Source: a virus. From it: DNA of 64,000 nt. The translations under genes and the position numbers were made by a program. The stretch is taken from IMG/VR virus record IMGVR_UViG_3300027730_000821, positions 1-64,000 of that record; one strand, written 5' to 3'. Of the stretch, positions 1-64,000 are shown piece by piece. How positions within the stretch are numbered: position 1 is the first letter of the stretch; the number at the start of each line of letters is the position of its first letter. The notes under the pieces were generated by a model, which saw only the letters and a program-made list of their open reading frames with translations, made no database searches and was not told the DNA's origin.

Positions 1-2280
1 TTAGACAGCACCTGGGTTGAGATTCCCATTGAATATGAAAATCCTATTACAAATAATCCTGTTTTTATCAGAGTGGTTGCAGGTAATTTACCTCCTGGAT
101 TAGAAATCAACGAGCATGGATTGATTAGAGGATACGCTGCTCCTCCCTTTATAAACGTCAACCTGCCCCCAGTCAACACTGTTGCTACAGCAGTAAGTAA
201 CAATGTTATAACATGCCTTAATACCAGTAACTTTACTGCAGGAAGACCTGTCGTTTTCTCTGGAATTTCTATTGGCGGAATAGTTCCTGACCAAACTTAC
301 TTCATCGCAGCAGTGATTAATGGAACGTCGTTCACCGTGTCTAATACAATGGATGGGCCGGTTGTTGGCTTCACTGATGCTGTTGGATATATGCCTGTAC
401 AGCTCCCTTCTATCACACGGGGTCAGCCAACTAGTAAGACATTCAATTTTGTTCTCAAGTTAGATAGTGCGTTAGGGAGTGACATTCAAAGTTATTCTAT
501 ATCTGTAGTAAATCAGAATACTACAGTAAGTCAAGGTGGTCCTGGTCTAGGACCAAATTCAAGAATTCCTGCAATATTCAACACGAGACCAGAAACATTC
601 CAACTGGATCGTGATTTAACTGACTTTGGTTATTATGTGCTACCGCCCGACGGGAAAGGCACAACATATCCTATAAGCCAACCTGCGTTCATTGGTACTA
701 TCACGAGCGACAATCGATTTAATTTTAGTATTTTGGGGTACGATTTTGACGGCAATGACCTACAGTATACTTTTCTTAATCTGCCTTTAGGATTAGTCGG
801 CGACCCAGACACTGGTTGGATAACAGGAAACCCAGTAATCAATCCCGATAATGTTAGCATTTTTTCATTCAGTGTATATGCCACTAAAGTAGTATTCGGA
901 ACAGTGACTAGTTTTTCAACTCCTACTTTTACTTTCTCGTTTAAGATCGTGACTAACATAAACGGTGATATAGTTTGGATTAGTCCAGCAGATTTAGGTA
1001 TAGTGCTGAATGGATTGCCTAGTATGGCATATGTCAAGGCGACTAGTGATATTGATCTTCGATACAGAGTCGTTCCCGTTCCCGGGGAGGCGCTTCCTCC
1101 TAATCTAACATTGCTATCTACCGGAGAACTATCAGGTATTGTTGCGTTTCAGCCAGGTACTGTAGTACAAACCCTAAACACCACGACGCCGTTCACCTTT
1201 ACTATTGAAGCCTATTCAGAAACCTTTGCATCGTTGACATCTAGTCAGACGTTTACTTTATCAGTTTATCAAGAGTTTAACAATCCTACCGATATTCTAT
1301 ACATCAAGTGTACTCCTAGTATTTCAGACAGAAACTTACTAGCTACGTTGCTAGATAGTGACACTCTCATTCCGCCTGATTATCTTTATAGGTCAGACGA
1401 TCCTTTCTTTGGAAAAGCAACGAGTGTTATCTATGAACATGCATACGGTATAAATGCAAGCAACATTGATGAGTATCTAGCAGCAATCACGAAGAATCAC
1501 TACTGGAGACAACTTACTTTAGGTGAGATCAAGACTGCGGTTGCACGTAATAATGAGACCGGTGAGATTCTATATGAAGTAGTGTATAGTGAAATATATG
1601 ACAATCTAGTCAATTACAATGAAACAAGATATCAAGTAGGATCGCAGTCAAACTTCATTAATCCACAGGGTGAAAGCGTATCAAAGGAAATTTATTGGCC
1701 AAGACCTATTCCGCTATTCTTAGGTCCTTGGTACGATAGTGAAACGAACATCTTTACTTCTTGGAATAATATTCCTGACGGTCAATTGGCGTTCACTAGT
1801 AGAACACCTGGTTTTGCAAGAATTTTGTATCCTAACTCTCTGCCTAACATGAGACAACAGGTAGTAGATGAGTTGGGGCAAACGCAGAATTACGAGGTAC
1901 TGCCGCTTTGGATGACTAGTCAGCAACGTAGCGGATCAACTTTGGGGTTTACTCCCGCTTGGGTAATTGCGTACTGCAAGCCGGGACTAACTACGTTACC
2001 CGACAGCACACCGGTCAGCTATGCTCAGTATATTCAATATCAAATTCAGAATAACTGGACTAACGCACCGGGTGAGTTACAGACATTGAACACCATCAAC
2101 TTTAAGATCGATAGATTCAGTGTGAATAAGAGTGCTACATACAACTATGACAACGACCTTAATCCTCCTGCTTGGACTTCATTGCCTAGTGCAGACCCTA
2201 CACCTGATCCGATCGACTCCCGAGACTTCTACGTGCTGTTTGAGCAGGAAACAATTTTACCAGATGAAACCCAATACTAA
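1..2280 (+). CDS. Large virion protein with Ig-like domains (5' end outside window)
   Basis: The frame is open from base 1, so the gene begins upstream and at least 759 residues are visible. The chain holds repeated segments of the form LPPGLxIxxxGxIxG and LPLGLVGDPDTGWITG. These are typical of Ig/cadherin-like (He_PIG-type) folds in phage and bacterial surface proteins. The C-terminal part is rich in aromatic and polar residues and has no enzyme motif. It is followed after 23 nt by a second repetitive virion protein. The likely role is a tail, baseplate or fibre component, inferred from composition and position. The exact virion location cannot be told. Confidence 0.7.
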   Translation, partial: LDSTWVEIPIEYENPITNNPVFIRVVAGNLPPGLEINEHGLIRGYAAPPFINVNLPPVNTVATAVSNNVITCLNTSNFTAGRPVVFSGISIGGIVPDQTYFIAAVINGTSFTVSNTMDGPVVGFTDAVGYMPVQLPSITRGQPTSKTFNFVLKLDSALGSDIQSYSISVVNQNTTVSQGGPGLGPNSRIPAIFNTRPETFQLDRDLTDFGYYVLPPDGKGTTYPISQPAFIGTITSDNRFNFSILGYDFDGNDLQYTFLNLPLGLVGDPDTGWITGNPVINPDNVSIFSFSVYATKVVFGTVTSFSTPTFTFSFKIVTNINGDIVWISPADLGIVLNGLPSMAYVKATSDIDLRYRVVPVPGEALPPNLTLLSTGELSGIVAFQPGTVVQTLNTTTPFTFTIEAYSETFASLTSSQTFTLSVYQEFNNPTDILYIKCTPSISDRNLLATLLDSDTLIPPDYLYRSDDPFFGKATSVIYEHAYGINASNIDEYLAAITKNHYWRQLTLGEIKTAVARNNETGEILYEVVYSEIYDNLVNYNETRYQVGSQSNFINPQGESVSKEIYWPRPIPLFLGPWYDSETNIFTSWNNIPDGQLAFTSRTPGFARILYPNSLPNMRQQVVDELGQTQNYEVLPLWMTSQQRSGSTLGFTPAWVIAYCKPGLTTLPDSTPVSYAQYIQYQIQNNWTNAPGELQTLNTINFKIDRFSVNKSATYNYDNDLNPPAWTSLPSADPTPDPIDSRDFYVLFEQETILPDETQY

Positions 2281-2303
2281 ATACAATACGGAAATAGGAA
2301 AAT

Positions 2304-4031
2304 ATGACTAGCCAAATTAACACAAACGGAATAGATGTAAATTATCCAGTACCCGGTCAGAACAATAGTTCTCAGGGGTTTAGAGATAACTTTGCTCAAA
2401 TCAGAACCCAGTTAAACACTGGTGCAAACGAGATCACGGATCTCCAATCTAAGGTTGTGGTTAAAGCTGCTCTTAATAACTCGACTCTCAATAACGACAT
2501 GGGCAATACTCTTATCAGTAACGCATCCACTCGTGGTTTCAGGGCAACTACTTATAACTTGGGCAACGCTCTTGCAGGAAGTGTCGTAGTTGATGTTAAC
2601 AGAGCCGATGTACAGTTCGGCGCATTACAAGGTAATGTCTCGTTACAGTTCGGTAATTGGGCCCCCACTAATACACAAAGCAATGTTGTTTTAAGACTCA
2701 CGTTTGCAAATAATTCGCCAGCTTATATCTCACTACCTAACAATTGCGTAAGTTCAAACAACAATTTCGGTGTAACCCTACTTGAGAATTATGCAAATGT
2801 TAGCGGAACTGCTACTCTGAGTGCTCCGGCAAATGCAAACATCATTGAACTTCGTTTCTCAACTATCGATTGCGGTACCACCGTCACAGTAGAACCTATC
2901 AATCGTCCCTATCAAACAACTCAAGTAGTCACCCGTGACCCTGCTCCAACCGGTCTTCCCGGTGATGTAAACGGTGACGTTGCGGTAGGTGCTTCGATCG
3001 GTCAAGTAACTGCTAACACAACGTTGAACGGTCCAACAGTCATCACTGCTAATACTTTCACATCAACTGGTAGTTCTATCTCGGGAAATACTCTTACCAT
3101 CGGCACGGTGACCGCTGGCACCATTAGTGCTGGAATGCTACTCACTTCAGGTGTAGCAGCAAATACCTATATTGTAAGCAACCAGACTGGTACAGGGTCT
3201 GGATCAATTTGGACAGTAAGCCCAAGTCAAACGGTGTCTTCAACCGCGATTGATGGTTCTACTGGAATCATCACTGATGCAAACAACGTTGCTGTTCTAA
3301 CTGTAGGTGTTCAGACTTCAGGTGTCGTTCAACCCGGTATGATTCTAAACGGAACCAACGTAACAGCAAATACTTTCATCGTTAAGAATATTTCGGGTTC
3401 GGGCAATGGCTCAACATGGCAGGTAAGCACTGCACAGTTTGGTGCAAACACAACTATCGGCGGCAATATTGGATTGTTGACAGTAAGTAATACTACTGGT
3501 TTCTATCGTGATATGCCGATCACCTTTACTGGTACAACATTTGGTAATATCAATGTAGGCACCACATATTACGTAAAAGAAATCGCAAGCGCAACAGGTA
3601 TCACGTTGTCAACTACCCCAGGTGGAGCAATGTTGACTCTATCTAACGCTTCCGGTACGATGTCTGGTAACCCAGTAACATATATGTACTTGGCCACAAA
3701 CGATTACAATTCCGATTCGTTCTCTAAGACAGTAACTAACACTTACGTAACTACTAACGACATCAAGCTAAGTGGCACGGCTAATCTATCAGTGAATGCT
3801 CCTATTGTGTTTACTGGTAGTGTTTTTGGTGGTTTAGCTGCTAACACTGTATACTATGTGAAGTCAATTGATAGTGGTAATTCAAATATCACGGTAAGTC
3901 AATCAAGATATAATGGCATCGCAGGATCACCTGTTCTATTAACTACGGCATCAAATACTGCGACTGCGACTGCAACTTGCTACACCGGAGGCAATGATAT
4001 TTGGCAACGCATTAGCTTCAGTGCTTGGTAA
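2304..4031 (+). CDS. Repetitive virion protein (tail/fibre-like)
   Basis: 575 aa. The N-terminus MTSQINTNGIDVNYPVPGQ leads into NNSSQGFRDNFAQIRTQL, a start seen in structural proteins of T4-like marine phages. The body is rich in Ser, Thr, Asn and Gly and carries imperfect repeats built on GxISAGMLLTSGVAANTYIV, NGSTWQVS and AANTVYYVKSI. Such repeats are expected of a beta-rich fibre or adhesin. There are no Cys-based or catalytic motifs. A weak late-promoter-like CTAAATA (2277-2284) and the purine run ggaaatagg precede the ATG. Function is inferred from composition and its neighbour. Confidence 0.65.
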   Translation: MTSQINTNGIDVNYPVPGQNNSSQGFRDNFAQIRTQLNTGANEITDLQSKVVVKAALNNSTLNNDMGNTLISNASTRGFRATTYNLGNALAGSVVVDVNRADVQFGALQGNVSLQFGNWAPTNTQSNVVLRLTFANNSPAYISLPNNCVSSNNNFGVTLLENYANVSGTATLSAPANANIIELRFSTIDCGTTVTVEPINRPYQTTQVVTRDPAPTGLPGDVNGDVAVGASIGQVTANTTLNGPTVITANTFTSTGSSISGNTLTIGTVTAGTISAGMLLTSGVAANTYIVSNQTGTGSGSIWTVSPSQTVSSTAIDGSTGIITDANNVAVLTVGVQTSGVVQPGMILNGTNVTANTFIVKNISGSGNGSTWQVSTAQFGANTTIGGNIGLLTVSNTTGFYRDMPITFTGTTFGNINVGTTYYVKEIASATGITLSTTPGGAMLTLSNASGTMSGNPVTYMYLATNDYNSDSFSKTVTNTYVTTNDIKLSGTANLSVNAPIVFTGSVFGGLAANTVYYVKSIDSGNSNITVSQSRYNGIAGSPVLLTTASNTATATATCYTGGNDIWQRISFSAW

Positions 4032-4034
4032 CAT

Positions 4035-4280
4035 ATGGAACATCCGTTTATAAATAATATCGGGGGCAAGTCACTTGAAGAACTTCAAGAAACTATGTCT
4101 GGTTTAACGAGCAAACTAACATTTGCGTATAGAACAGGCAACGGTCCCTTGATACATCAATTGCAGATGGCTCTTGAAAGCTACAAGAATCAGCACAGCA
4201 AGAAAATGGATGAGATTTTTGATAAACAAAAGCTAACTAACAAAATCAATATTCAGTCCGACAATGCACACAAGAATTGA
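4035..4280 (+). CDS. Small conserved phage protein, coiled-coil-like
   Basis: 81 aa, starting 3 nt after the stop of the virion gene and overlapping the next gene by 17 nt, so it is probably cotranscribed and coupled. The sequence contains LEELQETMSGLTSKLTFAYRTG and then a Lys/Gln-rich helix, suggesting a mostly helical protein. Similar short proteins occur in the structural region of T4-like phages, but I recognise no named family. No Shine-Dalgarno is obvious, which fits translational coupling. Confidence 0.55.
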   Translation: MEHPFINNIGGKSLEELQETMSGLTSKLTFAYRTGNGPLIHQLQMALESYKNQHSKKMDEIFDKQKLTNKINIQSDNAHKN

Positions 4281-4821
4281 GAAAGACGCCTTTTTTCAGG
4301 CAGGTGTTCATTTTGGAGGAAGTTTTTACGTAAACACCTATGAGCTAACTCTTTCTATGCTAGTAGAAACTGATGTGGACAGAGAACAAGCGATAGCAAT
4401 GGAAAGATTGAATTATTTTTTAACCGATACTTTGCAGAATTGCTTGTTTATTCAAGACACCGAAATAGTCAGCATCGAAAATTATAAGAAAGCCGGACTT
4501 AAAATCTGCGAACTTCCAAAAGAACCATTAGATCAGGTAGTTGGAATGATACTTATACAAAAGCTGAATGCTATCATGGAAGACAGAATGGTTGTCACTG
4601 ACCTCACATTAGGATCAGTGTTGAGCGAGGGCGTTCGCTATCACATCGTAGCCGAAGTAGCAGAAAGCATGATGAGTGGTGACTTTTGGTGGAACAAGCC
4701 TGACTTCTGCATATGCAGGAACCCATTCATTCAGGCAAAGTTCGGCAACATAGTTAAGCTATTCGATGATAGTGAATGGGCTAGATTGGGCTTAACTTGG
4801 AAAGAAAAAACATCCAAATAG
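4264..4821 (+). CDS. Conserved phage protein of unknown function
   Basis: 185 aa. The start ATG lies inside the end of the preceding gene. The protein is acidic, with a hydrophobic core and a C-terminal segment WWNKPDFCICRNPF. No enzymatic motif, signal peptide or membrane helix is visible. It sits at the end of the structural operon, immediately before a sigma70-like promoter (4823-4851) that starts a new transcription unit. It ends in TAG, showing that amber is a normal stop codon in this genome. Confidence 0.55.
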   Translation: MHTRIEKDAFFQAGVHFGGSFYVNTYELTLSMLVETDVDREQAIAMERLNYFLTDTLQNCLFIQDTEIVSIENYKKAGLKICELPKEPLDQVVGMILIQKLNAIMEDRMVVTDLTLGSVLSEGVRYHIVAEVAESMMSGDFWWNKPDFCICRNPFIQAKFGNIVKLFDDSEWARLGLTWKEKTSK

Positions 4822-4822
4822 C

Positions 4823-4851
4823 TTGACAACACCCCTATAACCTGTCACAAT
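4823..4851 (+). promoter_or_regulatory. Sigma70-like promoter giving a leaderless mRNA
   Basis: TTGACA (4823-4828), 17-nt spacer, CACAAT (4846-4851). The ATG at 4859 begins 7 nt after the -10 box, so transcription would start at or next to the A of the start codon. No Shine-Dalgarno is possible on such a transcript. Confidence 0.6.
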
Positions 4852-4858
4852 ACCTTAT

Positions 4859-5368
4859 ATGATTACCGACAAGTATGGACAGCAAATCTACACAGAACAA
4901 GATATATGTGACTATTATATGGTCAACAATGACGCACAGCTAAAGAACGTGCTAGTCTCAGACAAGATCACGTTCAGTCCTGAACTAAATCTAGAAAAAA
5001 TTCCAACTCTAATTCATCACATAGTCAACGAAGACTTGTCTGTCGAGGAATTCGATAACAGATGCAAAGAAAATTGGTATATTCCGAAAGAATATCTAGA
5101 ACTCGACATTGCTAAGTTTGTTTTGGATCAATGTAAGACCGAAGCAGAACTACAACGGGCAGGTGAAGAGTTGTTAATGTACCAAGAACGTGATATGTTT
5201 GTTCTTCTACAGTATTTGAAATACCTAGTCGATACTATGCGTAAGAACAATATCGTCTGGGGTGTAGGAAGAGGTTCTAGTGTCAGCAGTTTCGTGCTGT
5301 ATCTCATTGGGATTCATCGGATTGACTCGTTGTACTATGACCTGTCTATTAATGAGTTTTTAAAATAG
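4859..5368 (+). CDS. DnaE-like (DNA polymerase III alpha) fragment protein
   Basis: 169 aa. The C-terminal half matches the start of the DnaE palm: helix with ELLMYQERDMFVLLQYLKYL, then WGVGRGSSVSSFVLYLIGI and the segment IDSLYYDLSINEFL. This corresponds to the bacterial GRGSAAGSLVAYxLGIxxIDPLxYxLLFERFL motif. The protein stops just before the region that would carry the catalytic Asp residues, so it cannot be a polymerase by itself. Related stand-alone fragments occur in T4-like cyanophages. It may bind the primer-template, or compete for or recruit host replisome parts. That role is inference. Confidence 0.65.
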   Translation: MITDKYGQQIYTEQDICDYYMVNNDAQLKNVLVSDKITFSPELNLEKIPTLIHHIVNEDLSVEEFDNRCKENWYIPKEYLELDIAKFVLDQCKTEAELQRAGEELLMYQERDMFVLLQYLKYLVDTMRKNNIVWGVGRGSSVSSFVLYLIGIHRIDSLYYDLSINEFLK

Positions 5369-5371
5369 TCG

Positions 5372-5400
5372 TTGTTTTACGGACATAAATACTAAAACAA
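5372..5400 (+). promoter_or_regulatory. Late promoter CATAAATA inside an A/U-rich inverted repeat
   Basis: CATAAATA (5384-5391) is flanked by TTGTTTTA (5372-5379) and its exact complement TAAAACAA (5393-5400). The Shine-Dalgarno AAAGGAG follows directly. Initiation about 6 nt after the box would remove the left arm. Confidence 0.6.
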
Positions 5401-5412
5401 AGGAGAACAAAA

Positions 5413-5808
5413 ATGGCAGAATATCGTTCAGCATTAGGAAAATCAGTTGACATGGGATCCATTGCTTCAAGGAATGAGCATGTCCGCGCAGTCGGAAACA
5501 TGAAGGTTAATGCTCGCGGCGACACCATTGATAGTCAGGGACGAGTAGTTACTCCCGTGACTAGAAAGGTAAGTGATGGGTATCAGCGTACAGTTTCTAA
5601 TCGAGCAGCTAATGTCCTAAAACCAAAGAACGCAGCAGCCGCTGACGTTCAAGCAGGTGAAGAGCTTCATCCAGCCGAACTAGAGTTAGAAGATGATCAC
5701 GAAGCCGAAGAAATTGAGGCTATCAAAGCAGCACAGAAGGTTGTCATCAAGCCAGCCAGCGAAGCTCCTGATTTCGTGATTCCGGAAGAAACTAAGAAAA
5801 CTAAGTAA
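5413..5808 (+). CDS. Conserved phage protein, charged
   Basis: 131 aa. It is preceded by a T4-like late promoter (CATAAATA) and a strong Shine-Dalgarno (aaaggag). The N-terminus MAEYRSALGKSVDMGSIAS is followed by a basic region and an acidic tail (EELHPAELELEDDHEAEEIE) ending in Lys-rich residues. No catalytic motif is seen. Late expression suggests a virion, scaffold or assembly role. Two nucleotides separate it from the co-chaperonin gene. Confidence 0.6.
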   Translation: MAEYRSALGKSVDMGSIASRNEHVRAVGNMKVNARGDTIDSQGRVVTPVTRKVSDGYQRTVSNRAANVLKPKNAAAADVQAGEELHPAELELEDDHEAEEIEAIKAAQKVVIKPASEAPDFVIPEETKKTK

Positions 5809-5809
5809 C

Positions 5810-6178
5810 ATGGCTAGTAGACGTAATCTATCTGTAACCAAAGTAATGAAGCTACGTCCACTAAAGGATACCATTCTAGTACATGGAATGGAGTTTAAGG
5901 AACGTCTAAGTCGAGGAGGACTTATTCTTCTAGACGATGACATGAAGAGCCAGGGAATTCGGCCGCGCTGGGGGCAAGTCTATGCAGTCGGACCTGACGT
6001 TAAAGATGTAAAAGTAAATGATTATATTATGATAGCACACGGTCGCTGGTCACGTGGTCAAACCATCGAAGACGAAGACGGCGAGAAAATTATCCGTAAA
6101 GTAGACCCAAATGATATTTTATTAATTAGTGATGAAAAAGTAGAAGACTACACAATGAGTGACAAAGTTGTTGCATAA
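5810..6178 (+). CDS. gp31-like / GroES-like co-chaperonin
   Basis: 122 aa. The segment KLRPLKDTILVHGMEFKE, then GGLILLDDD, GIRPRWGQVYAVGPDV and VKVNDYIMIAHGRWSRG follows the Cpn10 beta-barrel pattern: an LRPL(x)D start, a mobile loop with GGL/I, and a G-x-V-x-A-V-G-P turn. T4 gp31 replaces host GroES so that GroEL can fold the major capsid protein. The same role is likely here. The gene lies directly after a late gene and ends at a hairpin terminator (6180-6211). Confidence 0.8.
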   Translation: MASRRNLSVTKVMKLRPLKDTILVHGMEFKERLSRGGLILLDDDMKSQGIRPRWGQVYAVGPDVKDVKVNDYIMIAHGRWSRGQTIEDEDGEKIIRKVDPNDILLISDEKVEDYTMSDKVVA

Positions 6179-6180
6179 AG

Positions 6181-6210
6181 AATTGGGAGAAGGGAAACTT
6201 TCTCCCAATT
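6181..6210 (+). terminator. Hairpin terminator
   Basis: AATTGGGAGA (6181-6190) pairs exactly with TCTCCCAATT (6201-6210) and can be extended inward by one A-T and one G-U pair. It sits 2 nt after the co-chaperonin stop. The following T-run is weak (TTTC). Confidence 0.65.
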
Positions 6211-6213
6211 TCA

Positions 6214-6242
6214 TTGACAGTTTGGGTATAACATACTATTAT
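6214..6242 (+). promoter_or_regulatory. Sigma70-like promoter giving a leaderless mRNA
   Basis: TTGACA (6214-6219), 17-nt spacer, TATTAT (6237-6242). The ATG at 6249 starts 6 nt after the -10 box, placing the predicted +1 on the start codon. Confidence 0.75.
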
Positions 6243-6248
6243 AAGAGC

Positions 6249-6413
6249 ATGAATAACAAATCTACCTTAGTTAAAACAATTCCTTACCTCGCCGCCGTTG
6301 TAGCTGCAGGTGCTGCTGCGTATGCTATTGTGAAGACATATAAAACGGTCAAGAGTTTGGACGATGTTTTACATTCAATGTTTAATGGCAAGAAAGTAAC
6401 CGATGAAAAATAA
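6249..6413 (+). CDS. Small membrane protein
   Basis: 54 aa from the ATG at 6249. The frame is open further upstream, but the terminator and promoter at 6181-6242 exclude the longer start. One transmembrane segment, IPYLAAVVAAGAAAYAIV, lies near residues 11-28, followed by a basic cytoplasmic tail. The last 11 nt overlap the gp44 gene, so the two are coupled. Its function is unknown. Confidence 0.55.
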   Translation: MNNKSTLVKTIPYLAAVVAAGAAAYAIVKTYKTVKSLDDVLHSMFNGKKVTDEK

Positions 6414-7326
6414 CCTGTGGGTTGAGAAGTATCGCCCGAAACACATAAGCGATTACGTGTTTGTAAACGAACGTCAGAAGGAACAAGTTGAGTCTTGGGT
6501 ACGAGACGGTTCTATTCCGCATCTTCTGTTGAGCGGTGATCCGGGCACAGGCAAGACTACCCTAGCAAAAGTTCTTATCAATGAACTTGACATCGAACAT
6601 TTTGACGTTCTAGAGATTAACGCTTCTCGTGAGAACGGTGTTGCAATCGTCAAAGACAAGATCAACTCGTTTGCACAGACTATGCCCTTTGGCAGAATGA
6701 AGATTGTCCTACTTGACGAGGCTGACTACACTTCCGCTGAATTCCAAGCAGCACTTCGTAACGACATGGAAGCTTATGCAAGCACTGTTCGTTACATTCT
6801 GACTTGTAACTATCAGCACAAGATCATCCCTGCACTCAAGTCTCGCTGTCACGAGTTCCATATCGCAAAGCCTGATATGACTGACTTCACTGCTCGTGCA
6901 GCTACAGTTCTTTTCGCTGAAAACATTGAGTTTGAGTTGGATGACCTTGATACGTATGTTCGTGCGACCTATCCCGATCTTCGTAAGTGTCTGAATCAGC
7001 TACAGAACAATTCAACTTCGGGTAAGCTAGTTCCTACACATTCTGAAGGGTCAGGAGAAGACGAGATTCTTATCTCTGCTACAGAATTGTTCAAGGCAGG
7101 AAAGATTCTTGAAGGTCGTCAGCAGTTAATGCAGTATATCAGTCTGTACCCAACCCGCGTTGAAGACTGTTATCGGTTCATGTATGACAATCTTGATCTT
7201 TGGGGCAAGTCGCAAGAGAAGAAGGATGCGGCAATCATCATCATTCGTAATGGTCTTGCTAATCTGCCGCTCGTAGCTATCCCTGAAATCAGTCTTGCAG
7301 CAACACTTGTGGAGTTGACATCGTGA
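6403..7326 (+). CDS. 44: Sliding-clamp loader ATPase subunit (gp44-like)
   Basis: 307 aa, close to T4 gp44. The AAA+ RFC-type sequence starts LWVEKYRPK. Walker A is GDPGTGKTT (45-53), Walker B is IVLLDEAD (101-108), and the SRC arginine-finger motif is at 147-149. In T4, gp44 forms a complex with gp62 that loads the gp45 clamp onto primer ends for gp43. A gp62 gene is not recognisable next to it. gp45 and gp43 are encoded about 30 kb away, unlike the compact T4 45-44-62-regA-43 order. The gene is coupled to the upstream small membrane protein and overlaps the next gene by 4 nt. Confidence 0.9.
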   Translation: MKNNLWVEKYRPKHISDYVFVNERQKEQVESWVRDGSIPHLLLSGDPGTGKTTLAKVLINELDIEHFDVLEINASRENGVAIVKDKINSFAQTMPFGRMKIVLLDEADYTSAEFQAALRNDMEAYASTVRYILTCNYQHKIIPALKSRCHEFHIAKPDMTDFTARAATVLFAENIEFELDDLDTYVRATYPDLRKCLNQLQNNSTSGKLVPTHSEGSGEDEILISATELFKAGKILEGRQQLMQYISLYPTRVEDCYRFMYDNLDLWGKSQEKKDAAIIIIRNGLANLPLVAIPEISLAATLVELTS

Positions 7327-7637
7327 TTCACTTTTCATTTAACCTAAGCTGGCCATGGTTCAAGGATTTTGAAGGCTTACAGCATGACTATTTCTATAAG
7401 GCATGGCGTGTAACTAAAAATAAAACCCTAGAATTGCAGATCAGTCGCAGTTCCGATACTCTAATCGGAGGGAGCTTTGATTGGCGTATGAATACTGATC
7501 ATGCAGGTGTAATGTTTGATGTTAGCCTATTCCGTAGATTCATTCATGTCTCGTTCTGTGATAATAGACATTGGAACGATGAAGAAAATCGTTATGTGAA
7601 CTATGATAATCCAGAAGAAGTGGAGAAGTACTGGTGA
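7323..7637 (+). CDS. Conserved phage protein
   Basis: 104 aa with a GTG start that overlaps the gp44 stop. It is rich in aromatics (MIHFSFNLSWPWFKDF, then YFYKAWRVTKNKTLELQISR). It looks like a small beta-rich globular protein without catalytic motifs. It occupies the place of the T4 clamp-loader subunit gp62, but its length and sequence do not support that identity. The function is unknown. Confidence 0.55.
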   Translation: MIHFSFNLSWPWFKDFEGLQHDYFYKAWRVTKNKTLELQISRSSDTLIGGSFDWRMNTDHAGVMFDVSLFRRFIHVSFCDNRHWNDEENRYVNYDNPEEVEKYW

Positions 7638-7939
7638 GATACCTTTTAATTTCATTTTTGAGAAAAAATAACGGACAGATTGACGAGATGGTCTCTGTCA
7701 GCAAGCGTGTTCGTACATCCGACATGAACTCGCAGAATGTTATCATGGACTTTGCCGAACAGAAGGTGGTCAAATGCGTCATTGAAGGTAAGGAACATGA
7801 TACCTCTTTCGACCTAATGCGGCAGTATTATGCGAGGGTCTATCCTACTCTAGTTGAACAGTTAGAGAAGGAAGCACCCATCACGAAGAAGCAGGAAAAA
7901 TTAGCTGCTATGTTAACTCCTCCAAAGAAGAAAAAGTAA
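7634..7939 (+). CDS. Conserved phage protein
   Basis: 101 aa, GTG start overlapping the previous stop by 4 nt. The sequence RYLLISFLRKNNGQIDEM followed by VIMDFAEQKVVKCVIEG and a Lys-rich tail is a type I associate with T4-like marine phages, without a known role. It is the last gene of the gp44 operon and ends at a strong bidirectional hairpin. Confidence 0.55.
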   Translation: MRYLLISFLRKNNGQIDEMVSVSKRVRTSDMNSQNVIMDFAEQKVVKCVIEGKEHDTSFDLMRQYYARVYPTLVEQLEKEAPITKKQEKLAAMLTPPKKKK

Positions 7940-7960
7940 ACGGGGCATTGCCCCGTTTAC
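7936..7960. terminator. Bidirectional terminator hairpin
   Basis: GTAAACGGGGC (7936-7946) and GCCCCGTTTAC (7950-7960) form a perfect 11-bp stem with an ATT loop between two convergent genes. Both strands have A/T flanks. Confidence 0.85.
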
Positions 7961-7968
7961 CATATTGA

Positions 7969-8730
7969 TCATTTATACATTGTTAAGACATGTTCAATAA
8001 TTTTGTGTCTTCTAATATCCTTCACATCAAACTTACAAGCTGCCATACCGGGCACACGATAATTTTCAATCCTGTGCGTCAAATCCAGTAAGCCATTATC
8101 AGGTGTCTTACGATCAGTCTGCTCTACATCTCCAGTAATGACTATCTTACTCCCTTCACCGATCCTAGTCATCAGCATTTTCATCTGGCTAGGTGTAGCG
8201 TTTTGAGCTTCATCTAGAATGATCCAACTGTGTTTGAAATTGCGACCACGGCAGAATGCTAGCGGGGCAATCTCGATAACTTGTTCTTTAACCATATATT
8301 CAAGTTCTGTTGTAGTATAGAACTCTCTTAGTACGTCGAATAGAGGTCTTACCCACGGTTCCATTTTAGAATTTAGATCGCCAGGTAAGAATCCGTGTTT
8401 CTCGTCATCGACGGCTACGGCTGGTCTTGTTAGTAAAATTTTATTACAATCTCCTTGTCTCATCGCTTTAATTGCTGCTAGCATTGCTAGATAGGTTTTA
8501 CCTGTTCCCGCAGGTCCGCTAACCACGACGATATCTGTTTCAGGGTCTGTCAATGCGATTATGTATTTTTCCTGATTTATGCTCTGAGGCACTAGTTCGA
8601 CTGGTTTTCGGACTTTCTTGGGTTGGGTTTGGTTAAAGTCGATAGTCTTGGACTCCTTCACATAGAACGTCCTTTCGTCTGAGTATCGTTTTCTGTCTCT
8701 CGGTTGTGCGCTTGTTCTTCTTTTAGGCAA
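7969..8730 (-). CDS. phoH: PhoH-like ATPase
   Basis: 253 aa. A basic N-terminal extension (1-45) precedes a PhoH domain. Walker A is GPAGTGKT (72-79), then TRPAVAVDDEKHGFLPGDL, and Walker B is IILDEAQN (170-176) with the downstream GDVEQTD. PhoH-like genes are widespread in marine T4-like phages. The family is a P-loop NTPase of the SF1 fold, with proposed RNA or phosphate-stress roles. The gene is transcribed against its neighbours. Upstream, on the coding strand, a hairpin GAGAAC-aaaa-GTTCTC (8764-8779) and the Shine-Dalgarno taggag precede the start. Confidence 0.88.
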   Translation of the reverse strand: MPKRRTSAQPRDRKRYSDERTFYVKESKTIDFNQTQPKKVRKPVELVPQSINQEKYIIALTDPETDIVVVSGPAGTGKTYLAMLAAIKAMRQGDCNKILLTRPAVAVDDEKHGFLPGDLNSKMEPWVRPLFDVLREFYTTTELEYMVKEQVIEIAPLAFCRGRNFKHSWIILDEAQNATPSQMKMLMTRIGEGSKIVITGDVEQTDRKTPDNGLLDLTHRIENYRVPGMAACKFDVKDIRRHKIIEHVLTMYK

Positions 8731-8763
8731 GTTTGATCTCCTAAGATATGTTACACTTCACTA

Positions 8764-8779
8764 GAGAACTTTTGTTCTC
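8764..8779 (-). other. Hairpin in phoH leader
   Basis: GAGAAC/GTTCTC, a perfect 6-bp stem with a 4-nt loop, about 35-50 nt upstream of the phoH start. It may be part of the 5' leader. No clear promoter boxes were found for this gene. Confidence 0.4.
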
Positions 8780-8839
8780 ATTCTTACTTAGAAACGGTTC
8801 ATTGAGTAAACTATGAGTACGCTAGAAATAGTTTCCGAT

Positions 8840-8901
8840 GATAAATATGTTTTCGACTGCTGAGGTTGCTTTCCTTGTTTTGTTATTTCCAAAGATAAAT
8901 A
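8840..8901 (+). promoter_or_regulatory. Two late promoter cores
   Basis: GATAAATA occurs at 8840-8847 and again at 8894-8901. The second lies 5 nt before the ATG at 8907, so it would give almost no leader. The first gives a normal leader. Confidence 0.55.
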
Positions 8902-8906
8902 CAATC

Positions 8907-9512
8907 ATGAAAAGTTTACCAGCAGATAAATTCTTTAATGACATAGACTTTGTTAGCATCGTGGATACTATCCGCAATGTCTACATGAGTGATGGTTCTA
9001 TGTCCACTTTGCTTGATTTCGAGCGAGTACTTGATGAAGCCGATCTGTACGCTTATAAAAACTGGTTGATCGGGGAGTTAGTACAGGGTCCTGTAGTAGG
9101 ACGCTACTCAGCTACTTGTATATTCATGTGGCCACACCAGCTGATGCCCGACCCTAGGGGTGCAATGAGGCTACATCAGATCGGTTGTAAAGTGAGATTC
9201 GGAAAGTCAGAGATTGAGGTTCCCGTAGAAGTTAAAGATTACGAAGATTTCGTACCGGGTACTAACTACCCAAAGATGAACAAGCGTAAAGTTTGGTTCG
9301 TTGAGATTAAGATTCCGTTCGAACTCATGGATGACATCAAAGAAGGTAGTATCGATATTGCTGATGATACTATTGACTTGAGCGAGATCGAAGACGCATA
9401 CAATGAAGACTTAGATGACTCCACTAAGGCAGAAGGTCAAGGACCGCAAACTGAACAGGATCTAGCACAGCCTGAAGCAGACGCTGCAGGTGGACCGTTC
9501 CCACAGGTGTAA
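8907..9512 (+). CDS. Conserved phage protein, probably late/virion-related
   Basis: 201 aa from the ATG at 8907. A longer frame begins at 8838, but the late promoter GATAAATAC (8894-8901) lies inside that extension and argues for the downstream start. The chain starts MKSLPADKFFNDIDF, has a central beta-rich domain (IFMWPHQLMPDPRGAMRL), and ends in an acidic, Gln/Pro/Gly-rich tail. No catalytic motif is seen. It is followed 2 nt later by a second unknown late gene. Confidence 0.6.
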   Translation: MKSLPADKFFNDIDFVSIVDTIRNVYMSDGSMSTLLDFERVLDEADLYAYKNWLIGELVQGPVVGRYSATCIFMWPHQLMPDPRGAMRLHQIGCKVRFGKSEIEVPVEVKDYEDFVPGTNYPKMNKRKVWFVEIKIPFELMDDIKEGSIDIADDTIDLSEIEDAYNEDLDDSTKAEGQGPQTEQDLAQPEADAAGGPFPQV

Positions 9513-9514
9513 CA

Positions 9515-10051
9515 ATGAAACTTAACGAAGGCCTCGACTATTTGGACCTCAAGGACCAATTGAAAAATGAAGTAACGGTTGACGAGTACTCAGCAAAGAT
9601 GGGTCCTGATAACGCCATCGTGACTATCACATTTACTGTATATTCTAAGTTAGCAGCAAACGATTTGGTGACTTGGTTTGAGCGAGGGTATGACTGGGTA
9701 CTTGATGCTAGTATTAGTGATGGTGAATTAGAACCAGGAAAATACCTCGTGTTCGTTGAAATGGACCGTCGTTCTAAGGTACCTTCACGCATTTGTACAT
9801 TACTTTCCGATCTAGAAACACTAACTGGTATAAAACTAGAAGACTGGAACGTAAAAATTGAGGGTGAAGACTGTCCCGCTGACCCCGAAGCAATCGCTAA
9901 TAAAATGATACTGAATCCAAACGTATATAAAGCTGAAAAAGAATCAGAAAAAGAATTGAATGAATTCCGAACTATCGCCGGTTTAGCAACTAAGCCGATG
10001 TATGAGGAAAATGCATACACTAGAAGCATCAAATATTTGGCAGGAATTTAA
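9515..10051 (+). CDS. Conserved phage protein
   Basis: 178 aa. An N-terminal beta-rich domain (NAIVTITFTVYSKLAANDL, GKYLVFVEMDRR) is followed by a Glu-rich linker and the C-terminal sequence FRTIAGLATKPMYEENAYTRSIKYLAGI. It forms an operon with the upstream gene (2-nt gap) and the downstream holin (1-nt gap). The start MKLNEGLDYL resembles the short xNE leaders of proteins further along. The function is unknown. Confidence 0.55.
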   Translation: MKLNEGLDYLDLKDQLKNEVTVDEYSAKMGPDNAIVTITFTVYSKLAANDLVTWFERGYDWVLDASISDGELEPGKYLVFVEMDRRSKVPSRICTLLSDLETLTGIKLEDWNVKIEGEDCPADPEAIANKMILNPNVYKAEKESEKELNEFRTIAGLATKPMYEENAYTRSIKYLAGI

Positions 10052-10052
10052 T

Positions 10053-10352
10053 ATGACAGACACCGACATTTCGCCAGCAGCAGACGTATTAGTTAAAAAC
10101 AACAACATAGATTGGATCAACAAGCGGTGGCGCCCCGCAATGGGATGGATGTATATGTCAGTCTGTATCTTTGACTTCATTCTCTTTCCTATTCTTTGGT
10201 CTATTCTACAAGCATCAACACAAGGCAATGTATCAACTCCTTGGCTACCGCTCAGTTTACAGGGTGCCGGTCTCTTCCACATCGCAATGGGTGCTGTGCT
10301 TGGTATTGCTGCGTATGGTCGTACTAAGGAAAAGATCGAAGGTGTACTTTAA
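10053..10352 (+). CDS. Holin-like protein, three-helix type
   Basis: 99 aa from the ATG at 10053. The pattern NKRWRPAMGWMYMSVCIFDF then ILFPILWSILQ, a second hydrophobic segment near LSLQGAGLFHIAMGAVLGIAAYG, and a charged tail match the GTA/3TM holin family found in phages. Holins make the inner-membrane lesion that lets the endolysin through. A GH19-type hydrolase is encoded at 29.4 kb. The gene is followed by a sigma70-like promoter for dnaJ. Confidence 0.7.
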   Translation: MTDTDISPAADVLVKNNNIDWINKRWRPAMGWMYMSVCIFDFILFPILWSILQASTQGNVSTPWLPLSLQGAGLFHIAMGAVLGIAAYGRTKEKIEGVL

Positions 10353-10355
10353 CAC

Positions 10356-10384
10356 TTGACAATACATTCTCGGTATGTTAATGT
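10356..10384 (+). promoter_or_regulatory. Sigma70-like promoter, probably leaderless dnaJ mRNA
   Basis: TTGACA (10356-10361), 17-nt spacer, TAATGT (10379-10384, a weak -10). The ATG at 10391 begins 6 nt after the -10 box, the same geometry as the promoters at 4823 and 6214. Confidence 0.5.
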
Positions 10385-10390
10385 ATGACA

Positions 10391-11185
10391 ATGGATCATT
10401 ATAACACACTAGGCGTTGCGCGTTCAGCTACGCAAGAAGAAATCAAAAAGGCTTATCGCAAACTTGCGATGCAGCACCACCCTGATCAAGGTGGAAATCA
10501 GGATGATTTCCAACGATTGCAGGATGCCTATAGTGTGCTAGGTGATCCGCAGAAACGTTCTGTGTATGACAACCCTCCGCAGCAGTATCACTTCGGTCAA
10601 CAACCAGGTGGATTCTCATTCAATGTTAATGGATTTGACTTGAACGAGATATTCGGAGCAGCGTTCAGTCAACAATTTCAAAATCAGCAACCGCAGAAAC
10701 AGGTTTATCGTACCAGAGTAAATGTCTCGCTAAGAGATGTATATCATGGAAAAGAACAAGTATTACAATTAGGCACTCCTAAAGGTAACAAGACAATAAA
10801 AGTTACTATCCCTGCGGGTATTCAATCAGGTCAGAGCATTCGTTATGAAAACTTGATTGATGATGGTGCTTTGATTATTGAATATATCATCCAACCTGAT
10901 CTTAGATTTACTCGTGAGGGGGATAACCTCTATGCAAATATTCCCATTTCAGTGCTTGATCTTGTAGTAGGTACTAAGATGAAATTTAGAACTCTCGACG
11001 ATGTTGAACTAGACATTCACATACCGCCCAGTACACAACCTTATCAGCAAATTAGGCTAGCGGGTCACGGAATGCCCGCAGCAAATGGTGGAAAAGGGGA
11101 CCAAATACTCTTGCTAAAACCTCTGATTCCTGCTAACATCAACTCTGAAATCATTGATGCAATCAAGCGTCATCGCCCTAACTAA
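10391..11185 (+). CDS. DnaJ/CbpA-type co-chaperone
   Basis: 264 aa from the ATG at 10391, chosen because the promoter puts +1 there; another ATG lies at 10385. The J domain has the HPD motif at residues 30-32, then a Gly/Phe/Gln-rich linker (FGQQPGGFSF). Two C-terminal beta domains with IPAGIQSGQSIRYENL follow. The Cys-rich zinc module of classical DnaJ is missing, as in CbpA. It would stimulate host DnaK. It stands next to a ClpA gene, suggesting a phage protein-quality-control module. Confidence 0.85.
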   Translation: MDHYNTLGVARSATQEEIKKAYRKLAMQHHPDQGGNQDDFQRLQDAYSVLGDPQKRSVYDNPPQQYHFGQQPGGFSFNVNGFDLNEIFGAAFSQQFQNQQPQKQVYRTRVNVSLRDVYHGKEQVLQLGTPKGNKTIKVTIPAGIQSGQSIRYENLIDDGALIIEYIIQPDLRFTREGDNLYANIPISVLDLVVGTKMKFRTLDDVELDIHIPPSTQPYQQIRLAGHGMPAANGGKGDQILLLKPLIPANINSEIIDAIKRHRPN

Positions 11186-11212
11186 ATATTTTTAAAGCAA
11201 AAGGATTAACAA

Positions 11213-13489
11213 TTGCAATCGTCACCTGAAATTGAGAATATCATTGAACGTGCCATTGAGGCAGCAAAGCAGCGCCGACATGAGTATTGTACGGTAGAGC
11301 ATCTGCTTTGGTCGTTGATTTCTCATCCTCCGTTCAAGAAGTGCTTGAACAGCTTTGGAATAGAAACCGATCTCATGATTCAAGAAGTCGAAGCATATAT
11401 TAACGGTCTTCATGCTATCGAGTCCAAGAACCCCGACTGTCAGCCGAAGCGCACTAATACACTTGAGCGTGTGATGAATCGTTCAGTCACTCAGGTGCTG
11501 TTTACAGGTCGTCGCCAGGTGATGACGATTGATCTGTATATGAGTATCATTCATGAGGGCAACAGTCATTCTCATTATTTCCTACTTAAGTATGGTGTCA
11601 ACAAGGCTGAATTTCTTAATCACTGGCAGCTGAATTACAAGGGTGGTGATTTTGCGGGTGGCATCAGCACTACTCAAGCTGACGAAATTCTTGAAGAATA
11701 CACTATCAATCTCACTGAACTTGCTCGTCAAGGAAAGCTTGAGCCTGTTATCGGCCGTGCTAAGGAAATTGACGACATCATCAATGTTCTCGCAAAGCGT
11801 TTCAAGTCTAACGTACTGATGGTCGGTGACCCGGGCGTTGGTAAAACTGCAATCGCAGAAGGTATCGCTAACGCAATCATCGCAGATGAAATTCCTGATT
11901 TCTTGTCGGGGTATGAGTTGTATTCTTTGGAAGTAGGTTCGCTGCTAGCCGGTTCTCGCTATCGCGGTGACTTCGAAGAAAAAGTCAAGAACGTAATCGA
12001 AGCATTGACTATCAAGAAGAAAGCAATCCTCTTCATTGATGAAGCGCACACCATGCAAGGTGCAGGTAATGCAGGTACTGGTGGCGGAACAGACTTCGCT
12101 AACATGCTTAAGCCAGCCATCACTAAGGGTCATCTTAAGGTCATCGCTTCTACGACTTGGGAAGAATTCTACGAATCTTTCGAAAAGGATCGTGCATTGA
12201 TGCGTCGATTCTACAGGGTCACTATTGACGAACCTTCTCGTGATTCTACCGTTCGTATTCTTAGCGGTCTCTCCACTCGCCTCAATGAATTCCATGAAGT
12301 TAACATCACGGAAGAAGCAATCGAAGCCGCAGTTGATAGTGCTGATCGTTATATTCACGACCGCAAGAACCCTGACAAGTCGATTGACTTGCTTGATGCG
12401 GCTTGTGCAAAACAACGTGTTCTTGAAAACAAGGGCGCAGAGATCACTAAGGCATTGATCCACGAGCAAGTAGAGAAGTTCACCGGGGTGCCTGCTGACA
12501 AGTTGAGCGGTGATAACTTTGATCGTATCAACAATCTCGAATTGAACGTGAAGAATAAGCTCTATGGTCAGGATGAGACTGTGGATAAGGTTCTTGAGCG
12601 TGTATACGTCTCGTTTGCGGGAATCGGTAACGACAAGAAGCCGATTGCGAGTTTCTTGTTCTTGGGCCCGACGGGCACGGGTAAAACAGAATTGGCAAAG
12701 CTGCTGTCCAAGAATTTGGATATGCCCCTTCTCAAGTATGACATGTCGGAGTACGGCGAGAAGCACAGCGTAAGCAGCTTGATTGGTCCTCCCCCGGGTT
12801 ACGTGGGCTTTAGTGATTCGCAAGTACAAGGTGGACGCTTAATCTCAGACCTGAGCAAGAACCCGCACTCTATCCTACTGTTTGACGAAGTTGAAAAGGC
12901 ACACCCTGACATCTTCAACATCTTCCTTCAGATGCTAGACGAAGGTCGTGTTACTGGTTCGAATGGTAAGGAAGTGTCAATGAAGAACTCTATCATCATT
13001 CTGACTTCTAATCTGGGGTCTGCTGACAATGAGCGTAATAGCATCGGCTTCGGCTCGCTAGAGAAGACAGGTGAAGATGACAAGGCTCTCAAGCAGTTCT
13101 TCAAGCCTGAATTCCGTAATCGTCTTGACATGGTTTGCAAGTTCAACAAGCTGGACACACTGGCTATCAAGAAGATCGTCATCAAGTTCGTCGAAGAATT
13201 GAAGAAGCCCCTGCTAGAAAAACACGCCATCGCTCTCAATCTTTCTGAGCCGGTAGTTGACTATCTTGCAGAGCAAGGTTATGACAGCAAGATGGGCGCT
13301 CGTCCTCTTGCTCGTAAGATCGATGAATTGATTCGTGTTCCGCTATCAAAGAAGATTCTCTTTGAACGTATCAACAATGCGAACGTCATGGCAGTCATGG
13401 AGAACGGTGAAATCACGTATAACGTAACGCATAAGCAAACAGCAAGGATTGGTGATGACGGTATTATCCAAGTCGAAAGTCAAGGTTAA
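11213..13489 (+). CDS. clpA: ClpA-like AAA+ unfoldase
   Basis: 758 aa with a TTG start; the Shine-Dalgarno aaaagga lies before it. The N-domain has RRHEYCTVEHLLWSL (21-35). D1 Walker A is GDPGVGKT (205-212), D2 Walker A is GPTGTGKT (485-492), and LLFDEVEKAHPD is the D2 Walker B. An IGF tripeptide at 611-613 sits where ClpA/ClpX carry the loop that docks ClpP, so it can probably engage the host ClpP protease. No clpP or clpS gene is seen here. The role would be to redirect host proteolysis, or to remodel proteins, during infection. The end overlaps the next gene. Confidence 0.88.
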   Translation: MQSSPEIENIIERAIEAAKQRRHEYCTVEHLLWSLISHPPFKKCLNSFGIETDLMIQEVEAYINGLHAIESKNPDCQPKRTNTLERVMNRSVTQVLFTGRRQVMTIDLYMSIIHEGNSHSHYFLLKYGVNKAEFLNHWQLNYKGGDFAGGISTTQADEILEEYTINLTELARQGKLEPVIGRAKEIDDIINVLAKRFKSNVLMVGDPGVGKTAIAEGIANAIIADEIPDFLSGYELYSLEVGSLLAGSRYRGDFEEKVKNVIEALTIKKKAILFIDEAHTMQGAGNAGTGGGTDFANMLKPAITKGHLKVIASTTWEEFYESFEKDRALMRRFYRVTIDEPSRDSTVRILSGLSTRLNEFHEVNITEEAIEAAVDSADRYIHDRKNPDKSIDLLDAACAKQRVLENKGAEITKALIHEQVEKFTGVPADKLSGDNFDRINNLELNVKNKLYGQDETVDKVLERVYVSFAGIGNDKKPIASFLFLGPTGTGKTELAKLLSKNLDMPLLKYDMSEYGEKHSVSSLIGPPPGYVGFSDSQVQGGRLISDLSKNPHSILLFDEVEKAHPDIFNIFLQMLDEGRVTGSNGKEVSMKNSIIILTSNLGSADNERNSIGFGSLEKTGEDDKALKQFFKPEFRNRLDMVCKFNKLDTLAIKKIVIKFVEELKKPLLEKHAIALNLSEPVVDYLAEQGYDSKMGARPLARKIDELIRVPLSKKILFERINNANVMAVMENGEITYNVTHKQTARIGDDGIIQVESQG

Positions 13490-14135
13490 AGACAGTAGGT
13501 GTCTATACTTCAACAAGTTTAGCTATAAAGTACGCTTGAAGGCTAACGAGTTGCAGTGCGTTCCTAGTTACGCCGGCCATATGGATAGCTTTCGGCAGAT
13601 ACTCAAAGAACGGTTAAAAACCCAAACGAATTATAGTTACTATCGAAAAAAGATCGACCGAGATAAAGTAGATTATGAAGCTGTCGAGAAGTTCTTAACT
13701 TTTCGCAATACGTACATTAAGAACAAGAATCTAGTGTCTTTTCGTCATGAAGGAAGTAGTGTTTTCATATATGCTAATGAATTAAAAATCATTAATGAGG
13801 CACTAGATATTGGTTTCACCGCTGAAGTTACTCAGGTCGTTCCCATGCCTTCCAAAGTGATTTTGTTTAAGAAGGATCCTCCTGCTGCATATAGAATATA
13901 CTGTAAAACTTCAACGCAGCCAAGTTCTATTAGACAAGAACTACTTGACTATTTGGAACGTACTCCTGATATGGTACCAAGTAGTGCATTGGAAAACTCA
14001 TTAATTAAAACTTGGCCGCGGGCATATTTTCAAAAAAGTTATTATTTTGACTACAACGACGATAGAAACACCCTAGTGATGCATCTATTGTTTCCAAACC
14101 TTTTGGGTGAATCTTACAAATTAGAAAAGAAGTAG
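13455..14135 (+). CDS. Conserved phage protein of unknown function
   Basis: 226 aa from the ATG at 13455, which overlaps the clpA end by 35 nt; TTG or GTG starts just upstream are possible. The sequence is basic, with YFNKFSYKVRLKANELQC, RQILKERLKTQTNYSYYRKK and KVILFKKDPPAAYRIYCKT. No motif of a known enzyme is found. The translational overlap with clpA suggests co-expression. It is followed by a late-promoter unit. Confidence 0.55.
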   Translation: MTVLSKSKVKVKDSRCLYFNKFSYKVRLKANELQCVPSYAGHMDSFRQILKERLKTQTNYSYYRKKIDRDKVDYEAVEKFLTFRNTYIKNKNLVSFRHEGSSVFIYANELKIINEALDIGFTAEVTQVVPMPSKVILFKKDPPAAYRIYCKTSTQPSSIRQELLDYLERTPDMVPSSALENSLIKTWPRAYFQKSYYFDYNDDRNTLVMHLLFPNLLGESYKLEKK

Positions 14136-14141
14136 GGTTGA

Positions 14142-14171
14142 GATAAATACTCTTATAATAACGGAGTATTT
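14142..14171 (+). promoter_or_regulatory. Late promoter overlapping a Shine-Dalgarno-sequestering hairpin
   Basis: GATAAATA (14142-14149) overlaps the left arm AATACTC (14146-14152) of a hairpin. Its right arm GAGTATT (14164-14170) includes the Shine-Dalgarno GGAG (14163-14166). Initiation near 14155 would drop the left arm and free the ribosome site. Read-through RNA would keep it closed. Confidence 0.6.
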
Positions 14172-14172
14172 T

Positions 14173-14337
14173 ATGGCCAAAATGATTGAGGATGTAGTTG
14201 TCATCAAGTTATCTAAACTTGTTAAAGACAGCGATACCGCAACTGCAATTGTCACAGAAGATGTGCAAGCTGCATTAGAACAAGTAGCTCAAGAACTCGC
14301 TGGCGAAGGTGTCTTGGTAGAAGTTGAGAAAGCGTAA
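14173..14337 (+). CDS. Small acidic late protein
   Basis: 54 aa, MAKMIEDVVVIKLSKLVKDS followed by a helical acidic region and VLVEVEKA. It overlaps the next ATG by 1 nt (TAATGG), so the two are coupled. The late promoter and hairpin just upstream suggest strict late expression. No family is recognised. Confidence 0.6.
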   Translation: MAKMIEDVVVIKLSKLVKDSDTATAIVTEDVQAALEQVAQELAGEGVLVEVEKA

Positions 14338-14723
14338 TGGCTCAATCTACTACCTTGATCCTTCTGCCGCAAACGGCCTATGCTAATCCGGGCAACGGTG
14401 CGCCCTATACGGTAACTGGTAACTCGCAGCCCGGAGCAGGATATTATCTAGGTAATAGAGATTTACAGACTGTCAACATCAGTCTTTCTAGCTGCGTGGG
14501 TAACATTGTTATCGAAGCTACTCTTGCTACAGCCCCGAACGATGTTGACTGGTTCAAAGTTTACGAACTAGAAGCAAATGCATTTGCTCCGGCTAATTCT
14601 GTCCCGCAACTCGCATCCAATGCTTCACTATACACCAACGTTGAAGGTAACTTCGTCTATCTGAGAGCTAAAGTAGAAGACTTTCAGAACGGCGGGGTCA
14701 ATTACGTCAAATTATCATATTAA
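14337..14723 (+). CDS. Probable virion protein, beta-rich
   Basis: 128 aa. The composition is beta-rich (QTVNISLSSCVGNIVIEATLA, NDVDWFKVYELEA, GNFVYLRAKVEDF), resembling small head-decoration or tail-associated proteins in marine myoviruses. It shares the late promoter at 14142 with the preceding small gene. No enzymatic signature is present. The virion role is inferred from fold-like composition and late control. Confidence 0.55.
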   Translation: MAQSTTLILLPQTAYANPGNGAPYTVTGNSQPGAGYYLGNRDLQTVNISLSSCVGNIVIEATLATAPNDVDWFKVYELEANAFAPANSVPQLASNASLYTNVEGNFVYLRAKVEDFQNGGVNYVKLSY

Positions 14724-14736
14724 AGAAAGAGATAAA

Positions 14737-14922
14737 ATGGAAACAACAATCAACATGAAGGCTCAATTCGAAGCTTTCCTCGCAGAAAACGAAAAGTTTG
14801 AAAAGGGTAATAGTGCTGCCGGCACTCGTGCCCGCAAGGCACTTGGTGAACTTGCAAAGCTTTGCAAGGCCCGCCGTAACGAAATCACTGAAGAAAAGAA
14901 CGCACGTAAAGAAGCGAAGTAA
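14737..14922 (+). CDS. Histone H1-like (Hc1-type) small basic protein
   Basis: 61 aa, helical and Lys/Arg/Ala-rich, with LAENEKFEKGNSAAGTRARK then ALGELAKLCKARRNEI. This resembles the N-terminal part of chlamydial Hc1, which has EKGNKAAAQRVR followed by a short helix. Hc1 proteins condense DNA. Here it could be a packaged or assembly-associated nucleoid protein. It sits between a virion protein and the long run of probable packaged proteins. Identification rests on a short motif. Confidence 0.6.
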   Translation: METTINMKAQFEAFLAENEKFEKGNSAAGTRARKALGELAKLCKARRNEITEEKNARKEAK

Positions 14923-14937
14923 AACCGAGTTACTGAT

Positions 14938-17900
14938 GTGAAGATTTCTCAGATCATCGTAGAAAACCGCAAACGCTTAGTAGAAGGCGGAAACCTTGCT
15001 ATCCGTGGTCATGAGGCAGAACATCTTGATCTTAAGGTAACTAACAGAGGATACATTGTTCCTATTCTGAACAATCTTCTAGCATCTATCGATGCAGCCT
15101 TTGCTAAACAATTCAAAAAGCCATTATGGAGCCCTGAGCTACTAAAGAGCGGGGAGTTTCTGAGCGGGTCTAGCTTGCACTTCTTTAATGTGCAGGGCAT
15201 TCCTGATGAGACATTCGTATCCAAGAAGCCTACTGTAGGTGATATGGACACAATGGTTAATAAAGAGCTAGAGGCTGAACTAAGTCAGTTCCTAACTCAA
15301 AACGAAGATAAGCAGATAGGCCCTGCAGTCTTGAGAGGCTTTCAGCGTGGCAACGAACAGTTCAGTTCACTCTGGGAGCTTCAAGACCCTCCCATCAAGA
15401 TTCAAATTGACTTTGAGTTCGTAGAATTTGAAGGTGAAAAGCCAACTGACTGGGCACGTTTCAGTCATAGTTCAGCTTGGGATGATCTACAAGCAGGCGT
15501 AAAGGGCGTATTCCATAAGCTATTGATTCAAGCATTCACTGCATTGACTCGTAAAGAGTTTTACTTACGTAAACTGGTAGGTCGCGGTAAGGCACGCCAG
15601 GAAGAAGATGTACCTACAGTAGATAACATGTATAGCTTTGCAGTGTCATCTAAAGAAGGTGGCGGCTTACGAGCAAAGTACGATCCGGTCATAGATGCGA
15701 CAACCGGCAAGCCAGAAATCAAAGACGGCAAGCCAGTAATGAGAGCGGCACCTACATCGGGCTATATTCAAGATATTGGAAATATTTTTCAAACTGTTCT
15801 TGGTAAGCGTTTGGACCCTAAGAAGGTACAAGAACTATCAAAGAACTTTTGGTCATTCTCTGGCTTGCTTGACGTAATGAACCAGTTACTTTCTCCAGAC
15901 GAAAAGAATCATGTTGTACAAGCGTTCCTGCTGAAAGTAATTGGACCCGGTGCTCAGGGTATGTATAAGAACAACCCCGACAAAGATAAAGCAGAGAAAG
16001 CTACTGCTATCAATCACCTACTTAAAGTATTAAAGGTACCTAAGCCAGCTAATCTTGATCAGATGATGAAAGACTACTATGCTGGTTATAGGATGACTTC
16101 TGCTGACGAAGCGGGTGAAAAGACTAACGAAATCGTCAAGGGCATGGCAAAGAATGCGCTAGATGAGAATGCTCCTAACTATAAGCGCAAGGGCATTCCG
16201 CATATCTACAATCCCGGAAGCAGCGTCGAAATGAAAGATGCCGACTTCATTCGCATGTGCCAAGAAATTGCGGGCATGGGCGGAAAGCTCGACGGTGCTC
16301 CTATCAATCTCAAAGTAGACGGTGCTGGTATTCGCTTCGGTAAAGACGAACAGGGCAAACCATTCTTCATGACTTCTAAGGTCACTGATCCTAAGTATGC
16401 TGAGGACTACGGTGATTTTGAGCAATTTGGTACCGTTATGGGGCAGGATCCTGAGCGCCTTGAGTTCACGAAGAAGTATGATGAAGCCCTAAAGACTATC
16501 GTATCAGCAGACTTTATCAAGCGTCTTCCCGCTGACACTATCGTTCAAGCAGAAATGCTATTCATGCCGATGGGCAAGCAAGCAGAAGACGGTATCACAT
16601 TCGTAAATATTCCATATGATCAAAAGAAGTTAGGGACTATCATGACCTTAGTTCCATTCAGCGTGAAGACTTTTAGCACAGGTGAGCCAAAGCCCGACGC
16701 TGCTAAGATCAAGCAAGAATTGCTAAGAGATAGCACTAAAGAAATCAAGATCGTAAACAATCAATTAAATCAACGTGACCTAGATGTAAGCCCCGTCATC
16801 AACCCTATTGTTAGGAATGCAGATGCATTACTGGCTGCTGTAAAGTCGCGCGGCGAATCAGAACAGAAGACTAAAGCAAAAGAGATCCTATCTCATGCTC
16901 GTAAACAATTAAGTGATGCTATTATTAATAGTCCAAGACTAGAAGGTAAGGATCAATTAGGTAATATGATCGAAGGCCTAGTCCTTAATCTACCTAGTGG
17001 GTTGCTTGCTAAAGTAACTAGTACTGATATGAAAGAAAAGATGGCTGTAAAGCAAGCAGCTAACAGAAAACCAACTGAGAATAATCGCTCTAAGCCAGCA
17101 GTCGTTACTGTTGGTAGCTTTGTCGGTCACCGAGGTCATGAACAACTAATCAATCAAACCATCGATACTGCGAAGAAAGTCGGCGGTGACCCGTATATCT
17201 TTGTCAGCCCAGTAGTTGGTCACGACGATCCTATTCCACCTGATATGAAGTTGCAGACACTACGCAAGCTCTATCCTGAATATGCTAACAATATTCAGTT
17301 GTGGAATGCTCAGGGTACTCCAATGAAGAAGATCGAAAAGGAACTAGTTATTCCTGAGAATAGTCCTTATAATAAGATCATTTTACTTGTAGGTAGTGAT
17401 CGTTACGACAGCATGAAGAATTGGATGGACTCTCTTGAAAAGAGAATGAAGGATCCGGCAGCAGTTGCTAAGTACGGCGGAACACAAGATCAAGTAGACT
17501 TTGAAACTATCAGAACAGAACGTGAAGCAGGCAAGGGTGGAACTGGAATCAGCTTTACTATGCTCCGTGATATTCTAAAGGATCCGAATGCTAGTGAAGA
17601 AGCTAAACTACAGTTATGGTCTAGCGCGTTTGACTCTAAGAAATTGGGCACGGCTTGGATCAAGAATCTCATGCACATCGCATCCGCCGGAATCAAGCAT
17701 AAAAAGATTAAAGAATTCGTCCAGAGAATCAAACCTCTCATCAATGAGGCCACGCCAGAACAGAAAGCTAAGTTCGTTAAATTGTTGAGTGAAGCTAAAG
17801 CTCAATTAGACGAGTACAATATCCCAGGAACTAAGAAATTTATTCAGCAAGCGCACGACACAGAGCAAGGTCAGATGTACGGTGATAGGCCATATTCATC

Positions 17901-18336
17901 ACATCCTAGACAAGTTGCTGCGATTGGTAGAAGATTTTTTGGTTCTAGATTCAATGCAGAAGCATTTAAAGTAGCTCTACTGCATGATGTACTAGAGGAT
18001 ACACCATACAAGCCCGAAGACTTAGCTGAACGAGGATTCAGTCCAGCCGTGATCCAAGCAGTGCAGTTGCTCACGAAAGATAAGTCATTGTCTTATTCTG
18101 ACAATATCCGTAAGATCATCAATAGTAAGAACCCTCTTGCTATGATGGTAAAGTATAGTGACAATTATATGAACTATACTGGTGACAAGTCACACTGGGC
18201 TCCCGAAAGGGCCGCAGCCTCGCAGAAGAAATACCTAGCAAGCTTGAATATGCTAGGTGATGTCTTGGGCGTTGAGCATCATGTAGAAGAAAAAAGTAGT
18301 TTAACCGAAAACAGCGATTATTTAGAAGAAAAATAA
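14938..18336 (+). CDS. 1132-aa fusion: Pol-beta-like NTase, ligase-like NTase, HxGH nucleotidyltransferase and RelA/SpoT-type HD domain
   Basis: Starts at a GTG with the leader MKISQIIVEN (capsid-targeting-like, IVE). Segment 1 has GS (77-78), DMD (102-104) and IDFEF (D158), the three-acid pattern of Pol-beta-type nucleotidyltransferases. Segment 2 has KVDGAG (K459), EGLVL (E679) and LLAKV (K692), matching motifs I, IV and V of covalent nucleotidyltransferases (ATP-dependent ligases or capping enzymes). Segment 3 has VGSFVGHRGHE (H731, H734) and SFTMLR (from 872), as in HxGH cytidylyl/adenylyl transferases. Segment 4 has HPRQVAA (H989), LLHDVLEDT (H1016, D1017) and KYSDN (D1075), the metal ligands of ppGpp-hydrolase-type HD domains. 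All key residues are kept, so each domain may be active. Substrates are unknown; RNA or nucleotide repair, or alarmone removal, are guesses. Confidence 0.75.
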   Translation: MKISQIIVENRKRLVEGGNLAIRGHEAEHLDLKVTNRGYIVPILNNLLASIDAAFAKQFKKPLWSPELLKSGEFLSGSSLHFFNVQGIPDETFVSKKPTVGDMDTMVNKELEAELSQFLTQNEDKQIGPAVLRGFQRGNEQFSSLWELQDPPIKIQIDFEFVEFEGEKPTDWARFSHSSAWDDLQAGVKGVFHKLLIQAFTALTRKEFYLRKLVGRGKARQEEDVPTVDNMYSFAVSSKEGGGLRAKYDPVIDATTGKPEIKDGKPVMRAAPTSGYIQDIGNIFQTVLGKRLDPKKVQELSKNFWSFSGLLDVMNQLLSPDEKNHVVQAFLLKVIGPGAQGMYKNNPDKDKAEKATAINHLLKVLKVPKPANLDQMMKDYYAGYRMTSADEAGEKTNEIVKGMAKNALDENAPNYKRKGIPHIYNPGSSVEMKDADFIRMCQEIAGMGGKLDGAPINLKVDGAGIRFGKDEQGKPFFMTSKVTDPKYAEDYGDFEQFGTVMGQDPERLEFTKKYDEALKTIVSADFIKRLPADTIVQAEMLFMPMGKQAEDGITFVNIPYDQKKLGTIMTLVPFSVKTFSTGEPKPDAAKIKQELLRDSTKEIKIVNNQLNQRDLDVSPVINPIVRNADALLAAVKSRGESEQKTKAKEILSHARKQLSDAIINSPRLEGKDQLGNMIEGLVLNLPSGLLAKVTSTDMKEKMAVKQAANRKPTENNRSKPAVVTVGSFVGHRGHEQLINQTIDTAKKVGGDPYIFVSPVVGHDDPIPPDMKLQTLRKLYPEYANNIQLWNAQGTPMKKIEKELVIPENSPYNKIILLVGSDRYDSMKNWMDSLEKRMKDPAAVAKYGGTQDQVDFETIRTEREAGKGGTGISFTMLRDILKDPNASEEAKLQLWSSAFDSKKLGTAWIKNLMHIASAGIKHKKIKEFVQRIKPLINEATPEQKAKFVKLLSEAKAQLDEYNIPGTKKFIQQAHDTEQGQMYGDRPYSSHPRQVAAIGRRFFGSRFNAEAFKVALLHDVLEDTPYKPEDLAERGFSPAVIQAVQLLTKDKSLSYSDNIRKIINSKNPLAMMVKYSDNYMNYTGDKSHWAPERAAASQKKYLASLNMLGDVLGVEHHVEEKSSLTENSDYLEEK

Positions 18337-18399
18337 TTTCACCCCCTTCTCACTGTGTAAATATCATTGTTAGTTGCACATTTTCAAGAAGAGGACTAC

Positions 18400-19317
18400 A
18401 TGGCACGTAAACCAACAAAGACTAAGAACGCTTCGGAAGAAGCAACCATTCCTGTAGAGCAATTGCAGGAAGCTGTTCAGGAAATCACTGAACAGCAAGC
18501 TCAGAATCAGCAGCCACAAGAAGGTCAAGTTCAAGTTAACGTAGACTTCCTACGTACGACTAAGGTTCATATCGCAATGCCTTGTTACGGTGGTATGTTG
18601 ACTGAATCAACATTCATGTCGTTCATCAAGTGGGCAAACACTGCTCGTCAGTTAGGCATCGACTGGACGCTTGAGACGATGGTTAATGAATCGCTTATCA
18701 GTAGAGCTAGAAATACTCTCACTGCTAAGTTCCTAGACATGCCCGAAGCAACCCACTTGTTCTTCGTTGACGCTGATATCGGTTGGGAGCCCTGGCACTT
18801 GCTAGTCCTCTTGAACAGGGACGTTGACGTTATCGGCGGACTATATCCAATGAAGACGATGCCCATCAAGTGGGTTGTCAACGGGTTTGAGGGTGCAGAA
18901 GAAGGTCCGGATGGCCTTCAAGAAGTATCAAAGGCAGGTACTGGCTTCCTTCTCATGAAGAAGCATGTATTCGGTAAGATGAACGGTCACCCGGCCGTTA
19001 AGCAGTATAAGAACGACATCGGTCTTGATCCAAAGTACGACCAGTACTTGAAGACTTACTTCGACACTGCTGTTCGTCAGAATCGCTACTACAGTGAAGA
19101 CTGGACGTTCTGCGAGAACTGGCGTGATATCGGTGGTAAGATTTGGGTTGACAAGCGTGTGTTGCTCCGTCACTCTGGCTCTTACGTGTTCTGTATGGAA
19201 AATCAACAGCATCTAATGGACACGGTTGGTCCAATGTATGTCGAAGCTCAAGCGGCTAAGGCAGCGGCAGAAGCAGCACAAGCTGTTACACCAGAAGCTA
19301 CGCCGCCCGAGGCATAA
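18400..19317 (+). CDS. Glycosyltransferase, GT-A fold
   Basis: 305 aa from the ATG at 18400, preceded by agagga. A Gln/Glu-rich N-terminal tail is followed by VHIAMPCYGGMLTESTFMSF, ETMVNESLISRARNTL, and FFVDADIGWEP with the DxD motif at 124-126. DVDVIGGLYPMKTMP and an Ala-rich tail complete it. DxD binds metal and nucleotide sugar in GT-A enzymes. It could glycosylate phage DNA, virion proteins or host surface sugars; the acceptor is unknown. A strong terminator follows. Confidence 0.75.
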   Translation: MARKPTKTKNASEEATIPVEQLQEAVQEITEQQAQNQQPQEGQVQVNVDFLRTTKVHIAMPCYGGMLTESTFMSFIKWANTARQLGIDWTLETMVNESLISRARNTLTAKFLDMPEATHLFFVDADIGWEPWHLLVLLNRDVDVIGGLYPMKTMPIKWVVNGFEGAEEGPDGLQEVSKAGTGFLLMKKHVFGKMNGHPAVKQYKNDIGLDPKYDQYLKTYFDTAVRQNRYYSEDWTFCENWRDIGGKIWVDKRVLLRHSGSYVFCMENQQHLMDTVGPMYVEAQAAKAAAEAAQAVTPEATPPEA

Positions 19318-19341
19318 TACTACGATAATGTATGCTACACT

Positions 19342-19370
19342 AAGAGGCCTCAGAAATGGGGCCTCTTTTT
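19342..19370 (+). terminator. Rho-independent terminator
   Basis: AAGAGGCC (19342-19349) and GGCCTCTT (19360-19367) form the stem, followed directly by a T-run to 19370. Confidence 0.88.
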
Positions 19371-19378
19371 GTTTCTAA

Positions 19379-19386
19379 GATAAATA
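19379..19386 (+). promoter_or_regulatory. Late promoter core
   Basis: GATAAATA followed by C, right after a terminator and 28 nt before the ATG of the next gene. Confidence 0.65.
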
Positions 19387-19413
19387 CATTATCAACGGAA
19401 TGGATGACCACCT

Positions 19414-20835
19414 ATGAAAATTACAGATATTTGCGAATCAACAACTTCAGGCTCAGTTGCTACTGTAGCAGCCCCAATGAACGGCGGACCACTAAAGCGT
19501 TCTGCTGTAGGAAAAGGCGTGTACGGAAAAGAACCAGCAGGTAGTTTGTTTACTGGTAAGAAGACTTCAAAGAAATTTGCCAATAGCAAACTTAATGAAG
19601 AAGGTGGCTTTCCAGGCGAGAGCGTGACAGTTATTTATATTGACGATAAACCTGTCGTACAGTACGCTAAACCTGAAGAAGCTGATAAAGCACTAAAGCT
19701 TCTTCGGAAGAAACACCCCGAAGCGAAAATTAAATATAAGCAGGAAGTCAAAGAAGCTGGGATGCCTTCACCAGTCATCAAGCATAAGCAAAAACTAGCA
19801 GGAATGTCTGACGCTGAACTAGCAGAACGTCTTAAAGACAAGTCAGATGATGAATTGAAAAAGATGGCAGAGAGACACGGTTACGGTAAGATGAGTCCTC
19901 ACTATGTGAGTCGTGTCAACAAAGGTAAAAAAATTAATGAAAACGAATTGCAAGAAACCGATCTAATCATCGGGCCGGGACAAGGCCATAGATTAAAGAG
20001 TGGTTTTATTTCACGCGCCGAAGATCGCCGTGATCACGAAGTTGAGATGGCACGCAGTGACCTGCATCAAGCTCACAAAAATTCAAGTAAGATTCACCGA
20101 TTAATCAAGAACGTTTCTGAAGACGATGGGCTTGAAGGCTGGGTACAAGCTAAGATCACTAAAGCAGCAGATTATCTAAACTCAGTTTGTCAGTATCTTG
20201 AAGGTAAACAACTTCAGGAAATGACCGGCGGTGTTATCGCCGGGGGCGGAGTTGGTGAAAGTTATAGCAGTGGAAATAAGTCTTATAACGCAACAGTAAG
20301 TCACCGATTTGCAAACAGATTTGGGTATGATTCAGATTATCAAGCGACCAAATATAAAGCTAACAAATATGATCCAAAAACTGGTCTAGGAGGATATGTT
20401 GCTCCGCATGTTTATAATACCAGAGATGAATCAAACATCATGATTCAGTTGCAGAAAAATATTAATTCAAATCGTGCATCACCGCTAGAATTTAAAGATG
20501 GCAGTACACTAGAAATTGGACCTTCTGCTGCAATCGCGGCATTGAATAGGATTGCTTCAATGAAAGCGGCAGAAAAGCACGAAACAGTTAAAAATCTTGC
20601 GTTGTCAAAAAATAATTTTATTAGTTTTCTAAATAACGTTGATCAGTTGGAAGAAGGCATGGGTCTTAAGCAGCTTGCAGCCGCAGCCGCAGCAATAGGC
20701 TACATGCTTGTCCCAAATAACGTTGGTGATGGAACAAGCGGTAGATCATCGGCTGACCGGGCATATGACACCTATCTATCGCAAACTCCCGATCATCTGA
20801 TACCGAGGTATACGACTCCCACTAAAGGCAAGTAA
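19414..20835 (+). CDS. Probable packaged modular protein with capsid-targeting-like leader
   Basis: 473 aa. It begins MKITDICESTTSGSVATVAA, with an I-x-E site at residues 6-8. Repeated short Glu-containing sites (KLNEEGG, INENELQE, QLEEGMG) separate modules. Module 1 has ESVTVIYIDDKPVVQYAKPEE. Module 2 is helical and Lys-rich (GMSDAELAERLKDKSDDELKK, then HGYGKMSPHYVSRVNKGKK). Further modules include GPGQGHRLKSGF and a Gly-rich joint GGVIAGGGVGE. The layout resembles a polyprotein meant for prohead-protease processing. No enzyme motif is clear. It is first in a late operon that continues for several similar genes. Confidence 0.6.
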   Translation: MKITDICESTTSGSVATVAAPMNGGPLKRSAVGKGVYGKEPAGSLFTGKKTSKKFANSKLNEEGGFPGESVTVIYIDDKPVVQYAKPEEADKALKLLRKKHPEAKIKYKQEVKEAGMPSPVIKHKQKLAGMSDAELAERLKDKSDDELKKMAERHGYGKMSPHYVSRVNKGKKINENELQETDLIIGPGQGHRLKSGFISRAEDRRDHEVEMARSDLHQAHKNSSKIHRLIKNVSEDDGLEGWVQAKITKAADYLNSVCQYLEGKQLQEMTGGVIAGGGVGESYSSGNKSYNATVSHRFANRFGYDSDYQATKYKANKYDPKTGLGGYVAPHVYNTRDESNIMIQLQKNINSNRASPLEFKDGSTLEIGPSAAIAALNRIASMKAAEKHETVKNLALSKNNFISFLNNVDQLEEGMGLKQLAAAAAAIGYMLVPNNVGDGTSGRSSADRAYDTYLSQTPDHLIPRYTTPTKGK

Positions 20836-20885
20836 TCATGAGTTCTATTCGCAAAAGCATGATTGTTAGCGGAGGGGTAGGATAA

Positions 20886-21314
20886 GTGCGGAACCTCATC
20901 AACCTCTTAGAAGCAGTTGAGAAAGGTTGCCCCCGTGCCACCCATGATATCGATTTAAATCTTAAGAATCGTCAAGTTGCGATTGATGAATACTTGTACG
21001 GGCCGGCTAATCCAAATAAGCCCGGCTCCTACTGGAAAGACTTGAGTAAAGTATTTAAAGTAGATGAATCTACAGCTAAGTCAATGATGTGTGGAAACTG
21101 TGCAGCATTTGATGTTAGTGATAGTATGCGTGACTGTATAGCAAGTGGCATCAAAGGTGACGAAGATAATATTGATCCTAATGCTACTATCAATTTAAGT
21201 GATTTGGGATATTGCAACTTCTTACACTTCAAGTGTGCAGGAAGTCGTAGTTGCAAAGCATGGGTAACTGGCGGCCCAATCACTGAAAAAGATAAGAACA
21301 GGAAGGCTGATTGA
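20886..21314 (+). CDS. Cys-rich phage protein
   Basis: 142 aa with a GTG start and Shine-Dalgarno gcggagggg. It begins MRNLINLLEAVEKG. The second half carries MCGNCAAFDVSDSMRDC, then GYCNFLHFKCAGSRSCKAW, seven Cys in a pattern that suggests a metal or Fe-S site. Similar Cys-rich modules recur in T4-like phages beside packaged proteins. The 50-nt gap upstream encodes only a 15-codon frame (20838-20885). The function is unknown. Confidence 0.55.
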   Translation: MRNLINLLEAVEKGCPRATHDIDLNLKNRQVAIDEYLYGPANPNKPGSYWKDLSKVFKVDESTAKSMMCGNCAAFDVSDSMRDCIASGIKGDEDNIDPNATINLSDLGYCNFLHFKCAGSRSCKAWVTGGPITEKDKNRKAD

Positions 21315-21315
21315 T

Positions 21316-23832
21316 ATGAAGCGATATATCGATCATCTTGCGAACCAAATCGGAAAGATTATCGTCGTCAAGACAGGTGACGAGTTCGATGAGGTCACGA
21401 CCTATTATATGCAGACCTTCGACGGCTGGCGCCGTCTTGAATACCGTGGCCCGCAGAAAGGCATCCCTATGTTTGCCCTCACCGGTGATGTTGAGAAGAA
21501 TCTTGATTTGCAGAAACACACCCCGATGGTTGGGCCGCTCGTAGCAGGAGAGAAGATCAAAACGCCGATTCAAGTCTTTGCGGCGGCCGATGGCTCACAG
21601 TTCCGAACAGCTTCTGGGAAGTCGTTCTACAAGAAAGGCGACCGTATCGAGTTCGAGGGTAAACTCTATGGCATCGAAGGCATTTCACCTGATACGGTGT
21701 ATGTTGGGAAACCAACAACAGGATCAAGTAACATGAGCAGCATCCTGAAGGGCATCGTTGATGAAGGAGATGTGATACAGGGCCCATGGAAGAACCCTGT
21801 CGCCACTCAAAAAACCAATGCTGCTAAATTAGCATCACAGTTTTTATCAAGTGAATATGCTCCGAATGATTTAGAAGATGAAGACATTGAAGACGTAGCA
21901 GAATATATTGTAGAGTTCTTGCTGAAGTACCATGAAGAACTTACAGACACTATGGATATAGACGACATAGACATCCTCGCTAAGAGAATAAGTCATGAAG
22001 CTTTCATTCAATCAGACTTGCTAGACGAAGCACTGGAAGAGAACCTTCACAAATGGTTCAAAGAGAAGTGGGTTCGCTTCGGACCCGATGGCAAGATTCG
22101 AGGAGCTTGTGCAAGAGGCAGTGACAGTGAAGGTAAGCCGAAGTGCCTCCCGCAGAAGAAAGCACAGAATTTAGGAAAGAAGGGTCGTAAGTATGCAGCT
22201 TCAAAGAAGCGCAGAGAAGACCCAAATCCAGAACGTACAGGAAAGGCTAAAAACGTGGCTACTAAAAAGAAAACTAACGAAGAACAACTAGACGAACTCA
22301 AGTGCTGGTCGGGTTATACAAGAGTTCAAGGTGTTCCGGCAGGTGCTCCGGGTAGTTGCAAAAAGAAAACTAATGAAGAACTTGGTGAGAAATGCCCTCA
22401 CTGCGGCGGCGAGCTAGTCAGTGAAGAAATGATGAACGAAAAGCAGGATGCTTGCTATCACAAAGTCAAGTCTCGCTATAAAGTATGGCCAAGTGCATAT
22501 GCATCAGGTGCTTTAGTGCAGTGCCGTAAGAAGGGTGCAAGTAACTGGGGAACTGGCGGAAAGAAAAAGAACGAAAGCTCTATCATGAAGGGTATTGTCG
22601 GTGAGCATGTTCCCAATGAAAGTATTGAAGAAGAATGGACTCATGAGTATAGCCCAGGGAACACTTCACATTGGTCTGGCTCAGTAAATACAGGTAAGTA
22701 CACACATAACGGACAAGTGGTAGCCATATATAAGGGTTTTGAACATCCTAATACAGGTAGTCAGTCCCACATTAAAGTTAAGTTTTTACCAACCGGCAAA
22801 GTTAGGCAATTCAGTAATACTAGGTCTGGCTTCAAAGAAGCTGAAAATTGGATTCTGTCAGACTGGCGCCTGCAGGGCTCGGCCGCAGATCAAACAGGAA
22901 ACATGTTTGAAGCACTTAGACCAGAACAAAGAGCCAAAGAGATAAAGAAGATTGTTAGTTTCATCGTGAGTTATATCGGGGATGACCCGAGTGATTCTGC
23001 TATTGCTGATGCTGCCAAATACGAGGCAGATCGAAGCAAAGCCGAATACGATGCAAAACGAAGCGACGGCTTTCTTAGTTCTGATGACATTTTTGAACCA
23101 TTGTGGAAACACTTCAGGGAACCGACACTAGAAGCATCTAGCCCAGCACAACAAGCTGCTATTGCCATCAATATGAAGAAGAAAGGCCAGAAGCCAAAGA
23201 ACGACGTACAGGAAGATTACACCGGAATGTATGCAGCAGAAAAGACTCCGAAGATTAATCCATACGGTGGACGGCCGGATCGTCAGTTCAGGGGTGCTAT
23301 CAGTGAGATAAGTGATACTCAGACAACTGCTAATCAAACCGGCGGAATCATCACCCCGAAACACGATGAAGCTTATGCAACATTAAAAAGAGCAGCACCG
23401 AAGTTATACCAATATATTCGATATGACGCAGCCGTTCCTCTTGATCCAATTCTTACTTTGCAGGCTCTGCGCTACGCGCGGGGGAACGAGGAAGCAGTAT
23501 TACAAGTAATGAAACAAGGATTAGCACAAGATACTTTAGCAATGTATGGCGATAAGCATCCCGATGCAGTGCCTGAAAGTATGAATCGTTTCTGGAAGAA
23601 AGTTTTAACAGAGATGCCGAACACTTCAGGTCCGATCGGGACGCAGCCCGGTGGTTGGCGTACATATAAAGCAAAGCCAGCCGGCGAGATCGAAGAAGAC
23701 ACTGCATACGCAGGTGGCATGGGGCAAGGCGGTGCCGCCGGACAATCATATCGCAAATTCACGCCAAAGATGGCCGGAGTCATTAAGAAAGAAAGCTCCA
23801 TCATGAAGGGCCTCAGAAAAGAAGGAAGATAA
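21316..23832 (+). CDS. 838-aa modular protein with repeated SSIMKG(I/L)xxE sites
   Basis: The sequence SSI(L/M)KG(I/L) plus two residues plus E occurs three times: residues 141-150, 421-430 and 827-836. These look like internal prohead-protease sites or linkers. Between them lie distinct small modules: KWFKEKWVRFGPDGKIRGAC with a following Cys/Lys-rich basic segment, LKCWSGYTRVQGVPAGAPG, a CPHCGGEL zinc knuckle, and DACYHKVKSRYKVWPSAYAS (a small basic domain also found in other viruses). The C-terminus has an EDTAYAGGMGQGG segment. Basic and zinc modules suggest DNA-binding peptides liberated in the capsid. No catalytic domain is recognised. Confidence 0.6.
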   Translation: MKRYIDHLANQIGKIIVVKTGDEFDEVTTYYMQTFDGWRRLEYRGPQKGIPMFALTGDVEKNLDLQKHTPMVGPLVAGEKIKTPIQVFAAADGSQFRTASGKSFYKKGDRIEFEGKLYGIEGISPDTVYVGKPTTGSSNMSSILKGIVDEGDVIQGPWKNPVATQKTNAAKLASQFLSSEYAPNDLEDEDIEDVAEYIVEFLLKYHEELTDTMDIDDIDILAKRISHEAFIQSDLLDEALEENLHKWFKEKWVRFGPDGKIRGACARGSDSEGKPKCLPQKKAQNLGKKGRKYAASKKRREDPNPERTGKAKNVATKKKTNEEQLDELKCWSGYTRVQGVPAGAPGSCKKKTNEELGEKCPHCGGELVSEEMMNEKQDACYHKVKSRYKVWPSAYASGALVQCRKKGASNWGTGGKKKNESSIMKGIVGEHVPNESIEEEWTHEYSPGNTSHWSGSVNTGKYTHNGQVVAIYKGFEHPNTGSQSHIKVKFLPTGKVRQFSNTRSGFKEAENWILSDWRLQGSAADQTGNMFEALRPEQRAKEIKKIVSFIVSYIGDDPSDSAIADAAKYEADRSKAEYDAKRSDGFLSSDDIFEPLWKHFREPTLEASSPAQQAAIAINMKKKGQKPKNDVQEDYTGMYAAEKTPKINPYGGRPDRQFRGAISEISDTQTTANQTGGIITPKHDEAYATLKRAAPKLYQYIRYDAAVPLDPILTLQALRYARGNEEAVLQVMKQGLAQDTLAMYGDKHPDAVPESMNRFWKKVLTEMPNTSGPIGTQPGGWRTYKAKPAGEIEEDTAYAGGMGQGGAAGQSYRKFTPKMAGVIKKESSIMKGLRKEGR

Positions 23833-23833
23833 A

Positions 23834-26092
23834 ATGGCCTTCAATGATATTAGTGCTTTTATTGAAAAAATGAAGATGTTAGAATCTACTGATACCATCG
23901 CGGAAGAACCAACAGAGCCTGTACCTTGCGTACATCCCCTAGTGCTTGCGATGCGTGAACTTCAATCAGAAGGTATTGTCGAGTCGTATCACACTGATAG
24001 TCTTGCGTTAACTGAGATTACAGAGGACGACGAGATTGACGAAGAAATTGCTTATCATGGTTCGATAGATGATATCACTGCGTTTCGACCACGCACTCAC
24101 TTTGGCACCGAGCAAGCTGCTAATGATAGAATGACGTATAAGAAATATACAGAAAATACTGTGGTTGAAGCAAGCCCCAATACGGTAGAGGGTAGCTTTA
24201 CCCCAGACTTAGTTGAAAGTAAAACATGGCTATGTGATATCTTAGCTAAAGGACTTAAGGGTAAAAATGCAGGCACCATATATGCATTGGGTAGTTGGTA
24301 TGGTAATATAGGAATCTTTCTTGAACAAGCTAATGTTAAGTTTGATAAACTTGTATTAGTTGAGCCAAACAAAGAATGGCTACAGCACAGTAAAAAATTA
24401 CTAAAGACATTGAATGATGAGGGAAAATTAGTATTACTTAATCAAAAAGCAGAAGACGTAGTATTTAAGAAGCCCGGAATAATAATCAATACAAGTTGCA
24501 ATGAGACAGGTCCGATATTTCTCACTAAAATACCTAAGGGTATGCTCTGTGCATTTCAAGCAAGAAACAACGTAGATGATGTATTGATTAGTACCGACGA
24601 CTTGCAAGAATTTGATGAACTGTTTCCCCTAGAAAAAACTTATTATACTGGTGAAAAAGAACTAACCGATCCTGAAACAAATTATGCTCGTTTTATGAAA
24701 ATCGGTAGAGCAGGGACTGAGCTATCCGAGACTGCAAGCACCGGTCAAGGTGGAGGTTCTGCAGGCATCAGCGGCGGACAGATGGTAGGTGGTCCTACTA
24801 CATATGAGCAAGAATACGGCATGTTCAAGCGCAAAGGGCCTCGTAGAATCACTGCGATGACTAATGAAGATACGAGTGACCAGACTATCACCTTAAATCA
24901 AATTTACAAGAATAACAAGCCAGATAACGACGAGAGAATCTGGGATTACGGCACGGGTATCTGGGACACCCCATTTGAAGTAGGAACAATAGGCCCTAGA
25001 AAGCTAGACTTGTTTTTGTGCGAGCAGTATGGAGTAGAGTTTATTGAAGACTTGTTTGGAAGATTGAGCGAAGAACAACACGAGATTGTTGATGAATACA
25101 TCAACGATCCAAATCTTTCAAATAGAATTATTGTACTAGACAACGGTTATATTGTTGATGGCAATCATCGTGCTATCGCAGCCGCACTAACTAAAAGACC
25201 TATCAAGTACATCGATATAGGTGAGGAAGAGCTAATCGAAGCAACATCAGCAAGACTCAAGGACCTATGCACGGTAAAGACTAATTTCCCTGATGCTGAC
25301 TTTTGGCTACAACGCAATGGTAGTGAATCTACAGTTGGCACACCAACTAAAACCTTTTCACCAGACAATATCGGAATCAAAGTCACTGCTACTGATGTAC
25401 TAGATCCTACGTATCTATACTACATGATGATGCATATTCATAATACTGGTTACTGGGAAGCAAGAGCAACGGGTACATTAAGATTGGTTCACATCAAAGC
25501 AAGTGATGTTGCTAATATGTCGGTTGGCAGTAACTCAGTAGAAGAAAGTACCGATCTACTGTTATCAGGAACACATCAACAAAAGCATGGTCGTCTCAAG
25601 AGTAAAGGGCCCGAACACCTCACTGCGATGACAAATGAATCACTAGACTCTAAACCATACAAATATGATTTTTACCAAATTGGAAATAATTACATAGCTA
25701 CTTTCGTGACTGCTAATAATATTGAATATGAGACTATTATAAGGCTATTGGGTATGACTAACACACAGGCCGCACTGACCGCCGACGGCGAGCCTATTGA
25801 GGTATCATTTCGTATCGATGATAAAAATGGAAAACCTAAAACCGGAATCGAAAATACAGGTGATGCGCGTAGAGTCTTTGCCACCGTCATCGATATTGTC
25901 AAAAAGTATACCATCATGCATGAACCTATAGAAATACATTTTTTCGCTGAAGAACCTAGTAGAGTTAAGTTATATGACGCATTCATTGCCCGATTAGACA
26001 GAGGACTGCCTGAATATGAGCTTGTTGATTCCTGGAAAAGGGGAGCGACTGGCAAGCACTACATGTTGCAACTGAAGACATTTAAGAAATAA
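23834..26092 (+). CDS. 752-aa modular protein: ART-like, methyltransferase-like and ParB-like segments
   Basis: Near residues 72-100, AYHGSIDDITAFRPRTHFGT followed by EQAANDRM resembles the start of ADP-ribosyltransferases of polyvalent phage proteins, but a full ART domain is not present. Residues about 140-200 have GTIYALGSWYGNIGIFLEQ and LVLVEPNKEW, a Rossmann methyltransferase-like pattern. Later, IIVLDNGYIVDGNHRAIAAA is a ParB/sulfiredoxin-type GNHR motif. Two copies of a (RI/HL)TAMTNE linker (ending RRITAMTNED and EHLTAMTNES) separate modules, suggesting processing sites. Each module alone is moderately supported. The overall role, probably a packaged effector, is inference. Confidence 0.55.
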   Translation: MAFNDISAFIEKMKMLESTDTIAEEPTEPVPCVHPLVLAMRELQSEGIVESYHTDSLALTEITEDDEIDEEIAYHGSIDDITAFRPRTHFGTEQAANDRMTYKKYTENTVVEASPNTVEGSFTPDLVESKTWLCDILAKGLKGKNAGTIYALGSWYGNIGIFLEQANVKFDKLVLVEPNKEWLQHSKKLLKTLNDEGKLVLLNQKAEDVVFKKPGIIINTSCNETGPIFLTKIPKGMLCAFQARNNVDDVLISTDDLQEFDELFPLEKTYYTGEKELTDPETNYARFMKIGRAGTELSETASTGQGGGSAGISGGQMVGGPTTYEQEYGMFKRKGPRRITAMTNEDTSDQTITLNQIYKNNKPDNDERIWDYGTGIWDTPFEVGTIGPRKLDLFLCEQYGVEFIEDLFGRLSEEQHEIVDEYINDPNLSNRIIVLDNGYIVDGNHRAIAAALTKRPIKYIDIGEEELIEATSARLKDLCTVKTNFPDADFWLQRNGSESTVGTPTKTFSPDNIGIKVTATDVLDPTYLYYMMMHIHNTGYWEARATGTLRLVHIKASDVANMSVGSNSVEESTDLLLSGTHQQKHGRLKSKGPEHLTAMTNESLDSKPYKYDFYQIGNNYIATFVTANNIEYETIIRLLGMTNTQAALTADGEPIEVSFRIDDKNGKPKTGIENTGDARRVFATVIDIVKKYTIMHEPIEIHFFAEEPSRVKLYDAFIARLDRGLPEYELVDSWKRGATGKHYMLQLKTFKK

Positions 26093-26094
26093 TA

Positions 26095-26235
26095 ATGTCA
26101 CACTTAAAAGAAGTAAACAAGGGATATTTTGAGCATCTATGTCATGCATGGAAAATTGCGATTGTTTTAATAGTGCATGGCATATTCCCTGATGTTTGGA
26201 AAACAAAAGCTAGCGATCTTCTAAACCAAAAGTAA
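26095..26235 (+). CDS. Small DUF6356-like membrane-associated protein
   Basis: 46 aa: MSHLKEVNKGYFEHLCHAWK, then IAIVLIVHGIFPDVWKTKAS. The order GYFEH, a hydrophobic helix, HG(I)xP and a final AS resembles the DUF6356 family common in phages and bacteria. It starts 2 nt after the 752-aa gene and is followed by an antisense homing endonuclease. Confidence 0.5.
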   Translation: MSHLKEVNKGYFEHLCHAWKIAIVLIVHGIFPDVWKTKASDLLNQK

Positions 26236-26237
26236 TA

Positions 26238-26843
26238 TTAGAAAATAATAATCCAATCTTTAATTGAATCTAACTTTTTGCGAAACAGACAGCGCACTTT
26301 CTTAATGTTGATTCCGTACGCAAGTGAAAATTCACCGGGGGTAAGGGTGACTTCTTCACCTGTTCCTGTATTTCTAAAATGATACTGTGTGTGGTTATAT
26401 CTGGGATTATTTTTACCCACCTTACTTCTTTTAGTAAATTTGTCAGCAAAGTCGGTGTTAAAGGACCGGCCTTTGATCCAACCAATCGGTATAGAATCAT
26501 CTTGTTGTATCTTCTTATTAGTTGCCCCGTCTGTTATCCATATAGTACCGAATGAGGGATTGCGTGGCCCGGCGTTTGATATCTTAGCTAACCTAGATTT
26601 CTCTTTCGGGGACAAACTCATTCTTTTAGACATTATAAGGCAGGCTTTAAGATCACCTTGATTCAAATGGATTTGATAATGCTCTTTAATAGAGACACAT
26701 TGTAAGTTTTCAAGCGAGTTATTATTATGGTTACCGTCAATGTGGTGTATTTCGTAACTTCTATCCTCTTCATCAAAAGGAATAGGTCCAAAATGATTCT
26801 CATAAATTAAGCGATGGTACTGAGTACCACAATAAATACACAT
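26238..26843 (-). CDS. HNH homing endonuclease
   Basis: 201 aa. The N-terminal CxxC (MCIYCGTQYHRL) is followed by YEIHHIDGNHNNNSLENLQC, the HNH core (HH, N, H) as in I-HmuI-like enzymes. A C-terminal DNA-recognition region has FGTIWITDGATNKKIQ and GEFSLAYGINIKKVRCLFRKK, which looks like a helix-turn-helix of NUMOD type. It is antisense to its neighbours, between the small DUF6356-like gene and dps. It has its own late promoter and structured leader (26841-26913), shared with two GIY-YIG genes. Confidence 0.8.
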   Translation of the reverse strand: MCIYCGTQYHRLIYENHFGPIPFDEEDRSYEIHHIDGNHNNNSLENLQCVSIKEHYQIHLNQGDLKACLIMSKRMSLSPKEKSRLAKISNAGPRNPSFGTIWITDGATNKKIQQDDSIPIGWIKGRSFNTDFADKFTKRSKVGKNNPRYNHTQYHFRNTGTGEEVTLTPGEFSLAYGINIKKVRCLFRKKLDSIKDWIIIF

Positions 26844-26913
26844 AGCTGATGCTCCTCTATAGCATTAGAGTAGTTGGGATTGCCTAGATCCGCGAACTAC
26901 ATCTATATTTATG
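26841..26913 (-). ncRNA. Structured late leader of homing endonuclease gene, copy A
   Basis: On the minus strand: CATAAATA late promoter (26906-26913), then a two-tier hairpin (26870-26900). The hairpin has P1 GTAGTT/AACTAC and P2 GGAT/ATCC with a 7-nt loop. TCTAAT follows, then P3 ATGCT/AGCAT (26849-26865) holding GAGG in its loop, and the start codon. Copies B (53.8 kb) and C (46.6 kb) share the layout with compensatory changes. Confidence 0.7.
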
Positions 26914-26920
26914 CCATAAT

Positions 26921-26928
26921 GATAAATA
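26921..26928 (+). promoter_or_regulatory. Late promoter core for dps
   Basis: GATAAATA followed by CT. Predicted +1 near 26934 leaves the short leader aaggataaagta before the ATG at 26947. Confidence 0.7.
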
Positions 26929-26946
26929 CTACATAAGGATAAAGTA

Positions 26947-27387
26947 ATGTTAGTAGATGACTTAAAAACATTGTTAGGAAGCACGTTTGTCTTGTACACT
27001 AAGATACACGGTTTCCATTTCAATGTTGAAGGTAGTGATTTCCCACAATACCATGAGTTTCTAGGCTCATTCTATTCAGAGGTATATGAATCAATCGACA
27101 CGGTGGGTGAGCATATACGCTCACTAGATTCCTATACTCCAGGTAACCTGTCTCGCCTATTGGAACTTAGTATAGTACGGGAACAACATAAAATACCGCG
27201 AGCGGCTTTGATGTTTGAAGAATTGTTGAGTGATTCATCTGATATGGTTGAATTAGTGAAAACTATATTTGACGTTGCTACTGAAACCCGAGAGCAAGGG
27301 ATAGCTAACTACATGGCGGATTTACAAGACTTATATTCTAAAAAAGTATGGATGCTTAGAAGTATCCTAAAGACTGCAAGGGCATAA
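26947..27387 (+). CDS. dps: Dps/ferritin-like DNA-protection protein
   Basis: 146 aa. The Dps signature is clear: STFVLYTKIHGFHFNVEG, FPQYHEFLGSFYSEVYE and SIDTVGEHIRSLDSYTPG, with the His and Asp/Glu ligands of the intersubunit ferroxidase site in place. Dps dodecamers bind DNA and oxidise Fe(II) with peroxide. A late promoter suggests it acts on progeny DNA or is packaged, rather than protecting the host early. It is 2 nt upstream of a gene with a capsid-targeting-like leader. Confidence 0.82.
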   Translation: MLVDDLKTLLGSTFVLYTKIHGFHFNVEGSDFPQYHEFLGSFYSEVYESIDTVGEHIRSLDSYTPGNLSRLLELSIVREQHKIPRAALMFEELLSDSSDMVELVKTIFDVATETREQGIANYMADLQDLYSKKVWMLRSILKTARA

Positions 27388-27389
27388 CA

Positions 27390-28409
27390 ATGAGAAGTAC
27401 AGAACTATTTAAAGAAAACATCAACATCCTCAAGCCGAGAGTGACACACAGAGTTGCGGCGAATGATCCTGCTCGTTTAGCACTGCACACTACTGTGACT
27501 AGTCTACTTGAGGAAATTCTAGATGAAGACTCAACCATCACTTCAGCCGTTCGCAAAAGTCCATACGCTGACGCACTCGTTAGGTATGTACACAAAGAGT
27601 TAGCTATGTCGCACGATATCCGATGGAGAGAAGAACAAAAAATAACCTGGGCAGACATCAAAAGTAGATCACCTAACTATGTACTCATTCAAGGTAAAGA
27701 TGGTACCGGTGCGATAAAGTGGGATGGTTCTCGTTGGGTAGTCGTGCTATCTAGTAAAGAGGGCATAACAAAATTTAGTGACGGTAGTATTAATGTCTTA
27801 TTTAGGCAAATCAAAGAAACTATCGGCCAAATCAGAAACTACTGGTCTGCTATTAATGCCGGTCAATTAGCCTGGGGTCGCGGGGCATCTACACATACAA
27901 CAGGACCTGTAGACAGATTACGCGCGGACCGTAGAGTGGCCAGAAAAATTACGAAACCAAACACATTAGACCCAAACGCACCCCAGTCACAGAATATGCA
28001 AGCAGTATTATATAAATTACGTCCTCTCTACATAAAATATATAGATAAAGCAATCGCTGACATTAAAGGTGTCACTGGTACGGCATTAAAGAACGATTCT
28101 TTCCAGAAAGTAAAACAGAAGTTAGAGATCCTAAATAATTTACAAAATATAAAACAAGAATTAATCAACGATCCAAAAGATGTCCCCGCTAAAATAAAAG
28201 ACAGATTAAAACCCGCATTGTATCTGACAGCAAGTCATTTTTATCCAGATGAAACAGGTAATTTTACTTTAGGGGTCGAGAGATATGGCAGAGGCGGACC
28301 ACAAAATCAAGAGGGCGTGAAAAAAGTGATTGATGATATCGCAAACGGCGATCAACAGAAACTAACAACTCTCATGAATTACCTAAAACAATCGTTGCTG
28401 CACCCATAA
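27390..28409 (+). CDS. Probable packaged protein, unknown
   Basis: 339 aa, starting MRSTELFKENINILKPR. This leader resembles the MR(x)xEF(I/L)xE starts downstream, although its cleavage site FKE is less ideal. The body contains KYVLIQGKDGTGAIKWDGSR-like sequence near residues 95-115 and a long helical C-terminal half. No family is recognised. It is cotranscribed with dps and the following gene. Confidence 0.5.
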   Translation: MRSTELFKENINILKPRVTHRVAANDPARLALHTTVTSLLEEILDEDSTITSAVRKSPYADALVRYVHKELAMSHDIRWREEQKITWADIKSRSPNYVLIQGKDGTGAIKWDGSRWVVVLSSKEGITKFSDGSINVLFRQIKETIGQIRNYWSAINAGQLAWGRGASTHTTGPVDRLRADRRVARKITKPNTLDPNAPQSQNMQAVLYKLRPLYIKYIDKAIADIKGVTGTALKNDSFQKVKQKLEILNNLQNIKQELINDPKDVPAKIKDRLKPALYLTASHFYPDETGNFTLGVERYGRGGPQNQEGVKKVIDDIANGDQQKLTTLMNYLKQSLLHP

Positions 28410-28420
28410 AAAGGCTAGAC

Positions 28421-29428
28421 ATGAAACAACTATCAAGAACTAAATTATCAGAAGCCAATCCAGGGGAGAAGGTCCTCAGAGATCCCAAGATGGCAAAAAT
28501 GCTAGCAATTGCTGTTAAGCATGATCATACCATTCCTGGACCTATGCTAGCAAGATTGGGACCCAAAGCAAGCGACGAAGATGTAGTTAAAATGTGGAGT
28601 GATCTGATCGATAGAACTCTATCAAACACTAACTACGGTGACTTGTCTAGAGATGGTAAATTTGATAGTTGGCTAACAAAGTTGTACATCAATCACATTA
28701 ACGACTATGAAGACATTAACGGCGAAGGCGGTGACGCATTAGGTGCGTGGAAAGCATTGAGTGTTCGCAACTTACTTGATCCTGTAGATCAAGACTTCAA
28801 TCGTTTTACATCTATTGCACAACTGCAAAGTGTAGTTCGCAAAGAAAAGTATGGTGCAGCATTAAGAAAAATTGCCGATGCTGAAAAGTTGGCATCTATG
28901 AAGAAAAATTCTAAACAAATCGTTCTTATTGATGATGACAGATATTATGTTATTGTTCCGTTGAACTATGGTTCTTGCTATATCTTTAATAATGCAGAAG
29001 GTGCTCAAGGACAGTTCTGCACAGGAAGCAGCAGCGGCTTAACTTGGTTCGAACGTTATTCAAGAGATGGCCCTATCGTTAGTATCGTTGATAAAAAGAA
29101 CATGGATGATAAAAACGGCAAGTGGCAGATGCACACTTCAACTCGTCAATTAAAGAATGCTACACAAGATTATAACGTGGGCGAAGATCAATTCGCTGAT
29201 TTGTTTCCTGGCTTGATGAAGAAAATCGCCGATGCATTATCGTCACGTTCAGAAGAATTAAAGAATGCATCTGAACAAATGGGTACACGGGGCGGTTGGA
29301 ATATTCCTGAAGAAATTGAAAGAATTAAAAGGATGTATCCAACTGCATACAACTCTACTACGGAAAATACTGCTAGTCAAGAAGAGATGAATCATCTATT
29401 TGGACGTCCTGATCAAGCACAGCGATGA
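28421..29428 (+). CDS. Phage protein with FCTG...YxRDGP module
   Basis: 335 aa, leader MKQLSRTKLSEANPGEK with an L-S-E site. The central domain has NYGSCYIFNNAEGAQGQFC, TGSSSGLTWFERYSRDGPI, and KNGKWQMHTSTRQLKNATQD. This domain is widespread in T4-like phages: a WCT/FCT motif, an aromatic xxYxxxGP turn and a KxQxH strand. Its biochemical role is not established. The stop overlaps the next start (ATGA). Confidence 0.55.
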   Translation: MKQLSRTKLSEANPGEKVLRDPKMAKMLAIAVKHDHTIPGPMLARLGPKASDEDVVKMWSDLIDRTLSNTNYGDLSRDGKFDSWLTKLYINHINDYEDINGEGGDALGAWKALSVRNLLDPVDQDFNRFTSIAQLQSVVRKEKYGAALRKIADAEKLASMKKNSKQIVLIDDDRYYVIVPLNYGSCYIFNNAEGAQGQFCTGSSSGLTWFERYSRDGPIVSIVDKKNMDDKNGKWQMHTSTRQLKNATQDYNVGEDQFADLFPGLMKKIADALSSRSEELKNASEQMGTRGGWNIPEEIERIKRMYPTAYNSTTENTASQEEMNHLFGRPDQAQR

Positions 29429-30624
29429 GAGCGTTTGAATTTATAACTGAAGGAAGGCCTCCCTTTAGCCCAACACCTGAACAACAACAAGAGATTGCTG
29501 ACCTGTATGCGTCAGGGTTTAGCAGGGCTGATATCGCTAAGGAATATAAAATTACTCCACAAACAATGGGACTTTTCCTACATCGTTCTAGAAAACTTGG
29601 TGAAACACAATCGTTGACAAAACGCGGTACCAATAAGCCAGGTAGTAAAGGCATTCACGCTATCAGAAGAACCGGCAGCCCTAGCGGAAGTGTGTTTGAA
29701 GGTGAAATTATGAGATTACATGAATTTATATATGAAGAAGTAGGTAGAGTACTTGATCTCACTAAGAACTATCCGCATTATTCCATCCTTAAAGGTAAGA
29801 TACTTGATATCTCACCTAAAGGAAAGTACAAGATACAAATCGTTAACGCTGAGATAATTCCTGGTAAGAAAGTATCAGTAAAAGTCGGTGACACGGTCGT
29901 CATCGGTGCAAATTTTCTCAAACAGGCATTAAAAGAATCAGAGTTAGAAGAAGGTTGGAAGGGCGCGGCCAAGGGTCTTGCGGCTGCTGGTGCTCTAGCT
30001 TTAGCTGGTCACACTTTTCTTCCTGACCCAAATAAACCTGCTCCTACTCCTCGACCAATCAGCAAACAACTACCAAAAGTTGACTCAGAAATAACACAAC
30101 GAGTTAATGCACTTATCAATAATCCAATAGCGAAGGCACTTAGGAGAGAAGCTGCTATTGCCGGAATCGAGGGCGCAGAGTTAGCACAACTTATCGCACA
30201 ATGTGCCCATGAAACTCAAAACTTTACTTCACTAAAGGAGTTTGGTGGCCCCACTTATTTTAGAAAATACGACATACAACATGATCCGCAGAAAGCCAAG
30301 ATGCTCGGGAATACTGAACCAGGTGACGGCGCCCGCTATCGTGGGCGCGGATACATTCAATTGACCGGTCGTTACAATTATAGGAAAGCAGGCGAAGCAT
30401 TAGGTCTCCCGCTAGAAGATCAACCCGAACTGTTAGAACGTCCTGACATCGCAGCTAAAGCAACACTATGGTATTGGCAGACTAGAGTACAACCTAAAGT
30501 TAGTAATTTTAAAGATACTCGTGAAGTCACTAAACCAATCAATTCAGGCTTGAGGGGATTATCCGATCGGGAAGAGAAATTTAATGCCATCATGCAATTT
30601 TATAATCAACCTGCATCTGGATAA
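29425..30624 (+). CDS. GH19-type glycoside hydrolase (lysozyme/chitinase-like) with two capsid-targeting-like leaders
   Basis: 399 aa. It begins MRAFEFITEGRPP, followed by a helix-turn-helix-like EIADLYASGFSRADIAKEYK. A second leader MRLHEFIYEEVGRV begins at residue 96. The C-terminal domain is GH19: LIAQCAHETQNFTSLKEFGG with catalytic Glu263, then RYRGRGYIQLTGRYNYRKAG and ATLWYWQTRV. GH19 enzymes cut chitin or peptidoglycan. The hydrophobic Ala/Gly stretch KGLAAAGALALAGHTF precedes it. It may be the endolysin, or a packaged wall-cutting enzyme used at entry; the leaders favour packaging. Confidence 0.78.
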   Translation: MRAFEFITEGRPPFSPTPEQQQEIADLYASGFSRADIAKEYKITPQTMGLFLHRSRKLGETQSLTKRGTNKPGSKGIHAIRRTGSPSGSVFEGEIMRLHEFIYEEVGRVLDLTKNYPHYSILKGKILDISPKGKYKIQIVNAEIIPGKKVSVKVGDTVVIGANFLKQALKESELEEGWKGAAKGLAAAGALALAGHTFLPDPNKPAPTPRPISKQLPKVDSEITQRVNALINNPIAKALRREAAIAGIEGAELAQLIAQCAHETQNFTSLKEFGGPTYFRKYDIQHDPQKAKMLGNTEPGDGARYRGRGYIQLTGRYNYRKAGEALGLPLEDQPELLERPDIAAKATLWYWQTRVQPKVSNFKDTREVTKPINSGLRGLSDREEKFNAIMQFYNQPASG

Positions 30625-30627
30625 ACA

Positions 30628-31107
30628 ATGCGAGCGCACGAATTTTTAACTGAACACCAAATGGACAACGTAAATGGTTGGGGAGCTACCTCTAACAACC
30701 AAAACGTTGATTATATGGGGCTGCGTGTCCGTATGCGTCCATCAGTTTTCCTCAAGTTGGCCGCACGCCTGACAGAACCAACTAGTTCAAAAGCTATCTT
30801 GCAACATCTAGAACAAGGTGGAAAACTTGCTGCTCCGTTTCTATTGATAGACATACCTGAAGAATGGGAAGACGGTGATCTTTCTCGTCCTGCTAGAGTT
30901 TCAGGACACGAAGGTAGAAACCGAATGATCGCCTTACAAGATTTAGAAGGAACACAGGTTCAAGAAGTGCATATCTTCCCTAGACAATATCGTAATCGTC
31001 ACATGACTCCAGAATGGATAGAAAAATTGAACAGCCAGTTATATCCAGAGAGAAGTGCAGACCCCATTCAAGGTCCTTTTTGGCGAGAATTGATAAAAAA
31101 GGCTTGA
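30628..31107 (+). CDS. Probable packaged protein with capsid-targeting-like leader
   Basis: 159 aa, starting MRAHEFLTEHQ with an L-T-E site. The body has YMGLRVRMRPSVFLKLAARL, APFLLIDIPEEWEDGDL and RVSGHEGRNRMIALQDLEG. It looks like one small domain with a conserved GHEGRNR motif shared by phage proteins of unknown activity. It lies 3 nt after the GH19 gene. A sigma70-like promoter follows directly. Confidence 0.55.
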   Translation: MRAHEFLTEHQMDNVNGWGATSNNQNVDYMGLRVRMRPSVFLKLAARLTEPTSSKAILQHLEQGGKLAAPFLLIDIPEEWEDGDLSRPARVSGHEGRNRMIALQDLEGTQVQEVHIFPRQYRNRHMTPEWIEKLNSQLYPERSADPIQGPFWRELIKKA

Positions 31108-31132
31108 CTTCGGAAACTAAGTTTGCTATAGT
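31104..31132 (+). promoter_or_regulatory. Sigma70-like promoter with extended -10
   Basis: TTGACT (31104-31109), 17-nt spacer ending TGC, TATAGT (31127-31132). It overlaps the end of the upstream gene. Confidence 0.75.
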
Positions 31133-31162
31133 AAATTTACTAAGAGCATTTCGCTTCACTTT

Positions 31163-31170
31163 GATAAATA
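31163..31170 (+). promoter_or_regulatory. Late promoter core
   Basis: GATAAATA between CTTTG (31159-31163) and CAAAG (31174-31178), a 5-bp hairpin whose 3' arm is part of the Shine-Dalgarno AAAGGA. It lies downstream of the sigma70-like promoter, giving dual control. Confidence 0.6.
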
Positions 31171-31187
31171 ATACAAAGGATTAAGAC

Positions 31188-31514
31188 ATGAAGATTAACG
31201 AATTGCTTAATGAATCGGCACACGACGATTGGGATGAAGAAGAAGCTCCCGATCCTGAACAGGACAAGATTCCTCATATTGTTATGCAGCTTAGGAAAGC
31301 ACTTAACCTTAAGAACTATCCTATCACGTTTAAGGACGGTAGCAAATCTATAATTCCTCGCCACATCATTCAACAATTCCTGAATCGGTACTCCAAAATG
31401 ATACCTTCAGATCGTGAAGTAATGCAAGAACTGGCTTCACAGAGCCTCGAAAAGTTCAACGAAGTTCTTGCTACTTTCTCAGCACCCCCTGCACCGAAAA
31501 GCATCTATTCCTAA
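31188..31514 (+). CDS. Small probable packaged protein
   Basis: 108 aa, leader MKINELLNESAHDDWDEEE with an L-N-E site, then an acidic stretch and a helical domain (IVMQLRKALNLKNYPITFKD, IPRHIIQQFLNRY). It has both early-type and late-type promoters and ends at a strong terminator. The function is unknown. Confidence 0.6.
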   Translation: MKINELLNESAHDDWDEEEAPDPEQDKIPHIVMQLRKALNLKNYPITFKDGSKSIIPRHIIQQFLNRYSKMIPSDREVMQELASQSLEKFNEVLATFSAPPAPKSIYS

Positions 31515-31539
31515 ATCTATTCGTGTTCCTATCAACTAG

Positions 31540-31571
31540 AAAGTGTCTCGGTGAAAACTGAGACACTTTTT
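31540..31571 (+). terminator. Rho-independent terminator
   Basis: AAAGTGTCTC (31540-31549) pairs with GAGACACTTT (31560-31569), followed by a T-run. Confidence 0.88.
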
Positions 31572-31623
31572 AAATGGCTACCGCAAAAAGGGCACCGGCA
31601 TTATCCCAATCACCCGATAAAAA

Positions 31624-31652
31624 TTTACAACAGCATGGGCCAATGCTATATA
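31624..31652 (+). promoter_or_regulatory. Sigma70-like promoter with extended -10
   Basis: TTTACA (31624-31629), 17-nt spacer ending TGC, TATATA (31647-31652). The leader then holds an imperfect hairpin (about 31660-31680, GACTA...TAGTC) before aaaggaaaag and the ATG. Confidence 0.65.
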
Positions 31653-31701
31653 CTATTACTGACTATCGATAATCGTAGTCAGATTTAAACAAAGGAAAAG
31701 C

Positions 31702-32265
31702 ATGAAGAATCTATTTACAATCGCAGCGGCTATGTCGCTAGTTGCCTTTACTACCCCTGCTTTAGCAGAACCGATGGTGACAGGTGAAGTTCATTTTGGT
31801 GATGCACGGGGCGGTGCCCGTGCTGATTCGACTGAATATAGGGTCGAAGCCTGGGATACTATTGGAAAGGTTAATGTCGGAGCTGAGCTTCAAGCTAACC
31901 AAGCTGCTCGTGAAGGTGAGCTCCAAGCTGCCTTTTCTGTCAAGGCAGGAGTCGACGGTCCGTCTTACTTCGGCGTCCAAACTGCTGTATACGGCGAATT
32001 GGGGGGAGTTCTCGCTGATGGTAACAACGGTGAGTTTTGGGGTGCTGGCGTGAAGCTTACTAGGCCTATATTTGGTCCAGTGTCAGTGGTTGCTGGATAT
32101 CGTCATCGTGAAGGATTTGCGAATGACTACCTCAATGAAGATCGTTTGAATCTCGGACTTTCTTATGCATTTAGTGACAAGACCTCATTTGGTGCAGGAT
32201 ACTATCGTACTCGAGGTACTTTCGATAACGAAACTGTCGGTGTTTCGGTAACTCGTAATTTCTAA
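31702..32265 (+). CDS. Outer-membrane beta-barrel protein with signal peptide
   Basis: 187 aa. A Sec signal peptide MKNLFTIAAAMSLVAFTTPA then LA/EP gives probable cleavage after residue 22. The mature part alternates hydrophobic and polar residues in strands (VEAWDTIGKVNVGAELQAN, FGVQTAVYGELGGVLADG, VSVVAGYRHREGF, LNLGLSYAFSD, TSFGAGYYRTRG) and ends VSVTRNF. A C-terminal Phe is the usual BAM recognition residue. About eight short strands fit a small OmpX/Lom-like barrel. It would alter the infected cell surface, perhaps blocking superinfection; that role is inferred. It has its own promoter and is flanked by terminators or gaps. Confidence 0.78.
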   Translation: MKNLFTIAAAMSLVAFTTPALAEPMVTGEVHFGDARGGARADSTEYRVEAWDTIGKVNVGAELQANQAAREGELQAAFSVKAGVDGPSYFGVQTAVYGELGGVLADGNNGEFWGAGVKLTRPIFGPVSVVAGYRHREGFANDYLNEDRLNLGLSYAFSDKTSFGAGYYRTRGTFDNETVGVSVTRNF

Positions 32266-32317
32266 ATAGACTAACGGAGTGGCGGCAATTAACATTGTCG
32301 CCATTTCCATATCTAAT

Positions 32318-32325
32318 GATAAATA
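32318..32325 (+). promoter_or_regulatory. Late promoter core next to ATG
   Basis: GATAAATA ends 8 nt before the ATG at 32334. A late transcript would have only about 0-2 leader bases, and no Shine-Dalgarno is visible. Confidence 0.55.
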
Positions 32326-32333
32326 TATATATT

Positions 32334-33047
32334 ATGAGAGCTACTGAATTCATCACCGAACGTAAGCGTAAAAGAAAAAAGCCCGGGAAAAAGGCGTATG
32401 GAGGATATTTCTATCCAGGGTATACCTTTTTTGGCGTTAGTGATTCGGGCGAGTCAGGTGGCGGGGGCGATGGCGGGGGCGGAGAGAGCATCAACGAGGC
32501 GCCAGAGTTAGAGTTAGCCAAAAGACTCCCCTCACTCGCAAAGCATGATTATAATGCGATTGACACATTGATGAAAAAAATTGCTCGTAAGCACAAAATC
32601 ACCAGCAAAGCATTACATGACTTGTTTAAAAAGAAATTCAAATCTACACCTGATCATTGGATAAAAAATAAGCTAAACGAGACAACTAGTGAAATTGATT
32701 TAGCTGATGAAGTGCAGAAGTTTGCCAATTGGGCCAGCAAGAAAATTAACCTACAGAATCCTGTAAAAATCGAATTAAGTATGGACACCGAAGAGGCCCA
32801 AACCAACCATCATACCGGCGGTCATACGCCAGGTGCCGACAGTATCTGGGTCTATGCTAAGAATCGTAATCTGGTAGACATATTGAGAACCACCTTTCAC
32901 GAACTCGTACACGTAAGACAAGGTGAGCTTAACATGATCAAGCCAGATTCCAGTTATCCCGGTAGTCCTATTGAGGCGATGGCAGACCTCTTAGCCGGAA
33001 AATACATCAAGATATATGGCGCAGATCACAATTATATCTTCCAATAG
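32334..33047 (+). CDS. HExxH metallopeptidase with capsid-targeting-like leader
   Basis: 237 aa from the ATG at 32334. Leader MRATEFITERKRKRKK with an I-T-E site, a Gly-rich linker (SGGGGDGGGG), then a helical module KHDYNAIDTLMKKIARKHKI and KALHDLFKKKF also seen in other phage internal proteins. The peptidase domain has TTFHELVHVRQGE (H189, E190, H193) and SPIEAMADLLAGKYIK, whose Glu is a likely third zinc ligand. Probably packaged and injected, or used in head maturation. The substrate is unknown. Confidence 0.7.
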   Translation: MRATEFITERKRKRKKPGKKAYGGYFYPGYTFFGVSDSGESGGGGDGGGGESINEAPELELAKRLPSLAKHDYNAIDTLMKKIARKHKITSKALHDLFKKKFKSTPDHWIKNKLNETTSEIDLADEVQKFANWASKKINLQNPVKIELSMDTEEAQTNHHTGGHTPGADSIWVYAKNRNLVDILRTTFHELVHVRQGELNMIKPDSSYPGSPIEAMADLLAGKYIKIYGADHNYIFQ

Positions 33048-33074
33048 TATTGGGCACACTGCTCAATAAAAACC

Positions 33075-33102
33075 TTGACTTGCTTTGCTGTTGCTATATA
33101 CT
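33075..33102 (+). promoter_or_regulatory. Sigma70-like promoter
   Basis: TTGACT (33075-33080), 16-nt spacer, TATACT (33097-33102); TGCTATATA overlaps the -10. The Shine-Dalgarno agaaggag follows. Confidence 0.65.
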
Positions 33103-33124
33103 GAACAGACTAGAAGGAGTAAAC

Positions 33125-33382
33125 ATGTCTAGAGTATTCAATTCCGAAGCTAAACTAAAACTAACTAACTTAGTCCATGAAGGTATGGGTGTATTACAAG
33201 AGGTTGAGGCATTAAACGAAGGCCTCAATGACACAATTAAGGCAATCGCTGAGGAACTTGAGATCAAGCCAAGCACTCTCAAGAAAGCGATTAAAGTGGC
33301 TCATAAGGCTCGTTTGAATGAGACGAATGACGAAAACGCTGAACTAAATAATATCTTGGAGACTGTTGGTCGTACTGATTAA
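33125..33382 (+). CDS. DsbA-like dsDNA-binding protein
   Basis: 85 aa from the ATG at 33125, which has a strong Shine-Dalgarno (aaggag). The sequence LNEGLNDTIKAIAEELEI then KPSTLKKAIKVAHKARL resembles the DsbA proteins of T4-like cyanophages, where T4 DsbA binds dsDNA and aids late transcription. A start further upstream at 33050 would place the promoter inside the gene and is rejected. The stop overlaps the gp43 ATG by 1 nt. Confidence 0.6.
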   Translation: MSRVFNSEAKLKLTNLVHEGMGVLQEVEALNEGLNDTIKAIAEELEIKPSTLKKAIKVAHKARLNETNDENAELNNILETVGRTD

Positions 33383-35580
33383 TGTATATTGATGCGATAT
33401 TAGATAGCAATTCTGACCGCATTCGTGTAGTTGAGCGGGGCGCCGACGGGAAACGAGCGTATAAAGAATATCATACCAATTATGTTCTTTATTACCAGGA
33501 TCCTAAAGGGAAGCATCGCTCTATCTACGGTGATCCTGTAACTCGCTTCTCTAGCCGTAAACGCAGTGAGTTCGAAAAAGAGCGCAGGATTCATTCTAAT
33601 AAAAAGCTTTTCGAAAGTGATGTCAACGTAATTTTCAGATGTTTGTCTGAAAACTACCTAAGAGCAGAACCTCCAAAGCTTCACACTTGTTTCTTCGATA
33701 TTGAAGTGGACTTTGATCCTGAAAAGGGTTTCAGTCCAACTTCAGATCCATTCAATCCAGTAACAGCGATCAGTTGTTATCTAGATTGGTTGGATCAGCT
33801 TGTTACGTTAGTTATTCCACCGAAACACATGACGGATGAGACTGCCCAAGAACTGATCAAAGATTTCCCGAACACTTTCCTATATCGCAGTGAGATAGAA
33901 ATGTTCGAGACATTTTTTGATCTGATCGAAGATGCAGATGTATTGACTGGTTGGAACTCAGAAGGATACGACATTCCATATATGGTAAATCGTATTACTC
34001 GTGTGATGTCTAAAGATGATACTCGCAAGTTCTGCCTCATGGGACAACTACCAAAGACTCGCACATACGAGAGATTCGGTAAAGAAGAACAGACCTATGA
34101 TCTAGTTGGTAGAATTCATATGGACTATCTTCAATTGTATAAGAAGTATAACTACGAGTCACGACATAGTTATTCACTCGATGCTATCGGTGAATATGAA
34201 CTAGGCGAGCGCAAGACTCAGTATGAGGGCACACTGGATCAATTGTACAACCGAGACTTCAAAACTTTCGTAGAATACAACAGGCAAGACACTATGCTTG
34301 TATTCAAGATCCACAACAAACTCAAATTTCTTGATCTTGCGAATGCACTAGCGCATGAAAACACAGTACTGCTACCAACTGTTATGGGTTCGGTGGCCAT
34401 GATTGAAATGGCAGTTTATAATGAAGCACATGAACGAGGATTTATCGTCCCTGACAAGAAGCGTAGGGATTCGTTTAGTGACGGACAACAAGCAGCAGGT
34501 GCATATGTTGCTGTACCGAAGACGGGGATTCACGAATACGTCGGCGCAGTTGATATCAACTCACTCTACCCCTCTGCCATCAGAGCCCTTAACATGGCTC
34601 CAGAAACTATTATCGGGCAGGTTCGTCAAACACTTACTGATCAGTATATGCATGAAAAGAGTATTGCTCTTGCTAAAGAAAAGCGTAAGAAAAAGAACGG
34701 CGACGATGCAGAAGCTGTGATTGGTGCTATTCTTTGGGAAAACCTATTCGGTTCATTAGAATATACCGCTATCATGAACCAAGAACGCGGCACTATGCTC
34801 ACCATCGATTATGAAGATGGTCGATCAAAAGAGATGTCTGCTGCTGAAATTTGGAAGATGATTTTTGATAGTCACAAGCCTTATATGCTATCGGCGAACG
34901 GGACCATCTTTACCTATGAGAAAGAAGGCATTATTCCCGGATTGCTCTCACGTTGGTATTCTGAACGTAAAATACTTCAGAAGCAAGCTAAAGAAGCGTA
35001 TGGCACTGATATGTACGAATATTATGACAAGCGACAGCTTGTTCGTAAGATTTTGCTTAACTCTGCATACGGCGCGCTTCTCAATGAGCATTGTAGGTTC
35101 TATGATAAGCGTATCGGGCAGTCAGTTACGTTGTCCGGTAGACAGATCGTAAAGCACATGATGAGTCAGATCAACGAGACTATCACCGAAAAATATCAAC
35201 ATGACGGTGATGCAATCGTATACGGTGACAGTGTTACTGGTGATTCTATTATTAGAACAACCGATGGTGATAAAACAATAGCGCAACTTTTTGATGAGTG
35301 CATTGAGCATTCAGTTGTGGGTGAAAAAGAGTATGGAGTATGGAATGATTCCACTGTGCTTGGATTTAATTCACATGATATGCAACCTACTGGGGCAAAA
35401 ATTAGTTACGTTATGCGACATAAAACTAGGAAAAAACTTTATAAAATCACAACAGAGAACGGGAAACAGGTAACTGTCACTGAAGATCATAGTATAATGG
35501 TCGATCGGGATGGATTCTTAGTAGAATGTAAACCTAATGAAATTCTTGAAACTGATGGAATTATTACTTTTGTGCCATAA
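33382..35580 (+). CDS. 43: DNA polymerase gp43, N-terminal part fused to N-intein
   Basis: 732 aa. Family B polymerase: Exo I FFDIEVD (D106, E108), Exo II GWNSEGYDIPY, Exo III EYNRQDTMLV, motif A VDINSLYPSAI (D391), motif B KILLNSAYGALLNE, and the first half of motif C, YGD (614-616). Residues 617-732 are not polymerase but an N-intein. The missing TDS of motif C is restored by the C-terminal gene at 36552, joined by protein trans-splicing at YGD/TDS. N-extein 616 plus C-extein 285 gives about 901 aa, almost the length of T4 gp43 (898). Without splicing the polymerase would be inactive. Confidence 0.92.
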   Translation: MYIDAILDSNSDRIRVVERGADGKRAYKEYHTNYVLYYQDPKGKHRSIYGDPVTRFSSRKRSEFEKERRIHSNKKLFESDVNVIFRCLSENYLRAEPPKLHTCFFDIEVDFDPEKGFSPTSDPFNPVTAISCYLDWLDQLVTLVIPPKHMTDETAQELIKDFPNTFLYRSEIEMFETFFDLIEDADVLTGWNSEGYDIPYMVNRITRVMSKDDTRKFCLMGQLPKTRTYERFGKEEQTYDLVGRIHMDYLQLYKKYNYESRHSYSLDAIGEYELGERKTQYEGTLDQLYNRDFKTFVEYNRQDTMLVFKIHNKLKFLDLANALAHENTVLLPTVMGSVAMIEMAVYNEAHERGFIVPDKKRRDSFSDGQQAAGAYVAVPKTGIHEYVGAVDINSLYPSAIRALNMAPETIIGQVRQTLTDQYMHEKSIALAKEKRKKKNGDDAEAVIGAILWENLFGSLEYTAIMNQERGTMLTIDYEDGRSKEMSAAEIWKMIFDSHKPYMLSANGTIFTYEKEGIIPGLLSRWYSERKILQKQAKEAYGTDMYEYYDKRQLVRKILLNSAYGALLNEHCRFYDKRIGQSVTLSGRQIVKHMMSQINETITEKYQHDGDAIVYGDSVTGDSIIRTTDGDKTIAQLFDECIEHSVVGEKEYGVWNDSTVLGFNSHDMQPTGAKISYVMRHKTRKKLYKITTENGKQVTVTEDHSIMVDRDGFLVECKPNEILETDGIITFVP
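35230..35577 (+). other. N-terminal split intein in gp43
   Basis: 116 residues starting with Ser1 in SVTGDSIIRT (block A), then KQVTVTEDHSIMV (block B, TxxH). It ends at TAA 35578-35580. The insertion site is inside polymerase motif C. Confidence 0.85.
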
Positions 35581-35582
35581 CG

Positions 35583-35614
35583 CATAAATATATGCTGATA
35601 GGAGTATCAGCATA
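35583..35614 (+). promoter_or_regulatory. Late promoter plus Shine-Dalgarno-sequestering hairpin
   Basis: CATAAATA (35583-35590). A perfect 10-bp stem TATGCTGATA (35591-35600) / TATCAGCATA (35605-35614) has the loop GGAG and its 3' arm reaches the A of the ATG. Late initiation near 35596 cuts the 5' arm in half. Confidence 0.8.
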
Positions 35615-36576
35615 TGATAAAGTGTTTAGAATGTGGAATGGAAACTAGTAGACTACAGTGGACTCATTTTAAGTATAACTGCACAGGTAAATTTTCTAAT
35701 TCCAAAGAATACAAGTTGGCATATCCTCAAGCCGTGTTAGTATCAGCGGATGTTGCCGCAAAAACGGCTATTACAAAAGAGAGATTGATTGAAAAGTATG
35801 GGATAGAAGAGGGTACGATTCGATGGAACCAATACAAAGTTAAACAAGCGGATTCTAATTCATTTGAGTACAAACGTAAAAAACACGGATGGACAGTTGA
35901 ACAGTATAATGAGTATAATTCGTCTAGGGCACAGACCTTAGAAAAAATGATTGCCCGTCATGGGGAAAAGTTAGGTACTACTAAGTGGCTAGCGTATTGT
36001 GAACGACAAGCATACACCAATAGTAAAACCTATTTCGTTAACAAGTATGGAACTGAAGAGGGTACGTCTAGATTTCTACAGTTAAATATCGAAAAAGGTA
36101 GCTCATTTAATCCGCAATTAGTAGCAACTAAATTGGGAATATCCCTTGATGAAGCGGTCACACTAATTTTAAACCGGGTAGTATATCCCGGTAATATTTG
36201 GGGTTCCAACATAGAAAAAGAATTTACGACCATGCTGATTGACAATTATGGATCATTAGAGTATACTACGTTTACTAGACCCTACGGAAGATGGTCTTCT
36301 TTCTTAGGAACATATGTGATATACGATATAAAACACAAAGACTGTATAATTGAATTTAACGGTGATTACTGGCATGCGAATCCGTCTTTATATAAAAATG
36401 ATGCAGTTATTCGGGGTCGTACTGCATTAGAGATTCAAGAATATGATAGTAAAAAATTGAAGACAGCAACTGATCTTGGGTTTCGCACGTATACGGTGTG
36501 GGAATCTGAATTTAAATTAGATAAACAAAATACAATTAATAAGGTGAAAGCATGGATGCAGAGTGGACAAAAATAA
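35614..36576 (+). CDS. Homing endonuclease of split-intein cassette (Vsr-like/EDxHD type)
   Basis: 320 aa, free-standing between the two intein halves. The zinc-like start MIKCLECGMETSRLQWTHF is followed by repeats of the type KYGIEEGTIRWNQYKVKQ and KYGTEEGTSRFLQLN, likely DNA-reading. The C-terminal nuclease region has DIKHKDCIIEFNGDYWHANP and FRTYTVWESEF, as in the Vsr-like I-Bth0305I family described with fractured genes. It would cut intein-less gp43 alleles at the insertion site and spread the cassette. It has its own late promoter with a hairpin over the ribosome site. Its end overlaps the C-terminal gp43 gene by 25 nt. Confidence 0.82.
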   Translation: MIKCLECGMETSRLQWTHFKYNCTGKFSNSKEYKLAYPQAVLVSADVAAKTAITKERLIEKYGIEEGTIRWNQYKVKQADSNSFEYKRKKHGWTVEQYNEYNSSRAQTLEKMIARHGEKLGTTKWLAYCERQAYTNSKTYFVNKYGTEEGTSRFLQLNIEKGSSFNPQLVATKLGISLDEAVTLILNRVVYPGNIWGSNIEKEFTTMLIDNYGSLEYTTFTRPYGRWSSFLGTYVIYDIKHKDCIIEFNGDYWHANPSLYKNDAVIRGRTALEIQEYDSKKLKTATDLGFRTYTVWESEFKLDKQNTINKVKAWMQSGQK

Positions 36577-36677
36577 AAAAGGTAGAATGTCTTGGTGAAG
36601 TTGATGACTATGTATACGACTTGAGTATTGTAGATAGTGATCCGTTTTTCTTTGCAAATGATATCCTAGTTCATAAC
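36552..36677 (+). other. C-terminal split intein in gp43
   Basis: 42 residues ending HN at 36677, followed by Thr+1. Its small size is typical of phage split inteins such as gp41-1 and NrdJ-1. Confidence 0.85.
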
Positions 36678-37535
36678 ACTGATAGCTGTTATTTCAGTGC
36701 ATATCACGCGATCAAACCACAGATCGATAAGGGTGAGATTGAATGGAACAAGGAAGTATGCATCCAATTATACGATAATATTGCTGATATCGCAAACGAT
36801 AGTTTTCCAGGCTTCATGGAGAAGGCATTTCATTGTCCCCGCAAGAACGGTGAGATCATCAAAGCTGGTCGTGAACTGATCGGGGATCGTACTCTATTCA
36901 TCACAAAGAAGCGTTATGCAATCAATATCTTTGATAAAGAAGGCAAGCGTAAAGATGTGAATGGTAAGATGGGTGAGATCAAGGCTATGGGTCTTGACTT
37001 GAAACGAGCAGATACTCCTAAGTATGTTCAGACGTTCTTGATGGAAGTACTTGAGCAGGTATTGGGTGGCGTTCCTCGCGCCGAAGTTATCACTAAGATC
37101 AGAGAATTCAAGACTTGGCTTTCTGAACAAGATAGTTGGACTAAAGGTTCTCCTAAGTCAGTTAACAATCTTACTAAACATACGATCAAGTATGAGAAGA
37201 CCGGTCAGTGTAGTGTTGGACATGCGAAAGCTGCTATCAATTATAACTACTTGCGTAAGATGAACGGTGACCAGTATAGTCAGAAGATCGTAGATGGTAT
37301 GAAGGTTGTTGTGTGTACTCTCAAATCAAATCCATTAGGGTTGACTTCGATTGCATATCCAACTGATGAGCTTAGGCTACCACAATGGTTCCTTGAACTT
37401 CCTTTTGATGATAATGAAATGGAACGTAAGCTAGTCGATGAGAAAATCGATAACCTATTAGGTGTACTTGACTGGGATATCAGAACAGATACTAACACTA
37501 ACAGTACATTCAGTGATCTGTTCAGTTTCGGTTAA
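36552..37535 (+). CDS. 43: DNA polymerase gp43, C-intein plus C-terminal part
   Basis: 327 aa. Residues 1-42 are a C-intein (VDDYVYDLSIVDSDPFFFAN then DILVHN, blocks F and G, terminal Asn at 42). Residue 43 is Thr, the +1 nucleophile, and starts TDSCYFSAYHA, the second half of polymerase motif C. The rest is palm and thumb: KKRYAINIFDKEGK, DLKRADTPKYVQTFLMEVLE, and a C-terminal DLFSFG tail. A short hydrophobic DLFSFG-type tail is where family B polymerases bind the clamp, here gp45, encoded next. Confidence 0.92.
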   Translation: MDAEWTKIKKVECLGEVDDYVYDLSIVDSDPFFFANDILVHNTDSCYFSAYHAIKPQIDKGEIEWNKEVCIQLYDNIADIANDSFPGFMEKAFHCPRKNGEIIKAGRELIGDRTLFITKKRYAINIFDKEGKRKDVNGKMGEIKAMGLDLKRADTPKYVQTFLMEVLEQVLGGVPRAEVITKIREFKTWLSEQDSWTKGSPKSVNNLTKHTIKYEKTGQCSVGHAKAAINYNYLRKMNGDQYSQKIVDGMKVVVCTLKSNPLGLTSIAYPTDELRLPQWFLELPFDDNEMERKLVDEKIDNLLGVLDWDIRTDTNTNSTFSDLFSFG

Positions 37536-37543
37536 CAACATCC

Positions 37544-37572
37544 TTGACAATCGTAATAACTTCCGATATTAT
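37544..37572 (+). promoter_or_regulatory. Sigma70-like promoter for gp45
   Basis: TTGACA (37544-37549), 17-nt spacer, TATTAT (37567-37572). A late-like CTAAATAC (37588-37595) lies further down, then aaaggaaaaa and the ATG, so both classes may drive the clamp gene. Confidence 0.75.
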
Positions 37573-37611
37573 ACACATTATAGATACCTAAATACTACAA
37601 AGGAAAAAGAA

Positions 37612-38343
37612 ATGAAGGATTATCTGCTTGATTTGATCCAACACACTCATGGTCTGGGTGTTGTTGATCTCGTAAAGATTGTCGGTACTGATACAGAAAC
37701 ATTAGTTTCTGCGGTATCAGACGACAAGACTGTTATTGTTAACGGCACGTTTAAGGCCCCGATCGCAGAATTTATTGGTACCTTCGGCATGCCTAATTTG
37801 TCGAAGTTGAGGACTATCTTGTCGTTCGATGACTACGACGACACTTCTACTATCAACGTGGGGCGAGGAACTAAGGAAGATCCACAAGCTCCTGCAAGTA
37901 TTCACTTCGAAACGAAAACGGGTGATTTCGTTAATGACTATCGGCTGATGTCAAAGACATTGGTCGAAGACAAGATCAAGAAAGTAACATTCAATGGCGC
38001 AGGCTGGGACGTTTCGTTCGATCCTAGTATAGCTGGTGTCCAGCGTCTTAAGAAGCAGTCGTCAGTTCACAGTGAAGACCTTCATTTCAAAACTAAGACA
38101 GAAAACAACAATTTAGTTGTGTACTTTGGTGATCCGTCTTCACACTCTGGCAATTTTGTATTTCAGTCGGGTGTCTCTGGAAGTCTTGCACGGCCTTGGA
38201 ATTGGCCCGTGAAGGTGTTTCTTGCCATTATGGATCTTCCCGGTGACAAGACCGTCAGTTTTTCTGATCAGGGTGTTGCTCAGATTGTGGTTGATAACCC
38301 AATCTCTAAGTATCACTATTATCTTCCCGCACAGGCTAAGTAA
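37612..38343 (+). CDS. 45: Sliding clamp (gp45-like)
   Basis: 243 aa from the ATG at 37612; the promoter lies inside the longer reading frame, excluding the earlier start. Sequence features fit the T4-type clamp: FKAPIAEFIGTFGMPNLSKL then RTILSFDDYDD in the first domain, and LPGDKTVSFSDQGVAQIVVD in the second. T4 gp45 trimers tether gp43 and activate late transcription with gp33 and gp55. That fits the many late promoters in this genome. The stop overlaps the next ATG. Confidence 0.85.
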   Translation: MKDYLLDLIQHTHGLGVVDLVKIVGTDTETLVSAVSDDKTVIVNGTFKAPIAEFIGTFGMPNLSKLRTILSFDDYDDTSTINVGRGTKEDPQAPASIHFETKTGDFVNDYRLMSKTLVEDKIKKVTFNGAGWDVSFDPSIAGVQRLKKQSSVHSEDLHFKTKTENNNLVVYFGDPSSHSGNFVFQSGVSGSLARPWNWPVKVFLAIMDLPGDKTVSFSDQGVAQIVVDNPISKYHYYLPAQAK

Positions 38344-38720
38344 TGATCAAGACCGTCGTTGGTAATAGATATATAACGGTCGAGGGGGGGTCTCCGGGAG
38401 GAACTTACTTCACTCACTCGTCGAGTGCTTTGGGCGCGGGGAATGTGCGATGGAATACTAACTTTCAATGGTTTGAAGTATACGATGGTATATCTTGGAT
38501 ATCGATTGTGCAAGGGCATACTAGTGTGAGTCTAACTCCTGAAGCGGCGAATATCCTTGATTGGGCTAAGAAAAAGATGCATGAAGAAACTGAACTTGAT
38601 AGATTAGCAAAACACAATCCTACTATCGCTGGCTTAATCGAACAGAAAAAAAATCTTGATGACAAGATCAAGATGGTACAAATCTTAGTTAGAGAAGAGC
38701 CGAAATTTGGAACAAATTAA
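38343..38720 (+). CDS. Conserved phage protein
   Basis: 125 aa. A beta-rich N-terminus (NRYITVEGGSPGGTYFTHSS, NVRWNTNFQWFEVYDGISW) looks like a virion-type motif. It is followed by a helical C-terminus LTPEAANILDWAKKKMHEE and EQKKNLDDKIKMVQILV. Coupled to gp45 by a 1-nt overlap and to the DpdA gene by a 14-nt overlap. Proteins of this type recur in T4-like marine phages. The function is unknown. Confidence 0.55.
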   Translation: MIKTVVGNRYITVEGGSPGGTYFTHSSSALGAGNVRWNTNFQWFEVYDGISWISIVQGHTSVSLTPEAANILDWAKKKMHEETELDRLAKHNPTIAGLIEQKKNLDDKIKMVQILVREEPKFGTN

Positions 38721-40293
38721 TCTCTCGGCGTCACATGATCCAGAATGGGCCCTATTCTTACCTGCACTGAGTAGTTTCTTTATATCCGGATTGGGTAAAC
38801 AAGAAGTAGAAGGTAACTATTTTCCAACAGAAAGAGTCCCGAGTGGATTAAAAAACACTAATAGACTAAACTTTCTTGACGAAAAAAATGGCATTTTTAG
38901 TTATAAATGGGTACTATACAGCGCAGGACATGCTGATTTAGTAAATTATAAAACTAATCCCAACGAACATCTAGTTGTTAATAGAGACCGTAATAACACA
39001 TTTATGTTAGCAGACTCGGGAGGGTTTCAAATATTAAAGTGTCAGTGGCCCGCTGACTGGAAGAACCCTAGCTGTCCCCGTGCGATGAAGAAGCGCACAG
39101 AAGTTCTTAAGTGGATGGACGACAATGCTGACTATGGCATGTGTCTTGATATTCCATCACAGTCTCTTACGACTTATCACATTGAAGATCCAAAAACTCA
39201 GAAAAAAGACCCGGTAACTAAAAAGCCTATACCGGGTACGGGTATATCTATGCATGGCATTGCAACTATTCAAGATGCTATCACCGCTACCCATATCAAC
39301 AATGAGTATTTTGTTGCTAATCGTGACGGTCGTTGCAAGTTTCTAAACGTTCTACAGGGTCGCAATCATACTCAGTCAGACGTTTGGTATGAAGAGATGA
39401 AGAAGTACTGCGATACAACAGTGTACGGAGATCGTGCATTCAATGGTTGGGCATTCGGCGGCCAAAACAAGATCGATATCCACCTGATGCTCAAGCGTCT
39501 TGTTGGCATCATTCATGATGGTTATCTTGAAGAAGGTAAGCAGGACTTAGTTCACTGTCTTGGAACTTCGATTATGGAATATGCGGTATTGTTTACTGAT
39601 ATCCAGAAAGCAATACGTAAGTATCACAATCCTAAACTACAGATCACCTTTGACTGTGCTAGTCCGTTCTTTGCGGCTGCTAAGGGTCTTGCTTACAACA
39701 ACAATACGTTTGAGCATGATAAGAAATGGGCGTATGCAATGGAGAAGACTGCTGAAAACAAGAAGTATGCAACAGATACTCGCAAGTTCAGTGACGGTGT
39801 ATTAGCTGATGGTATTCATATGTTGTTTACTGACAGTCCGGTAACTGATCTATTAACTGTGAAAGACATTTGCTATCGCGGACAAGGATTCTTGGGTCAG
39901 CATGGCAAAGAGACCAAGACTAGTTGGGATACATTGAGTTATACATTGATTCAGGCTCACAACGTTTACCAGCATATGAGTGCTGTTCAAGAAGCTAATC
40001 GCAGGTATGAAACTGGGGTCAAACCTAAGATGGTTATGGATCCTCTCGGACACCTTAAATTTGCTGACATTGTTGATGAGATTTTTTCTCTGAAGGATCG
40101 TCAAAAAAGTCTTGACATGATCGACAATTATGATACATTTTGGCAGCAGATTAAAGCTGGTCAAGGTTTCTCAGGTAAGAAAACCGTCAACGCACAAACG
40201 ATGTTCAGTCAATTGTTCACTATAGAAGAGGAACCAGAGATCGAAGAAGTCGTTGAAGATAGCGACGATGCGATTTTGGAAGTACTAGATTGA
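38707..40293 (+). CDS. dpdA: DpdA-like DNA transglycosylase (TGT superfamily)
   Basis: 528 aa with a TTG start overlapping the previous gene. TGT-like barrel motifs are seen: FMLADSGGFQILK (D103), DNADYGMCLDIPS, FLNVLQGRNHTQ, FNGWAFGGQNKID and LQITFDCASPFFAAAKG. They match the tRNA-guanine transglycosylase fold, with both Asp sites plausible. Phage DpdA swaps guanine in DNA for a 7-deazaguanine such as preQ0. FolE, QueD and QueE encoded within 10 kb make the precursor, which supports a DNA rather than tRNA target. The modification would protect phage DNA from restriction. The C-terminal tail is acidic. Confidence 0.85.
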   Translation: MEQINLSASHDPEWALFLPALSSFFISGLGKQEVEGNYFPTERVPSGLKNTNRLNFLDEKNGIFSYKWVLYSAGHADLVNYKTNPNEHLVVNRDRNNTFMLADSGGFQILKCQWPADWKNPSCPRAMKKRTEVLKWMDDNADYGMCLDIPSQSLTTYHIEDPKTQKKDPVTKKPIPGTGISMHGIATIQDAITATHINNEYFVANRDGRCKFLNVLQGRNHTQSDVWYEEMKKYCDTTVYGDRAFNGWAFGGQNKIDIHLMLKRLVGIIHDGYLEEGKQDLVHCLGTSIMEYAVLFTDIQKAIRKYHNPKLQITFDCASPFFAAAKGLAYNNNTFEHDKKWAYAMEKTAENKKYATDTRKFSDGVLADGIHMLFTDSPVTDLLTVKDICYRGQGFLGQHGKETKTSWDTLSYTLIQAHNVYQHMSAVQEANRRYETGVKPKMVMDPLGHLKFADIVDEIFSLKDRQKSLDMIDNYDTFWQQIKAGQGFSGKKTVNAQTMFSQLFTIEEEPEIEEVVEDSDDAILEVLD

Positions 40294-40302
40294 ATAAAAC
40301 AC

Positions 40303-40331
40303 TTGCAATCGACACGACTCCGTGTTATATT
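40303..40331 (+). promoter_or_regulatory. Sigma70-like promoter
   Basis: TTGCAA (40303-40308), 17-nt spacer, TATATT (40326-40331), 26 nt before the ATG at 40358. Confidence 0.6.
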
Positions 40332-40357
40332 AAAAATATGGTAGTGAGATATTACTA

Positions 40358-40834
40358 ATGGAAAATACTGTAACAACTATACTCTCTGTTAGAGAACAAG
40401 CACAGGCTGAAAAGCGTGTTCGTATCAGGGAACATGCAAAGCGCATGATCTGGGTAACTTTTCAGCGAGAAGGTATCCACAAGTATCCGGGAGCAGACAC
40501 TGATCCGAGTCTGGCAACGGGAGACGAATATGATGTCAGTTTTCTAGGTTTCCCGCACAGACATATTTTCCACTTTACAGTGGGAATACAAGTATTTCAT
40601 AACGACCGAGATATAGAGTTTATTCAGTTCAAGCGTTGGCTCGAAAAGAGTTTCAATGATGGACTGATGCAACTAGACTATCGTTCGTGTGAAATGGTTA
40701 GCGATGAACTCTATGATATGATTGCGACTCGCTATCCAAAACGTGACATTGAGATTACTGTTTCAGAAGACGGTGAGAACGGTGCCACTATCTACTATAA
40801 TGCAACTCGTCCTTCTCAATCAATCCCCATCTAA
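40358..40834 (+). CDS. Conserved phage protein
   Basis: 158 aa. Central conserved segment FLGFPHRHIFHFTVGIQVFH then NDRDIEFIQFKRWLEKSF, with Asp/Cys-containing LDYRSCEMVSDELYD. Similar proteins occur in T4-like marine phages near replication or modification genes. The two His in HRHIFHF followed by an acidic stretch could bind metal, but no named enzyme family is recognised. It heads a unit leading into the sugar-nucleotide genes. Confidence 0.55.
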   Translation: MENTVTTILSVREQAQAEKRVRIREHAKRMIWVTFQREGIHKYPGADTDPSLATGDEYDVSFLGFPHRHIFHFTVGIQVFHNDRDIEFIQFKRWLEKSFNDGLMQLDYRSCEMVSDELYDMIATRYPKRDIEITVSEDGENGATIYYNATRPSQSIPI

Positions 40835-40845
40835 AGGAATATAAA

Positions 40846-41088
40846 ATGTCTAAGAGCCCAATTAAGTCTAATGCCGTCCGTGTTCGTCAGGTTTTTGATG
40901 ACCTTGATACTTATCGTACTTTCTGCCGAGATTTCGGTTATGGATTCGATGAGCGTGATCTATATAGTAATAAGAGCTATGTTTATCGGCAATATCAGAA
41001 ATTTATTGCTGGTAAGCCAGTGAAGAATCAATGGGAGATTGATTTAGCACGATTTAAAGAACAGGCGACAACCAGTCGTCGTGGATAA
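40846..41088 (+). CDS. Small conserved phage protein
   Basis: 80 aa, basic. VRQVFDDLDTYRTFCRDFGY, then GFDERDLYSNKSYVYRQYQK. It overlaps the next GTG start by 8 nt. No motif is recognised. Position suggests co-expression with the nucleotidylyltransferase-cupin gene. Confidence 0.55.
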   Translation: MSKSPIKSNAVRVRQVFDDLDTYRTFCRDFGYGFDERDLYSNKSYVYRQYQKFIAGKPVKNQWEIDLARFKEQATTSRRG

Positions 41089-41845
41089 AGTAGTTGTCAT
41101 CGTAACGGGAGGCTTCGATCCACTGCATAGCGGGCACTTGAGTTATATCAATGCAGCGCGTGCATTAGGTGACATTCTCGTTGTGGGAATTAACAGTGAT
41201 GAGTGGCTGATACGTAAGAAGGATCGGCCATTCATGTCACACCAAGAAAGATCGGCTATCATGGCAGCTTTACTAGGTGTAGATTATGTGTGGACATTCG
41301 ATGATACCGATGGTAGCGGAAAAGATGCTATTCGAATAGCAAGAAACATGTTTCCAAATTCGAAACTAATCTTTGCTAATGGAGGCGACCGTACTATCGA
41401 AAATATTCCTGAAATGGATATAGATGATGACAATATCGAATTTGTATTTGGTGTTGGCGGCAGTAACAAAGTCAATAGTTCAAGCCAGCTACTACACGAA
41501 TGGAAAGTGCCCAAAACAACTCGTAGCTGGGGATACTATCGAGTATTACACGAGCAGCACCCCGAAGTAAAACTCAAAGAACTTGTGATCGATCCAGGCA
41601 AATGTTTGAGTATGCAGCGGCATAAAAATAGGTCAGAACTGTGGTTTGTTGCAGAAGGAGTAGCTCTGCTAAAAAGCCTAGCTGATGTTACAACAGTACA
41701 CAAGCAGTTTGATATTATTCATATTCCCAAAGATAGTTGGCACCAACTATCAAATGCATCACCAGATGTTCCATTAAAGATCATCGAGATTCAATATGGC
41801 ACAGAATGCAACGAAGAAGACATAGAGAGAAAACACAATGCGTAA
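41081..41845 (+). CDS. Cytidylyltransferase-like domain fused to a cupin (sugar isomerase-like)
   Basis: 254 aa with a GTG start. Residues 1-130: VVIVTGGFDPLHSGHLSYIN, the HxGH motif of TagD/HldE-type cytidylyltransferases, with VGINSDEWLIRKKDRPFM. Residues about 150-245: a mannose-6-phosphate isomerase-type cupin with GKCLSMQRHKNRSELWFVAE and FDIIHIPKDSWHQLSNAS, the His-rich metal-site pattern. The two domains could activate and isomerise a sugar phosphate for the adjacent glycosyltransferases. The end overlaps the next gene by 8 nt. Confidence 0.75.
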   Translation: MDKVVVIVTGGFDPLHSGHLSYINAARALGDILVVGINSDEWLIRKKDRPFMSHQERSAIMAALLGVDYVWTFDDTDGSGKDAIRIARNMFPNSKLIFANGGDRTIENIPEMDIDDDNIEFVFGVGGSNKVNSSSQLLHEWKVPKTTRSWGYYRVLHEQHPEVKLKELVIDPGKCLSMQRHKNRSELWFVAEGVALLKSLADVTTVHKQFDIIHIPKDSWHQLSNASPDVPLKIIEIQYGTECNEEDIERKHNA

Positions 41846-43025
41846 ACTTTACTACATGGGGCTTGAGGCCTATACCGCTCGTTACACGCTACAGTTGACC
41901 GATTGGAACAGTCGGGTATTTCATGACCGTAAACTCAAGGTCGTGTATGTTCCCGGAACAACGCTCGATAATAGGCAAAAGATCGTTGTTGGACAAGTAC
42001 TAGATGCACATGGTCGCAGCTATTTTGCCATGAGTCAGATGATGAATCTGGTAGCGATGATGCAAAAAGGTGAAATTACTAACGAAGACGTAATCTACTT
42101 CGAAGATATGTTTCAGCCGGGCTTTGAGAGTCTTGGGTATATCTTGAATCAGGTTCCTGATAAACTACGTCCACGCATCTTTGTTCGTTGTCTAGCACAG
42201 ACTATCGACCCCGATGACTTTGTTCATGTCTGGGGCATGAACAAGTGGATGAGCAACTACGAACATATGGTTAATGACATCGTTTCTTTCTCTAAGGGTG
42301 CAATTCTCGCAACTAGTGAAGAAATGGTCATGAACATGAAGGTCGCAGGTTGGACTGCTCCTATCTACAATATCTCAGGACTTGCTTTTGGCAAGTATGA
42401 AGTTATTGGACGAGTAGAAAAGATTAAGGCTTTTACTGATCGTCGTATGCGAGTGGTATTTAGCGCCCGCTGGGATCAGGAGAAGCAGCCAGACTTCTAT
42501 ATGGATTTGATTGAAGCATGGAGTGAAAGATATCCCAGTAAAGATGTTGAGTTCGTTGTTTGTAGTGGTAGTTCACTGAAGTCAAACAATGAAAGTTACA
42601 TGGTCCGTACTCGTAAGATGCAAGATAGCGGCAAGCTGACTATCTACGAAAACCTCGAAAAGGATCAGTATTACGAGATTCTTAACGATAGTCGTGTAGT
42701 CTTCAATTGTGCATTGCAAGATTGGGTCTCAAACACGGTAAGCGAAGCAGATGCATTAGGTTGTAACGTACTTTATCCAGCGTATCGCTCGTTCCCTGAA
42801 ACATTCGCAAATGATCATGAACGTCTCTATACGCCATGGTCGTTAGAAGATGCAGTTAATAAGTTGGATCCTCTTCTCAGGAAACCTCATGTCAACATGG
42901 GCAAGATCAGTGATTGGACTAATGGTACTGTTGATCGCATCGTTGATATCATCGAAGGTAAAGGTGAAGGGTGGTTACGCATGTCAACTGACTATCGTAA
43001 GTATTCTAAGGAAGCAAAGTACTAA
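41838..43025 (+). CDS. Glycosyltransferase, GT-B-like
   Basis: 395 aa. A C-terminal Rossmann half with [50 protein letters not shown], and [19 protein letters not shown] resembles the nucleotide-sugar side of GT1/GT4 enzymes, including the late Glu (SEADALG). The N-terminal half is less typical. It follows the cytidylyltransferase-cupin gene and precedes guaC with a 1-nt overlap. The target, DNA base or surface glycan, cannot be told. Confidence 0.7.
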
Positions 43026-44089
43026 TGCATATTGAAAACGAAATTCTACTAGACTTTAGTGACGTGTTGATTCGGCCAAAAAGGTCAACACTAGCTAGCC
43101 GTAAAGACGTACATCTGCATCGAACCTATACATTTAAGCATAGCGGTCATGTTTGGAATGGTATCCCTATTATGGCTGCTAACATGGATGGCGTAGGCAC
43201 CGTCGAAATGGCTTTGGCATTGCAAACTCAAGACATATTTACTTGCTTAACCAAAGATAATATTGAAATTCCCCCTGGGTTAAATTCTGATAGATATGCT
43301 ATCAGCACTGGTACAAGCGACAGAGACTTTGAACGCTTACAAATGCTATTAAACAAGCATCCTTATATTCATTTTATCTGTATTGATGTTGCTAACGGAT
43401 ATAGCGAACACTTTGGTGACTTTGTTACTAAGATTAGAAAAGAATACCCCAGCCACACAATTATCGCGGGCAATGTTGTTACCGCAGACATGACACAGGA
43501 GTTAATTTTACGTGGAGCAGATATTGTTAAGGTGGGCATCGGGCCAGGGAGCGTTTGCACAACTCGTATTCAAACTGGCGTTGGTTATCCTCAGCTTAGT
43601 GCTATTGTGGAGTGCAGTGATGCTGCTCACGGTCTTGGTGGCCATATCATTGCCGACGGAGGCTGCACCTGTCCAGGAGATGTTGCTAAGGCATTCGGCG
43701 CCGGTGCAGATTTCGTGATGCTAGGTGGTATGCTTGCTGGCCACGACGAGGGCGGCGGAAAAATATTCAAACGCTGGGTAAAAACTGAATATTCTAGTGA
43801 ACTAGGTAAACCCATTCGCGATTGCGAATATCGAGTACAGTTCTATGGTATGAGTTCCGATTCGGCTATGCGTAAGCATCACGGCAGTGTTGCTGACTAT
43901 CGTAGTAGTGAAGGACGAACGGTAGAGATTCCTTATAAGGGTCCGGTAGAAGATACTGTTAAGGATATTCTAGGCGGTTTAAGAAGTGCGTGTACGTATA
44001 CCGGGGCTTCCGAACTTAAACACTTAAGTAAATGCACAACCTTTGTTCGGGTAAATAAACAATTTAATGATACATACGTCAAGCGATAA
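43025..44089 (+). CDS. guaC: GMP reductase
   Basis: 354 aa, the usual length. It starts with [20 protein letters not shown] then [17 protein letters not shown], as in bacterial GuaC. The active-site Cys loop is [17 protein letters not shown], and [20 protein letters not shown] and [15 protein letters not shown] follow. The enzyme reduces GMP to IMP with NADPH. In this phage it could reshape guanine pools next to FolE, which consumes GTP. A phage guaC is uncommon to my knowledge. The ATG overlaps the previous stop. Confidence 0.9.
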
Positions 44090-44092
44090 ATA
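44085..44092 (+). promoter_or_regulatory. Late promoter core
   Basis: GATAAATA overlapping the guaC stop. The folE ATG is 80 nt downstream, so this leader is long compared with other late genes. Confidence 0.5.
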
Positions 44093-44097
44093 ATAAT

Positions 44098-44159
44098 GTA
44101 GCACAAAGGCTACAAAGTGAGAGTGAACTCTCCGTTGGGTATTAACGTTAGATACTTTG
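44098..44159 (+). other. Structured folE leader
   Basis: GTAGC/GCTAC (44098-44113) forms one hairpin. AAAGT (44114-44118) can pair with ACTTT (44154-44158), enclosing GAGAG-TGAA-CTCTC (44119-44132). The Shine-Dalgarno gaaagg follows. It may be a regulatory leader, but there is only one copy and no covariation. Confidence 0.4.
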
Positions 44160-44172
44160 AAAGGAAAAAAAT

Positions 44173-44853
44173 ATGTCTTTTAATAAAAATAAATGTGACC
44201 CCGAATTGGGTCGTCTCGTCCATGAACATCTTGTAAAGATGGGGGTTGAAACTCCCACTATCGAAAACAATCTCAGCAGAACCGACAAAATTGAGATCAT
44301 TGAACGCAAGTTTAAGGATATCATGGAAACCTTAGGGCTTGACCTAAGTGATGATAGTCTTATTGAAACTCCCAAGCGTGTTGCCAAAATGTATGTAGGT
44401 GAAATCTTTTGGGGCCTCGACTACGAAGCATTTCCCAAGTGTACTACAGTTGACAACAAGATGAACTACGATGAAATGGTAGTAGAGCGTAACATTATTG
44501 TTATGAGTAACTGTGAACATCATTTTGTCCAAATTGACGGTCTTGCTACTGTTGCGTATGTACCCAACGAAAAGGTTCTTGGTCTATCCAAGATCAATCG
44601 TATTGTTGAATATTTCAGCAAGCGGCCACAGATTCAGGAGCGTTTGACTGAACAGGTATTTCACACTCTTTGCTACATTCTTGAAACCGAAGATGTTGCA
44701 GTCATGATTGATGCCCAGCACTATTGTGTTAAGTCGCGCGGTGTAGAAGATACAGGGTCAAGCACAGTAACGTGTAAGCTGGGCGGCGGATTCAAGTCTG
44801 ACCCTGCTGCTCGTGCAGAGTTTCTTAGTATCGCTCGCATGAGTAAGTGCTAA
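44173..44853 (+). CDS. folE: GTP cyclohydrolase I
   Basis: 226 aa, close to E. coli FolE. VIVMSNCEHHFVQIDGLATV-type zinc site (Cys, His, His), then GLSKINRIVEYFSKRPQIQE and LTEQVFHTL, and a second Cys in DAQHYCVKSRGVED. It opens GTP to 7,8-dihydroneopterin triphosphate, the first step to 7-deazaguanine. QueD and QueE follow within 4 kb and DpdA lies upstream. Regulation could involve the structured leader. Confidence 0.92.
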   Translation: MSFNKNKCDPELGRLVHEHLVKMGVETPTIENNLSRTDKIEIIERKFKDIMETLGLDLSDDSLIETPKRVAKMYVGEIFWGLDYEAFPKCTTVDNKMNYDEMVVERNIIVMSNCEHHFVQIDGLATVAYVPNEKVLGLSKINRIVEYFSKRPQIQERLTEQVFHTLCYILETEDVAVMIDAQHYCVKSRGVEDTGSSTVTCKLGGGFKSDPAARAEFLSIARMSKC

Positions 44854-44870
44854 CGGAATTTATCATATCA

Positions 44871-45083
44871 ATGGCCCAGCTAGACCTTCACGGTGTTAGA
44901 CACCAGGATGTTGATCTGTTAGTGGAGAACTTCGTTCTAATGAACCAGAATGAGTTCCCACTAACTATCATCTGCGGTAACAGCATTAAAATGATTAAGC
45001 TGGTTGAGAATACGATAAATAGGATTGGATGCGATGCAACTATGATCAGACATGGATTCATAGTTATTCAGCGTATCAAATAA
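44871..45083 (+). CDS. Small Smr-domain-like protein
   Basis: 70 aa from the ATG at 44871; a GTG at 44847 overlapping folE is the alternative. MAQLDLHGVRHQDVDLLVEN is the LDLHG motif of Smr domains, with LTIICGNSIKMIKLVENTI following. Smr domains nick branched DNA or cut RNA. This copy is short and its GxG part is altered (ICGNS). Activity is uncertain. Confidence 0.6.
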   Translation: MAQLDLHGVRHQDVDLLVENFVLMNQNEFPLTIICGNSIKMIKLVENTINRIGCDATMIRHGFIVIQRIK

Positions 45084-45085
45084 AC

Positions 45086-45126
45086 AGCGGTCTTGGCGTC
45101 ATTCCCGCTTGACAAATTCTGCCGCC
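45086..45126 (+). ncRNA. H-type pseudoknot, copy 1
   Basis: S1 AGCGG (45086-45090)/CCGCT (45105-45109); L1 TCTT; S2 GGCG (45095-45098)/CGCC (45123-45126); L2 TCATTC; 13-nt L3 ending ATTCTGC. Copy 2 at 45306 has identical L1, L2 and L3 length with changed but still paired stems. Confidence 0.7.
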
Positions 45127-45137
45127 TATGTTATGCT
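45109..45137 (+). promoter_or_regulatory. Sigma70-like promoter overlapping pseudoknot copy 1
   Basis: TTGACA (45109-45114), 17-nt spacer, TATGCT (45132-45137). It starts within the pseudoknot, so a transcript from it would lack the first pseudoknot but include copy 2. Confidence 0.6.
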
Positions 45138-45155
45138 AATATAGGAGATTAAAAT

Positions 45156-45304
45156 ATGGCAAATCAACCAGGCAACTATTATCAAATATGCTCGGAGAAG
45201 GATATCAGGATCATGGTCTTGATCTAAATCAGATTTATAATGCAGAAGGCTTTTGTGAAGTTGAGGATATCCTCAACTACATCAATCGTCGGTATGCTTA
45301 TTAA
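45156..45304 (+). pseudogene. Small gene with apparent frameshift
   Basis: The ATG at 45156, with Shine-Dalgarno taggag, encodes MANQPGNYYQI and then stops at 45227. A second frame from 45188 encodes MLGEGYQDHGLDLNQIYNAE then GFCEVEDILNYINRRYAY to 45304. Removing two bases (at) near 45186 joins them into one smooth 48-residue protein. It is either a recent frameshift, a sequence error or a recoded gene. The product is unknown. Confidence 0.5.
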
Positions 45305-45305
45305 C

Positions 45306-45350
45306 AGTGGTCTTTGACACTCATTCCCACTATAAACATTCTGCGTGTCA
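45306..45350 (+). ncRNA. H-type pseudoknot, copy 2, in queD leader
   Basis: S1 AGTGG (45306-45310)/CCACT (45327-45331); L1 TCTT; S2 TGACAC (45315-45320)/GTGTCA (45345-45350); L2 TCATTC; 13-nt L3 ending ATTCTGC. The queD Shine-Dalgarno AAAGGAG (45354-45360) begins 4 nt after S2, so pseudoknot folding could block ribosome entry. The topology is like preQ1-I riboswitches, but loop sequences differ. Confidence 0.75.
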
Positions 45351-45367
45351 TCTAAAGGAGAAAAAAG

Positions 45368-45847
45368 ATGACAAAAAAATATGTATCAACTAAAGAATAT
45401 TCACACCTTGCGCCTCTGGCGTATCGGCAATGGCGAGCGGATAGTCACTGTCGTTTAATACACGGCTATGCATTGTCTTTCAAATTTGAATTTGAATGCG
45501 ATGACCTTGACGCCCGAAATTGGTGTTTTGATTACGGTGGGCTCCGGCCACTTAAGGATTTCCTAGAAGATAATTTTGACCACGTATTACTTTTAGCCCA
45601 AGATGATCCATACTATGATACCATTAAGCAACTAGGAGAATTAGGATTGGCAAAGATAATTGAGGTTGAAAAGACCGGATGCGAGGGACTTGCAGATTAC
45701 CTGTATGAATATGTGAATACTATTTTCCTTCCATCCTGCGGCGAGGCAGAGGCTGCAAGAGTTTGGTGTGCGAAAGTAGAAGTGAGAGAAACCCCATCAA
45801 ACATGGCATACAGGCAAGGCCATAGAGAAGACGGCGAGTTTCTATAA
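45368..45847 (+). CDS. queD: QueD, 6-carboxytetrahydropterin synthase
   Basis: 159 aa. RADSHCRLIHGYALSFKFEF carries the Cys and the HGY zinc motif. DLDARNWCFDYGGLRPLKDF, LEDNFDHVLLLAQDD and ARVWCAKVEVRETPSNMAY match the PTPS/QueD fold, with the catalytic His and Glu. It converts dihydroneopterin triphosphate to 6-carboxytetrahydropterin, the second step after FolE. It is preceded by the second of two tandem pseudoknots. An antisense GIY-YIG gene follows. Confidence 0.9.
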   Translation: MTKKYVSTKEYSHLAPLAYRQWRADSHCRLIHGYALSFKFEFECDDLDARNWCFDYGGLRPLKDFLEDNFDHVLLLAQDDPYYDTIKQLGELGLAKIIEVEKTGCEGLADYLYEYVNTIFLPSCGEAEAARVWCAKVEVRETPSNMAYRQGHREDGEFL

Positions 45848-45866
45848 TAGAATCAGTGGGGAATAA

Positions 45867-46565
45867 TTATTTATTTCCCGCTATTTTGCATTTATTTCCA
45901 TGCCATCTTTTATAATTTCCAGCATTAAGTCCTGACTTGCCGCAATATTCACACGAACGATTCTTTTGGTTTAGCTTATTTGCCAATGATTTATTTAAAG
46001 AATATTGTTTCTTTCTGGCCTCTGAGATTTTTGTTAAAATTTCAGGGGTCAGTATAGCACCAAATCTAGGATTGTTCTCTCCTTGCGAATGCTTTGTTCG
46101 GACGAACGTTTCTTTTCGTTTTAAATTTGCTGCATCCGATTGCATCAGGTTAACGAATCTATCTACCATAAATTTCCGAAATTCCGGATCCTCTTCCATG
46201 TGCCTCCGCCTACTTTTGTGACTATTCTTCCATGAAGAATCCGAGTAGTTGTCTGTTAAAATTGCTTTACTATCGGATTTATTAAGCCAATCTTCCTTAT
46301 ACACCGCCTTTACTCTTTTTATGTAAGTATGCTCATATAATCTACATTCTGCTGCTGTAGTAAAAGTACGATGAATAACAACTATATCTGGAGGCCCGTA
46401 CTTTTGCCAATGTTCATTGACACTAACTGACGATGTAGTATATCGACCGGTCAGTATGTTCTCTGGGTTAGCTTTTTTGCCGTACTGACAGCCATAATAT
46501 TTGGTATTGGTGCCTCGCCACATAATAAAGTAAGTATAGGGTGTAAAGACAGAATAAATAGACAT
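45867..46565 (-). CDS. GIY-YIG homing endonuclease (Seg-like)
   Basis: 232 aa. The N-terminal YTYFIMWRGTNTKYYGCQYG corresponds to the GIY..YIG strands, with GRYTTSSVSVNEHWQKYGPP and a later Glu (CRLYEHTYIKR). The middle is a basic helical linker with HSQGENNPRFG. The C-terminus has a CEYCG...W-H...C zinc finger. Seg-type enzymes nick intergenic targets and spread by repair. It is antisense between queD and the phosphoribosyltransferase gene. The structured late leader at 46563-46633 controls it. Confidence 0.78.
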   Translation of the reverse strand: MSIYSVFTPYTYFIMWRGTNTKYYGCQYGKKANPENILTGRYTTSSVSVNEHWQKYGPPDIVVIHRTFTTAAECRLYEHTYIKRVKAVYKEDWLNKSDSKAILTDNYSDSSWKNSHKSRRRHMEEDPEFRKFMVDRFVNLMQSDAANLKRKETFVRTKHSQGENNPRFGAILTPEILTKISEARKKQYSLNKSLANKLNQKNRSCEYCGKSGLNAGNYKRWHGNKCKIAGNK

Positions 46566-46633
46566 GCTGGTAGTTCCTTTTCAACTATTAGAGTGAGTGG
46601 GAATGGGAGTTCCGTGACTCACGCTTATTTATC
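46563..46633 (-). ncRNA. Structured late leader of homing endonuclease gene, copy C
   Basis: Minus strand: GATAAATA (46626-46633). Hairpin 46593-46622 has P1 GTGAGT/ACTCAC and P2 GGAA/TTCC with loop CTCCCA. TCTAA follows, then P3 TAGTT/AACTA (46571-46587) with AAGG in its loop, then CAGC and the ATG. All three helices differ in sequence from copies A and B yet stay paired. Confidence 0.7.
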
Positions 46634-46640
46634 TTTTTTC

Positions 46641-46669
46641 TTGACAACCTAACCTAAATAGTATATAAT
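46641..46669 (+). promoter_or_regulatory. Consensus sigma70 promoter
   Basis: TTGACA (46641-46646), 17-nt spacer, TATAAT (46664-46669), a perfect consensus. Confidence 0.85.
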
Positions 46670-46686
46670 AATTTATTGATATAAAA

Positions 46687-46724
46687 AGTATATAATGACT
46701 AAGAAAGTATATAATGACTAAGAA
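46687..46724 (+). repeat. 19-bp tandem repeat over the start codon
   Basis: Two exact copies of a 19-bp unit (46687-46705, 46706-46724) plus a third partial agtata. Each unit contains ATGACTAAGAA. The first ATG (46695) runs into a stop after 8 codons, and the second (46714) starts the real gene. Confidence 0.85.
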
Positions 46725-47268
46725 AGTATATTACACTGACAAACAGATTGACGGTATGGTTCATAACATCATAAGACAGATTACTGTAGACCAGTTTCGA
46801 CCTGATTATGTTGTAGGCATTACCAGAGGAGGATTAGTTCCTGCTCTAATGATTAGCCATTATTTGAATATTCCAATGCATACACTAAAAGTCAGTTTGC
46901 GCAGCGATCCCCCTGATACTGAACTAAATGCCTGGATGTCTGAAGATGCATTTGGGTATGTTTCGTCGGATGATCGCCCTGTCATAAAAAGTCGTTGGGA
47001 TACCAAAAAGCGTAAAAATATCCTGATCGTGGATGACATCAATGATAGCGGCATGACCTTTGATTGGATTAAACAAGATTGGATTAATAGCTGCTTCCCG
47101 GATCAAAAAGAAGCTTGGGATTCAGTTTGGAATCATAATGTGAAGTTTGCTGTTTTGGTAGAGAACGAAGCAAGTGATTTTGAAGGAATCGACTATTTTG
47201 GGGAAGCCATAAACAAAATTGAAGATCCGGTCGCTATTCGATTTCCCTGGGAGCGGTGGTGGAAGTAG
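46714..47268 (+). CDS. Purine phosphoribosyltransferase-like (Gpt/Hpt type)
   Basis: 184 aa. VVGITRGGLVPALMISHYL, then NILIVDDINDSGMTFDWIK, the PRPP-binding loop of type I phosphoribosyltransferases, and a tail EDPVAIRFPWERWWK resembling xanthine-guanine enzymes. It would salvage guanine, xanthine or hypoxanthine with PRPP. With GuaC it forms a purine-handling pair. A consensus sigma70 promoter precedes a tandem repeat covering the start. The stop overlaps the next GTG. Confidence 0.75.
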   Translation: MTKKVYYTDKQIDGMVHNIIRQITVDQFRPDYVVGITRGGLVPALMISHYLNIPMHTLKVSLRSDPPDTELNAWMSEDAFGYVSSDDRPVIKSRWDTKKRKNILIVDDINDSGMTFDWIKQDWINSCFPDQKEAWDSVWNHNVKFAVLVENEASDFEGIDYFGEAINKIEDPVAIRFPWERWWK

Positions 47269-47678
47269 TGAATATCGTTCCGTTATGTGACGAGCTAATG
47301 GTTCAACAACAGATTACATCCGAGTGGCAACATATGGTAGGGGTGATCATGCTGAACCAGACTCATAGGTTGTTGGTAAAAAGGGTCCTTCCTGAATTCT
47401 TATCTAGATGGGACACATGTGAGAAGTTCTTGACAAGTACGAGCGAAGAAGTATATGAAGTTATACGTCCGCTTGGATTAGTCATTGTTCGGGAAAACCG
47501 AATTAGAAGGATGTCCAATCAATACTTGACATGGGACAAGAGTGATGCTAAAGTTCTTTATGGTATAGGAAAGTATGGCAGTGATAGTTATGAGATTTTC
47601 TTTAAGAACAACTATGCTGTACAACCTACTGATAAAGAATTAGTGCGATACCTAAGAGAAGAATGCATAGATGCATAA
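47268..47678 (+). CDS. MBD4-like HhH-GPD DNA glycosylase
   Basis: 136 aa from the GTG at 47268 (an in-frame GTG lies at 47256). WQHMVGVIMLNQTHRLLVKR, VYEVIRPLGLVIVRENRI and LYGIGKYGSDSYEIFFKN parallel the eukaryotic MBD4 glycosylase domain, including HGIGKYGNDSYRIF, whose Asp is catalytic. The enzyme would remove mismatched T/U or damaged bases. Here it lies between a purine enzyme and QueE, perhaps linked to base-modified DNA. The N-terminal methyl-CpG-binding domain is absent. Confidence 0.75.
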   Translation: MNIVPLCDELMVQQQITSEWQHMVGVIMLNQTHRLLVKRVLPEFLSRWDTCEKFLTSTSEEVYEVIRPLGLVIVRENRIRRMSNQYLTWDKSDAKVLYGIGKYGSDSYEIFFKNNYAVQPTDKELVRYLREECIDA

Positions 47679-47844
47679 TAAAATTGTGAATTATATAGAT
47701 GCTAAGAATGGTAGGCATTTGTATTCTATTCCTTTCTACGATCCAGATAACTTATATGAAGGTTGGATTTACAAATCGGGCGACAAATATAAGACATATG
47801 AAGAATATCTAAAAGAACGAGACAATGACGCAAATCAAGATTAG
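47671..47844 (+). CDS. Small phage protein
   Basis: 57 aa: MHNKIVNYIDAKNGRHLYSI, FYDPDNLYEGWIYKSGDKY and an acidic helix. It overlaps the glycosylase end by 8 nt and the queE start by 20 nt, which fits a coupled phage operon. No family is recognised. Confidence 0.5.
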   Translation: MHNKIVNYIDAKNGRHLYSIPFYDPDNLYEGWIYKSGDKYKTYEEYLKERDNDANQD

Positions 47845-48679
47845 TGAACTATTTTATTCTATTCAGGGTGAAGGCAGGTATCAAGGCGTACCTAGCATTT
47901 TCCTAAGAACGTTTGGCTGCAACTTCACGTGTGGAGGATTTGGTATGCCTAAGGGAGAAACGTCTGTTGAACGGAAAAAGATCGACCCGAAAGTTTACAA
48001 AGATTACAATTCTCTCCCACTCGTCACCACTGGTTGCGATTCTTACGCCTCATGGGACCCTCGATTTAAGCATCTTTCTCCTAGTAAGGACATTGATACC
48101 ATTGTTGATGACATCATGGAACTACTACCGTTTAAAGAATGGAAAAACGAACATCTTGTCATCACAGGAGGAGAACCACTACTTGGATGGCAGCGAGCTT
48201 TCCCAAAACTCTTGAGTCATCCTAAGATGGCGGGTCTCAAAGAGATTACTTTTGAGACTAATGGTACACAGGAACTTTCACCTGAGTTCGCACACTATCT
48301 TGAAGACTGGAGCTGGCCAGAAGTATATCCGGGATTTGAACGAGAAATCACTTTTAGCGTCAGTCCTAAGTTAAGTTGTTCCGGTGAGTCTCATAAGAGT
48401 GCGATCAAACCTAAGGTTGTGCGTGAATATGAGAAATTTGGCTATGCATACCTCAAGTTTGTGATCTCTACAGAAGAAGATGCTCAGGAAGCACTTGAAG
48501 TATCTAAGCTATATCGTGATGAGGGTTTTGAGGGGCCTGTATATTTCATGCCCGTCGGTGGAGTAGAGAGTGTATATCAATTGAATAACCTTACAGTTGC
48601 CGAGTTAGCAATGAAGTATGGTGTCAGATATAGTGATCGACTACATCTACCTTTGTTTGGTAACCGCTGGGGAACGTAA
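47825..48679 (+). CDS. queE: QueE, 7-carboxy-7-deazaguanine synthase (radical SAM)
   Basis: 284 aa. SELFYSIQGEGRYQGVPSIF is the QueE start. The radical SAM Cys residues are C32, C36 and C71, i.e. C-x3-C-x34-C: an insertion with GMPKGETSVERKKIDPKVYK separates the second and third Cys, which are normally two residues apart. VITGGEPLLGWQ, FETNGTQ and ITFSVSPKLS (GGE and SxxPK motifs) are intact. It forms CDG from 6-carboxytetrahydropterin. QueC, the next enzyme, is not in this window. Confidence 0.9.
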   Translation: MTQIKISELFYSIQGEGRYQGVPSIFLRTFGCNFTCGGFGMPKGETSVERKKIDPKVYKDYNSLPLVTTGCDSYASWDPRFKHLSPSKDIDTIVDDIMELLPFKEWKNEHLVITGGEPLLGWQRAFPKLLSHPKMAGLKEITFETNGTQELSPEFAHYLEDWSWPEVYPGFEREITFSVSPKLSCSGESHKSAIKPKVVREYEKFGYAYLKFVISTEEDAQEALEVSKLYRDEGFEGPVYFMPVGGVESVYQLNNLTVAELAMKYGVRYSDRLHLPLFGNRWGT

Positions 48680-48688
48680 AGGTAAAAT

Positions 48689-50032
48689 ATGAATACCTAT
48701 AACAAACGTATTGGATTTCTAGTCAGTTCTCAGACCTTAATTCCACACGGCGGAATAGGACAGTTCGCTAAGAGTTTCTGTGAAACGATGAATAGTCATG
48801 GAATTAAAGTAGATATCATAACCGACAAAGCTCCGCAAGGACTTAGCACAGAGTTCTTAGAATCATTCGATGCTAGGGTGATCTATCCAGACATCCCACT
48901 CAAGTATACCGATCATAGTGCTATCTTTATGTATGAAGATAGTTTTTGCTATGAAAGAATGGCCAATTTCCGTAATGCTATCGTTAAAGCATTCACTACC
49001 AACATCTATGACGTACTAGTATGTAATACCTATGAAACTATTCAAGTAGCGAGTACTATGGGACTTGATGAATGCGTACAGGTCATCGCATATACTCATC
49101 TTGAGAGTCAGATTTTCAAAGATACGAAGAATCCATTCTTTCATAGCACCAATGAGATGATGCGATTGCAGTTGCAGATGAATAACATCACTATCGGTAC
49201 ACAAAGCAAGTTCAATGAACTTCAGTTCGATAATACAGCTACTCATCTTCCTATTCCAGTAACTGAGAAAGAATTACTAAATCAGTACGTCAAGCCTAGA
49301 GAAGGTGTGTTGTTCATTGGACGTTGGGAAGAAGGGAAGAACCCCGAGTTGTTTATCGATCTGATCGAACAGACTAACTTGCCAGCTAAGGTAATGACAA
49401 GCGCAGCCGGAGCTAAGAAGTTTGAAGAACGATTGAAGAAAATCAATGCTACTTATGAGATCAAGGTGGGCATTATCGGCAAAGAAAAAGTAGACTTCAT
49501 CACGAGTGCTAGGATAGCATTTAACCCCAGCACAGTCGAAAGCTATGGTATGGCTTTCTATGAACAGACTATGCAATTACCTACTTTCTGCTTAATGAAT
49601 CAACGATGGACTCAAAACTTTTCTTCTCAGTTTTTCTTTGAAACCGACAAGAAAAACATGGCAAACGACGTGCGAGAGGCATATGAGATGTTCGATACCG
49701 CTGAAGCATGGTATATTAAGGGAGCTTTGGTAAATGCGAATAAGATCGAAAGCCAAGTGTTCCATAAATGGAATGAGTGTTTCAATTCATTCAAACCAAA
49801 AACGTCTAATAGCAATACGGCTAAGATTTGTAAAGAAACTACTATTAAGTACATAGATTTTATAAATGGATTGAATCGGGGTATCCTATGCATCGATGAC
49901 ATCAAGTCGGTGTTGATGAACAAGAATAAGTTTAGGGTGATTTATACAGATACCAATACATATCTGACTAAAGAACCCAACTTTGAACCAGCTGAGGAAA
50001 TGGTTGGATTGGGATTATTCGAGGGACTATGA
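48689..50032 (+). CDS. Glycosyltransferase, GT4-like
   Basis: 447 aa. IGFLVSSQTLIPHGGIGQFA at the N-terminus (acceptor domain, glycine loop), VQVIAYTHLESQIF, GVLFIGRWEEGKNPELFIDL, and VDFITSARIAFNPSTVESYG followed by MAFYEQTMQ fit GT-B enzymes of family 4, with the E-x7-E-like site. It is coupled to galE by a 4-nt overlap. Probably it transfers a hexose made available by GalE. The acceptor is unknown. Confidence 0.78.
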   Translation: MNTYNKRIGFLVSSQTLIPHGGIGQFAKSFCETMNSHGIKVDIITDKAPQGLSTEFLESFDARVIYPDIPLKYTDHSAIFMYEDSFCYERMANFRNAIVKAFTTNIYDVLVCNTYETIQVASTMGLDECVQVIAYTHLESQIFKDTKNPFFHSTNEMMRLQLQMNNITIGTQSKFNELQFDNTATHLPIPVTEKELLNQYVKPREGVLFIGRWEEGKNPELFIDLIEQTNLPAKVMTSAAGAKKFEERLKKINATYEIKVGIIGKEKVDFITSARIAFNPSTVESYGMAFYEQTMQLPTFCLMNQRWTQNFSSQFFFETDKKNMANDVREAYEMFDTAEAWYIKGALVNANKIESQVFHKWNECFNSFKPKTSNSNTAKICKETTIKYIDFINGLNRGILCIDDIKSVLMNKNKFRVIYTDTNTYLTKEPNFEPAEEMVGLGLFEGL

Positions 50033-50880
50033 AAAAGATATTAGTAACAGGATGTTCGGGCTACATTGGATCACATCTTTGTAAATTGCTTGAGAAAGAT
50101 TACGAAGTATATGGACTTGACATTAGGCAGCCATTGCATCCAGTCAAGGAATTCTTTCAACTTGATATCAATCGTCCGTTGAATATTGATTTAGAATTCG
50201 ATATAGTTGTGCATCTTGCTGCACTTGTAAATGTTGGCGAGAGTGAAAATATGCCTATTCAGTATTATATTACTAATTTGAATGGGACGATGAATGTAAT
50301 CAATAAAGTAAAGACACAGAACTTTATTTTTGCATCGACCGGTGCAGCAGAACATTGCAAGAGTGCATATGGAATCTCGAAACGAGCAGCAGAAGATGTG
50401 GTTCGTGAATATTGTACCCAGCATAAGACTATGCCATATACGATTTTTAGATTCTATAACGTGATCGGTTCATCGGGTTATCCTCCTACTAATCCAGACG
50501 GGTTGATGTACAACCTGATGAAGGCTGCTGACACGAAAGAGTTTACTATTTTTGGTGATGATTATGATACCCCAGACGGTACCTGCATTCGAGATTATGT
50601 TCACGTAGACGAAGTATGTGAAGCAATCAAGATGGCTATCGAGCAACCTGCCAATAAAGTAGAATGCTTGGGTCATGGTGTAGGATATTCGGTACTGGAA
50701 ATCTTTGAGAAATTTGAAATGGTAAACGCAGAAACCATTTATTCTGATGATGACGAAGCAGGTATCAAGATAAAGATTGGACCCCGCAGAAAAGGGGACA
50801 TATCTTGTAGCGTACTAGAAGAAGTGTCCCCCTATATGAAAAATCTATATTCGTTTAACGAGTTGTTGAAACTTTCCTAA
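50029..50880 (+). CDS. galE: UDP-glucose 4-epimerase-like SDR enzyme
   Basis: 283 aa. ILVTGCSGYIGSHLCKLLE (GxxGxxG), HLAALVNVGESE, and CKSAYGISKRAAEDVVREY (catalytic Tyr-x3-Lys) then FRFYNVIGSSGYPPTNPDGL are typical of GalE and related extended SDR epimerases. It is somewhat shorter than bacterial GalE (about 338 aa). It likely supplies UDP-galactose or a related sugar to the adjacent glycosyltransferases. The end overlaps a convergent antisense gene by 4 nt. Confidence 0.82.
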   Translation: MKKILVTGCSGYIGSHLCKLLEKDYEVYGLDIRQPLHPVKEFFQLDINRPLNIDLEFDIVVHLAALVNVGESENMPIQYYITNLNGTMNVINKVKTQNFIFASTGAAEHCKSAYGISKRAAEDVVREYCTQHKTMPYTIFRFYNVIGSSGYPPTNPDGLMYNLMKAADTKEFTIFGDDYDTPDGTCIRDYVHVDEVCEAIKMAIEQPANKVECLGHGVGYSVLEIFEKFEMVNAETIYSDDDEAGIKIKIGPRRKGDISCSVLEEVSPYMKNLYSFNELLKLS

Positions 50881-52103
50881 TGCATTAATAGAAATGTGTT
50901 AAGCACGTCATTGCGGTTAGCAGAGTCATCTCCGTCTCCCGGTTTAACAATGACATTATACTTACCCTTTTCATTACTGACTGGCTTCTTCATCATCTCG
51001 TCATAGGTCAATATTGTATTAGGCTTGACACTATATTTAGCAGCGATTCGAGCCTTCAATACATTGATCGATGATTGATCTTTATATACGAGCTTACCTT
51101 CTACCCTATCAAGAACGTCTTTGAATAATACTTCAGGAACAACTCGGCTATTCTTAGTAGTTGCGAAATCGATCTGTTGTTCTTCTTTGGGCTTCGCGCC
51201 CATCGAGTAATTCATTTTAAAATTAGCCGGAGATTTACCTTGAGCAACGTTTGCTAATTTAGTATACGCATAGAAAGATACGTCAGGATACTTCTTAGCT
51301 AAGGTATACGCATAGTTAAGGTATTCCGGTGAGAAGAAATCACCAGCATCATGCCAACGAATGATAAGTTTAGTTTCAGTACCTTTCTTCTTATCGACTT
51401 TTTTTAGCTTTTTATATTGTTCTTCGATCTCGTTTCCTAGCATATCCATGAATCCTTGCGGATCATTATACAAGAAGTTCAATAGCTTAGACTGTTCGAG
51501 TGATGGGCTCGTCCACCTGATATAGTCACCTTTCATTGCATAGCAATATGTCTGGCATTCGCCGGCGCCAGGACAAGTGTCAATGATCACGAACTCACCG
51601 GTATCTTCATCAACTGCTAGGCCTTTCAGAGCAGGAAGTCCAATGTTGTAAAACGCACTAGCAGTACCATCACTATGTTGCATCTTTTCATTTTGCTTGA
51701 GAACTTTTGCCGGACGTTTGGTAATCATAGCTCTTAGCTTTTCTAGATCATATTCTTTATTTGCTTCATCGACGATGGGAACATTCTTATTATGAATGTA
51801 TGGCATATTGAACTTATCTTGTTTAGTCTTTTCACTCTTGCGAATCTTGCCGCCTGCTTTGTTGACCTTGCCTGTATCGGTACCTACAGTCCTGCTTAAG
51901 TATTTTGTTAATTCGTCTTTTGGAAAAGGTCTTGCGGGGGCCGCTAATTTTGCTTCGTCAATTTCTACTTCTTGTGGGTTTACCCCTGCACTGAGAAGAA
52001 AATCTTCAAGAGACATCGCCGGCAACCCACCCGAAACAGGTGTTTTTTGCTTGACAGGCCGAGAATTTTCACTTATGATATCTAAGATGTTACGAATATC
52101 CAT
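50877..52103 (-). CDS. GP88-family-like protein with capsid-targeting-like leader
   Basis: 408 aa. Starts MDIRNILDIISENSRPVKQK with an I-S-E site. The core domain has VIIDTCPGAGECQTYCYAMK, IIRWHDAGDFFSPEYLNYAY and YPDVSFYAYTKL. These are the Cys cluster and RWHxxGDF motif of the phage GP88 family, which I regard as a putative metal or Fe-S enzyme of unknown reaction. The N-terminal 120 residues are a linker with EEVEIDEAKL-like sites. It is antisense, from the late promoter GATAAATA at 52128-52135. Packaging is inferred from the leader. Confidence 0.7.
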   Translation of the reverse strand: MDIRNILDIISENSRPVKQKTPVSGGLPAMSLEDFLLSAGVNPQEVEIDEAKLAAPARPFPKDELTKYLSRTVGTDTGKVNKAGGKIRKSEKTKQDKFNMPYIHNKNVPIVDEANKEYDLEKLRAMITKRPAKVLKQNEKMQHSDGTASAFYNIGLPALKGLAVDEDTGEFVIIDTCPGAGECQTYCYAMKGDYIRWTSPSLEQSKLLNFLYNDPQGFMDMLGNEIEEQYKKLKKVDKKKGTETKLIIRWHDAGDFFSPEYLNYAYTLAKKYPDVSFYAYTKLANVAQGKSPANFKMNYSMGAKPKEEQQIDFATTKNSRVVPEVLFKDVLDRVEGKLVYKDQSSINVLKARIAAKYSVKPNTILTYDEMMKKPVSNEKGKYNVIVKPGDGDDSANRNDVLNTFLLMH

Positions 52104-52127
52104 TAACGGTTCCTTATATTATGAGAG

Positions 52128-52135
52128 TATTTATC
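52128..52135 (-). promoter_or_regulatory. Late promoter core for GP88-like gene
   Basis: GATAAATA on the minus strand, 24 nt before the start codon at 52103, with the Shine-Dalgarno aagga between. Confidence 0.7.
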
Positions 52136-52136
52136 T

Positions 52137-53153
52137 ATGAATGATGGTGTCAAACGAATTGGTTTCGCATGTAAGTTTGCAGAAATCAATACTAAGGGTG
52201 AGATCGCTAGTGTCGATGGATTCAACACAGGCGGTACCACACTCGCATGGGCAAAACGTCAGAACAACTCACGTGTGGTCGAAGAAAAGATCCTAGATGT
52301 CGCAAAGCGTAACATCCTAAACACTCACGCACTCGTCAAAAAAATTGCGACTCTTCCTGTCGAACTACGCATGTTGCGTATCACCAGTGATATGTTGAGT
52401 TTCTACACGCATCCCGATTATCATTATTTTTGGTCGCGGCAAGATGTGCAAGACAGTCTAGCACGTTGGATGGCTCCGATTGGTGAGACTGCACGCAAGA
52501 ACAGTGTCCGTCTATCATTTCATCCCGATCAATTTGTAGTCCTTGCTAGTGATCGCGAAGAAGTCGTAGAAAACAGTATCCGAGAATTCGAATATCATGT
52601 TGACATGGCACGTTGGATGGGCTATGGCAAGACTTTTCAGGACATGAAGATCAATGTTCATATCAGTGGTCGTCAGGGCCCCGACGGTATCAAGAAGGTA
52701 ATGTCTCGACTAAGCCCCGAGGCTCGTAATTGCATCACTATCGAGAATGACGAGATGACTTGGGGTATCGATAGCAGTCTAGAACTCGCTGATACCTGCG
52801 CTCTCGTACTAGATATCCATCATCACTATGTAATGACTGGTGAATATATCGAACCCAATGACGACCGTATCAAGCGCGTGATCGATAGCTGGCGTGGTGT
52901 ACGTCCTGTCATTCATTACAGTGTAAGTCGTGAAGAATATTTGTCATCACATCTTACTAATGAATTGCCTAACCTTCAACTTCTGCTAGAACAAGGGTTG
53001 AACAAGCAGAAGTTGCGGGCACATTCTGACTATATGTGGAATAAAGCAGTCAATGATTGGGCTAAAGGGCACTGGGATTGGGCAGATGTTATGGTGGAGG
53101 CAAAGGCCAAGAACCTAGCTAGCTTTAGATTGTATGATTATTGGAAGAGCTAA
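52137..53153 (+). CDS. uvdE: UV damage endonuclease UvdE/UvsE
   Basis: 338 aa. RIGFACKFAEI, LRMLRITSDMLSFYTHPD, VRLSFHPDQFVVLASDREEV, INVHISGRQGPDGI, ITIENDEMTWG and LVLDIHHHYVMTG follow the TIM-barrel UvdE family, with the metal-binding His and Glu residues. The enzyme nicks 5' of UV photoproducts. The 3' end overlaps the antisense GIY-YIG gene by 39 nt, suggesting the endonuclease integrated right at the uvdE stop. No Shine-Dalgarno is obvious. Confidence 0.9.
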   Translation: MNDGVKRIGFACKFAEINTKGEIASVDGFNTGGTTLAWAKRQNNSRVVEEKILDVAKRNILNTHALVKKIATLPVELRMLRITSDMLSFYTHPDYHYFWSRQDVQDSLARWMAPIGETARKNSVRLSFHPDQFVVLASDREEVVENSIREFEYHVDMARWMGYGKTFQDMKINVHISGRQGPDGIKKVMSRLSPEARNCITIENDEMTWGIDSSLELADTCALVLDIHHHYVMTGEYIEPNDDRIKRVIDSWRGVRPVIHYSVSREEYLSSHLTNELPNLQLLLEQGLNKQKLRAHSDYMWNKAVNDWAKGHWDWADVMVEAKAKNLASFRLYDYWKS

Positions 53154-53783
53154 ATTATATAACTCTGTTTCTTTCTTTATCTTACATATAACGCCAGTAG
53201 AGATACCTGTTAGTTTTGAAATTTCTCGTATTCGGTGATTGCTTTTTTCTAGCAAATCAAGTGCTAACCTTAGATTTTCGCCCCTGTTTTTATATTTTGC
53301 TACTATAATAGATAATTTTCTCTTGTCGGTGCAGGATATTTTTTTCCCATACATTCCGTTCCTTTCGCCTTTTTTAGCTTTTGATAAATTTTTACGCCAA
53401 ACATCATTCCTAGGAATGCCTGCTAATGATTCTGATCTTTTCTTTAAGGTATCTTCACTTGGTTTCCAGCCTAATTTAGACGGAGGTTTTGTTCCGCCTT
53501 TATTAGCATTCCATCCTATGTTTTTTTCAGGTCTTAGTATTTCCTCTTGTCTGTAACAATTTTCTTTGGTGTCGGTCAACAATATTGTTTGGATTATTTT
53601 ATCTTGATGTTTTTTGAGGACTCTACCGAAATAAGGATTTTTGTCGTTGCGGTTTTTAGAATCATTCTTATGCTCGTAAAGTCGTCTGGCTGGGTTATTA
53701 GAAACGCCTATGTACCCTTCCTTAGTGTAGTCAGTATGCTCTGGAAGATGAATCCAATAAAGATGGTGGGTATAAATAGTCAT
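53115..53783 (-). CDS. GIY-YIG homing endonuclease
   Basis: 222 aa from the ATG at 53783. A start 21 nt upstream would contain the Shine-Dalgarno agagga of this start and is rejected. YTHHLYWIHLPEHTDYTKEG then YIGVSNNPARRLYEHK forms the GIY-YIG core with the conserved Arg. NPYFGRVLKKHQDK and ENCYRQEEILRP (Glu) complete it. The rest is NUMOD-like and helix-turn-helix DNA recognition (PSKLGWKPSEDTLKKRSESL, GMYGKKIS, REISKLTGISTGVICKIKK). It lies against the uvdE 3' end and uses structured leader copy B. Confidence 0.82.
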   Translation of the reverse strand: MTIYTHHLYWIHLPEHTDYTKEGYIGVSNNPARRLYEHKNDSKNRNDKNPYFGRVLKKHQDKIIQTILLTDTKENCYRQEEILRPEKNIGWNANKGGTKPPSKLGWKPSEDTLKKRSESLAGIPRNDVWRKNLSKAKKGERNGMYGKKISCTDKRKLSIIVAKYKNRGENLRLALDLLEKSNHRIREISKLTGISTGVICKIKKETELYNLALPIIIQSKAS

Positions 53784-53852
53784 GCTGATCGCTCCTCTTA
53801 GCATTAGAGTAGTTGGGTATTTGCAGTACCGCGAACTACATCTTTATTTATC
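53781..53852 (-). ncRNA. Structured late leader of homing endonuclease gene, copy B
   Basis: Minus strand: GATAAATA (53845-53852). Hairpin 53809-53839 has P1 GTAGTT/AACTAC and P2 GGTA/TACC with loop CTGCAAA. TCTAAT follows, then P3 GCT/AGC (53791-53802) with AAGAGG in its loop, then GATCAGC and the ATG. P2 differs from copy A (GGAT/ATCC) by compensatory changes. Confidence 0.7.
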
Positions 53853-53859
53853 TTTTTGA

Positions 53860-53887
53860 TTGACAACATATATACTATTATGATAGT
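53860..53887 (+). promoter_or_regulatory. Sigma70-like promoter
   Basis: TTGACA (53860-53865) followed after 16 nt by GATAGT (53882-53887); TATTAT and TAGTAT nearby are alternatives. The Shine-Dalgarno gaaagg precedes the ATG at 53913. Confidence 0.6.
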
Positions 53888-53912
53888 ATACATATATTAA
53901 GAAAGGTAATTA

Positions 53913-54335
53913 ATGTTTAAAGCAATCAAAGACTGGATCAGTCCCCCTCCCCCACCTATCCCGGTTCCTGAACCCGAAGTAAAGAAAGAGCCCAAGGTTA
54001 AAAAGCCTGAATTAACTCCTAAGGAAAAGGCAACACTTGCAGGCGAGCCTTATATCTCTATCTTGAGTGTGGAGCTTGATCCTAACGATATCAACAATGG
54101 ATCATTCGACTTAGATTGGAATGATAAGTTCGTGCTTAATCTAGTCAAGCAGGGATATAAGTTCTCACCTAAAGATACTGATTCAATGATCGTTGATCGT
54201 TGGTTCCAGACCGTGTGCAGGAATATCGCTTTAGAAGTGTATGAGCAAGAGATTGCTGATCCTGAAAAGCGTGAATCAGAACTACGTATCATTAGACAAC
54301 GTGATATTGGTGGCGGATTTACTGAGGTAAGTTGA
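53913..54335 (+). CDS. Conserved phage protein with Pro-rich N-terminus
   Basis: 140 aa. MFKAIKDWISPPPPPIPVPE leads into a Lys/Glu/Pro-rich linker, then a compact domain PYISILSVELDPNDINNGSF, MIVDRWFQTVCRNIALEVYE and IRQRDIGGGFTEVS. It starts an operon from a TTGACA promoter and overlaps the next gene. The function is unknown. Confidence 0.6.
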   Translation: MFKAIKDWISPPPPPIPVPEPEVKKEPKVKKPELTPKEKATLAGEPYISILSVELDPNDINNGSFDLDWNDKFVLNLVKQGYKFSPKDTDSMIVDRWFQTVCRNIALEVYEQEIADPEKRESELRIIRQRDIGGGFTEVS

Positions 54336-54913
54336 TGAAGAAAATGTTTGACCGACCAATTGAACTTGATGCTCCAGATTTCGTAATTCCATTACGAAAT
54401 ATTCAAAGTCCTACGGACATATATAATTTTTGCAGAACTAACAATATTTCTCATTTTGGATATGGGTTTAGGTTTGTTCGTAACAGTTATTTAACCAAAC
54501 AGCTTAAATTTGGATTTAGTGCCCCAGAACCAAATGTAAAGGCTATTCAAAAAGGTGAACGGTTGGTTCGGCAAATTGCTTGGCTTCCAGGCTGGAATGT
54601 TAATGTGTCAAGTTCTCATGGATTTGAATTTTGGCACGGTTGCACCTCTTTGATTAATCAAGAAATTCTCCCCAAAGATACAAATTACACTGATATTGAA
54701 ATTGCAATTTGGTCGGTTGACAAACGTACTAACATCTCGGGATACCCGTTAACTAGAAAAGAACTTGCAGCATATACTGAAAGCGAGTTGTGTGAACAGT
54801 ATGTCGAACATCACGGCCGTCTCCCGCATTTAAACATTGTAGATCCTACCCTAAATAAAACATATCGGGGGTTGAGAAAAAGCACCTTTTTAGACTTGTT
54901 TGAAATCGGATAA
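54335..54913 (+). CDS. Unknown protein, possibly GIY-YIG-like
   Basis: 192 aa from the ATG at 54335 (a TTG lies 3 nt upstream), overlapping the previous stop by 1 nt. HFGYGFRFVRNSYLTKQLKF then GFSAPEP and GERLVRQIAWLPGW has the spacing of a degenerate GIY-YIG start (strand, Lys, KxG, Arg-rich helix). The C-terminal half lacks an obvious catalytic Glu. It could be a phage nuclease or a non-catalytic relative. Low certainty. Confidence 0.45.
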   Translation: MKKMFDRPIELDAPDFVIPLRNIQSPTDIYNFCRTNNISHFGYGFRFVRNSYLTKQLKFGFSAPEPNVKAIQKGERLVRQIAWLPGWNVNVSSSHGFEFWHGCTSLINQEILPKDTNYTDIEIAIWSVDKRTNISGYPLTRKELAAYTESELCEQYVEHHGRLPHLNIVDPTLNKTYRGLRKSTFLDLFEIG

Positions 54914-54919
54914 AAAGAC

Positions 54920-54948
54920 TTGACACCTATCCATTAAGTGCGTGTATT
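54920..54948 (+). promoter_or_regulatory. Sigma70-like promoter
   Basis: TTGACA (54920-54925), 17-nt spacer, TGTATT (54943-54948). It lies upstream of the HNH gene start at 54983. Confidence 0.55.
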
Positions 54949-54982
54949 AAAAATTGAACACAGAAATGAAAGTTTAATTGAT

Positions 54983-55354
54983 ATGCAAATTCGTCCTACT
55001 TGTATTAATCACGGCTGCAATCGCCCAGTTGCTAATGACGGAAGTCGCTGGAGGCCTACCTGTTATCGATGCCATAAAGCAGGGTATGGGAAAGGTACTT
55101 TTGCTTTCGGCGTTACCCCATTTCGAACCGGTTATTGCACTAACACTGATAGTCATTTGGGTTTTCCGTGCGCTATTGATTACAAAAAGGCACCGTGGGT
55201 AATAGGCAAAACGCACATTGATCATATTGACGGTAACCATTTAAATAATATTCTAGAAAATGTGGTTGAACTTTGTCCTCTCTGTCATCAATACAAAGGT
55301 ATGCTTACCGGTGACTTTAAGAATCAAGGCGTGTATCACTACAACAAAAAATAA
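54983..55354 (+). CDS. HNH endonuclease
   Basis: 123 aa from the ATG at 54983; a GTG at 54938 lies inside the promoter. The first zinc-like part has CINHGCNRPVANDGSRWRP and CYRCHKAGYG. The HNH core is KTHIDHIDGNHLNNILENVV then ELCPLCHQYKG. It is compact, without a visible recognition domain, so it may be a small homing-type or T4 endonuclease VII/gp49-unrelated HNH nuclease. A sigma70 promoter means early expression. Confidence 0.7.
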   Translation: MQIRPTCINHGCNRPVANDGSRWRPTCYRCHKAGYGKGTFAFGVTPFRTGYCTNTDSHLGFPCAIDYKKAPWVIGKTHIDHIDGNHLNNILENVVELCPLCHQYKGMLTGDFKNQGVYHYNKK

Positions 55355-55357
55355 TGG

Positions 55358-55386
55358 TTGACATTCAGCCTAATCCTTGCTATAAT
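55358..55386 (+). promoter_or_regulatory. Consensus sigma70 promoter, extended -10
   Basis: TTGACA (55358-55363), 17-nt spacer ending TGC, TATAAT (55381-55386): a perfect consensus. Confidence 0.88.
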
Positions 55387-55391
55387 ATGCG

Positions 55392-55399
55392 TATAAATA
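55392..55399 (+). promoter_or_regulatory. Exact T4 late promoter core
   Basis: TATAAATA just after the sigma70 promoter, 13 nt before the ATG at 55413. This gives dual early and late control. Confidence 0.6.
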
Positions 55400-55412
55400 G
55401 AGAAAGCCTCAT

Positions 55413-56417
55413 ATGAAATATGCACTGATCGACACGGCTAATACCTTCTTTCGCGCTAGGCACGTTGCGTCTCGCAACACTGACACGTGGGAAAAAGTAG
55501 GAATGGCGATGCACCTTACATTGTCGTCTGTCAATCAGATGGTACGTAAGTTTGGCATCGATCATGTCGTGTTCTGTCTCGAGGGTCGTTCTTGGCGTAA
55601 GGACTTCTACAAGCCATACAAGGCTAATCGAGTAAAAACTGACGCGACCGAGGCTGAGATCGAAGAAAATCAGATGTTCTGGGAAACGTACGAATCGTTT
55701 ACTACGTTCATTCGTGAGCGCACAAACGCTAGCTTACTACGTCATCCTACTGCTGAAGCAGATGACCTCATCGCCCGCTTCATCGCACTGCACCCCGAAG
55801 ACGAGCATTTCATTATTTCTTCCGACACTGACTTTGTTCAACTGATCGCACCTAACGTAAAGCAGTACAACGGTGTTGCTGGTCAGTTGATCACACTTGA
55901 GGGTTACTTCGATGATCGCGGTAAGCCTGTCAAAGATAAGAAGACTAAGGAACCTAAATTGCTTGAGGATCCTGAATATCTATTGTTCAAGAAAATCATT
56001 CGTGGTGATGCATCTGACAACGTGTTCTCTGCATATCCTGGTGTTCGTGAGAAGGGCACAAAGAATAAGATCGGCATTGTCGAAGCATATGCTGATCGCA
56101 ACAAACAGGGCTTTAATTGGAACAATCTGATGTTGCAAAGCTGGATTGACCACGATGGCGCTGAGCATCGAGTTAGGGATGATTACGCGCGTAATCGTAC
56201 CCTGATCGATCTGACAGCACAACCGCAAGAAATTAAAGATATGGTTGATCAATCAATACGCACAGGAGTAAAGACCGAACATGTACCGCAAGTCGGCGTG
56301 CAACTTATGAAATTCTGCGGTAAGTATGAGCTTACTAAAATAAGCGAGCAAGCCGAGACTTATTCTAAGTGGCTCAACAACACCTACAAGGGAGTTTTGC
56401 TTGACGAGTCGGTATGA
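55413..56417 (+). CDS. rnh: RNase H / 5'-3' exonuclease (T4 Rnh-like)
   Basis: 334 aa, similar to T4 RNase H (305 aa). MKYALIDTANTFFRARHVAS, VVFCLEGRSWRKDFYKPYKA, AEADDLIARFIAL, FIISSDTDFVQLI and KIIRGDASDNVFSAYPGVRE with GTKNKIG are the acidic metal-site motifs and helix-hairpin-helix of FEN/PIN nucleases. It removes RNA primers at the replication fork. Transcribed from a consensus promoter plus a late core. The 3' end overlaps the next small gene. Confidence 0.88.
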   Translation: MKYALIDTANTFFRARHVASRNTDTWEKVGMAMHLTLSSVNQMVRKFGIDHVVFCLEGRSWRKDFYKPYKANRVKTDATEAEIEENQMFWETYESFTTFIRERTNASLLRHPTAEADDLIARFIALHPEDEHFIISSDTDFVQLIAPNVKQYNGVAGQLITLEGYFDDRGKPVKDKKTKEPKLLEDPEYLLFKKIIRGDASDNVFSAYPGVREKGTKNKIGIVEAYADRNKQGFNWNNLMLQSWIDHDGAEHRVRDDYARNRTLIDLTAQPQEIKDMVDQSIRTGVKTEHVPQVGVQLMKFCGKYELTKISEQAETYSKWLNNTYKGVLLDESV

Positions 56418-56661
56418 TGACGGCCGTTACTCGCGAAGTCATACACTTTGGATGCGCATCGGCGGACTGTGGGTATATAAAACAGATACACGGATGCATG
56501 AAGTTTGGCATGCCGACATTGCGATAGAAAAAACGCCTGATGGTAAGTTCAAGTATTTCAAACATCGCGGAGGCGACCTACGATTTCTGAATGAAGAAGA
56601 ATTAAAAAAAATGTCCTGGATTGTTCTTACTGCGGAGAGAATATGCAATGAACCAGATTGA
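56401..56661 (+). CDS. Small phage protein
   Basis: 86 aa from a TTG overlapping the rnh stop by 17 nt. WMRIGGLWVYKTDTRMHEVW, ADIAIEKTPDGKFKYFKHRG. It looks like a single beta-rich domain. It overlaps the following Cys-rich gene. The function is unknown. Confidence 0.5.
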   Translation: MTSRYDDGRYSRSHTLWMRIGGLWVYKTDTRMHEVWHADIAIEKTPDGKFKYFKHRGGDLRFLNEEELKKMSWIVLTAERICNEPD

Positions 56662-56944
56662 ACTTCTGTGCAAAGACTGTAAGTATTCTTTCGTTTCATT
56701 AGGTAACCTATTTTTTACATTTGGGTTTCCTACTTCGGATATGCATCGATGTCGCAAAGCGTTTAAGCCTAATAGGGTCGTTTTTGACCCCGTATACGGC
56801 AATCAAAATGTCAAAGGTACATATCGTTCTTGTAATTCAAACAGGGCAAACTATGGGGATTGCAAGCCCGCAGCAATCATGTGGGCACCAAAGCACAAGA
56901 AAGATTTATTTAAAATGTTGACAAAGGAAACACACCATGACTGA
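56648..56944 (+). CDS. Small Cys-rich (zinc-ribbon-like) protein
   Basis: 98 aa from the ATG at 56648, with Shine-Dalgarno ggagag. IELLCKDCKYSFVSLGNLFF, DMHRCRKAF, YRSCNSNRANYGDCKP provide CxxC...C...C...C, a possible zinc site. It overlaps both neighbours by a few bases, so it is translationally coupled. The function is unknown. Confidence 0.55.
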   Translation: MNQIELLCKDCKYSFVSLGNLFFTFGFPTSDMHRCRKAFKPNRVVFDPVYGNQNVKGTYRSCNSNRANYGDCKPAAIMWAPKHKKDLFKMLTKETHHD

Positions 56945-57392
56945 TCTAATCGCGAAAACAATCGTCAAAGACCAATTTTGGATCGTTACGGATGGTACTA
57001 AAAAGGTAGGAAATATCGAAGCTAATAACTCTGGTTACGGTGTTCAACTTAACGGACATTTGTTCCAGTTTGACAATGCAGTCGAGTTAAAGAAAAAGAC
57101 TAGGATTCGTTTCGACCCTATCAAGTCAGATCGTACGAAGATATCTCTGCCCTACCCTGAATATCCTACGCCAGAACATGTATATAATTCTATTTTTGAC
57201 ATCACGCGTGGCTTACATCTGTTTACTACCTCTACGAAAAGTAAATGTTTACACGCTGCAGGATGGTTCTTGTTAGAGCAGAACGGAATCAAGACAGTCA
57301 TGTTCTGCCCAAAGTATATTTTCATTCAACGTTACCCATATGAGGGTCCGTTTAAAACGGAAACTGAAGCTCTTAATAAGATAAATATCTAG
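56937..57392 (+). CDS. Conserved phage protein
   Basis: 151 aa. The N-terminal beta-rich part KDQFWIVTDGTKKVGNIEAN, GYGVQLNGHLFQFDNAVEL is followed by YPTPEHVYNSIFDITRGLHL and CLHAAGWFLLEQNGI, and KYIFIQRYPYEGPFKTETEA. I associate proteins of this type with T4-like marine phages as small early genes, with no known function. Confidence 0.55.
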   Translation: MTDLIAKTIVKDQFWIVTDGTKKVGNIEANNSGYGVQLNGHLFQFDNAVELKKKTRIRFDPIKSDRTKISLPYPEYPTPEHVYNSIFDITRGLHLFTTSTKSKCLHAAGWFLLEQNGIKTVMFCPKYIFIQRYPYEGPFKTETEALNKINI

Positions 57393-57394
57393 CG

Positions 57395-57607
57395 ATGTTC
57401 CTTCATATAAAGCGATTCATGGAAAAGATGACAGTAGTCGAAACAAAGAATGCCAAAGATGTGGTTATTCCGATCGCCGAAGCACGTGGATTGCGAGATG
57501 AGCTTACTAAGCTATTAGCGGAACTGTACGAGCATAGTACGAAACATGATGAAGATCGAAAAAATGAAGTGTTTGAGATACAAATAAGAGGAGGTTCATT
57601 TAAATGA
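57395..57607 (+). CDS. Small acidic phage protein
   Basis: 70 aa (ATG at 57395; a second ATG at 57419 is possible). VVETKNAKDVVIPIAEARGL then RDELTKLLAELYEHSTKHDE suggests a helical, coiled-coil-like protein. It ends with EIQIRGGSFK. The function is unknown. Confidence 0.45.
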   Translation: MFLHIKRFMEKMTVVETKNAKDVVIPIAEARGLRDELTKLLAELYEHSTKHDEDRKNEVFEIQIRGGSFK

Positions 57608-57616
57608 ATGATCTAA

Positions 57617-57922
57617 ATGTCTAGAAATCAACCTAATATTTTGCTCGAACATGTAGATAGACAGACCTATAAATGTGATCAGATTGTAGAGGCTGCTGGA
57701 ATATGGGCTGTATTTCTTGATGGTCAACCCATCAATCTCAAGTCATCACATTACCTCACTAACGATTCTGCTCCCAAGTATAAAAAGACTAGTTTCTCAA
57801 ATCCTGGTCATGCTAGGAACCTATGTCGCAAGCTGAATGCACAGTTTAAGACTGACAAGTTTACTGTTTGTTTTTTAAACCAAGGTAGAACGGTTTACCC
57901 AGAATCCATCACTGATGAGTAG
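57617..57922 (+). CDS. Small conserved phage protein
   Basis: 101 aa. QIVEAAGIWAVFLDGQPINL, SNPGHARNLCRKLNAQFKTD and FTVCFLNQGRTVYP form a small alpha/beta unit. It is part of the early small-gene cluster 56.4-58.3 kb with short spacings. No family is recognised. Confidence 0.5.
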   Translation: MSRNQPNILLEHVDRQTYKCDQIVEAAGIWAVFLDGQPINLKSSHYLTNDSAPKYKKTSFSNPGHARNLCRKLNAQFKTDKFTVCFLNQGRTVYPESITDE

Positions 57923-57933
57923 GTAATCCGATT

Positions 57934-58344
57934 GTGACCTATCCCAAATCGAAGACAGAGATAGTAAAAACTATCTTAGCGGCGATAGGTGACGACCCCG
58001 ATAATCCTTGGAAAAATATACCAGTGGATAAACTTGTGTTCTCTTGGTTTATTAGCGGGCGTACGGGATCTGGATTACGACTAACAGTAGAAGGATCAAA
58101 AGCTTTCGCATATGCACAGATCGCACACTACGATTTTCCAGTTGACAATAGTGGACAAGTTTGGACGGCAGCGGCGTGGGAGAGGTATTCAGTTTTCGTC
58201 AACAAGAAACTACACTGTCCATATTTTATTTCTTCTAGCATAGAACAACAACATCTACGTGTATGGGTATATGATCATCGTATCGCGATGATGCTAGGTT
58301 TGTTTGGGTCACTAACTGAATATGTCGAATCTGTCATAGCATAA
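57934..58344 (+). CDS. Small conserved phage protein
   Basis: 136 aa with a GTG start. IPVDKLVFSWFISGRTGSGL then RLTVEGSKAFAYAQIAHYDF and WERYSVFVNKKLHCPYFISS are beta-rich. No catalytic motif is seen. It is the last gene before a promoter-sized gap with a CTAAATA late-like core (near 58370). Confidence 0.5.
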   Translation: MTYPKSKTEIVKTILAAIGDDPDNPWKNIPVDKLVFSWFISGRTGSGLRLTVEGSKAFAYAQIAHYDFPVDNSGQVWTAAAWERYSVFVNKKLHCPYFISSSIEQQHLRVWVYDHRIAMMLGLFGSLTEYVESVIA

Positions 58345-58431
58345 TTAACCCGAACCAGTTTACTTACACTAAATAGTATCGTAGACTGACACTGTAGTCG
58401 ATCTACTACCACACACACAGAAAGGAATACT

Positions 58432-58710
58432 ATGTTTAAAACTTTAATCAACAACACCGTTGAATCGGTGCAGGCAATGCAAAAGATTGCCATTGACTCT
58501 TTTGTCAAACACGAACCCCTTGCTAATTCATTCAACAAATTCGTAGATGCACAAACCGTGTATACCAAGAATGCCGTTACAGCCATGTCTGAAGCCGGGT
58601 CTTCACTTTTTCAGTTAATTACTGATAAGGATTTTTATACTGATTTGGTTAATACTGCCCAAGAAAGCGTAAAAACTGTTTTGCCTAAAAAAGAAAAGCA
58701 AAATGATTAA
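58432..58710 (+). CDS. Small helical protein (phasin-like appearance)
   Basis: 92 aa. MFKTLINNTVESVQAMQKIA, FVKHEPLANSFNKFVDAQTV, YTKNAVTAMSEAGSSLFQLI: amphipathic helices without Cys, resembling phasin-like coats only in composition. The leader holds the inverted elements GTAGACT and AGTC...TCTAC (58380-58410) and the Shine-Dalgarno aaagga. The function is unknown. Confidence 0.5.
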   Translation: MFKTLINNTVESVQAMQKIAIDSFVKHEPLANSFNKFVDAQTVYTKNAVTAMSEAGSSLFQLITDKDFYTDLVNTAQESVKTVLPKKEKQND

Positions 58711-58846
58711 GCAGTTTTTCAAACGGGCACTAGAGTTTTACCTCCGTGGATTGATAATCAACGGAGAGAATCAGGCTTTTATGCATCAAGCGATGTGGTC
58801 AGAGTCAAAGAAAATTTTTAACCAAGGCACAAAGAAAGATAATTAA
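58703..58846 (+). CDS. Very small basic protein
   Basis: 47 aa: MIKQFFKRALEFYLRGLIIN then GENQAFMHQAMWSESKKIF and a Lys-rich end. It overlaps the previous stop by 8 nt. It may sit on the membrane surface as an amphipathic helix. Confidence 0.45.
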   Translation: MIKQFFKRALEFYLRGLIINGENQAFMHQAMWSESKKIFNQGTKKDN

Positions 58847-58850
58847 AATA

Positions 58851-58955
58851 ATGACTACTTATAAAGCAACTCAACTGACAAGTTGCGCCGGAGGCACTGT
58901 TATGGGTGCTATATGCGTATACATGTTATTTGTTTTCACAAGCCTAATATATTAA
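58851..58955 (+). CDS. Very small membrane protein
   Basis: 34 aa with one transmembrane helix: SCAGGTVMGAIC then VYMLFVFTSLIY. It starts 4 nt after the preceding small gene. The Shine-Dalgarno for the next gene (aaggag) follows its stop. Supported only by spacing and hydrophobicity. Confidence 0.4.
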   Translation: MTTYKATQLTSCAGGTVMGAICVYMLFVFTSLIY

Positions 58956-58968
58956 GGAGAAGACTTAA

Positions 58969-59232
58969 GTGGAACTTCCAAAATTTCCTGAATTCCGAAC
59001 AACAAAGAACGGATATGAGATCCGTGCTGACGTACTAGAGATGGCGAAGCAATTAGTTACTGAAGAATATCATGCCAAATACATGGGATGGGAAGTATCT
59101 CGGGAACGTGATCCAAAAACTGGTCAAATTGTGACTAAGGTTGCAGCTCCAGAATTTCCAGGGCTCGATAAGGTCCTAGAAGCTGCACAGAAGATGTATG
59201 ACTTCGTGAATAACAAGAAGTCTTCCGAATAA
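58969..59232 (+). CDS. Small conserved phage protein
   Basis: 87 aa with a GTG start and Shine-Dalgarno aaggag. FRTTKNGYEIRADVLEMAKQ, YHAKYMGWEVSRERDPKTGQ and PGLDKVLEAAQKMYDFVNNK match a type of small protein I associate with T4-like marine phages, of unknown function. A strong hairpin terminator follows. Confidence 0.6.
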   Translation: MELPKFPEFRTTKNGYEIRADVLEMAKQLVTEEYHAKYMGWEVSRERDPKTGQIVTKVAAPEFPGLDKVLEAAQKMYDFVNNKKSSE

Positions 59233-59247
59233 ATTTACTCCAGCCAT

Positions 59248-59274
59248 ACCCTATCAGGCAATGCCTGATAGGGT
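59248..59274 (+). terminator. Terminator hairpin
   Basis: Perfect 13-nt inverted arms (59248-59260 and 59262-59274) with the core GGCAATGCC. The 3' flank is ggtaaaag, without a clear T-run, so it may also act as an RNA end protector. Confidence 0.65.
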
Positions 59275-59307
59275 GGTAAAAGAATTTCTTTAATGGGTCG
59301 TTTTTGG

Positions 59308-59336
59308 TTGACATTCTGAATCTCCTTTGCTATATT
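59308..59336 (+). promoter_or_regulatory. Sigma70-like promoter, extended -10
   Basis: TTGACA (59308-59313), 17-nt spacer ending TGC, TATATT (59331-59336). Confidence 0.85.
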
Positions 59337-59368
59337 TAAGATCATAGATTGAAGCAAAGGACTAGCAA

Positions 59369-60028
59369 ATGGCTCGTTATCAGGCTCCGAAGATTTCTTA
59401 TTCGACTGACGAAGTGTTTGCCGCTGCTTGTGCAGCACAGCGCATCAACGGCGAATATCTTAAGGACGACAAGATTCTGTATGATACTGATGGGCATGTC
59501 GAGAAGGTTGAGAAGATCGCTAACAAGAAGCTGACTTCTCAGTTTCTTCGCGGTGACTTTGACATCAACGATGAGGACCGTGCACTGGGACAAGAAGTGC
59601 GTCAGTACTGTAACTCCCTGACGTTCAAGATCCTGCAGGGAAAGACTCTGAGTGATTTTGAGCAAGTTATGCTCAGTGTTGCTGACAAAGAGACTGTTGA
59701 CAGCTTCTACGAGATTGCTGTTGTTTCGTCTCTCCCTGCTTCGTATGAGCGTTATAAAGCTCGTGCAGAAACTGATCGCCGTGTCCGTGACACGAATGGT
59801 TTTGTTGGTGACATGGGTGATAGGGTTGATCTCAAAGTTAACGTAGTGAAGTGTTTTTATTCTCGTAACTGGAACGTATATTTCATTACTGCGATCACTG
59901 AAAATAATAAGTCTGTGTTTTTCAGCAGCCGTAATCAGATTGATATCGGCAAGTCGCTGAATGTTAGGGGTACTGTTAAGTCTCATTGTGATGGGTCTTC
60001 TCAGCTTTCCCGTGTTAAGGTTCTCTGA
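59369..60028 (+). CDS. Conserved early phage protein, OB-like C-terminus
   Basis: 219 aa. A helical N-terminus (YSTDEVFAAACAAQRINGEY, SDFEQVMLSVADKETVDSFY) is followed by RVDLKVNVVKCFYSRNWNVY, FITAITENNKSVFFSS and LNVRGTVKSHCDGSSQLSRV. The last part has the rhythm of an OB fold ending in a GxVKxH...QLxRVK motif found in phage proteins. This may mean nucleic-acid binding. Strong early promoter. The stop lies inside a perfect hairpin. Confidence 0.6.
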   Translation: MARYQAPKISYSTDEVFAAACAAQRINGEYLKDDKILYDTDGHVEKVEKIANKKLTSQFLRGDFDINDEDRALGQEVRQYCNSLTFKILQGKTLSDFEQVMLSVADKETVDSFYEIAVVSSLPASYERYKARAETDRRVRDTNGFVGDMGDRVDLKVNVVKCFYSRNWNVYFITAITENNKSVFFSSRNQIDIGKSLNVRGTVKSHCDGSSQLSRVKVL

Positions 60029-60035
60029 ACCTTAA
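60015..60035 (+). other. Hairpin spanning the stop codon
   Basis: TTAAGGTTC (60015-60023), loop TCT, GAACCTTAA (60027-60035): a perfect 9-bp stem including the TGA at 60026-60028. No T-run, so it may be an RNA stability element. Confidence 0.6.
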
Positions 60036-60036
60036 A

Positions 60037-60131
60037 GTGGGTGTTCGTCAAACACGAATGGTCTTTCGTAAAGTGGGTCTCCCTTTAAAGGGTTGTAAAT
60101 TCCCTAAGTGGACTGTTTGACGAACACCCAA
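60037..60131 (+). ncRNA. Candidate multi-branched structured RNA
   Basis: GGGTGTTCGTCAAAC (60039-60053) is exactly complementary to GTTTGACGAACACCC (60115-60129), a 15-bp closing stem. Inside are ACGAA/TTCGT and AGGG/CCCT hairpins and three copies of an AAAGTGGG-like word. The left arm can instead form GTGTT/AACAC (60041-60055), so two folds compete. Confidence 0.55.
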
Positions 60132-60157
60132 CTATCATTTATATTATTAAAACAGCC

Positions 60158-60367
60158 ATGAACAACAGCAAAGAAAACACATTTAGGGCCTTGCGTGATG
60201 AGGAATTGCTTGTGAGCAGTTTTTGGTGTAGGTTTGGTTGGCACAGTTGGACCAAATATCGTGAACCTGAAAAAGTCCGCGAAAATGTATACGTTCCGAG
60301 TCATATCCAGGAACGTCGATGCGCCTCGTGCAATAAGCTTAATCGCTGGCGCATACCCGATCTTTGA
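60158..60367 (+). CDS. Small protein with CxxC motif
   Basis: 69 aa. FWCRFGWHSWTKYREPEKVR and RRCASCNKLNRWRIPDL: one CASC motif plus Cys/His earlier (C24, H29), perhaps a zinc site. It lies directly downstream of the structured RNA. The function is unknown. Confidence 0.5.
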   Translation: MNNSKENTFRALRDEELLVSSFWCRFGWHSWTKYREPEKVRENVYVPSHIQERRCASCNKLNRWRIPDL

Positions 60368-60369
60368 AC

Positions 60370-60398
60370 TTGACATCAACCTAATTTGATAGTATACT
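60370..60398 (+). promoter_or_regulatory. Sigma70-like promoter for ligase
   Basis: TTGACA (60370-60375), 17-nt spacer, TATACT (60393-60398), Shine-Dalgarno aaggag, ATG 60417. Confidence 0.85.
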
Positions 60399-60416
60399 AT
60401 AATTCAAGGAGCACTC

Positions 60417-61241
60417 ATGTCGGCATCGTGGATTAACGCACTCAACAGTAGCGATTCTCGCATTCACAAAGAACACATTATCAGTCAGGCGCTAACAGCA
60501 GCATTACTTGGCAACACAACTGCTAAGTTTTTTCTTAATATGCTGAAGCTTTGTTATGATCCATACATCGTGTTTGGGGTAAGACAGATACCAGAAACTT
60601 TTGGAATTACTGATGCAGAAAACCCTTGGGACGAGTTTGGCGATCTTACTGTAAAGCTCGGCACTCGTGAACTCACCGGACATGATGCACGTGACGCTAT
60701 CCAAACAATGGCAGACCGATTCGACAGTGACGAGTGGAATACTTTTCTTGCTCCCGTTTTGCGGCGCGACATACGCTGTGGCATATCGTCAACCACAATC
60801 AACAAAGTTTGCAAAAAGACAGAGTACGAAATTTCAGTTTTTGGGTGTCAACTGGCAACCAATTCTGAAGGCAGACCCGAGATGACCGGTATCAAACGTC
60901 TCGAACCTAAACTTGATGGCTGTTTAAGTTCAGATTGGGTAGTTGAGTTTGAAGATGGCAGTAAAGTCACAATCAAGGAAGTAGTTGACAACAAATTAGC
61001 AGGTAAGGTCAAATCATACAATATGATTACCGGTAAGGTCGAATTTAACGAAATTACCGGCTGGGCGGTGGACGGAATTGATGACTCGGTCGATGATTAT
61101 GAATGGTACGAGATAACATTAGAGAACGGTAAAACTTTGCCACCGCTAACGGGTAATCATTTGGTCTATCTTCCTAAGTTAAAATGCTATCGTAGAGTAG
61201 ACTTGCTAACTGACAATGATGAATTATTAGAGCACATTTAA
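60417..61241 (+). CDS. 30: ATP-dependent DNA ligase, N-terminal part fused to N-intein
   Basis: 274 aa. Residues 1-168 are the N-terminal helical domain of a T4 gp30-like ligase (WNTFLAPVLRRDIRCGISST, TINKVCKKTEYEI) ending EPKLDG, the first half of motif I, with the adenylated Lys165. Residue 169 is Cys1 of an N-intein (CLSSDWVVEFEDGSKVTIKE, TGNHLVYLPKLKCYRRVDLL). Motif I KxDGxR is completed as KLDG/CR by the C-terminal gene at 62141. The full ligase would be about 449 aa. It is encoded as a fractured gene, like gp43. Confidence 0.9.
   Translation: MSASWINALNSSDSRIHKEHIISQALTAALLGNTTAKFFLNMLKLCYDPYIVFGVRQIPETFGITDAENPWDEFGDLTVKLGTRELTGHDARDAIQTMADRFDSDEWNTFLAPVLRRDIRCGISSTTINKVCKKTEYEISVFGCQLATNSEGRPEMTGIKRLEPKLDGCLSSDWVVEFEDGSKVTIKEVVDNKLAGKVKSYNMITGKVEFNEITGWAVDGIDDSVDDYEWYEITLENGKTLPPLTGNHLVYLPKLKCYRRVDLLTDNDELLEHI
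60921..61238 (+). other. N-terminal split intein in DNA ligase
   Basis: 106 residues from Cys1 (codon 60921-60923) to the stop. PLTGNHLVY carries the block B TxxH-like motif (TGNH). Insertion is between Gly and Cys of the ligase motif I. Confidence 0.85.
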
Positions 61242-61260
61242 CCATCTAATTTCTGCTACA

Positions 61261-61294
61261 GGCATAAATAACTATTATAGGAGATTATTATGCC
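61261..61294 (+). promoter_or_regulatory. Late promoter inside a start-codon-sequestering hairpin
   Basis: CATAAATA (61263-61270). GGCATAA (61261-61267) pairs with TTATGCC (61288-61294), extended to 10 bp with one bulged A. The loop holds AGGAG (61279-61283) and the ATG (61290) is in the 3' arm. Late initiation near 61276 removes the 5' arm. Confidence 0.7.
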
Positions 61295-62144
61295 GGTATG
61301 TCATATATGTGGAAAAATAGTGAGGAACATTGACTATCACCTAATAGGTGAACAGTATAAGGATAAGATCAGTGATATGATACTAGCAGGATATTCTATC
61401 TTGTACCTATCCAAGAATTCGTTGACCTTATTCGGAGAGAAAATATCATATGACATGATATCTACAACCTGCAAGCACCACGGTATTAAAATACCCAGTT
61501 TAAAAGATACTGCAAACAGTAGAATAACACGAGATTTGTATAAGTCTACTGTAGAAAAAACATATGGTCATGGAATAACCAATGTATCTCAATCCAAACT
61601 AATCAAAGAAAAGAAAAATAATACAAACTTAGATAGGTATGGAGTAATAAATCCGTTTCAACGAGAAGAAGTAAAGCAAAAATCAAAAGAAACCCTATAT
61701 AAAAAATACGGAGTTCTTAACCCAGTTGAACTGCCATAGTATACCAAAAACAATGGGAGATTCTCTAAACCTCACAAAAAAATATCAGATTTCCTACATA
61801 CTCTGACTATAGAACACGACAATGACAAAGCTGGTCTATTTAGAAAATTTAATGACGAGTTAAAAAGAACGTATTCACCTATCCCTGATATTTTTATTCC
61901 TGATAAAAATGTCGTAATAGAAATATTCGGTGATAGATGGCACATGAATCCAAGAATATACCACGAGTCTGATGTTGTCGTGTTTTTTGACGGTCCGTGT
62001 ACGGCCGCTGAGGTCTGGTTAGGTGATGAAATACGAAATAACCATATCCGCTATTTTGGGGTTGACATAATTGTAATTTGGGAATATGATATCAAATATC
62101 ACTTTGAAGACATCAAACTAATGCTAACTGAAAGATTGACATGA
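61290..62144 (+). pseudogene. Homing endonuclease of ligase split-intein cassette, interrupted by one amber codon
   Basis: The reading frame runs from ATG 61290 (MPVCHICGKIVRNIDYHLIG) to TAG at 61738-61740 after KKYGVLNPVELP, then continues in the same frame YTKNNGRFSKPHKKISDFLH to 62144. The second part holds the nuclease core IPDIFIPDKNVVIEIFGDRW then HMNPRIYHE and RYFGVDIIVIWEYDI, as in Vsr-like endonucleases. The stop removes the active site. Other genes here also end in TAG, so amber is not reassigned. It is likely a recent nonsense mutation. Start control is the same hairpin type as in the gp43 cassette. Confidence 0.8.
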
Positions 62145-62257
62145 CCACCCTAAAAATCAAAAGTATTAAAAAACTACCTCCAACCAAAATGGCACGGTAT
62201 GACATACAAGTAAAGAATACCGAAAACTTTTTTGCAAATGGGGTGCTAGTCCACAAC
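62141..62257 (+). other. C-terminal split intein in DNA ligase
   Basis: 39 residues ending HN at 62257, with Cys+1 next. It has the same length class as the gp43 C-intein. Confidence 0.85.
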
Positions 62258-63103
62258 TGCCGTGTTCTACTAGTAGTGCAAGTTCTTGACAGCGGGGCAC
62301 ATGTCACATGCTATAGCCGTAATGGTAAGGTATTTGAAAACTTTAACCACATCGAAAAACAAGTACTTGATAACTTACCTGAAATGATTGCTGCTAGGCA
62401 TGAGGTAGGAGGCCTTGGGGCAGACCTAACTCTTGGATTTGTGCTTGATGGTGAAGTTGTGGGTAATAGTTTTCAAGAACTGATGCGCCAGGCTCGTCGT
62501 AAAGAAAATGTTGCGAGCGAGGACAGTGTGTTTCACGTATTTGACATTATTCCTATTCTTGATTTTAGCAGGGGATACTGGAACGCATCCCTGACCAAAC
62601 GTCTCGCATTGCTTGACGCAATGAAGTCTGCCATTGACAAGATGTCCAACCTAGAATTACTTCCACATCTACTTGTTGATCTTACTACACTCGAGGGCAG
62701 AAATCAGCTTGATCGTTATGCAAAAGATATGGTTACTGCTGGATTTGAGGGCATCATGATCAAGGATCTTGCGACCTCGTATGAATGTAAGCGTAACACC
62801 GCCTGGATGAAGTACAAGCCCGTGCATGATTACGACCTCACTGTAATCGGTGTGGAATCCGGTACCGGAAAGAACAAGGACAGAATGGGAGCATTGGTCT
62901 GTGAAGGAATGGACGACGGAAAACACATTGTAGTCAATGTGGGTAGCGGGTTTACTGATGCTGAACGACAAGAATATTGGGATAACCGAAACGATCTGAT
63001 CGGGCGATCGGTGGTAATTATGGCAGATGCGATAACTCTTAATCAAAACGGCACTTATAGTCTACGTTTTCCTAGATTTAAATCATTTCGATATGACAAG
63101 TGA
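62141..63103 (+). CDS. 30: ATP-dependent DNA ligase, C-intein plus C-terminal part
   Basis: 320 aa. Residues 1-39 are a C-intein (ARYDIQVKNTENFFANGVLV then HN). Residue 40 is Cys+1 and begins CRVLLVVQVLD, completing ligase motif I. Further ligase motifs: FVLDGEVVGNSFQELM (III), TAGFEGIMIKDL (IV) and AWMKYKPVHDYD (V), then the OB domain GALVCEGMDDGKHIVVNVGS and SLRFPRFKSFRYDK (motif VI-like). T4 gp30 seals nicks in replication and recombination. The gene overlaps the endonuclease remnant by 4 nt. Confidence 0.9.
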   Translation: MTTLKIKSIKKLPPTKMARYDIQVKNTENFFANGVLVHNCRVLLVVQVLDSGAHVTCYSRNGKVFENFNHIEKQVLDNLPEMIAARHEVGGLGADLTLGFVLDGEVVGNSFQELMRQARRKENVASEDSVFHVFDIIPILDFSRGYWNASLTKRLALLDAMKSAIDKMSNLELLPHLLVDLTTLEGRNQLDRYAKDMVTAGFEGIMIKDLATSYECKRNTAWMKYKPVHDYDLTVIGVESGTGKNKDRMGALVCEGMDDGKHIVVNVGSGFTDAERQEYWDNRNDLIGRSVVIMADAITLNQNGTYSLRFPRFKSFRYDK

Positions 63104-63112
63104 GGAACTAAA

Positions 63113-63292
63113 ATGTCTGGTTTAAATATTATTTTCGAAGAACTACCTCAACGCTGCGAAGGTTGTGGTATTATTGCAGAGACTCGACCGTTTGGCATCA
63201 ATCATGAAGAAATCTGCTTTGATTGTGCTATGAAGGATGAAGCGGTTACCCAGATACGCATGAAGGAGTTTTTGTTTGGTGACGAAGAATGA
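63113..63292 (+). CDS. Small zinc-finger-like protein
   Basis: 59 aa. Two CxxC knuckles, CEGCG (15-19) and CFDCA (35-39), are separated by 16 residues, a zinc ribbon. The Shine-Dalgarno gaggaac lies before the ATG, and ATGA overlaps the next gene. Possibly a small regulator; no family is recognised. Confidence 0.55.
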   Translation: MSGLNIIFEELPQRCEGCGIIAETRPFGINHEEICFDCAMKDEAVTQIRMKEFLFGDEE

Positions 63293-63531
63293 ACGAGAAC
63301 ACTGACAATATAGAAGGTTGGGAAGAAGATCCAGTCGATTACCTAGAACTTCAAAAGATGGTCGGTAAGAAATATGTTTTCGAAGACGGTGACAGTATTG
63401 AGATCGTGCAGATCAAACGTAGAGAGACTGGTCCATGGGTAACATATCATGTTCAGCAAGGACCGGGTATTCCCAGAAAGTTGTTGATGATGCTCGACGA
63501 ATTTCATATTACATATGGTCATCTGTTTTAA
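63289..63531 (+). CDS. Small conserved phage protein
   Basis: 80 aa. VDYLELQKMVGKKYVFEDGD, SIEIVQIKRRETGPWVTYHV, QQGPGIPRKLLMMLDEFHIT: a compact beta-barrel-like fold. It is coupled to the zinc-finger gene by a 4-nt overlap. The function is unknown. Confidence 0.55.
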   Translation: MNENTDNIEGWEEDPVDYLELQKMVGKKYVFEDGDSIEIVQIKRRETGPWVTYHVQQGPGIPRKLLMMLDEFHITYGHLF

Positions 63532-63566
63532 ATCCAACAGAAACAGAAAATTAGACTAAATAGCTA

Positions 63567-63698
63567 ATGACACTTTATGCATACAAATGGACTCGCCTAT
63601 CTACAGACAAATGGTATGTAGGATCCCTCACTATGGCCGTGACCTATCCAAAATTTGGATATCGTTGCTCCAGCAGGGAAAACACAAATGATATTTAA
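63567..63698 (+). pseudogene. GIY-YIG endonuclease remnant
   Basis: 43 codons: MTLYAYKWTRLSTDKWYVGS then LTMAVTYPKFGYRCSSREN. This matches only the start of Seg-type enzymes (YKWTxxxTxKWYxGS...GYxCSS). Everything after the first catalytic strands is missing. The stop overlaps the next gene. A late-like CTAAATAG lies just upstream (about 63555). Confidence 0.6.
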
Positions 63699-64000
63699 TG
63701 CCATCGTACTGCTAGTTGCCCTGTTTATTTCCGCAATTAGTGCTTTCTATTCCATCACTGGTTTGGCCGTCATCTTTTCAGCGGCAGCAGTGCCAGTGAT
63801 GGTTATGGGAAGTGCATTAGAGTTAGGTAAAATCACGGCGGTGGTATGGCTTCACAAATACTGGACCAAAGCCGGATGGGCGCTGAAATCGTATCTAGTG
63901 CTGGCAGTTGTGTCATTGATGCTAATCACCTCTATGGGGACATATGGATATTTGGCAAAGGCTCACAGTGACCAGACTTTAGTAAGTGGCGACACCGCTG
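63688..64000 (+). CDS. Phage membrane protein (3' end outside window)
   Basis: 104 residues visible. Three hydrophobic segments are seen: VLLVALFISAISAFYSITGL, AVIFSAAAVPVMVMGSALEL, and SYLVLAVVSLMLITSMGTYG. Between them is KITAVVWLHKYWTKAGWALK. Long proteins with this start are common in T4-like marine phages. They combine an N-terminal membrane part with a coiled tail and have no assigned role. The start overlaps the GIY-YIG remnant. Confidence 0.65.
   Translation, partial: MIFNAIVLLVALFISAISAFYSITGLAVIFSAAAVPVMVMGSALELGKITAVVWLHKYWTKAGWALKSYLVLAVVSLMLITSMGTYGYLAKAHSDQTLVSGDTA

Follow-up and report, generated by a model that had tools for sequence, protein, structure and literature searches.

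The closest described counterpart of the element reported here is the preQ1-I riboswitch, an H-type pseudoknot with a 5-bp first helix, an A-rich L3 and a conserved cytidine 5' of the 3' strand of helix 1 (PMC10622847). THF-II is a leader RNA of folate/pterin metabolism in Gram-negative bacteria (PMC9881143). Riboswitches have been described as rare in phages; a glutamine riboswitch occurs in methylophage Melnitz and pelagiphages, and a putative riboswitch lies at cyanophage psbA (PMC9004378). Modified guanines shield phage DNA from restriction enzymes (PMC6884629).

The locus analysed here lies in a window of 64,000 nt, part of the 72.5-kb IMG/VR virus contig IMGVR_UViG_3300027730_000821. The initial annotation had placed two tandem H-type pseudoknots upstream of queD and suggested a new or variant riboswitch. 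Both pseudoknots were recovered where it had put them, at 45086-45126 (copy 1) and 45306-45350 (copy 2), with stem and loop sequences exactly as quoted there, and copy 2 is directly 5' of queD. The parts are as follows (S1' and S2' denote the 3' arms of S1 and S2).

45086 to 45090, + strand: copy 1, 5' arm of S1, AGCGG (partner 45105-45109)
45091 to 45094, + strand: copy 1, L1, UCUU, in which positions 2-3 (CU) never vary across the family
45095 to 45101, + strand: copy 1, 5' arm of S2, GGCG, then U (U-C mismatch), then CA (partner 45120-45126)
45102 to 45104, + strand: copy 1, L2, UUC, whose last base is the invariant C adjoining S1'
45105 to 45109, + strand: copy 1, 3' arm of S1, CCGCT
45110 to 45119, + strand: copy 1, L3, UGACAAAUUC, whose A3, A5 and A7 never vary across the family
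45120 to 45126, + strand: copy 1, 3' arm of S2, UG, then C (mismatch), then CGCC
45125 to 45145, + strand: copy 1, alternative hairpin CCUAUGUU/AAUAUAGG, overlapping S2' and the Shine-Dalgarno AGGAG (45143-45147)
45109 to 45137, + strand: sigma-70-like promoter within copy 1, TTGACA-17-TATGCT (weak -10), where most relatives of its subtype have TTTACA-17-TGCTATAAT
45156 to 45227, + strand: truncated queD start (MANQPGNYYQ...) 3' of copy 1, recombined onto the tail of another ORF
45306 to 45310, + strand: copy 2, 5' arm of S1, AGTGG (partner 45327-45331)
45311 to 45314, + strand: copy 2, L1, UCUU
45315 to 45323, + strand: copy 2, 5' arm of S2, UGACAC, then U (mismatch), then CA (partner 45342-45350)
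45324 to 45326, + strand: copy 2, L2, UUC
45327 to 45331, + strand: copy 2, 3' arm of S1, CCACT
45332 to 45341, + strand: copy 2, L3, AUAAACAUUC
45342 to 45350, + strand: copy 2, 3' arm of S2, UG, then C (mismatch), then GUGUCA
45346 to 45373, + strand: copy 2, alternative hairpin UGUCAUCU (45346-45353) / AGAUGACA (45366-45373), present in the minimum-free-energy fold
45368 to 45847, + strand: queD, 159 aa, 6-pyruvoyl/6-carboxy-tetrahydropterin synthase family (PF01242, E=6e-15)

The encoded QueD scores under the cut-off of the TIGR03367 model. Nearby are folE (44173-44853) and a QueE-like gene (47825-48679, phrog_2076); the QueC and TGT Pfam models found no match in the 72.5-kb record, which is possibly a fragment. 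The textbook QueD motif is CxxxHGH; the phage QueD proteins, including that of the window, all carry SHC/SNC...HGY, and a changed zinc site is possible on the strength of this difference. A homing-endonuclease-like ORF (45867-46565, - strand; phrog_655, phrog_27406) lies just 3' of queD. Further upstream, a 528-aa ORF (38707-40293, + strand) has no Pfam, PHROG or NCBIfam match and is 33.6% identical to hypothetical proteins from jumbo phages of the PA5oct type, which have a folE as well; it could be a divergent DpdA-type transglycosylase. The ORF at 41081-41845 (+ strand) fuses a cytidylyltransferase-like domain to a mannose-6-phosphate-isomerase C-terminal/cupin domain and adjoins a glycosyltransferase-like gene.

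The core pattern shared by the two leaders, GGTCTT-N-TCATTCCC, occurs twice in the window, compared with 0.01 occurrences expected by chance, and a pattern and covariance-model search of the 72.5-kb record found no third copy. The history of the pair could be read from related loci. In L238, an intact queD lies 3' of a leader that hardly differs from copy 1, and in L156 and L227 an ORF ending ...SNYYQYLLQEGYQDHGLELNQIYNAEGFSEVEDTLDYINRRYAY stands before a copy-2-like leader. In the window, MANQP comes next after copy 1, and after it the tail of the ORF seen in L156 and L227 (GNYYQ...EGYQDHG...INRRYAY, partly in another frame). The junction thus suggests that a cassette of leader 2 and its queD displaced the resident queD and stranded leader 1, so that copy 2 is, from this arrangement, the putative working leader and copy 1 a recombination leftover. 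The 'tandem' arrangement is a recombination scar, with copy 1 stranded before a queD remnant, and not a trait of the family; a tandem riboswitch is not supported, given the recombination junction behind copy 1. A pair of leaders, both no more than 1.3 kb from queD, was found in the window, in its own population (L010 and L076) and otherwise only in L264, among the matches listed. L240 and L384 have decayed extra copies, in L240 a second leader whose queD has decayed and in L384 a partial match of 26 nt. In L264, the leader at 4903-4945 precedes queD, and that at 4110-4152 precedes a 236-aa methyltransferase-like ORF (weak PF13649) and has a broken Shine-Dalgarno hairpin.

Relatives were collected from IMG/VR by motif-only scans, using three L1 variants and two L1-independent patterns, and by two further scans for QueD relatives that used protein only. 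The family comprises at least 284 instances, at least 141 unique cores and at least 269 loci, and all of those listed are uncultured phage contigs. A queD-type protein, recognised by S[HN]C...HGY, is encoded no more than 1.3 kb downstream of 273 of the 284 instances among the matches listed, which upholds the reading of the element as a leader of queD. Four of the other 11 run off the contig end, five are decayed or interrupted queD loci (L066, L240, L318, L378 and L381; three of the five by ORFs that, by eye, resemble homing endonucleases) and two are chance matches. Loci selected by RNA motif alone had queD next in 195 of 205 cases among the matches listed; queD loci selected by protein alone carried the leader in 53 of 80, and at least three more carried variants without one C. 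Homologues near a queuosine gene were thus found, and the initial annotation could not have known how much stronger the link to a 7-deazaguanine gene would prove. When 1.29 Mb of sequence flanking the leaders was searched with a covariance model, no second gene class emerged; 104 matches scored at least 39 bits, one partial match 19.3, and the rest 12.9 or less. In 257 Gb of prokaryote genomes, the commonest L1 variant gave nine pattern matches, none with both the structure and queD, and the leader is absent from all seven QueD loci examined in GenBank phages (e.g. Xanthomonas X1, Acidovorax ACP17 and Pseudomonas Iggy). No published description of the element was found in the literature searched, which lay mostly outside subscription journals. 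Homing-endonuclease-like ORFs lie 3' of the leader in L066, L161, L318 and L378; those of L066, L161 and L318 are mutually related (MYYLMIKEIEQTG..KYLCKRKQYKD...), and the ORF sits between leader and queD in L161 and splits queD at its SHCNLIHG motif in L066.

Across 54 diverse members, 94.4% of alignment cells pair, with a covariation score of 0.545 compared with 0.143 after shuffling and no more than 0.123 once the 3' partners had been slid by 1-3 columns; in 23 members whose alignment is ungapped, pairing is 100% and covariation 0.542, against no more than 0.182 in controls. Covariation is strong in both helices and flat in the slid controls, so the stems proposed from two copies are conserved in homologues. 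S2 shows as many as six pair types per position, and about 8% of its cells are unpaired in the diverse alignment. L2 position 3 and L3 position 11 are A-U in 116 unique cores and G-C in 25, with zero exceptions, which indicates that S2 extends by two more pairs beyond an invariant U-C mismatch. This L2-L3 pairing had escaped the initial annotation; its stem pairing and its L1 (UCUU) stand, but L2 and L3 are shorter than it had given, since 'UCA' of L2 pairs with 'UG(C)' of L3. The fold thus consists of a 5-bp S1, an S2 of 4-6 bp plus the mismatch and two pairs, and free loops of 2-3 nt (L2, ending in C) and 10 nt (L3). C2 and U3 of L1 and A3, A5 and A7 of L3, positions left free by the search patterns, are invariant in all 59 QueD-selected cores. 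The C before S1' is invariant as well; it is partly imposed by the search patterns, as are the GG/CC of S1 and the TC[C/T]GC end of L3, and it is also present in QueD-selected loci read without a pattern. Taken together, the leader is very probably a functional RNA pseudoknot.

Comparison with the known classes was made by cmscan of the window and eight divergent loci against Rfam, which gave no match at gathering or permissive thresholds (E up to 10 and 5), preQ1-I, preQ1-II, preQ1-III, SAM-II and SAM-V included. The likeness to preQ1-I (RF00522) is that of a similar-sized H-type pseudoknot in the order P1-L1-P2-L2-P1'-L3-P2', associated with a queuosine-pathway gene, with a 5-bp helix 1, an A-rich L3 and a cytidine directly 5' of the S1 3' strand (invariant in the queD leader, although partly pattern-imposed). 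However, the first L1 base is U in 27, A in 17 and C in 15 of the 59 QueD-selected cores, whereas preQ1-I has a conserved ligand-contacting U; this comparison rests on alignment at L1 position 1, and L1 position 3 of the queD leader is an invariant U. Where preQ1-I has a conserved ligand-contacting L3 adenine near P2', the queD leader has the invariant A3, A5 and A7, but an invariant C before the extended S2'. Helix 2 is longer and bears the U-C mismatch, and the leader precedes queD, in phages only among the loci found. Finally, the ligand-stabilised P2 of preQ1-I sequesters the Shine-Dalgarno or favours a terminator (OFF), whereas S2' of the queD leader is predicted to pair with the Shine-Dalgarno or AUG in an alternative state only. 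The topology proposed earlier is that of preQ1-I; membership in that class is not borne out. Because the first L1 base is unconserved, the sign of the platform appears opposite and no covariance model matches, we would not file the leader as preQ1-I, although it may act in a similar way, with that cytidine binding a guanine-like face. PreQ1-II, preQ1-III, SAM-II and SAM-V resemble it as pseudoknotted cis-regulators, the preQ1 classes on the same pathway, and differ in that none matches it at permissive E-values. THF-II is likewise a leader RNA in pterin-related metabolism, and a pterin ligand is possible for the queD leader; it differs in the missing Rfam match and in that the queD leader is a single H-type pseudoknot. 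The Melnitz/pelagiphage and psbA cases are similar in being riboswitch-type control carried by phages, although the glutamine class also occurs in bacteria, whereas the queD leader was found only in phages.

The 3' arm of S2 has a second possible partner, the Shine-Dalgarno or the start codon, to which it is complementary through several unrelated sequence solutions. In the commonest subtype, S2' continues into CCTATG, complementary to CATAGG across the Shine-Dalgarno; in a second, S2' ACACUCC lies opposite GGAGU; in a third, S2' (e.g. GUGUCAUCU, AUGUCAU or AUGCCAUC) pairs with the start-codon region (AGAUGACA, AUGACAU or GAUGGCA), a pairing retained through G-U pairs with GTG (L352) and TTG (L137) starts. 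Copy 2 is an example of the last arrangement; its minimum-free-energy fold combines S1 with the UGUCAUCU/AGAUGACA hairpin, in which AUG 45368-45370 is part of the stem and the loop holds the Shine-Dalgarno. When downstream regions were swapped with those of other subtypes, mean pairing energy went from -8.4 to -5.0 kcal/mol for the start-codon and other types and from -8.0 to -5.4 kcal/mol for the commonest subtype. For the ACACUCC subtype the difference was weak (-6.8 vs -5.7 kcal/mol, with many individual p values of 0.05-0.3); its alternative helix is only modestly above swapped or shuffled controls because GGAG finds a partner in every stretch of CUCC. Overlap of the alternative helix with S2' amounts to 1 nt or more in 130 of 132 cores, and to 2 nt or more in 93%.

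Since one strand closes both the pseudoknot and the hairpin that would inhibit translation, the most economical interpretation is that the knot is ON and the hairpin OFF. We reasoned that a cis-acting RNA switch controls translation of the phage queD, in which the formed pseudoknot would leave the ribosome-binding site free, and in its absence the released S2' strand would close a hairpin over the Shine-Dalgarno or AUG; from the sequence comparisons, this competing-helix mechanism is the probable one. An OFF switch of the preQ1-I kind, in which the end product stabilises the pseudoknot and so blocks the adjacent ribosome-binding site, would follow the feedback repression usual for biosynthetic genes; S2' of copy 2 ends 4 nt before the Shine-Dalgarno, and the base that gives preQ1-I its specificity has a counterpart in the invariant C before S1' (PMC10622847). 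Yet the Shine-Dalgarno of the commonest subtype is some 15-20 nt past S2' and clear of the knot, and in an OFF switch S2' would gain nothing from its conserved ability to pair with the Shine-Dalgarno or AUG, which makes an OFF switch quite unlikely.

The subtypes also differ in their promoters. In the ACACUCC subtype, TTGACA-like and TANNNT boxes end 6-10 nt before S1 in 11 of 16 distinct upstream regions, compared with 0.8% of shuffled ones; with sigma-70-like boxes just 5' of S1, the RNA would start with the pseudoknot. In the commonest subtype such a promoter just before S1 was found in only 1 of 53, and nearly all members carry a promoter-like TTTACA/TTGACA-17-TGCTATAAT over L3 and the hairpin loop. 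The internal consensus TTTACA-17-TGCTATAAT is of the extended -10 type (e.g. L003 5793-5821), and similar promoters are found elsewhere in the same contigs. Transcripts from the internal promoter would be without the pseudoknot; covariation within this subtype indicates that the knot is still kept, so that read-through transcripts may carry it. The near-universal internal promoter of this subtype might suggest that the conserved element is DNA, with -35/-10 elements and protein half-sites. However, the stems vary freely yet stay complementary in interleaved (pseudoknot) order, which a protein operator does not need, and other subtypes have no internal promoter, several having one upstream instead; a DNA promoter/operator is highly improbable, and an operator-only model is contradicted by the covariation. 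The leader of the commonest subtype is often close behind an upstream stop codon, and both states are plain base-paired structures; these observations would suit a ligand-free RNA element that gives a fixed or translation-coupled level of queD (e.g. when opened by ribosomes that terminate on the upstream gene, or by temperature). Such an element leaves the invariant loop residues unexplained, and the RNA of one subtype appears to begin at S1, with no upstream translation, so that we consider it unlikely.

In the competing-helix model, the invariant loop bases may form a small-molecule pocket that stabilises the pseudoknot, and the invariant cytidine before S1' would read the ligand. The ligand would most plausibly be a queD-pathway pterin or 7-deazaguanine, such as the QueD substrate dihydroneopterin triphosphate; that it is a pathway metabolite is a possibility we put forward tentatively. 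The same invariant unpaired bases would also fit recognition by a protein, and the tight linkage to queD, with no other pathway gene, would suit a translational operator at which QueD or another phage protein sets the balance between knot and hairpin (autoregulation) with no small molecule. Nevertheless, the QueD proteins 3' of the leader are diverse (37-66% identity to that of the window) while the loop bases are invariant, and an L3 as compact as A-N-A-N-A is what one typically finds in small-molecule pseudoknots; a protein operator is fairly unlikely.

At the sequence level, the family combines the two features of a cis-regulatory RNA switch, a conserved aptamer-like fold and a mutually exclusive expression platform, and the 'new or variant riboswitch' of the initial annotation remains the best single reading of the putative queD switch, with preQ0 and preQ1 as conjectural ligands. 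A bolder form of this reading, which may be right but is put forward tentatively, is a new phage-specific class in which a preQ1-I-like pseudoknot, acting with the opposite sign, turns translation ON in response to a pterin or 7-deazaguanine and so channels dihydroneopterin triphosphate into the modification of DNA bases. The queD leader is a real, conserved, phage-specific RNA switch candidate, one that recurs across hundreds of phage contigs and keeps to a single gene of a modified-guanine pathway. If metabolite sensing is true, it would represent a riboswitch class evolved or kept by phages only, and would offer a handle on how phages time the modification of their DNA.

Follow-up and report, generated by a model that had tools for sequence, protein, structure and literature searches.

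Few selfish genes of phages are as common as those of homing endonucleases. What is known of the control of their toxicity, and of how nucleases of new types gain regulation, comes mostly from phage T4, one gene at a time. In IS10, the RNA-OUT/RNA-IN system uses a short stable antisense RNA, transcribed from an outward-facing promoter that lies within the 5′ end of the mobile-element gene.

Hairpins of the sense strand restrain I-TevI and mobE, and a similar arrangement has been reported for segB (PMC2988022). SymR and the EcoRI antisense RNAs are examples of reverse promoters that restrain toxic or DNA-cutting products (PMC3874152).

The stretch of DNA analyzed here (the window) comprises positions 1 to 64,000 of IMG/VR virus record IMGVR_UViG_3300027730_000821. 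Three of its homing endonuclease genes are preceded by one exchangeable 80-base module, which is found on unrelated nuclease families in many uncultured phages and has its selected fold on the strand antisense to the gene. This suggests that a small antisense RNA might curb these potentially harmful enzymes. The element would then represent a portable two-way late control module of free-standing homing endonuclease genes.

The element and its endonuclease partners

All three leaders proved real. They lie on the minus strand and contain the parts listed in the sequence-only reading: P1, a 3-nt/1-nt internal loop, a 4-bp P2, TCTAAT, a Shine-Dalgarno hairpin (P3), CAGC, and the ATG. They start at 53839, 46622, and 26900, with P1 arms GTAGTT/AACTAC, GTGAGT/ACTCAC, and GTAGTT/AACTAC and internal loops CGC/C, CAC/C, and CGC/C, respectively. 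When the window is scanned for P1-CRC-P2 plus TCTAA, exactly these leaders are returned, and the covariance model identifies the same three and none other. On the folding strand (plus, antisense to the endonucleases), the whole elements span 53772 to 53851 (77.1 bits with covariance model R1), 46554 to 46632 (66.3 bits), and 26832 to 26912 (88.2 bits).

Read on the minus strand, the 53-kb element begins with the motif of the late promoter for the endonuclease mRNA, ATAAATA (53845 to 53851), and the 5′ arm of P1, GTAGTT (53834 to 53839), with the predicted mRNA start at 53839. The CRC side of the internal loop (53831 to 53833), P2 (GGTA/TACC) with its own loop (53816 to 53830), the single C of the internal loop (53815), and the 3′ arm of P1, AACTAC (53809 to 53814), come next. 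The P3 hairpin, TCTAAT...CAGC (53784 to 53808), does hold the Shine-Dalgarno AGAGGAG (53791 to 53797) in its loop and 3′ arm, as proposed, but is longer than originally described, running from (T)CTA plus 5 nt to 5 nt plus CAG(C). The module, too, extends farther than the sequence-only reading had it: the conserved unit continues past the start codon to a TATTTAT in codons 2 to 4, which on the plus strand is a reverse-facing late-promoter motif, ATAAATA (53772 to 53778). A perfect hairpin that exposes a Shine-Dalgarno in its loop, like P3, also follows ATAAATA at an ordinary late gene of the window (35584 to 35616, plus strand; TATGCTGATA-GGAG-TATCAGCATA).

The gene at 53 kb (53115 to 53783, minus strand) encodes a homing endonuclease with GIY-YIG and NUMOD3 domains (Pfam PF01541 and PF07460). 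Its start codon is the ATG at 53783-53781, versus the in-frame ATG at 53804 chosen by ORF callers. Residues 165 to 204 of this protein match a sigma-factor profile (phrog_8794; E, 0.002) and probably represent a helix-turn-helix DNA-binding domain. The HNH_3 homing endonuclease gene is at 26238 to 26843 (minus strand; Pfam PF13392; E, 2.8e-13). The third gene, at 45867 to 46565 (minus strand), had been called GIY-YIG as well; its 45.9-kb protein has no Pfam match, and its assignment as an endonuclease rests on weak PHROG matches (endonuclease 27406 and homing endonuclease 655). A fourth endonuclease-like ORF (61290 to 61736, plus strand; phrog_3339) has no element, so not every endonuclease carries one.

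Searches of IMG/VR show a large family. The pattern TAAATA-N-CRCGG-N-CCC-N6-TCTAAT is matched by at least 120 loci, compared with about 5 estimated by chance; among the matches listed, all but one have P1 arms that can pair at no fewer than 4 of 6 positions, and nearly all at 5 or 6. A second, promoter-blind scan asked only for the commonest P1 and loop (GTAGTTCGCGG...CCCAACTAC) and gave 142 distinct matches in the loci examined, with TAAATA just upstream in 140 and TA[TC]TTA just past the start codon in 141. Three pattern scans combined yielded at least 222 distinct copies parsed from IMG/VR contigs. The covariance model, built from 46 copies and run over the whole contigs of 38 viral records, detected the element in all 38, with up to 15 copies in one contig.

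The partners of the element are homing endonucleases. All 60 matches fetched from this search of 38 records, mostly from its low-scoring end, precede ORFs of the homing endonuclease type (GIY-YIG, HNH, and NUMOD); these ORFs lie on the strand opposite to the folding strand, and a few are truncated. Among ORFs of at least 100 aa, 254 of 258 fall into one cluster, joined via common nuclease and NUMOD parts. The leading Pfam families in 143 representatives are NUMOD3 (52), HNH (17), HNH_3 (14), HNH_5 (12), SegE_GIY-YIG (10), and GIY-YIG (9); in the same set, the PHROG homing endonuclease families 314 and 655 have 82 and 62 matches, respectively. Two copies (L100 and L148) have no endonuclease behind them; they are missing P3/CAGC or TATTTAT and appear to be remnants. 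In the latter (L148:143-1900), the copy, minus TATTTAT, is directly followed by the terminase large subunit gene, so that this probable remnant of a lost endonuclease would now lead a host gene.

That the leader is a portable module common to unrelated nuclease families, as had been suggested, is upheld by these 60 matches, by the covariation described below, by swapped leader halves, and by empty sites. Six 45-nt leader halves recur, identical in sequence, upstream of HNH as well as GIY-YIG genes (L038 and L085 are an example). At the 53-kb site, the two flanking host genes abut in relatives L360 to L363 and L368, with neither endonuclease nor element, whereas relatives L366, L392, and L436 encode related or different endonucleases there, each with the element. 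In 80 relative loci (569 kb), the model matches only such endonuclease insertions (five loci). Different ORFs are inserted between the flanking genes, which makes this site an insertion hot spot. In L375, L401, L402, L406, and L438, the same intergenic site is occupied by different ORFs of 175 to 351 aa without the element.

Among leaders with unrelated ORFs, those of the same genome are slightly more similar to each other than those of different genomes (0.644 versus 0.602; permutation P = 0.018), which reflects gene conversion or is a hint of action in trans. The five copies fetched from genome G022 (L314, L315, L329, L333, and L346) have an unusual P3 stem, GAAC/GTTC, despite their differing ORFs, and the copies of G025 likewise favor P1 GCGATT.

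No earlier description of the element was found in the literature searched. Rfam 15 has no family at gathering score in the whole window, and the best low-threshold match for 131 bases around the 53-kb element (E up to 10) is a chance one. Nothing places the element among the HEARO or OMEGA guide RNAs: there is no Rfam match in the window, and its partners in Pfam are HNH, GIY-YIG, and NUMOD3. DNA similarity searches of the leader against cultured phages (INPHARED) gave short chance matches only; the match to the HNH gene plus leader begins inside the gene, with no leader matched. The relatives of the HNH ORF in cultured phages show only about 40% protein identity (60 to 63% over the first 69 aa). 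The commonest P1 form has no exact counterpart in GTDB genomes.

The folding strand

The leader had been read as a structured leader of the endonuclease mRNA. This was not borne out, as the wobble pairs place the selected fold on the opposite strand. The paired positions as such covary strongly in alignments of 46 and 75 copies. In the antisense reading, the 46-copy alignment is paired in 98.7% of cells, with 14 of 26 pairs doubly changed (118 cells); the 75-copy alignment, which was fitted to the antisense model, is paired in 98.3%, with 15 of 19 pairs doubly changed (267 cells). Neither number of doubly changed cells was reached in any of 500 shuffles, and sliding the partners by one base lowers the pairing to about 36%.

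When 222 distinct copies are read in the sense direction, P1 contains 27 A·C mismatches versus 1 G·U pair, and P3 contains more than 200 A·C and no G·U; one A·C in P3, between TCTA and CAGC, is near-invariant across copies. Counted as distinct stems, P1 has 11 with A·C versus 1 with G·U, and P3 has A·C in 29 of 49 and G·U in none. A sense A·C becomes G·U in the antisense strand (as does the invariant A·C of P3 in the 53-kb element), and sense G·U is almost absent; the selected fold thus belongs to the strand opposite the endonuclease mRNA. The parser scored sense G·U as paired and A·C as unpaired, a bias that runs counter to this result. Among the 75 copies (whole-contig matches), the antisense reading has 144 G·U versus 10 A·C. 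The asymmetry is the same for HNH and GIY genes and for copies with divergent or codirectional upstream genes.

Several details of the fold become regular on the antisense strand. The central position of the internal loop is a real pair there (GC in 56, GU in 13, and AU in 5), formed by a G and the middle Y between two bulged G's. The antisense P3 continues through CUG/UAG, with C-G replaced by U-A in TTTA/CAAC copies. The antisense fold is more stable in 185 of 206 copies, by a mean of -3.7 kcal/mol compared with -2.0 in the shuffled control; part of this stability is due to base composition. Folding energy alone would not have been convincing for the leaders, the z-scores of the three in the window being -0.75 to -1.80.

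The copies with a 3-nt promoter spacer provide a separate argument. Their predicted mRNA start lies two bases inside P1, so that the first two P1 pairs are upstream of it; these are paired in 41 of 41 copies (37 GC and 4 AT), which the mRNA cannot explain. Location of the selected fold on the strand antisense to the endonuclease is the firm part of this analysis, and we hold it with high confidence.

Facing late-promoter motifs and a predicted antisense RNA

The late-gene promoter motif of the window is ATAAATA, which lies about 20 nt ahead of many of its late genes. As in the I-TevI class, this motif is located directly upstream of the endonuclease start: TAAATA is found in 219 of 224 copies, 5 nt (165 copies) or 3 nt (42 copies) before P1. 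Its reversed counterpart, TA[TC]TTA, lies 5 nt past CAGC in 175 of 207 copies, though the place of the start codon within the spacer differs. In 31 of 206 copies, TATTTAT is outside the usual reading frame (MYL and MIF versus MxIY). Since all three frames retain the motif, DNA or RNA is conserved rather than protein; a conserved protein N terminus is thereby ruled out as its cause. At the motif level, the start of the regulated gene therefore contains a promoter of reverse orientation, at fixed spacing and independent of frame.

Both promoters are at a similar distance from a hairpin base that is preceded by T. The base before the predicted antisense start is T even where it is outside the ATG (31 of 31). 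This T/G is not shared by other late promoters of the window, and the start is therefore assigned from spacing.

In the proposed mechanism, the forward late promoter would start the endonuclease mRNA at the base of P1 or close to it, and the reversed one, in codons 2 to 4, would start an antisense RNA at the base of P3. For the 53-kb element, this RNA is predicted at 53784 to 53851 (plus strand), from a G opposite the C of CAGC through the P3as and P1as hairpins to a U-rich tail (ACUUUUAUUUAU). In a rule-based scan of the window element, no terminator was called after P1as despite this tail. Of the two hairpins of the predicted RNA, P3as would expose the anti-Shine-Dalgarno CUCCUU in the loop, and P1as/P2as would have the two bulged G's; the RNA would be complementary to the whole 5′ leader, including, by coordinates, the Shine-Dalgarno. 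By pairing with the mRNA, it might block ribosome binding and keep the nuclease late and at a low level, and the A·C mismatches would weaken the hairpins of the mRNA but not the stable fold of the antisense RNA. Such a transcript likely exists; repression of endonuclease translation by it is our best guess. Facing late promoters with an antisense RNA that holds endonuclease translation down appear to be the best explanation of the element, with a probability of about one half.

The facing promoters also constitute a 7-bp inverted repeat, P0, which might itself be a stem, with a predicted mean pairing of 0.60 in the antisense and 0.48 in the sense strand. Pairing of ATAAATA with TATTTAT is an automatic outcome of two facing promoters and only moderately probable. 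P0 was not accepted as an established stem; 10 of 46 copies lack its outermost pair.

The antisense strand might instead serve as the 5′ leader of the neighboring host gene, with an outward late (plus sigma70) promoter and a protective 5′ hairpin keeping that gene expressed. In 128 of 214 copies the upstream gene is divergent, at a median gap of 54 nt, so that the same antisense RNA would also lead the next host gene. About 10 nt beyond the element, 36% of divergent copies have an outward TTGACA-N17-TATAAT (score of at least 10), compared with 2.5% of shuffles. Such sigma70 promoters are found at 53860 to 53889 (plus strand; TTGACA...TAGTAT, toward gene 53913) and, by the 45.9-kb element, at 46641 to 46669 (plus strand; TTGACA-N17-TATAAT, also seen at the near-identical locus L069). 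The former has no counterpart in the empty-site relatives, as expected if cassettes restore expression behind them. However, the other 86 copies are codirectional and abut the upstream stop codon; their antisense RNA would lead no gene, yet they show the same strand asymmetry, so the fold serves not only the neighbor gene, and all but 3 of them keep the reverse promoter. Some divergent neighbors already own a late promoter (26922 in the window). A neighbor-gene leader as the sole function is not favored, codirectional copies being equally conserved, and this explanation is unlikely overall. The sequence-only view, that the hairpins act in the endonuclease mRNA and sequester the Shine-Dalgarno in the style of I-TevI, gene e, or mobE, follows a logic established for I-TevI of T4 and for mobE of Aeh1, and put forward for segB as well (PMC2988022). 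It agrees with the position of the Shine-Dalgarno within the P3 loop and arm, and P0 can form in sense read-through RNA, at the pairing given above; possibly, ATAAATA pairs with TATTTAT there, so that only late transcripts are translated. But the sense pairs decay to A·C and almost never to G·U, so that no selected sense hairpin of the I-TevI kind is found, and P1 and P3, being downstream of the late promoter, are in late as well as read-through mRNAs. In L162 and L174, whose forward promoter is broken, TATTTAT has no compensating change. We regard action in the mRNA as quite improbable.

Selection for folding on one strand only, the two bulged G's, and the exchange of leaders between unrelated ORFs would also suit a single-stranded DNA fold, recognized by a protein for cassette movement or recombination, as in integron attC sites or IS200 ends. 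With the element confined to the 5′ end, no transposase or integrase noticed in passing, fixed 5-nt spacings that better suit transcription, and ordinary homing plus homologous recombination sufficient for the exchange, this is the least probable of the readings. The antisense RNA could also regulate other endonuclease copies or phage mRNAs in trans, either by binding a protein or as an anti-Shine-Dalgarno; the multiple copies per contig (up to 15), the likeness of leaders within a genome, and the CUCCUU loop would agree with this. That likeness, however, is small and explained by gene conversion, while pairing in cis requires none, making trans action very unlikely. A network in which up to 15 cassettes of a single jumbo phage would, through their antisense RNAs and genome-specific shared leaders, silence one another as well as endonucleases of coinfecting phages is a speculative idea with a slim chance of being correct; if true, it would amount to mutual exclusion or immunity among selfish genes.

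Comparison with known systems

If antisense control in cis is confirmed, the regulation of phage endonucleases would resemble that of type I toxins, with a ready-made control cassette open to any incoming nuclease ORF. The covariance model is also a means of finding such genes.

In layout, the predicted antisense RNA resembles IS10 RNA-OUT, whose target is a transposase, not a homing endonuclease. The type I toxin-antitoxin system SymE-SymR shares with the predicted module a reverse promoter in the 5′ part of the gene, and SymR, like the predicted RNA, spans the leader with its 5′ end over the Shine-Dalgarno (PMC3874152). However, SymE is a single chromosomal gene, whereas the element is found on many unrelated phage endonucleases and its antisense RNA is predicted. 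In EcoRI and Eco29kI, an antisense RNA and reverse promoters restrain the gene of a DNA-cutting enzyme, as in the proposed module (PMC3874152), but these are restriction-modification operons without a conserved two-hairpin element. The T4-type late hairpin leaders (I-TevI, I-TevII, I-TevIII, segB, Aeh1 mobE, and gene e) share with the element a late promoter just upstream and an RNA structure at the ribosome-binding site, and all but gene e are likewise homing endonuclease genes (PMC2988022 and PMC3014915). Each of those hairpins was described for its own gene; they arise in read-through mRNA of the sense strand, and their 5′ arm contains the late promoter. In contrast, the element is one conserved family on unrelated genes, with a selected antisense fold that has its own promoter motif.

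What the first reader, a model, noticed from the sequence alone, without database searches (positions are those of the whole stretch)
60417..63103. DNA ligase fractured at the adenylation motif by a second split-intein cassette
The break lies inside KxDGxR (KLDG/CR). The N-intein starts with Cys1 and the C-intein ends His-Asn before Cys+1. This is an independent cassette from that in gp43: different nucleophile, different sequence. Two core replication enzymes in one phage therefore depend on trans-splicing, which is unusual.
Basis: partly seen in the sequence, partly recalled or inferred. Interest (0 to 1): 0.75.

Follow-up and report, generated by a model that had tools for sequence, protein, structure and literature searches.

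The report
Phage DNA ligase split by intein
An uncultured phage makes its DNA ligase as two proteins that a split intein should stitch together through the enzyme's active-site motif; the element is a known kind of selfish insertion with its own DNA-cutting gene (here broken by a stop codon), and a nearly identical phage lacks it.

Summary
At 60417-63103 an ATP-dependent DNA ligase is encoded as two ORFs, broken exactly between KLDG and the next residue of motif KxDGxR. The N-intein (106 aa) starts with Cys1. The C-intein (39 aa) ends His-Asn before Cys+1. Two other viral contigs carry the same cassette at the same site with intact endonucleases. A sister phage (ligase 95-98% identical, synonymous divergence about 0.12) has an exact empty site (GGC|GTG CGT) and no intein anywhere. 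All 79 intact ligase relatives have Val where the split copies have Cys+1. The gp43 cassette is independent: Ser1/Thr+1, 22% identity over the N-intein, and the sister gp43 is intact. Both endonuclease genes sit behind a CATAAATA box and an RNA hairpin holding the Shine-Dalgarno sequence, as in the late control of I-TevI and mobE. This is a 'fractured gene': known architecture and chemistry, in an apparently unreported host gene and site. Splicing is strongly inferred, not shown.

The parts
60417..60920 (+). DNA ligase N-extein (168 aa), ending in catalytic motif I ...EPKLDG (adenylated Lys = residue 165)
   Evidence: phrog_114 E 4.8e-20; PDB 6rar ligase E 4.1e-29
60921..61238 (+). N-intein, 106 aa, Cys1, block-B-like LTGNHLVY
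   Evidence: 80% and 74% identical in L081 and L083
61242..61289 (+). Endonuclease leader: CATAAATA late-promoter-like box at 61263-61270, then a hairpin enclosing the Shine-Dalgarno (AGGAG) and start codon
   Evidence: the box is kept in L081 and L083
61290..62143 (+). Homing endonuclease gene (284 codons; Vsr/EDxHD-like nuclease domain at the C-terminal end), interrupted by amber
   Evidence: Foldseek to I-Bth0305I 3r3p and Vsr 1vsr, probability 1.00
61737..61739 (+). In-frame TAG (codon 150; TGG in L081), between the N-terminal/DUF7487 part and the nuclease domain
62141..62257 (+). C-intein, 39 aa, ending LVHN; its start codon overlaps the endonuclease stop (ATGA)
   Evidence: TIGR01443 E 8.4e-9
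62258..63100 (+). DNA ligase C-extein (281 aa), starting Cys+1-Arg; rest of the adenylation domain and OB domain
   Evidence: PF01068 E 2.4e-12, PF14743 E 1.5e-11; phrog_114
33382..35577 (+). Comparison cassette: gp43 (PolB) N-part plus N-intein starting Ser1 at 35230 (YGD|SVTGDS)
   Evidence: PF14890 E 2.1e-9
35614..36576 (+). Comparison cassette: gp43 endonuclease gene, intact, with GDxWHxNP motif; leader with CATAAATA (35583-35590) and a 12-bp hairpin
36552..37535 (+). Comparison cassette: gp43 C-intein (ends LVHN at 36677) plus C-part starting Thr+1 (TDS)

Best explanation
This is a mobile 'fractured gene' cassette. A homing endonuclease with a Vsr/EDxHD-type nuclease domain sits between the two halves of a Cys1/Cys+1 class 1 split intein, inserted at the motif I codon of the phage DNA ligase gene. 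Seen directly: the two ORFs, the intein ends, the exact empty site in a sister phage, and the amber codon. Inferred: the N-ligase-IntN and IntC-ligase-C polypeptides are made separately, the intein halves associate, and ordinary trans-splicing (Cys1 thioester, Cys+1 branched intermediate, Asn cyclisation) yields a 449-aa ligase with KLDGCR in place of KLDGVR. The catalytic Lys lies on one half and the rest of the active site on the other, so ligase activity should depend on splicing or at least on tight association. The endonuclease once spread the cassette by cutting intein-free ligase alleles. In this phage the nuclease domain is lost to a TAG at codon 150, so the copy should splice but not home.
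For: Intein and ligase profiles. Joined intein matches the NrdJ-1 split intein, E 7.6e-9. Empty site exact to the base except the +1 codon: L002 GGC|GTG CGT, window GGC|...|TGC CGT. 79 of 79 intact ligases have Val there, the split copies Cys. Same cassette and site in L081 and L083, saturated at synonymous sites while inteins stay 68-80% and endonucleases 54-79% identical, so the products are under purifying selection. Nuclease domain resembles I-Bth0305I and Vsr and keeps E211, D215, H218. TAG in the window and in near-identical contig 3300027970_000904, TGG in L081. Sister genome has no intein.
Against: Splicing was not observed. The N-intein scores below the curated cut-offs of single models, as short split halves often do. 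The endonuclease model has low confidence (pLDDT 59.7) and its PDB matches have E above 0.001. The TAG is seen in only two near-identical assemblies, which may come from the same reads.
Confidence: 0.9

Rival explanations
1. The halves do not splice but associate as a two-subunit ligase, as the split NrdA of Aeh1 and split gp43 of phage 25 work without splicing; the intein remnants serve only as docking pieces.
For: Split phage enzymes that work without splicing are known (PMC2988022). No splicing data exist here.
Against: All splicing residues (Cys1, block-B His, HN, Cys+1) are invariant in three diverged copies, and the +1 Val is replaced by Cys only in split copies. Docking would not need either.
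Confidence: 0.06
2. The locus is a decaying pseudogene: the ligase was destroyed by the insertion and the phage relies on another ligase.
For: The endonuclease is already broken by a stop codon.
Against: Both ligase halves are 95-98% identical to the sister's intact ligase with dN/dS 0.19 and 0.09, and the intein is conserved.
Confidence: 0.03
3. The endonuclease is still made in full by amber suppression or recoding (TAG read as an amino acid), so the cassette still homes.
For: A 134-codon open frame with conserved catalytic residues follows the TAG.
Against: No tRNA gene in the window. TAG ends 11 of 77 longest-ORF genes, and this is the only one of them with an open frame of 60 or more codons beyond it. 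L081 has TGG, one base away.
Confidence: 0.08
4. The phage uses the split to time its ligase: the hairpin and late-promoter-like box before the endonuclease make the C-half, and so active ligase, late.
For: CATAAATA plus a hairpin in both cassettes; the C-half lies downstream on the same strand and overlaps the endonuclease stop.
Against: The same control is known for T4-type endonucleases alone, where it keeps the endonuclease late (PMC2988022). The C-half has its own weak SD-like sequence and could be translated from earlier transcripts.
Confidence: 0.1

Closest known systems
Fractured genes (Dassa et al. 2009, NAR 37:2560): split inteins with a free-standing endonuclease gene between the halves, mostly in phage, several with Vsr-related endonucleases
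   Same: Order N-half, endonuclease, C-half; split at the canonical endonuclease position (about 100 + 40 aa); Vsr/EDxHD-like nuclease; control elements before the endonuclease. The original paper was not readable here; its content is cited from memory and from papers that cite it.
   Different: Host gene is an ATP-dependent DNA ligase, site inside motif I; the endonuclease is amber-truncated in this copy
NrdJ-1 split intein (PDB 8ubs)
   Same: Best solved match to the joined intein, E 7.6e-9; split phage intein
   Different: Sits in class II ribonucleotide reductase; sequence clearly diverged
I-Bth0305I / EDxHD homing endonucleases and Vsr
   Same: Predicted fold of the C-terminal domain, probability 1.00; E..GDxWH motif
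   Different: Different N-terminal DNA-binding part (DUF7487-like); no significant sequence match in the PDB
Pseudomonas phage MIJ3 and Aeromonas phage Aes123 split PolB inteins
   Same: Like the gp43 cassette of this phage: cysteine-less nucleophiles, in PolB, with an endonuclease gene between the halves in MIJ3
   Different: Not the ligase; MIJ3's endonuclease is called HNH
Halobacterial ATP-dependent DNA ligase intein (PMC4071816)
   Same: Intein in an ATP-dependent DNA ligase
   Different: Archaeal, found in one genome; not described there as split; its site was not compared here
I-TevI / mobE leader hairpin with late promoter (PMC2988022)
   Same: RBS held in an RNA hairpin just downstream of a late-promoter-type box
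   Different: Here before a split-intein endonuclease; promoter use not shown

Membership tests
Class 1 split intein | Cys or Ser at intein residue 1 | tested here: met
   Cys1 in all three copies
Class 1 split intein | Block B TxxH-type motif | tested here: met
   T77-G-N-H80 invariant
Class 1 split intein | C-terminal His-Asn and Cys/Ser/Thr at +1 | tested here: met
   LVHN|C in window, L081 and L083
Class 1 split intein | Two halves on separate polypeptides, flanking halves of one host protein | tested here: met
   intact single-ORF homologues in 79 loci
Class 1 split intein | Protein trans-splicing activity | not testable with these tools
   Needs expression
Fractured gene | Free-standing endonuclease gene between the split-intein halves | tested here: met
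   61290-62143; amber in this copy
Fractured gene | Intein-free allele at the same site | tested here: met
   L002
EDxHD (Vsr-like) homing endonuclease | Vsr-like fold with conserved Glu, Asp, His | tested here: met
   Foldseek 3r3p, 1vsr, 1cw0 probability 0.99-1.00, at E 7e-3 to 4e-2 and low pLDDT; E211, D215, H218
EDxHD (Vsr-like) homing endonuclease | Sequence match to a curated EDxHD or Vsr family | tested here: not met
   None in Pfam, NCBIfam or the PDB by sequence; PHROGs name part of it homing endonuclease
Active homing endonuclease | Intact reading frame | tested here: not met
   TAG at codon 150; intact in L081 and L083

The most novel reading that the evidence does not exclude
Two unrelated split-intein cassettes, both absent from a sister phage of 96-99% protein identity in these genes, place DNA polymerase and DNA ligase of one phage behind the same kind of late-promoter/hairpin leader, so that the endonuclease control elements also delay or coordinate assembly of two replication enzymes.
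Probability: 0.07. Interest if true: 0.65.

Novelty: new member of a known kind. Interest (0 to 1): 0.42.

Why it matters
It adds the replication ligase, at its adenylation motif, to the phage enzymes broken by split inteins. It gives an unusually clean natural pair: one phage with two cassettes and a sister with none, differing at the ligase site only by the cassette and the +1 codon. It supplies two apparently orthogonal natural split inteins (Cys1/Cys+1 and Ser1/Thr+1) from one genome, of possible use in protein engineering, and a snapshot of a cassette that has lost its endonuclease but kept its intein, as the homing cycle predicts.

Tried and rejected
Copy of the gp43 cassette: rejected. 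Genetic recoding of TAG: no support. Assembly artefact: rejected by L081, L083 and L002. Annotated phages hold only distant intein relatives at 31-33% identity. A genome-wide excess of YATAAATA was tested and not found (8 seen, 8.3 expected); only its place in the two cassette leaders stands out. L020's odd ligase is a short local deletion, not another intein. The Dassa 2009 paper could not be read, so whether ligase was among its enzyme types is not verified; PMC4071816 (2014) called ligase a gene not previously reported to harbour inteins.

Full report
Observation. The window is bases 1-64000 of a 72,534-base IMG/VR virus record with no near match among annotated phages. At 60417-61241 and 62141-63103 two ORFs on the + strand encode the two parts of one ATP-dependent DNA ligase (phrog_114, E 4.8e-20 and 1.9e-64; N-part similar to PDB ligase 6rar). 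The break lies between Gly and the next residue of KLDG|xR. The N-part continues as a 106-aa N-intein beginning with Cys. The C-part is preceded by a 39-aa C-intein ending LVHN, followed by Cys+1-Arg (profiles). Joined, the intein matches the NrdJ-1 split intein, E 7.6e-9.

Between the halves, 61290-62143 reads as one 284-codon gene with an in-frame TAG at codon 150. Two relatives, L081 (79%) and L083 (56%), have the gene intact at the same place; L081 has TGG at that codon. The predicted fold of the C-terminal part matches the EDxHD homing endonuclease I-Bth0305I (3r3p) and Vsr (1vsr, 1cw0) with Foldseek probability 0.99-1.00, though with E 7e-3 to 4e-2 on a low-confidence model. E211, D215 and H218 are kept. 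The TAG falls before this domain and no good restart codon precedes E211, so the nuclease should be absent. TAG ends 11 of 77 longest-ORF genes and no tRNA gene was found in the window, so recoding is unlikely.

Empty site and history. L002, from an 81,899-base virus record, has a ligase whose N- and C-parts are 95% and 98% identical (dS about 0.12). Its site reads GGC|GTG CGT where the window has GGC|cassette|TGC CGT, with 98-100% identity in the 60-base bins next to the insertion. Besides the cassette, the only change at the junction is the +1 codon, Val to Cys. All 79 intact ligase relatives have Val there. The sister has no intein and its gp43 is intact. The three cassettes are saturated at synonymous sites while inteins stay 68-80% and endonucleases 54-79% identical at protein level: the element is old and constrained, but entered this phage lineage recently, or was lost precisely by the sister. 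Its G+C (34-39%) is below that of the ligase halves (44-45%).

The gp43 cassette. gp43 is broken at YGD|TDS with Ser1 and Thr+1; 80 intact relatives read YGDTDS. Its endonuclease shares only 30% over 67 aa with the ligase one, its N-intein 22% over 94 aa, its C-intein 39% over 36 aa. These are independent elements. Similar split PolB inteins are known from phage MIJ3 (PMC6892783) and Aeromonas phages (PMC11923092).

Shared control leaders. Both leaders between N-half and endonuclease hold CATAAATA (61263, 35583), with TATAAATA or CATAAATA in the L081 and L083 leaders. From the shuffled density, about 0.003 and 0.002 such boxes would be expected in the two leaders, a post-hoc figure. Each leader folds so that the Shine-Dalgarno lies in a hairpin: z -2.0 (window ligase), -2.4 (L081), -3.2 (L083), -4.6 (gp43); transcripts started just after the box lose most of the structure. 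Among 50 start regions of the window the two endonucleases rank 1 and 3 by stability. This is the arrangement described for I-TevI, segB and mobE (PMC2988022). Promoter use is inferred.

Mechanism. Most likely ordinary class 1 trans-splicing restores a 449-aa ligase with KLDGCR. The adenylated Lys is on the N-half and the rest of the adenylation domain on the C-half, so activity should need joining. Shown: sequence, conservation, empty site, amber. Inferred: association, splicing, past homing.

Verdict. A real, well-preserved fractured-gene cassette in a phage DNA ligase: a known kind in an apparently unreported host gene and site. An ATP-dependent ligase intein is known from one halobacterium (PMC4071816). 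The clean sister comparison, the lost endonuclease and the twin cassettes raise interest moderately; the class is not new.

Noticed in passing
35581-35613 and 61242-61289: Both cassette leaders carry CATAAATA and a hairpin holding the Shine-Dalgarno sequence before the endonuclease gene, as in I-TevI/mobE control.
   Followed up: partly
33382-37535: gp43 (PolB) is split at YGD|TDS by a split intein with Ser1/Thr+1 and an intact endonuclease gene whose ORF overlaps the C-half start.
   Followed up: partly
26238-26843 (-): A further free-standing HNH endonuclease gene, antisense to its neighbours (phrog_12324, E 3.6e-23).
   Followed up: no
44173-45847: GTP cyclohydrolase and QueD-like genes side by side, suggesting queuosine-type base modification.
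   Followed up: no
11213-13489: Phage-encoded ATP-dependent protease (phrog_4871, E 5e-231).
   Followed up: no
L020:3428-4847: A ligase relative with a short deletion just before KRLEPKLDG that breaks the frame; looks local or an assembly error.
   Followed up: yes
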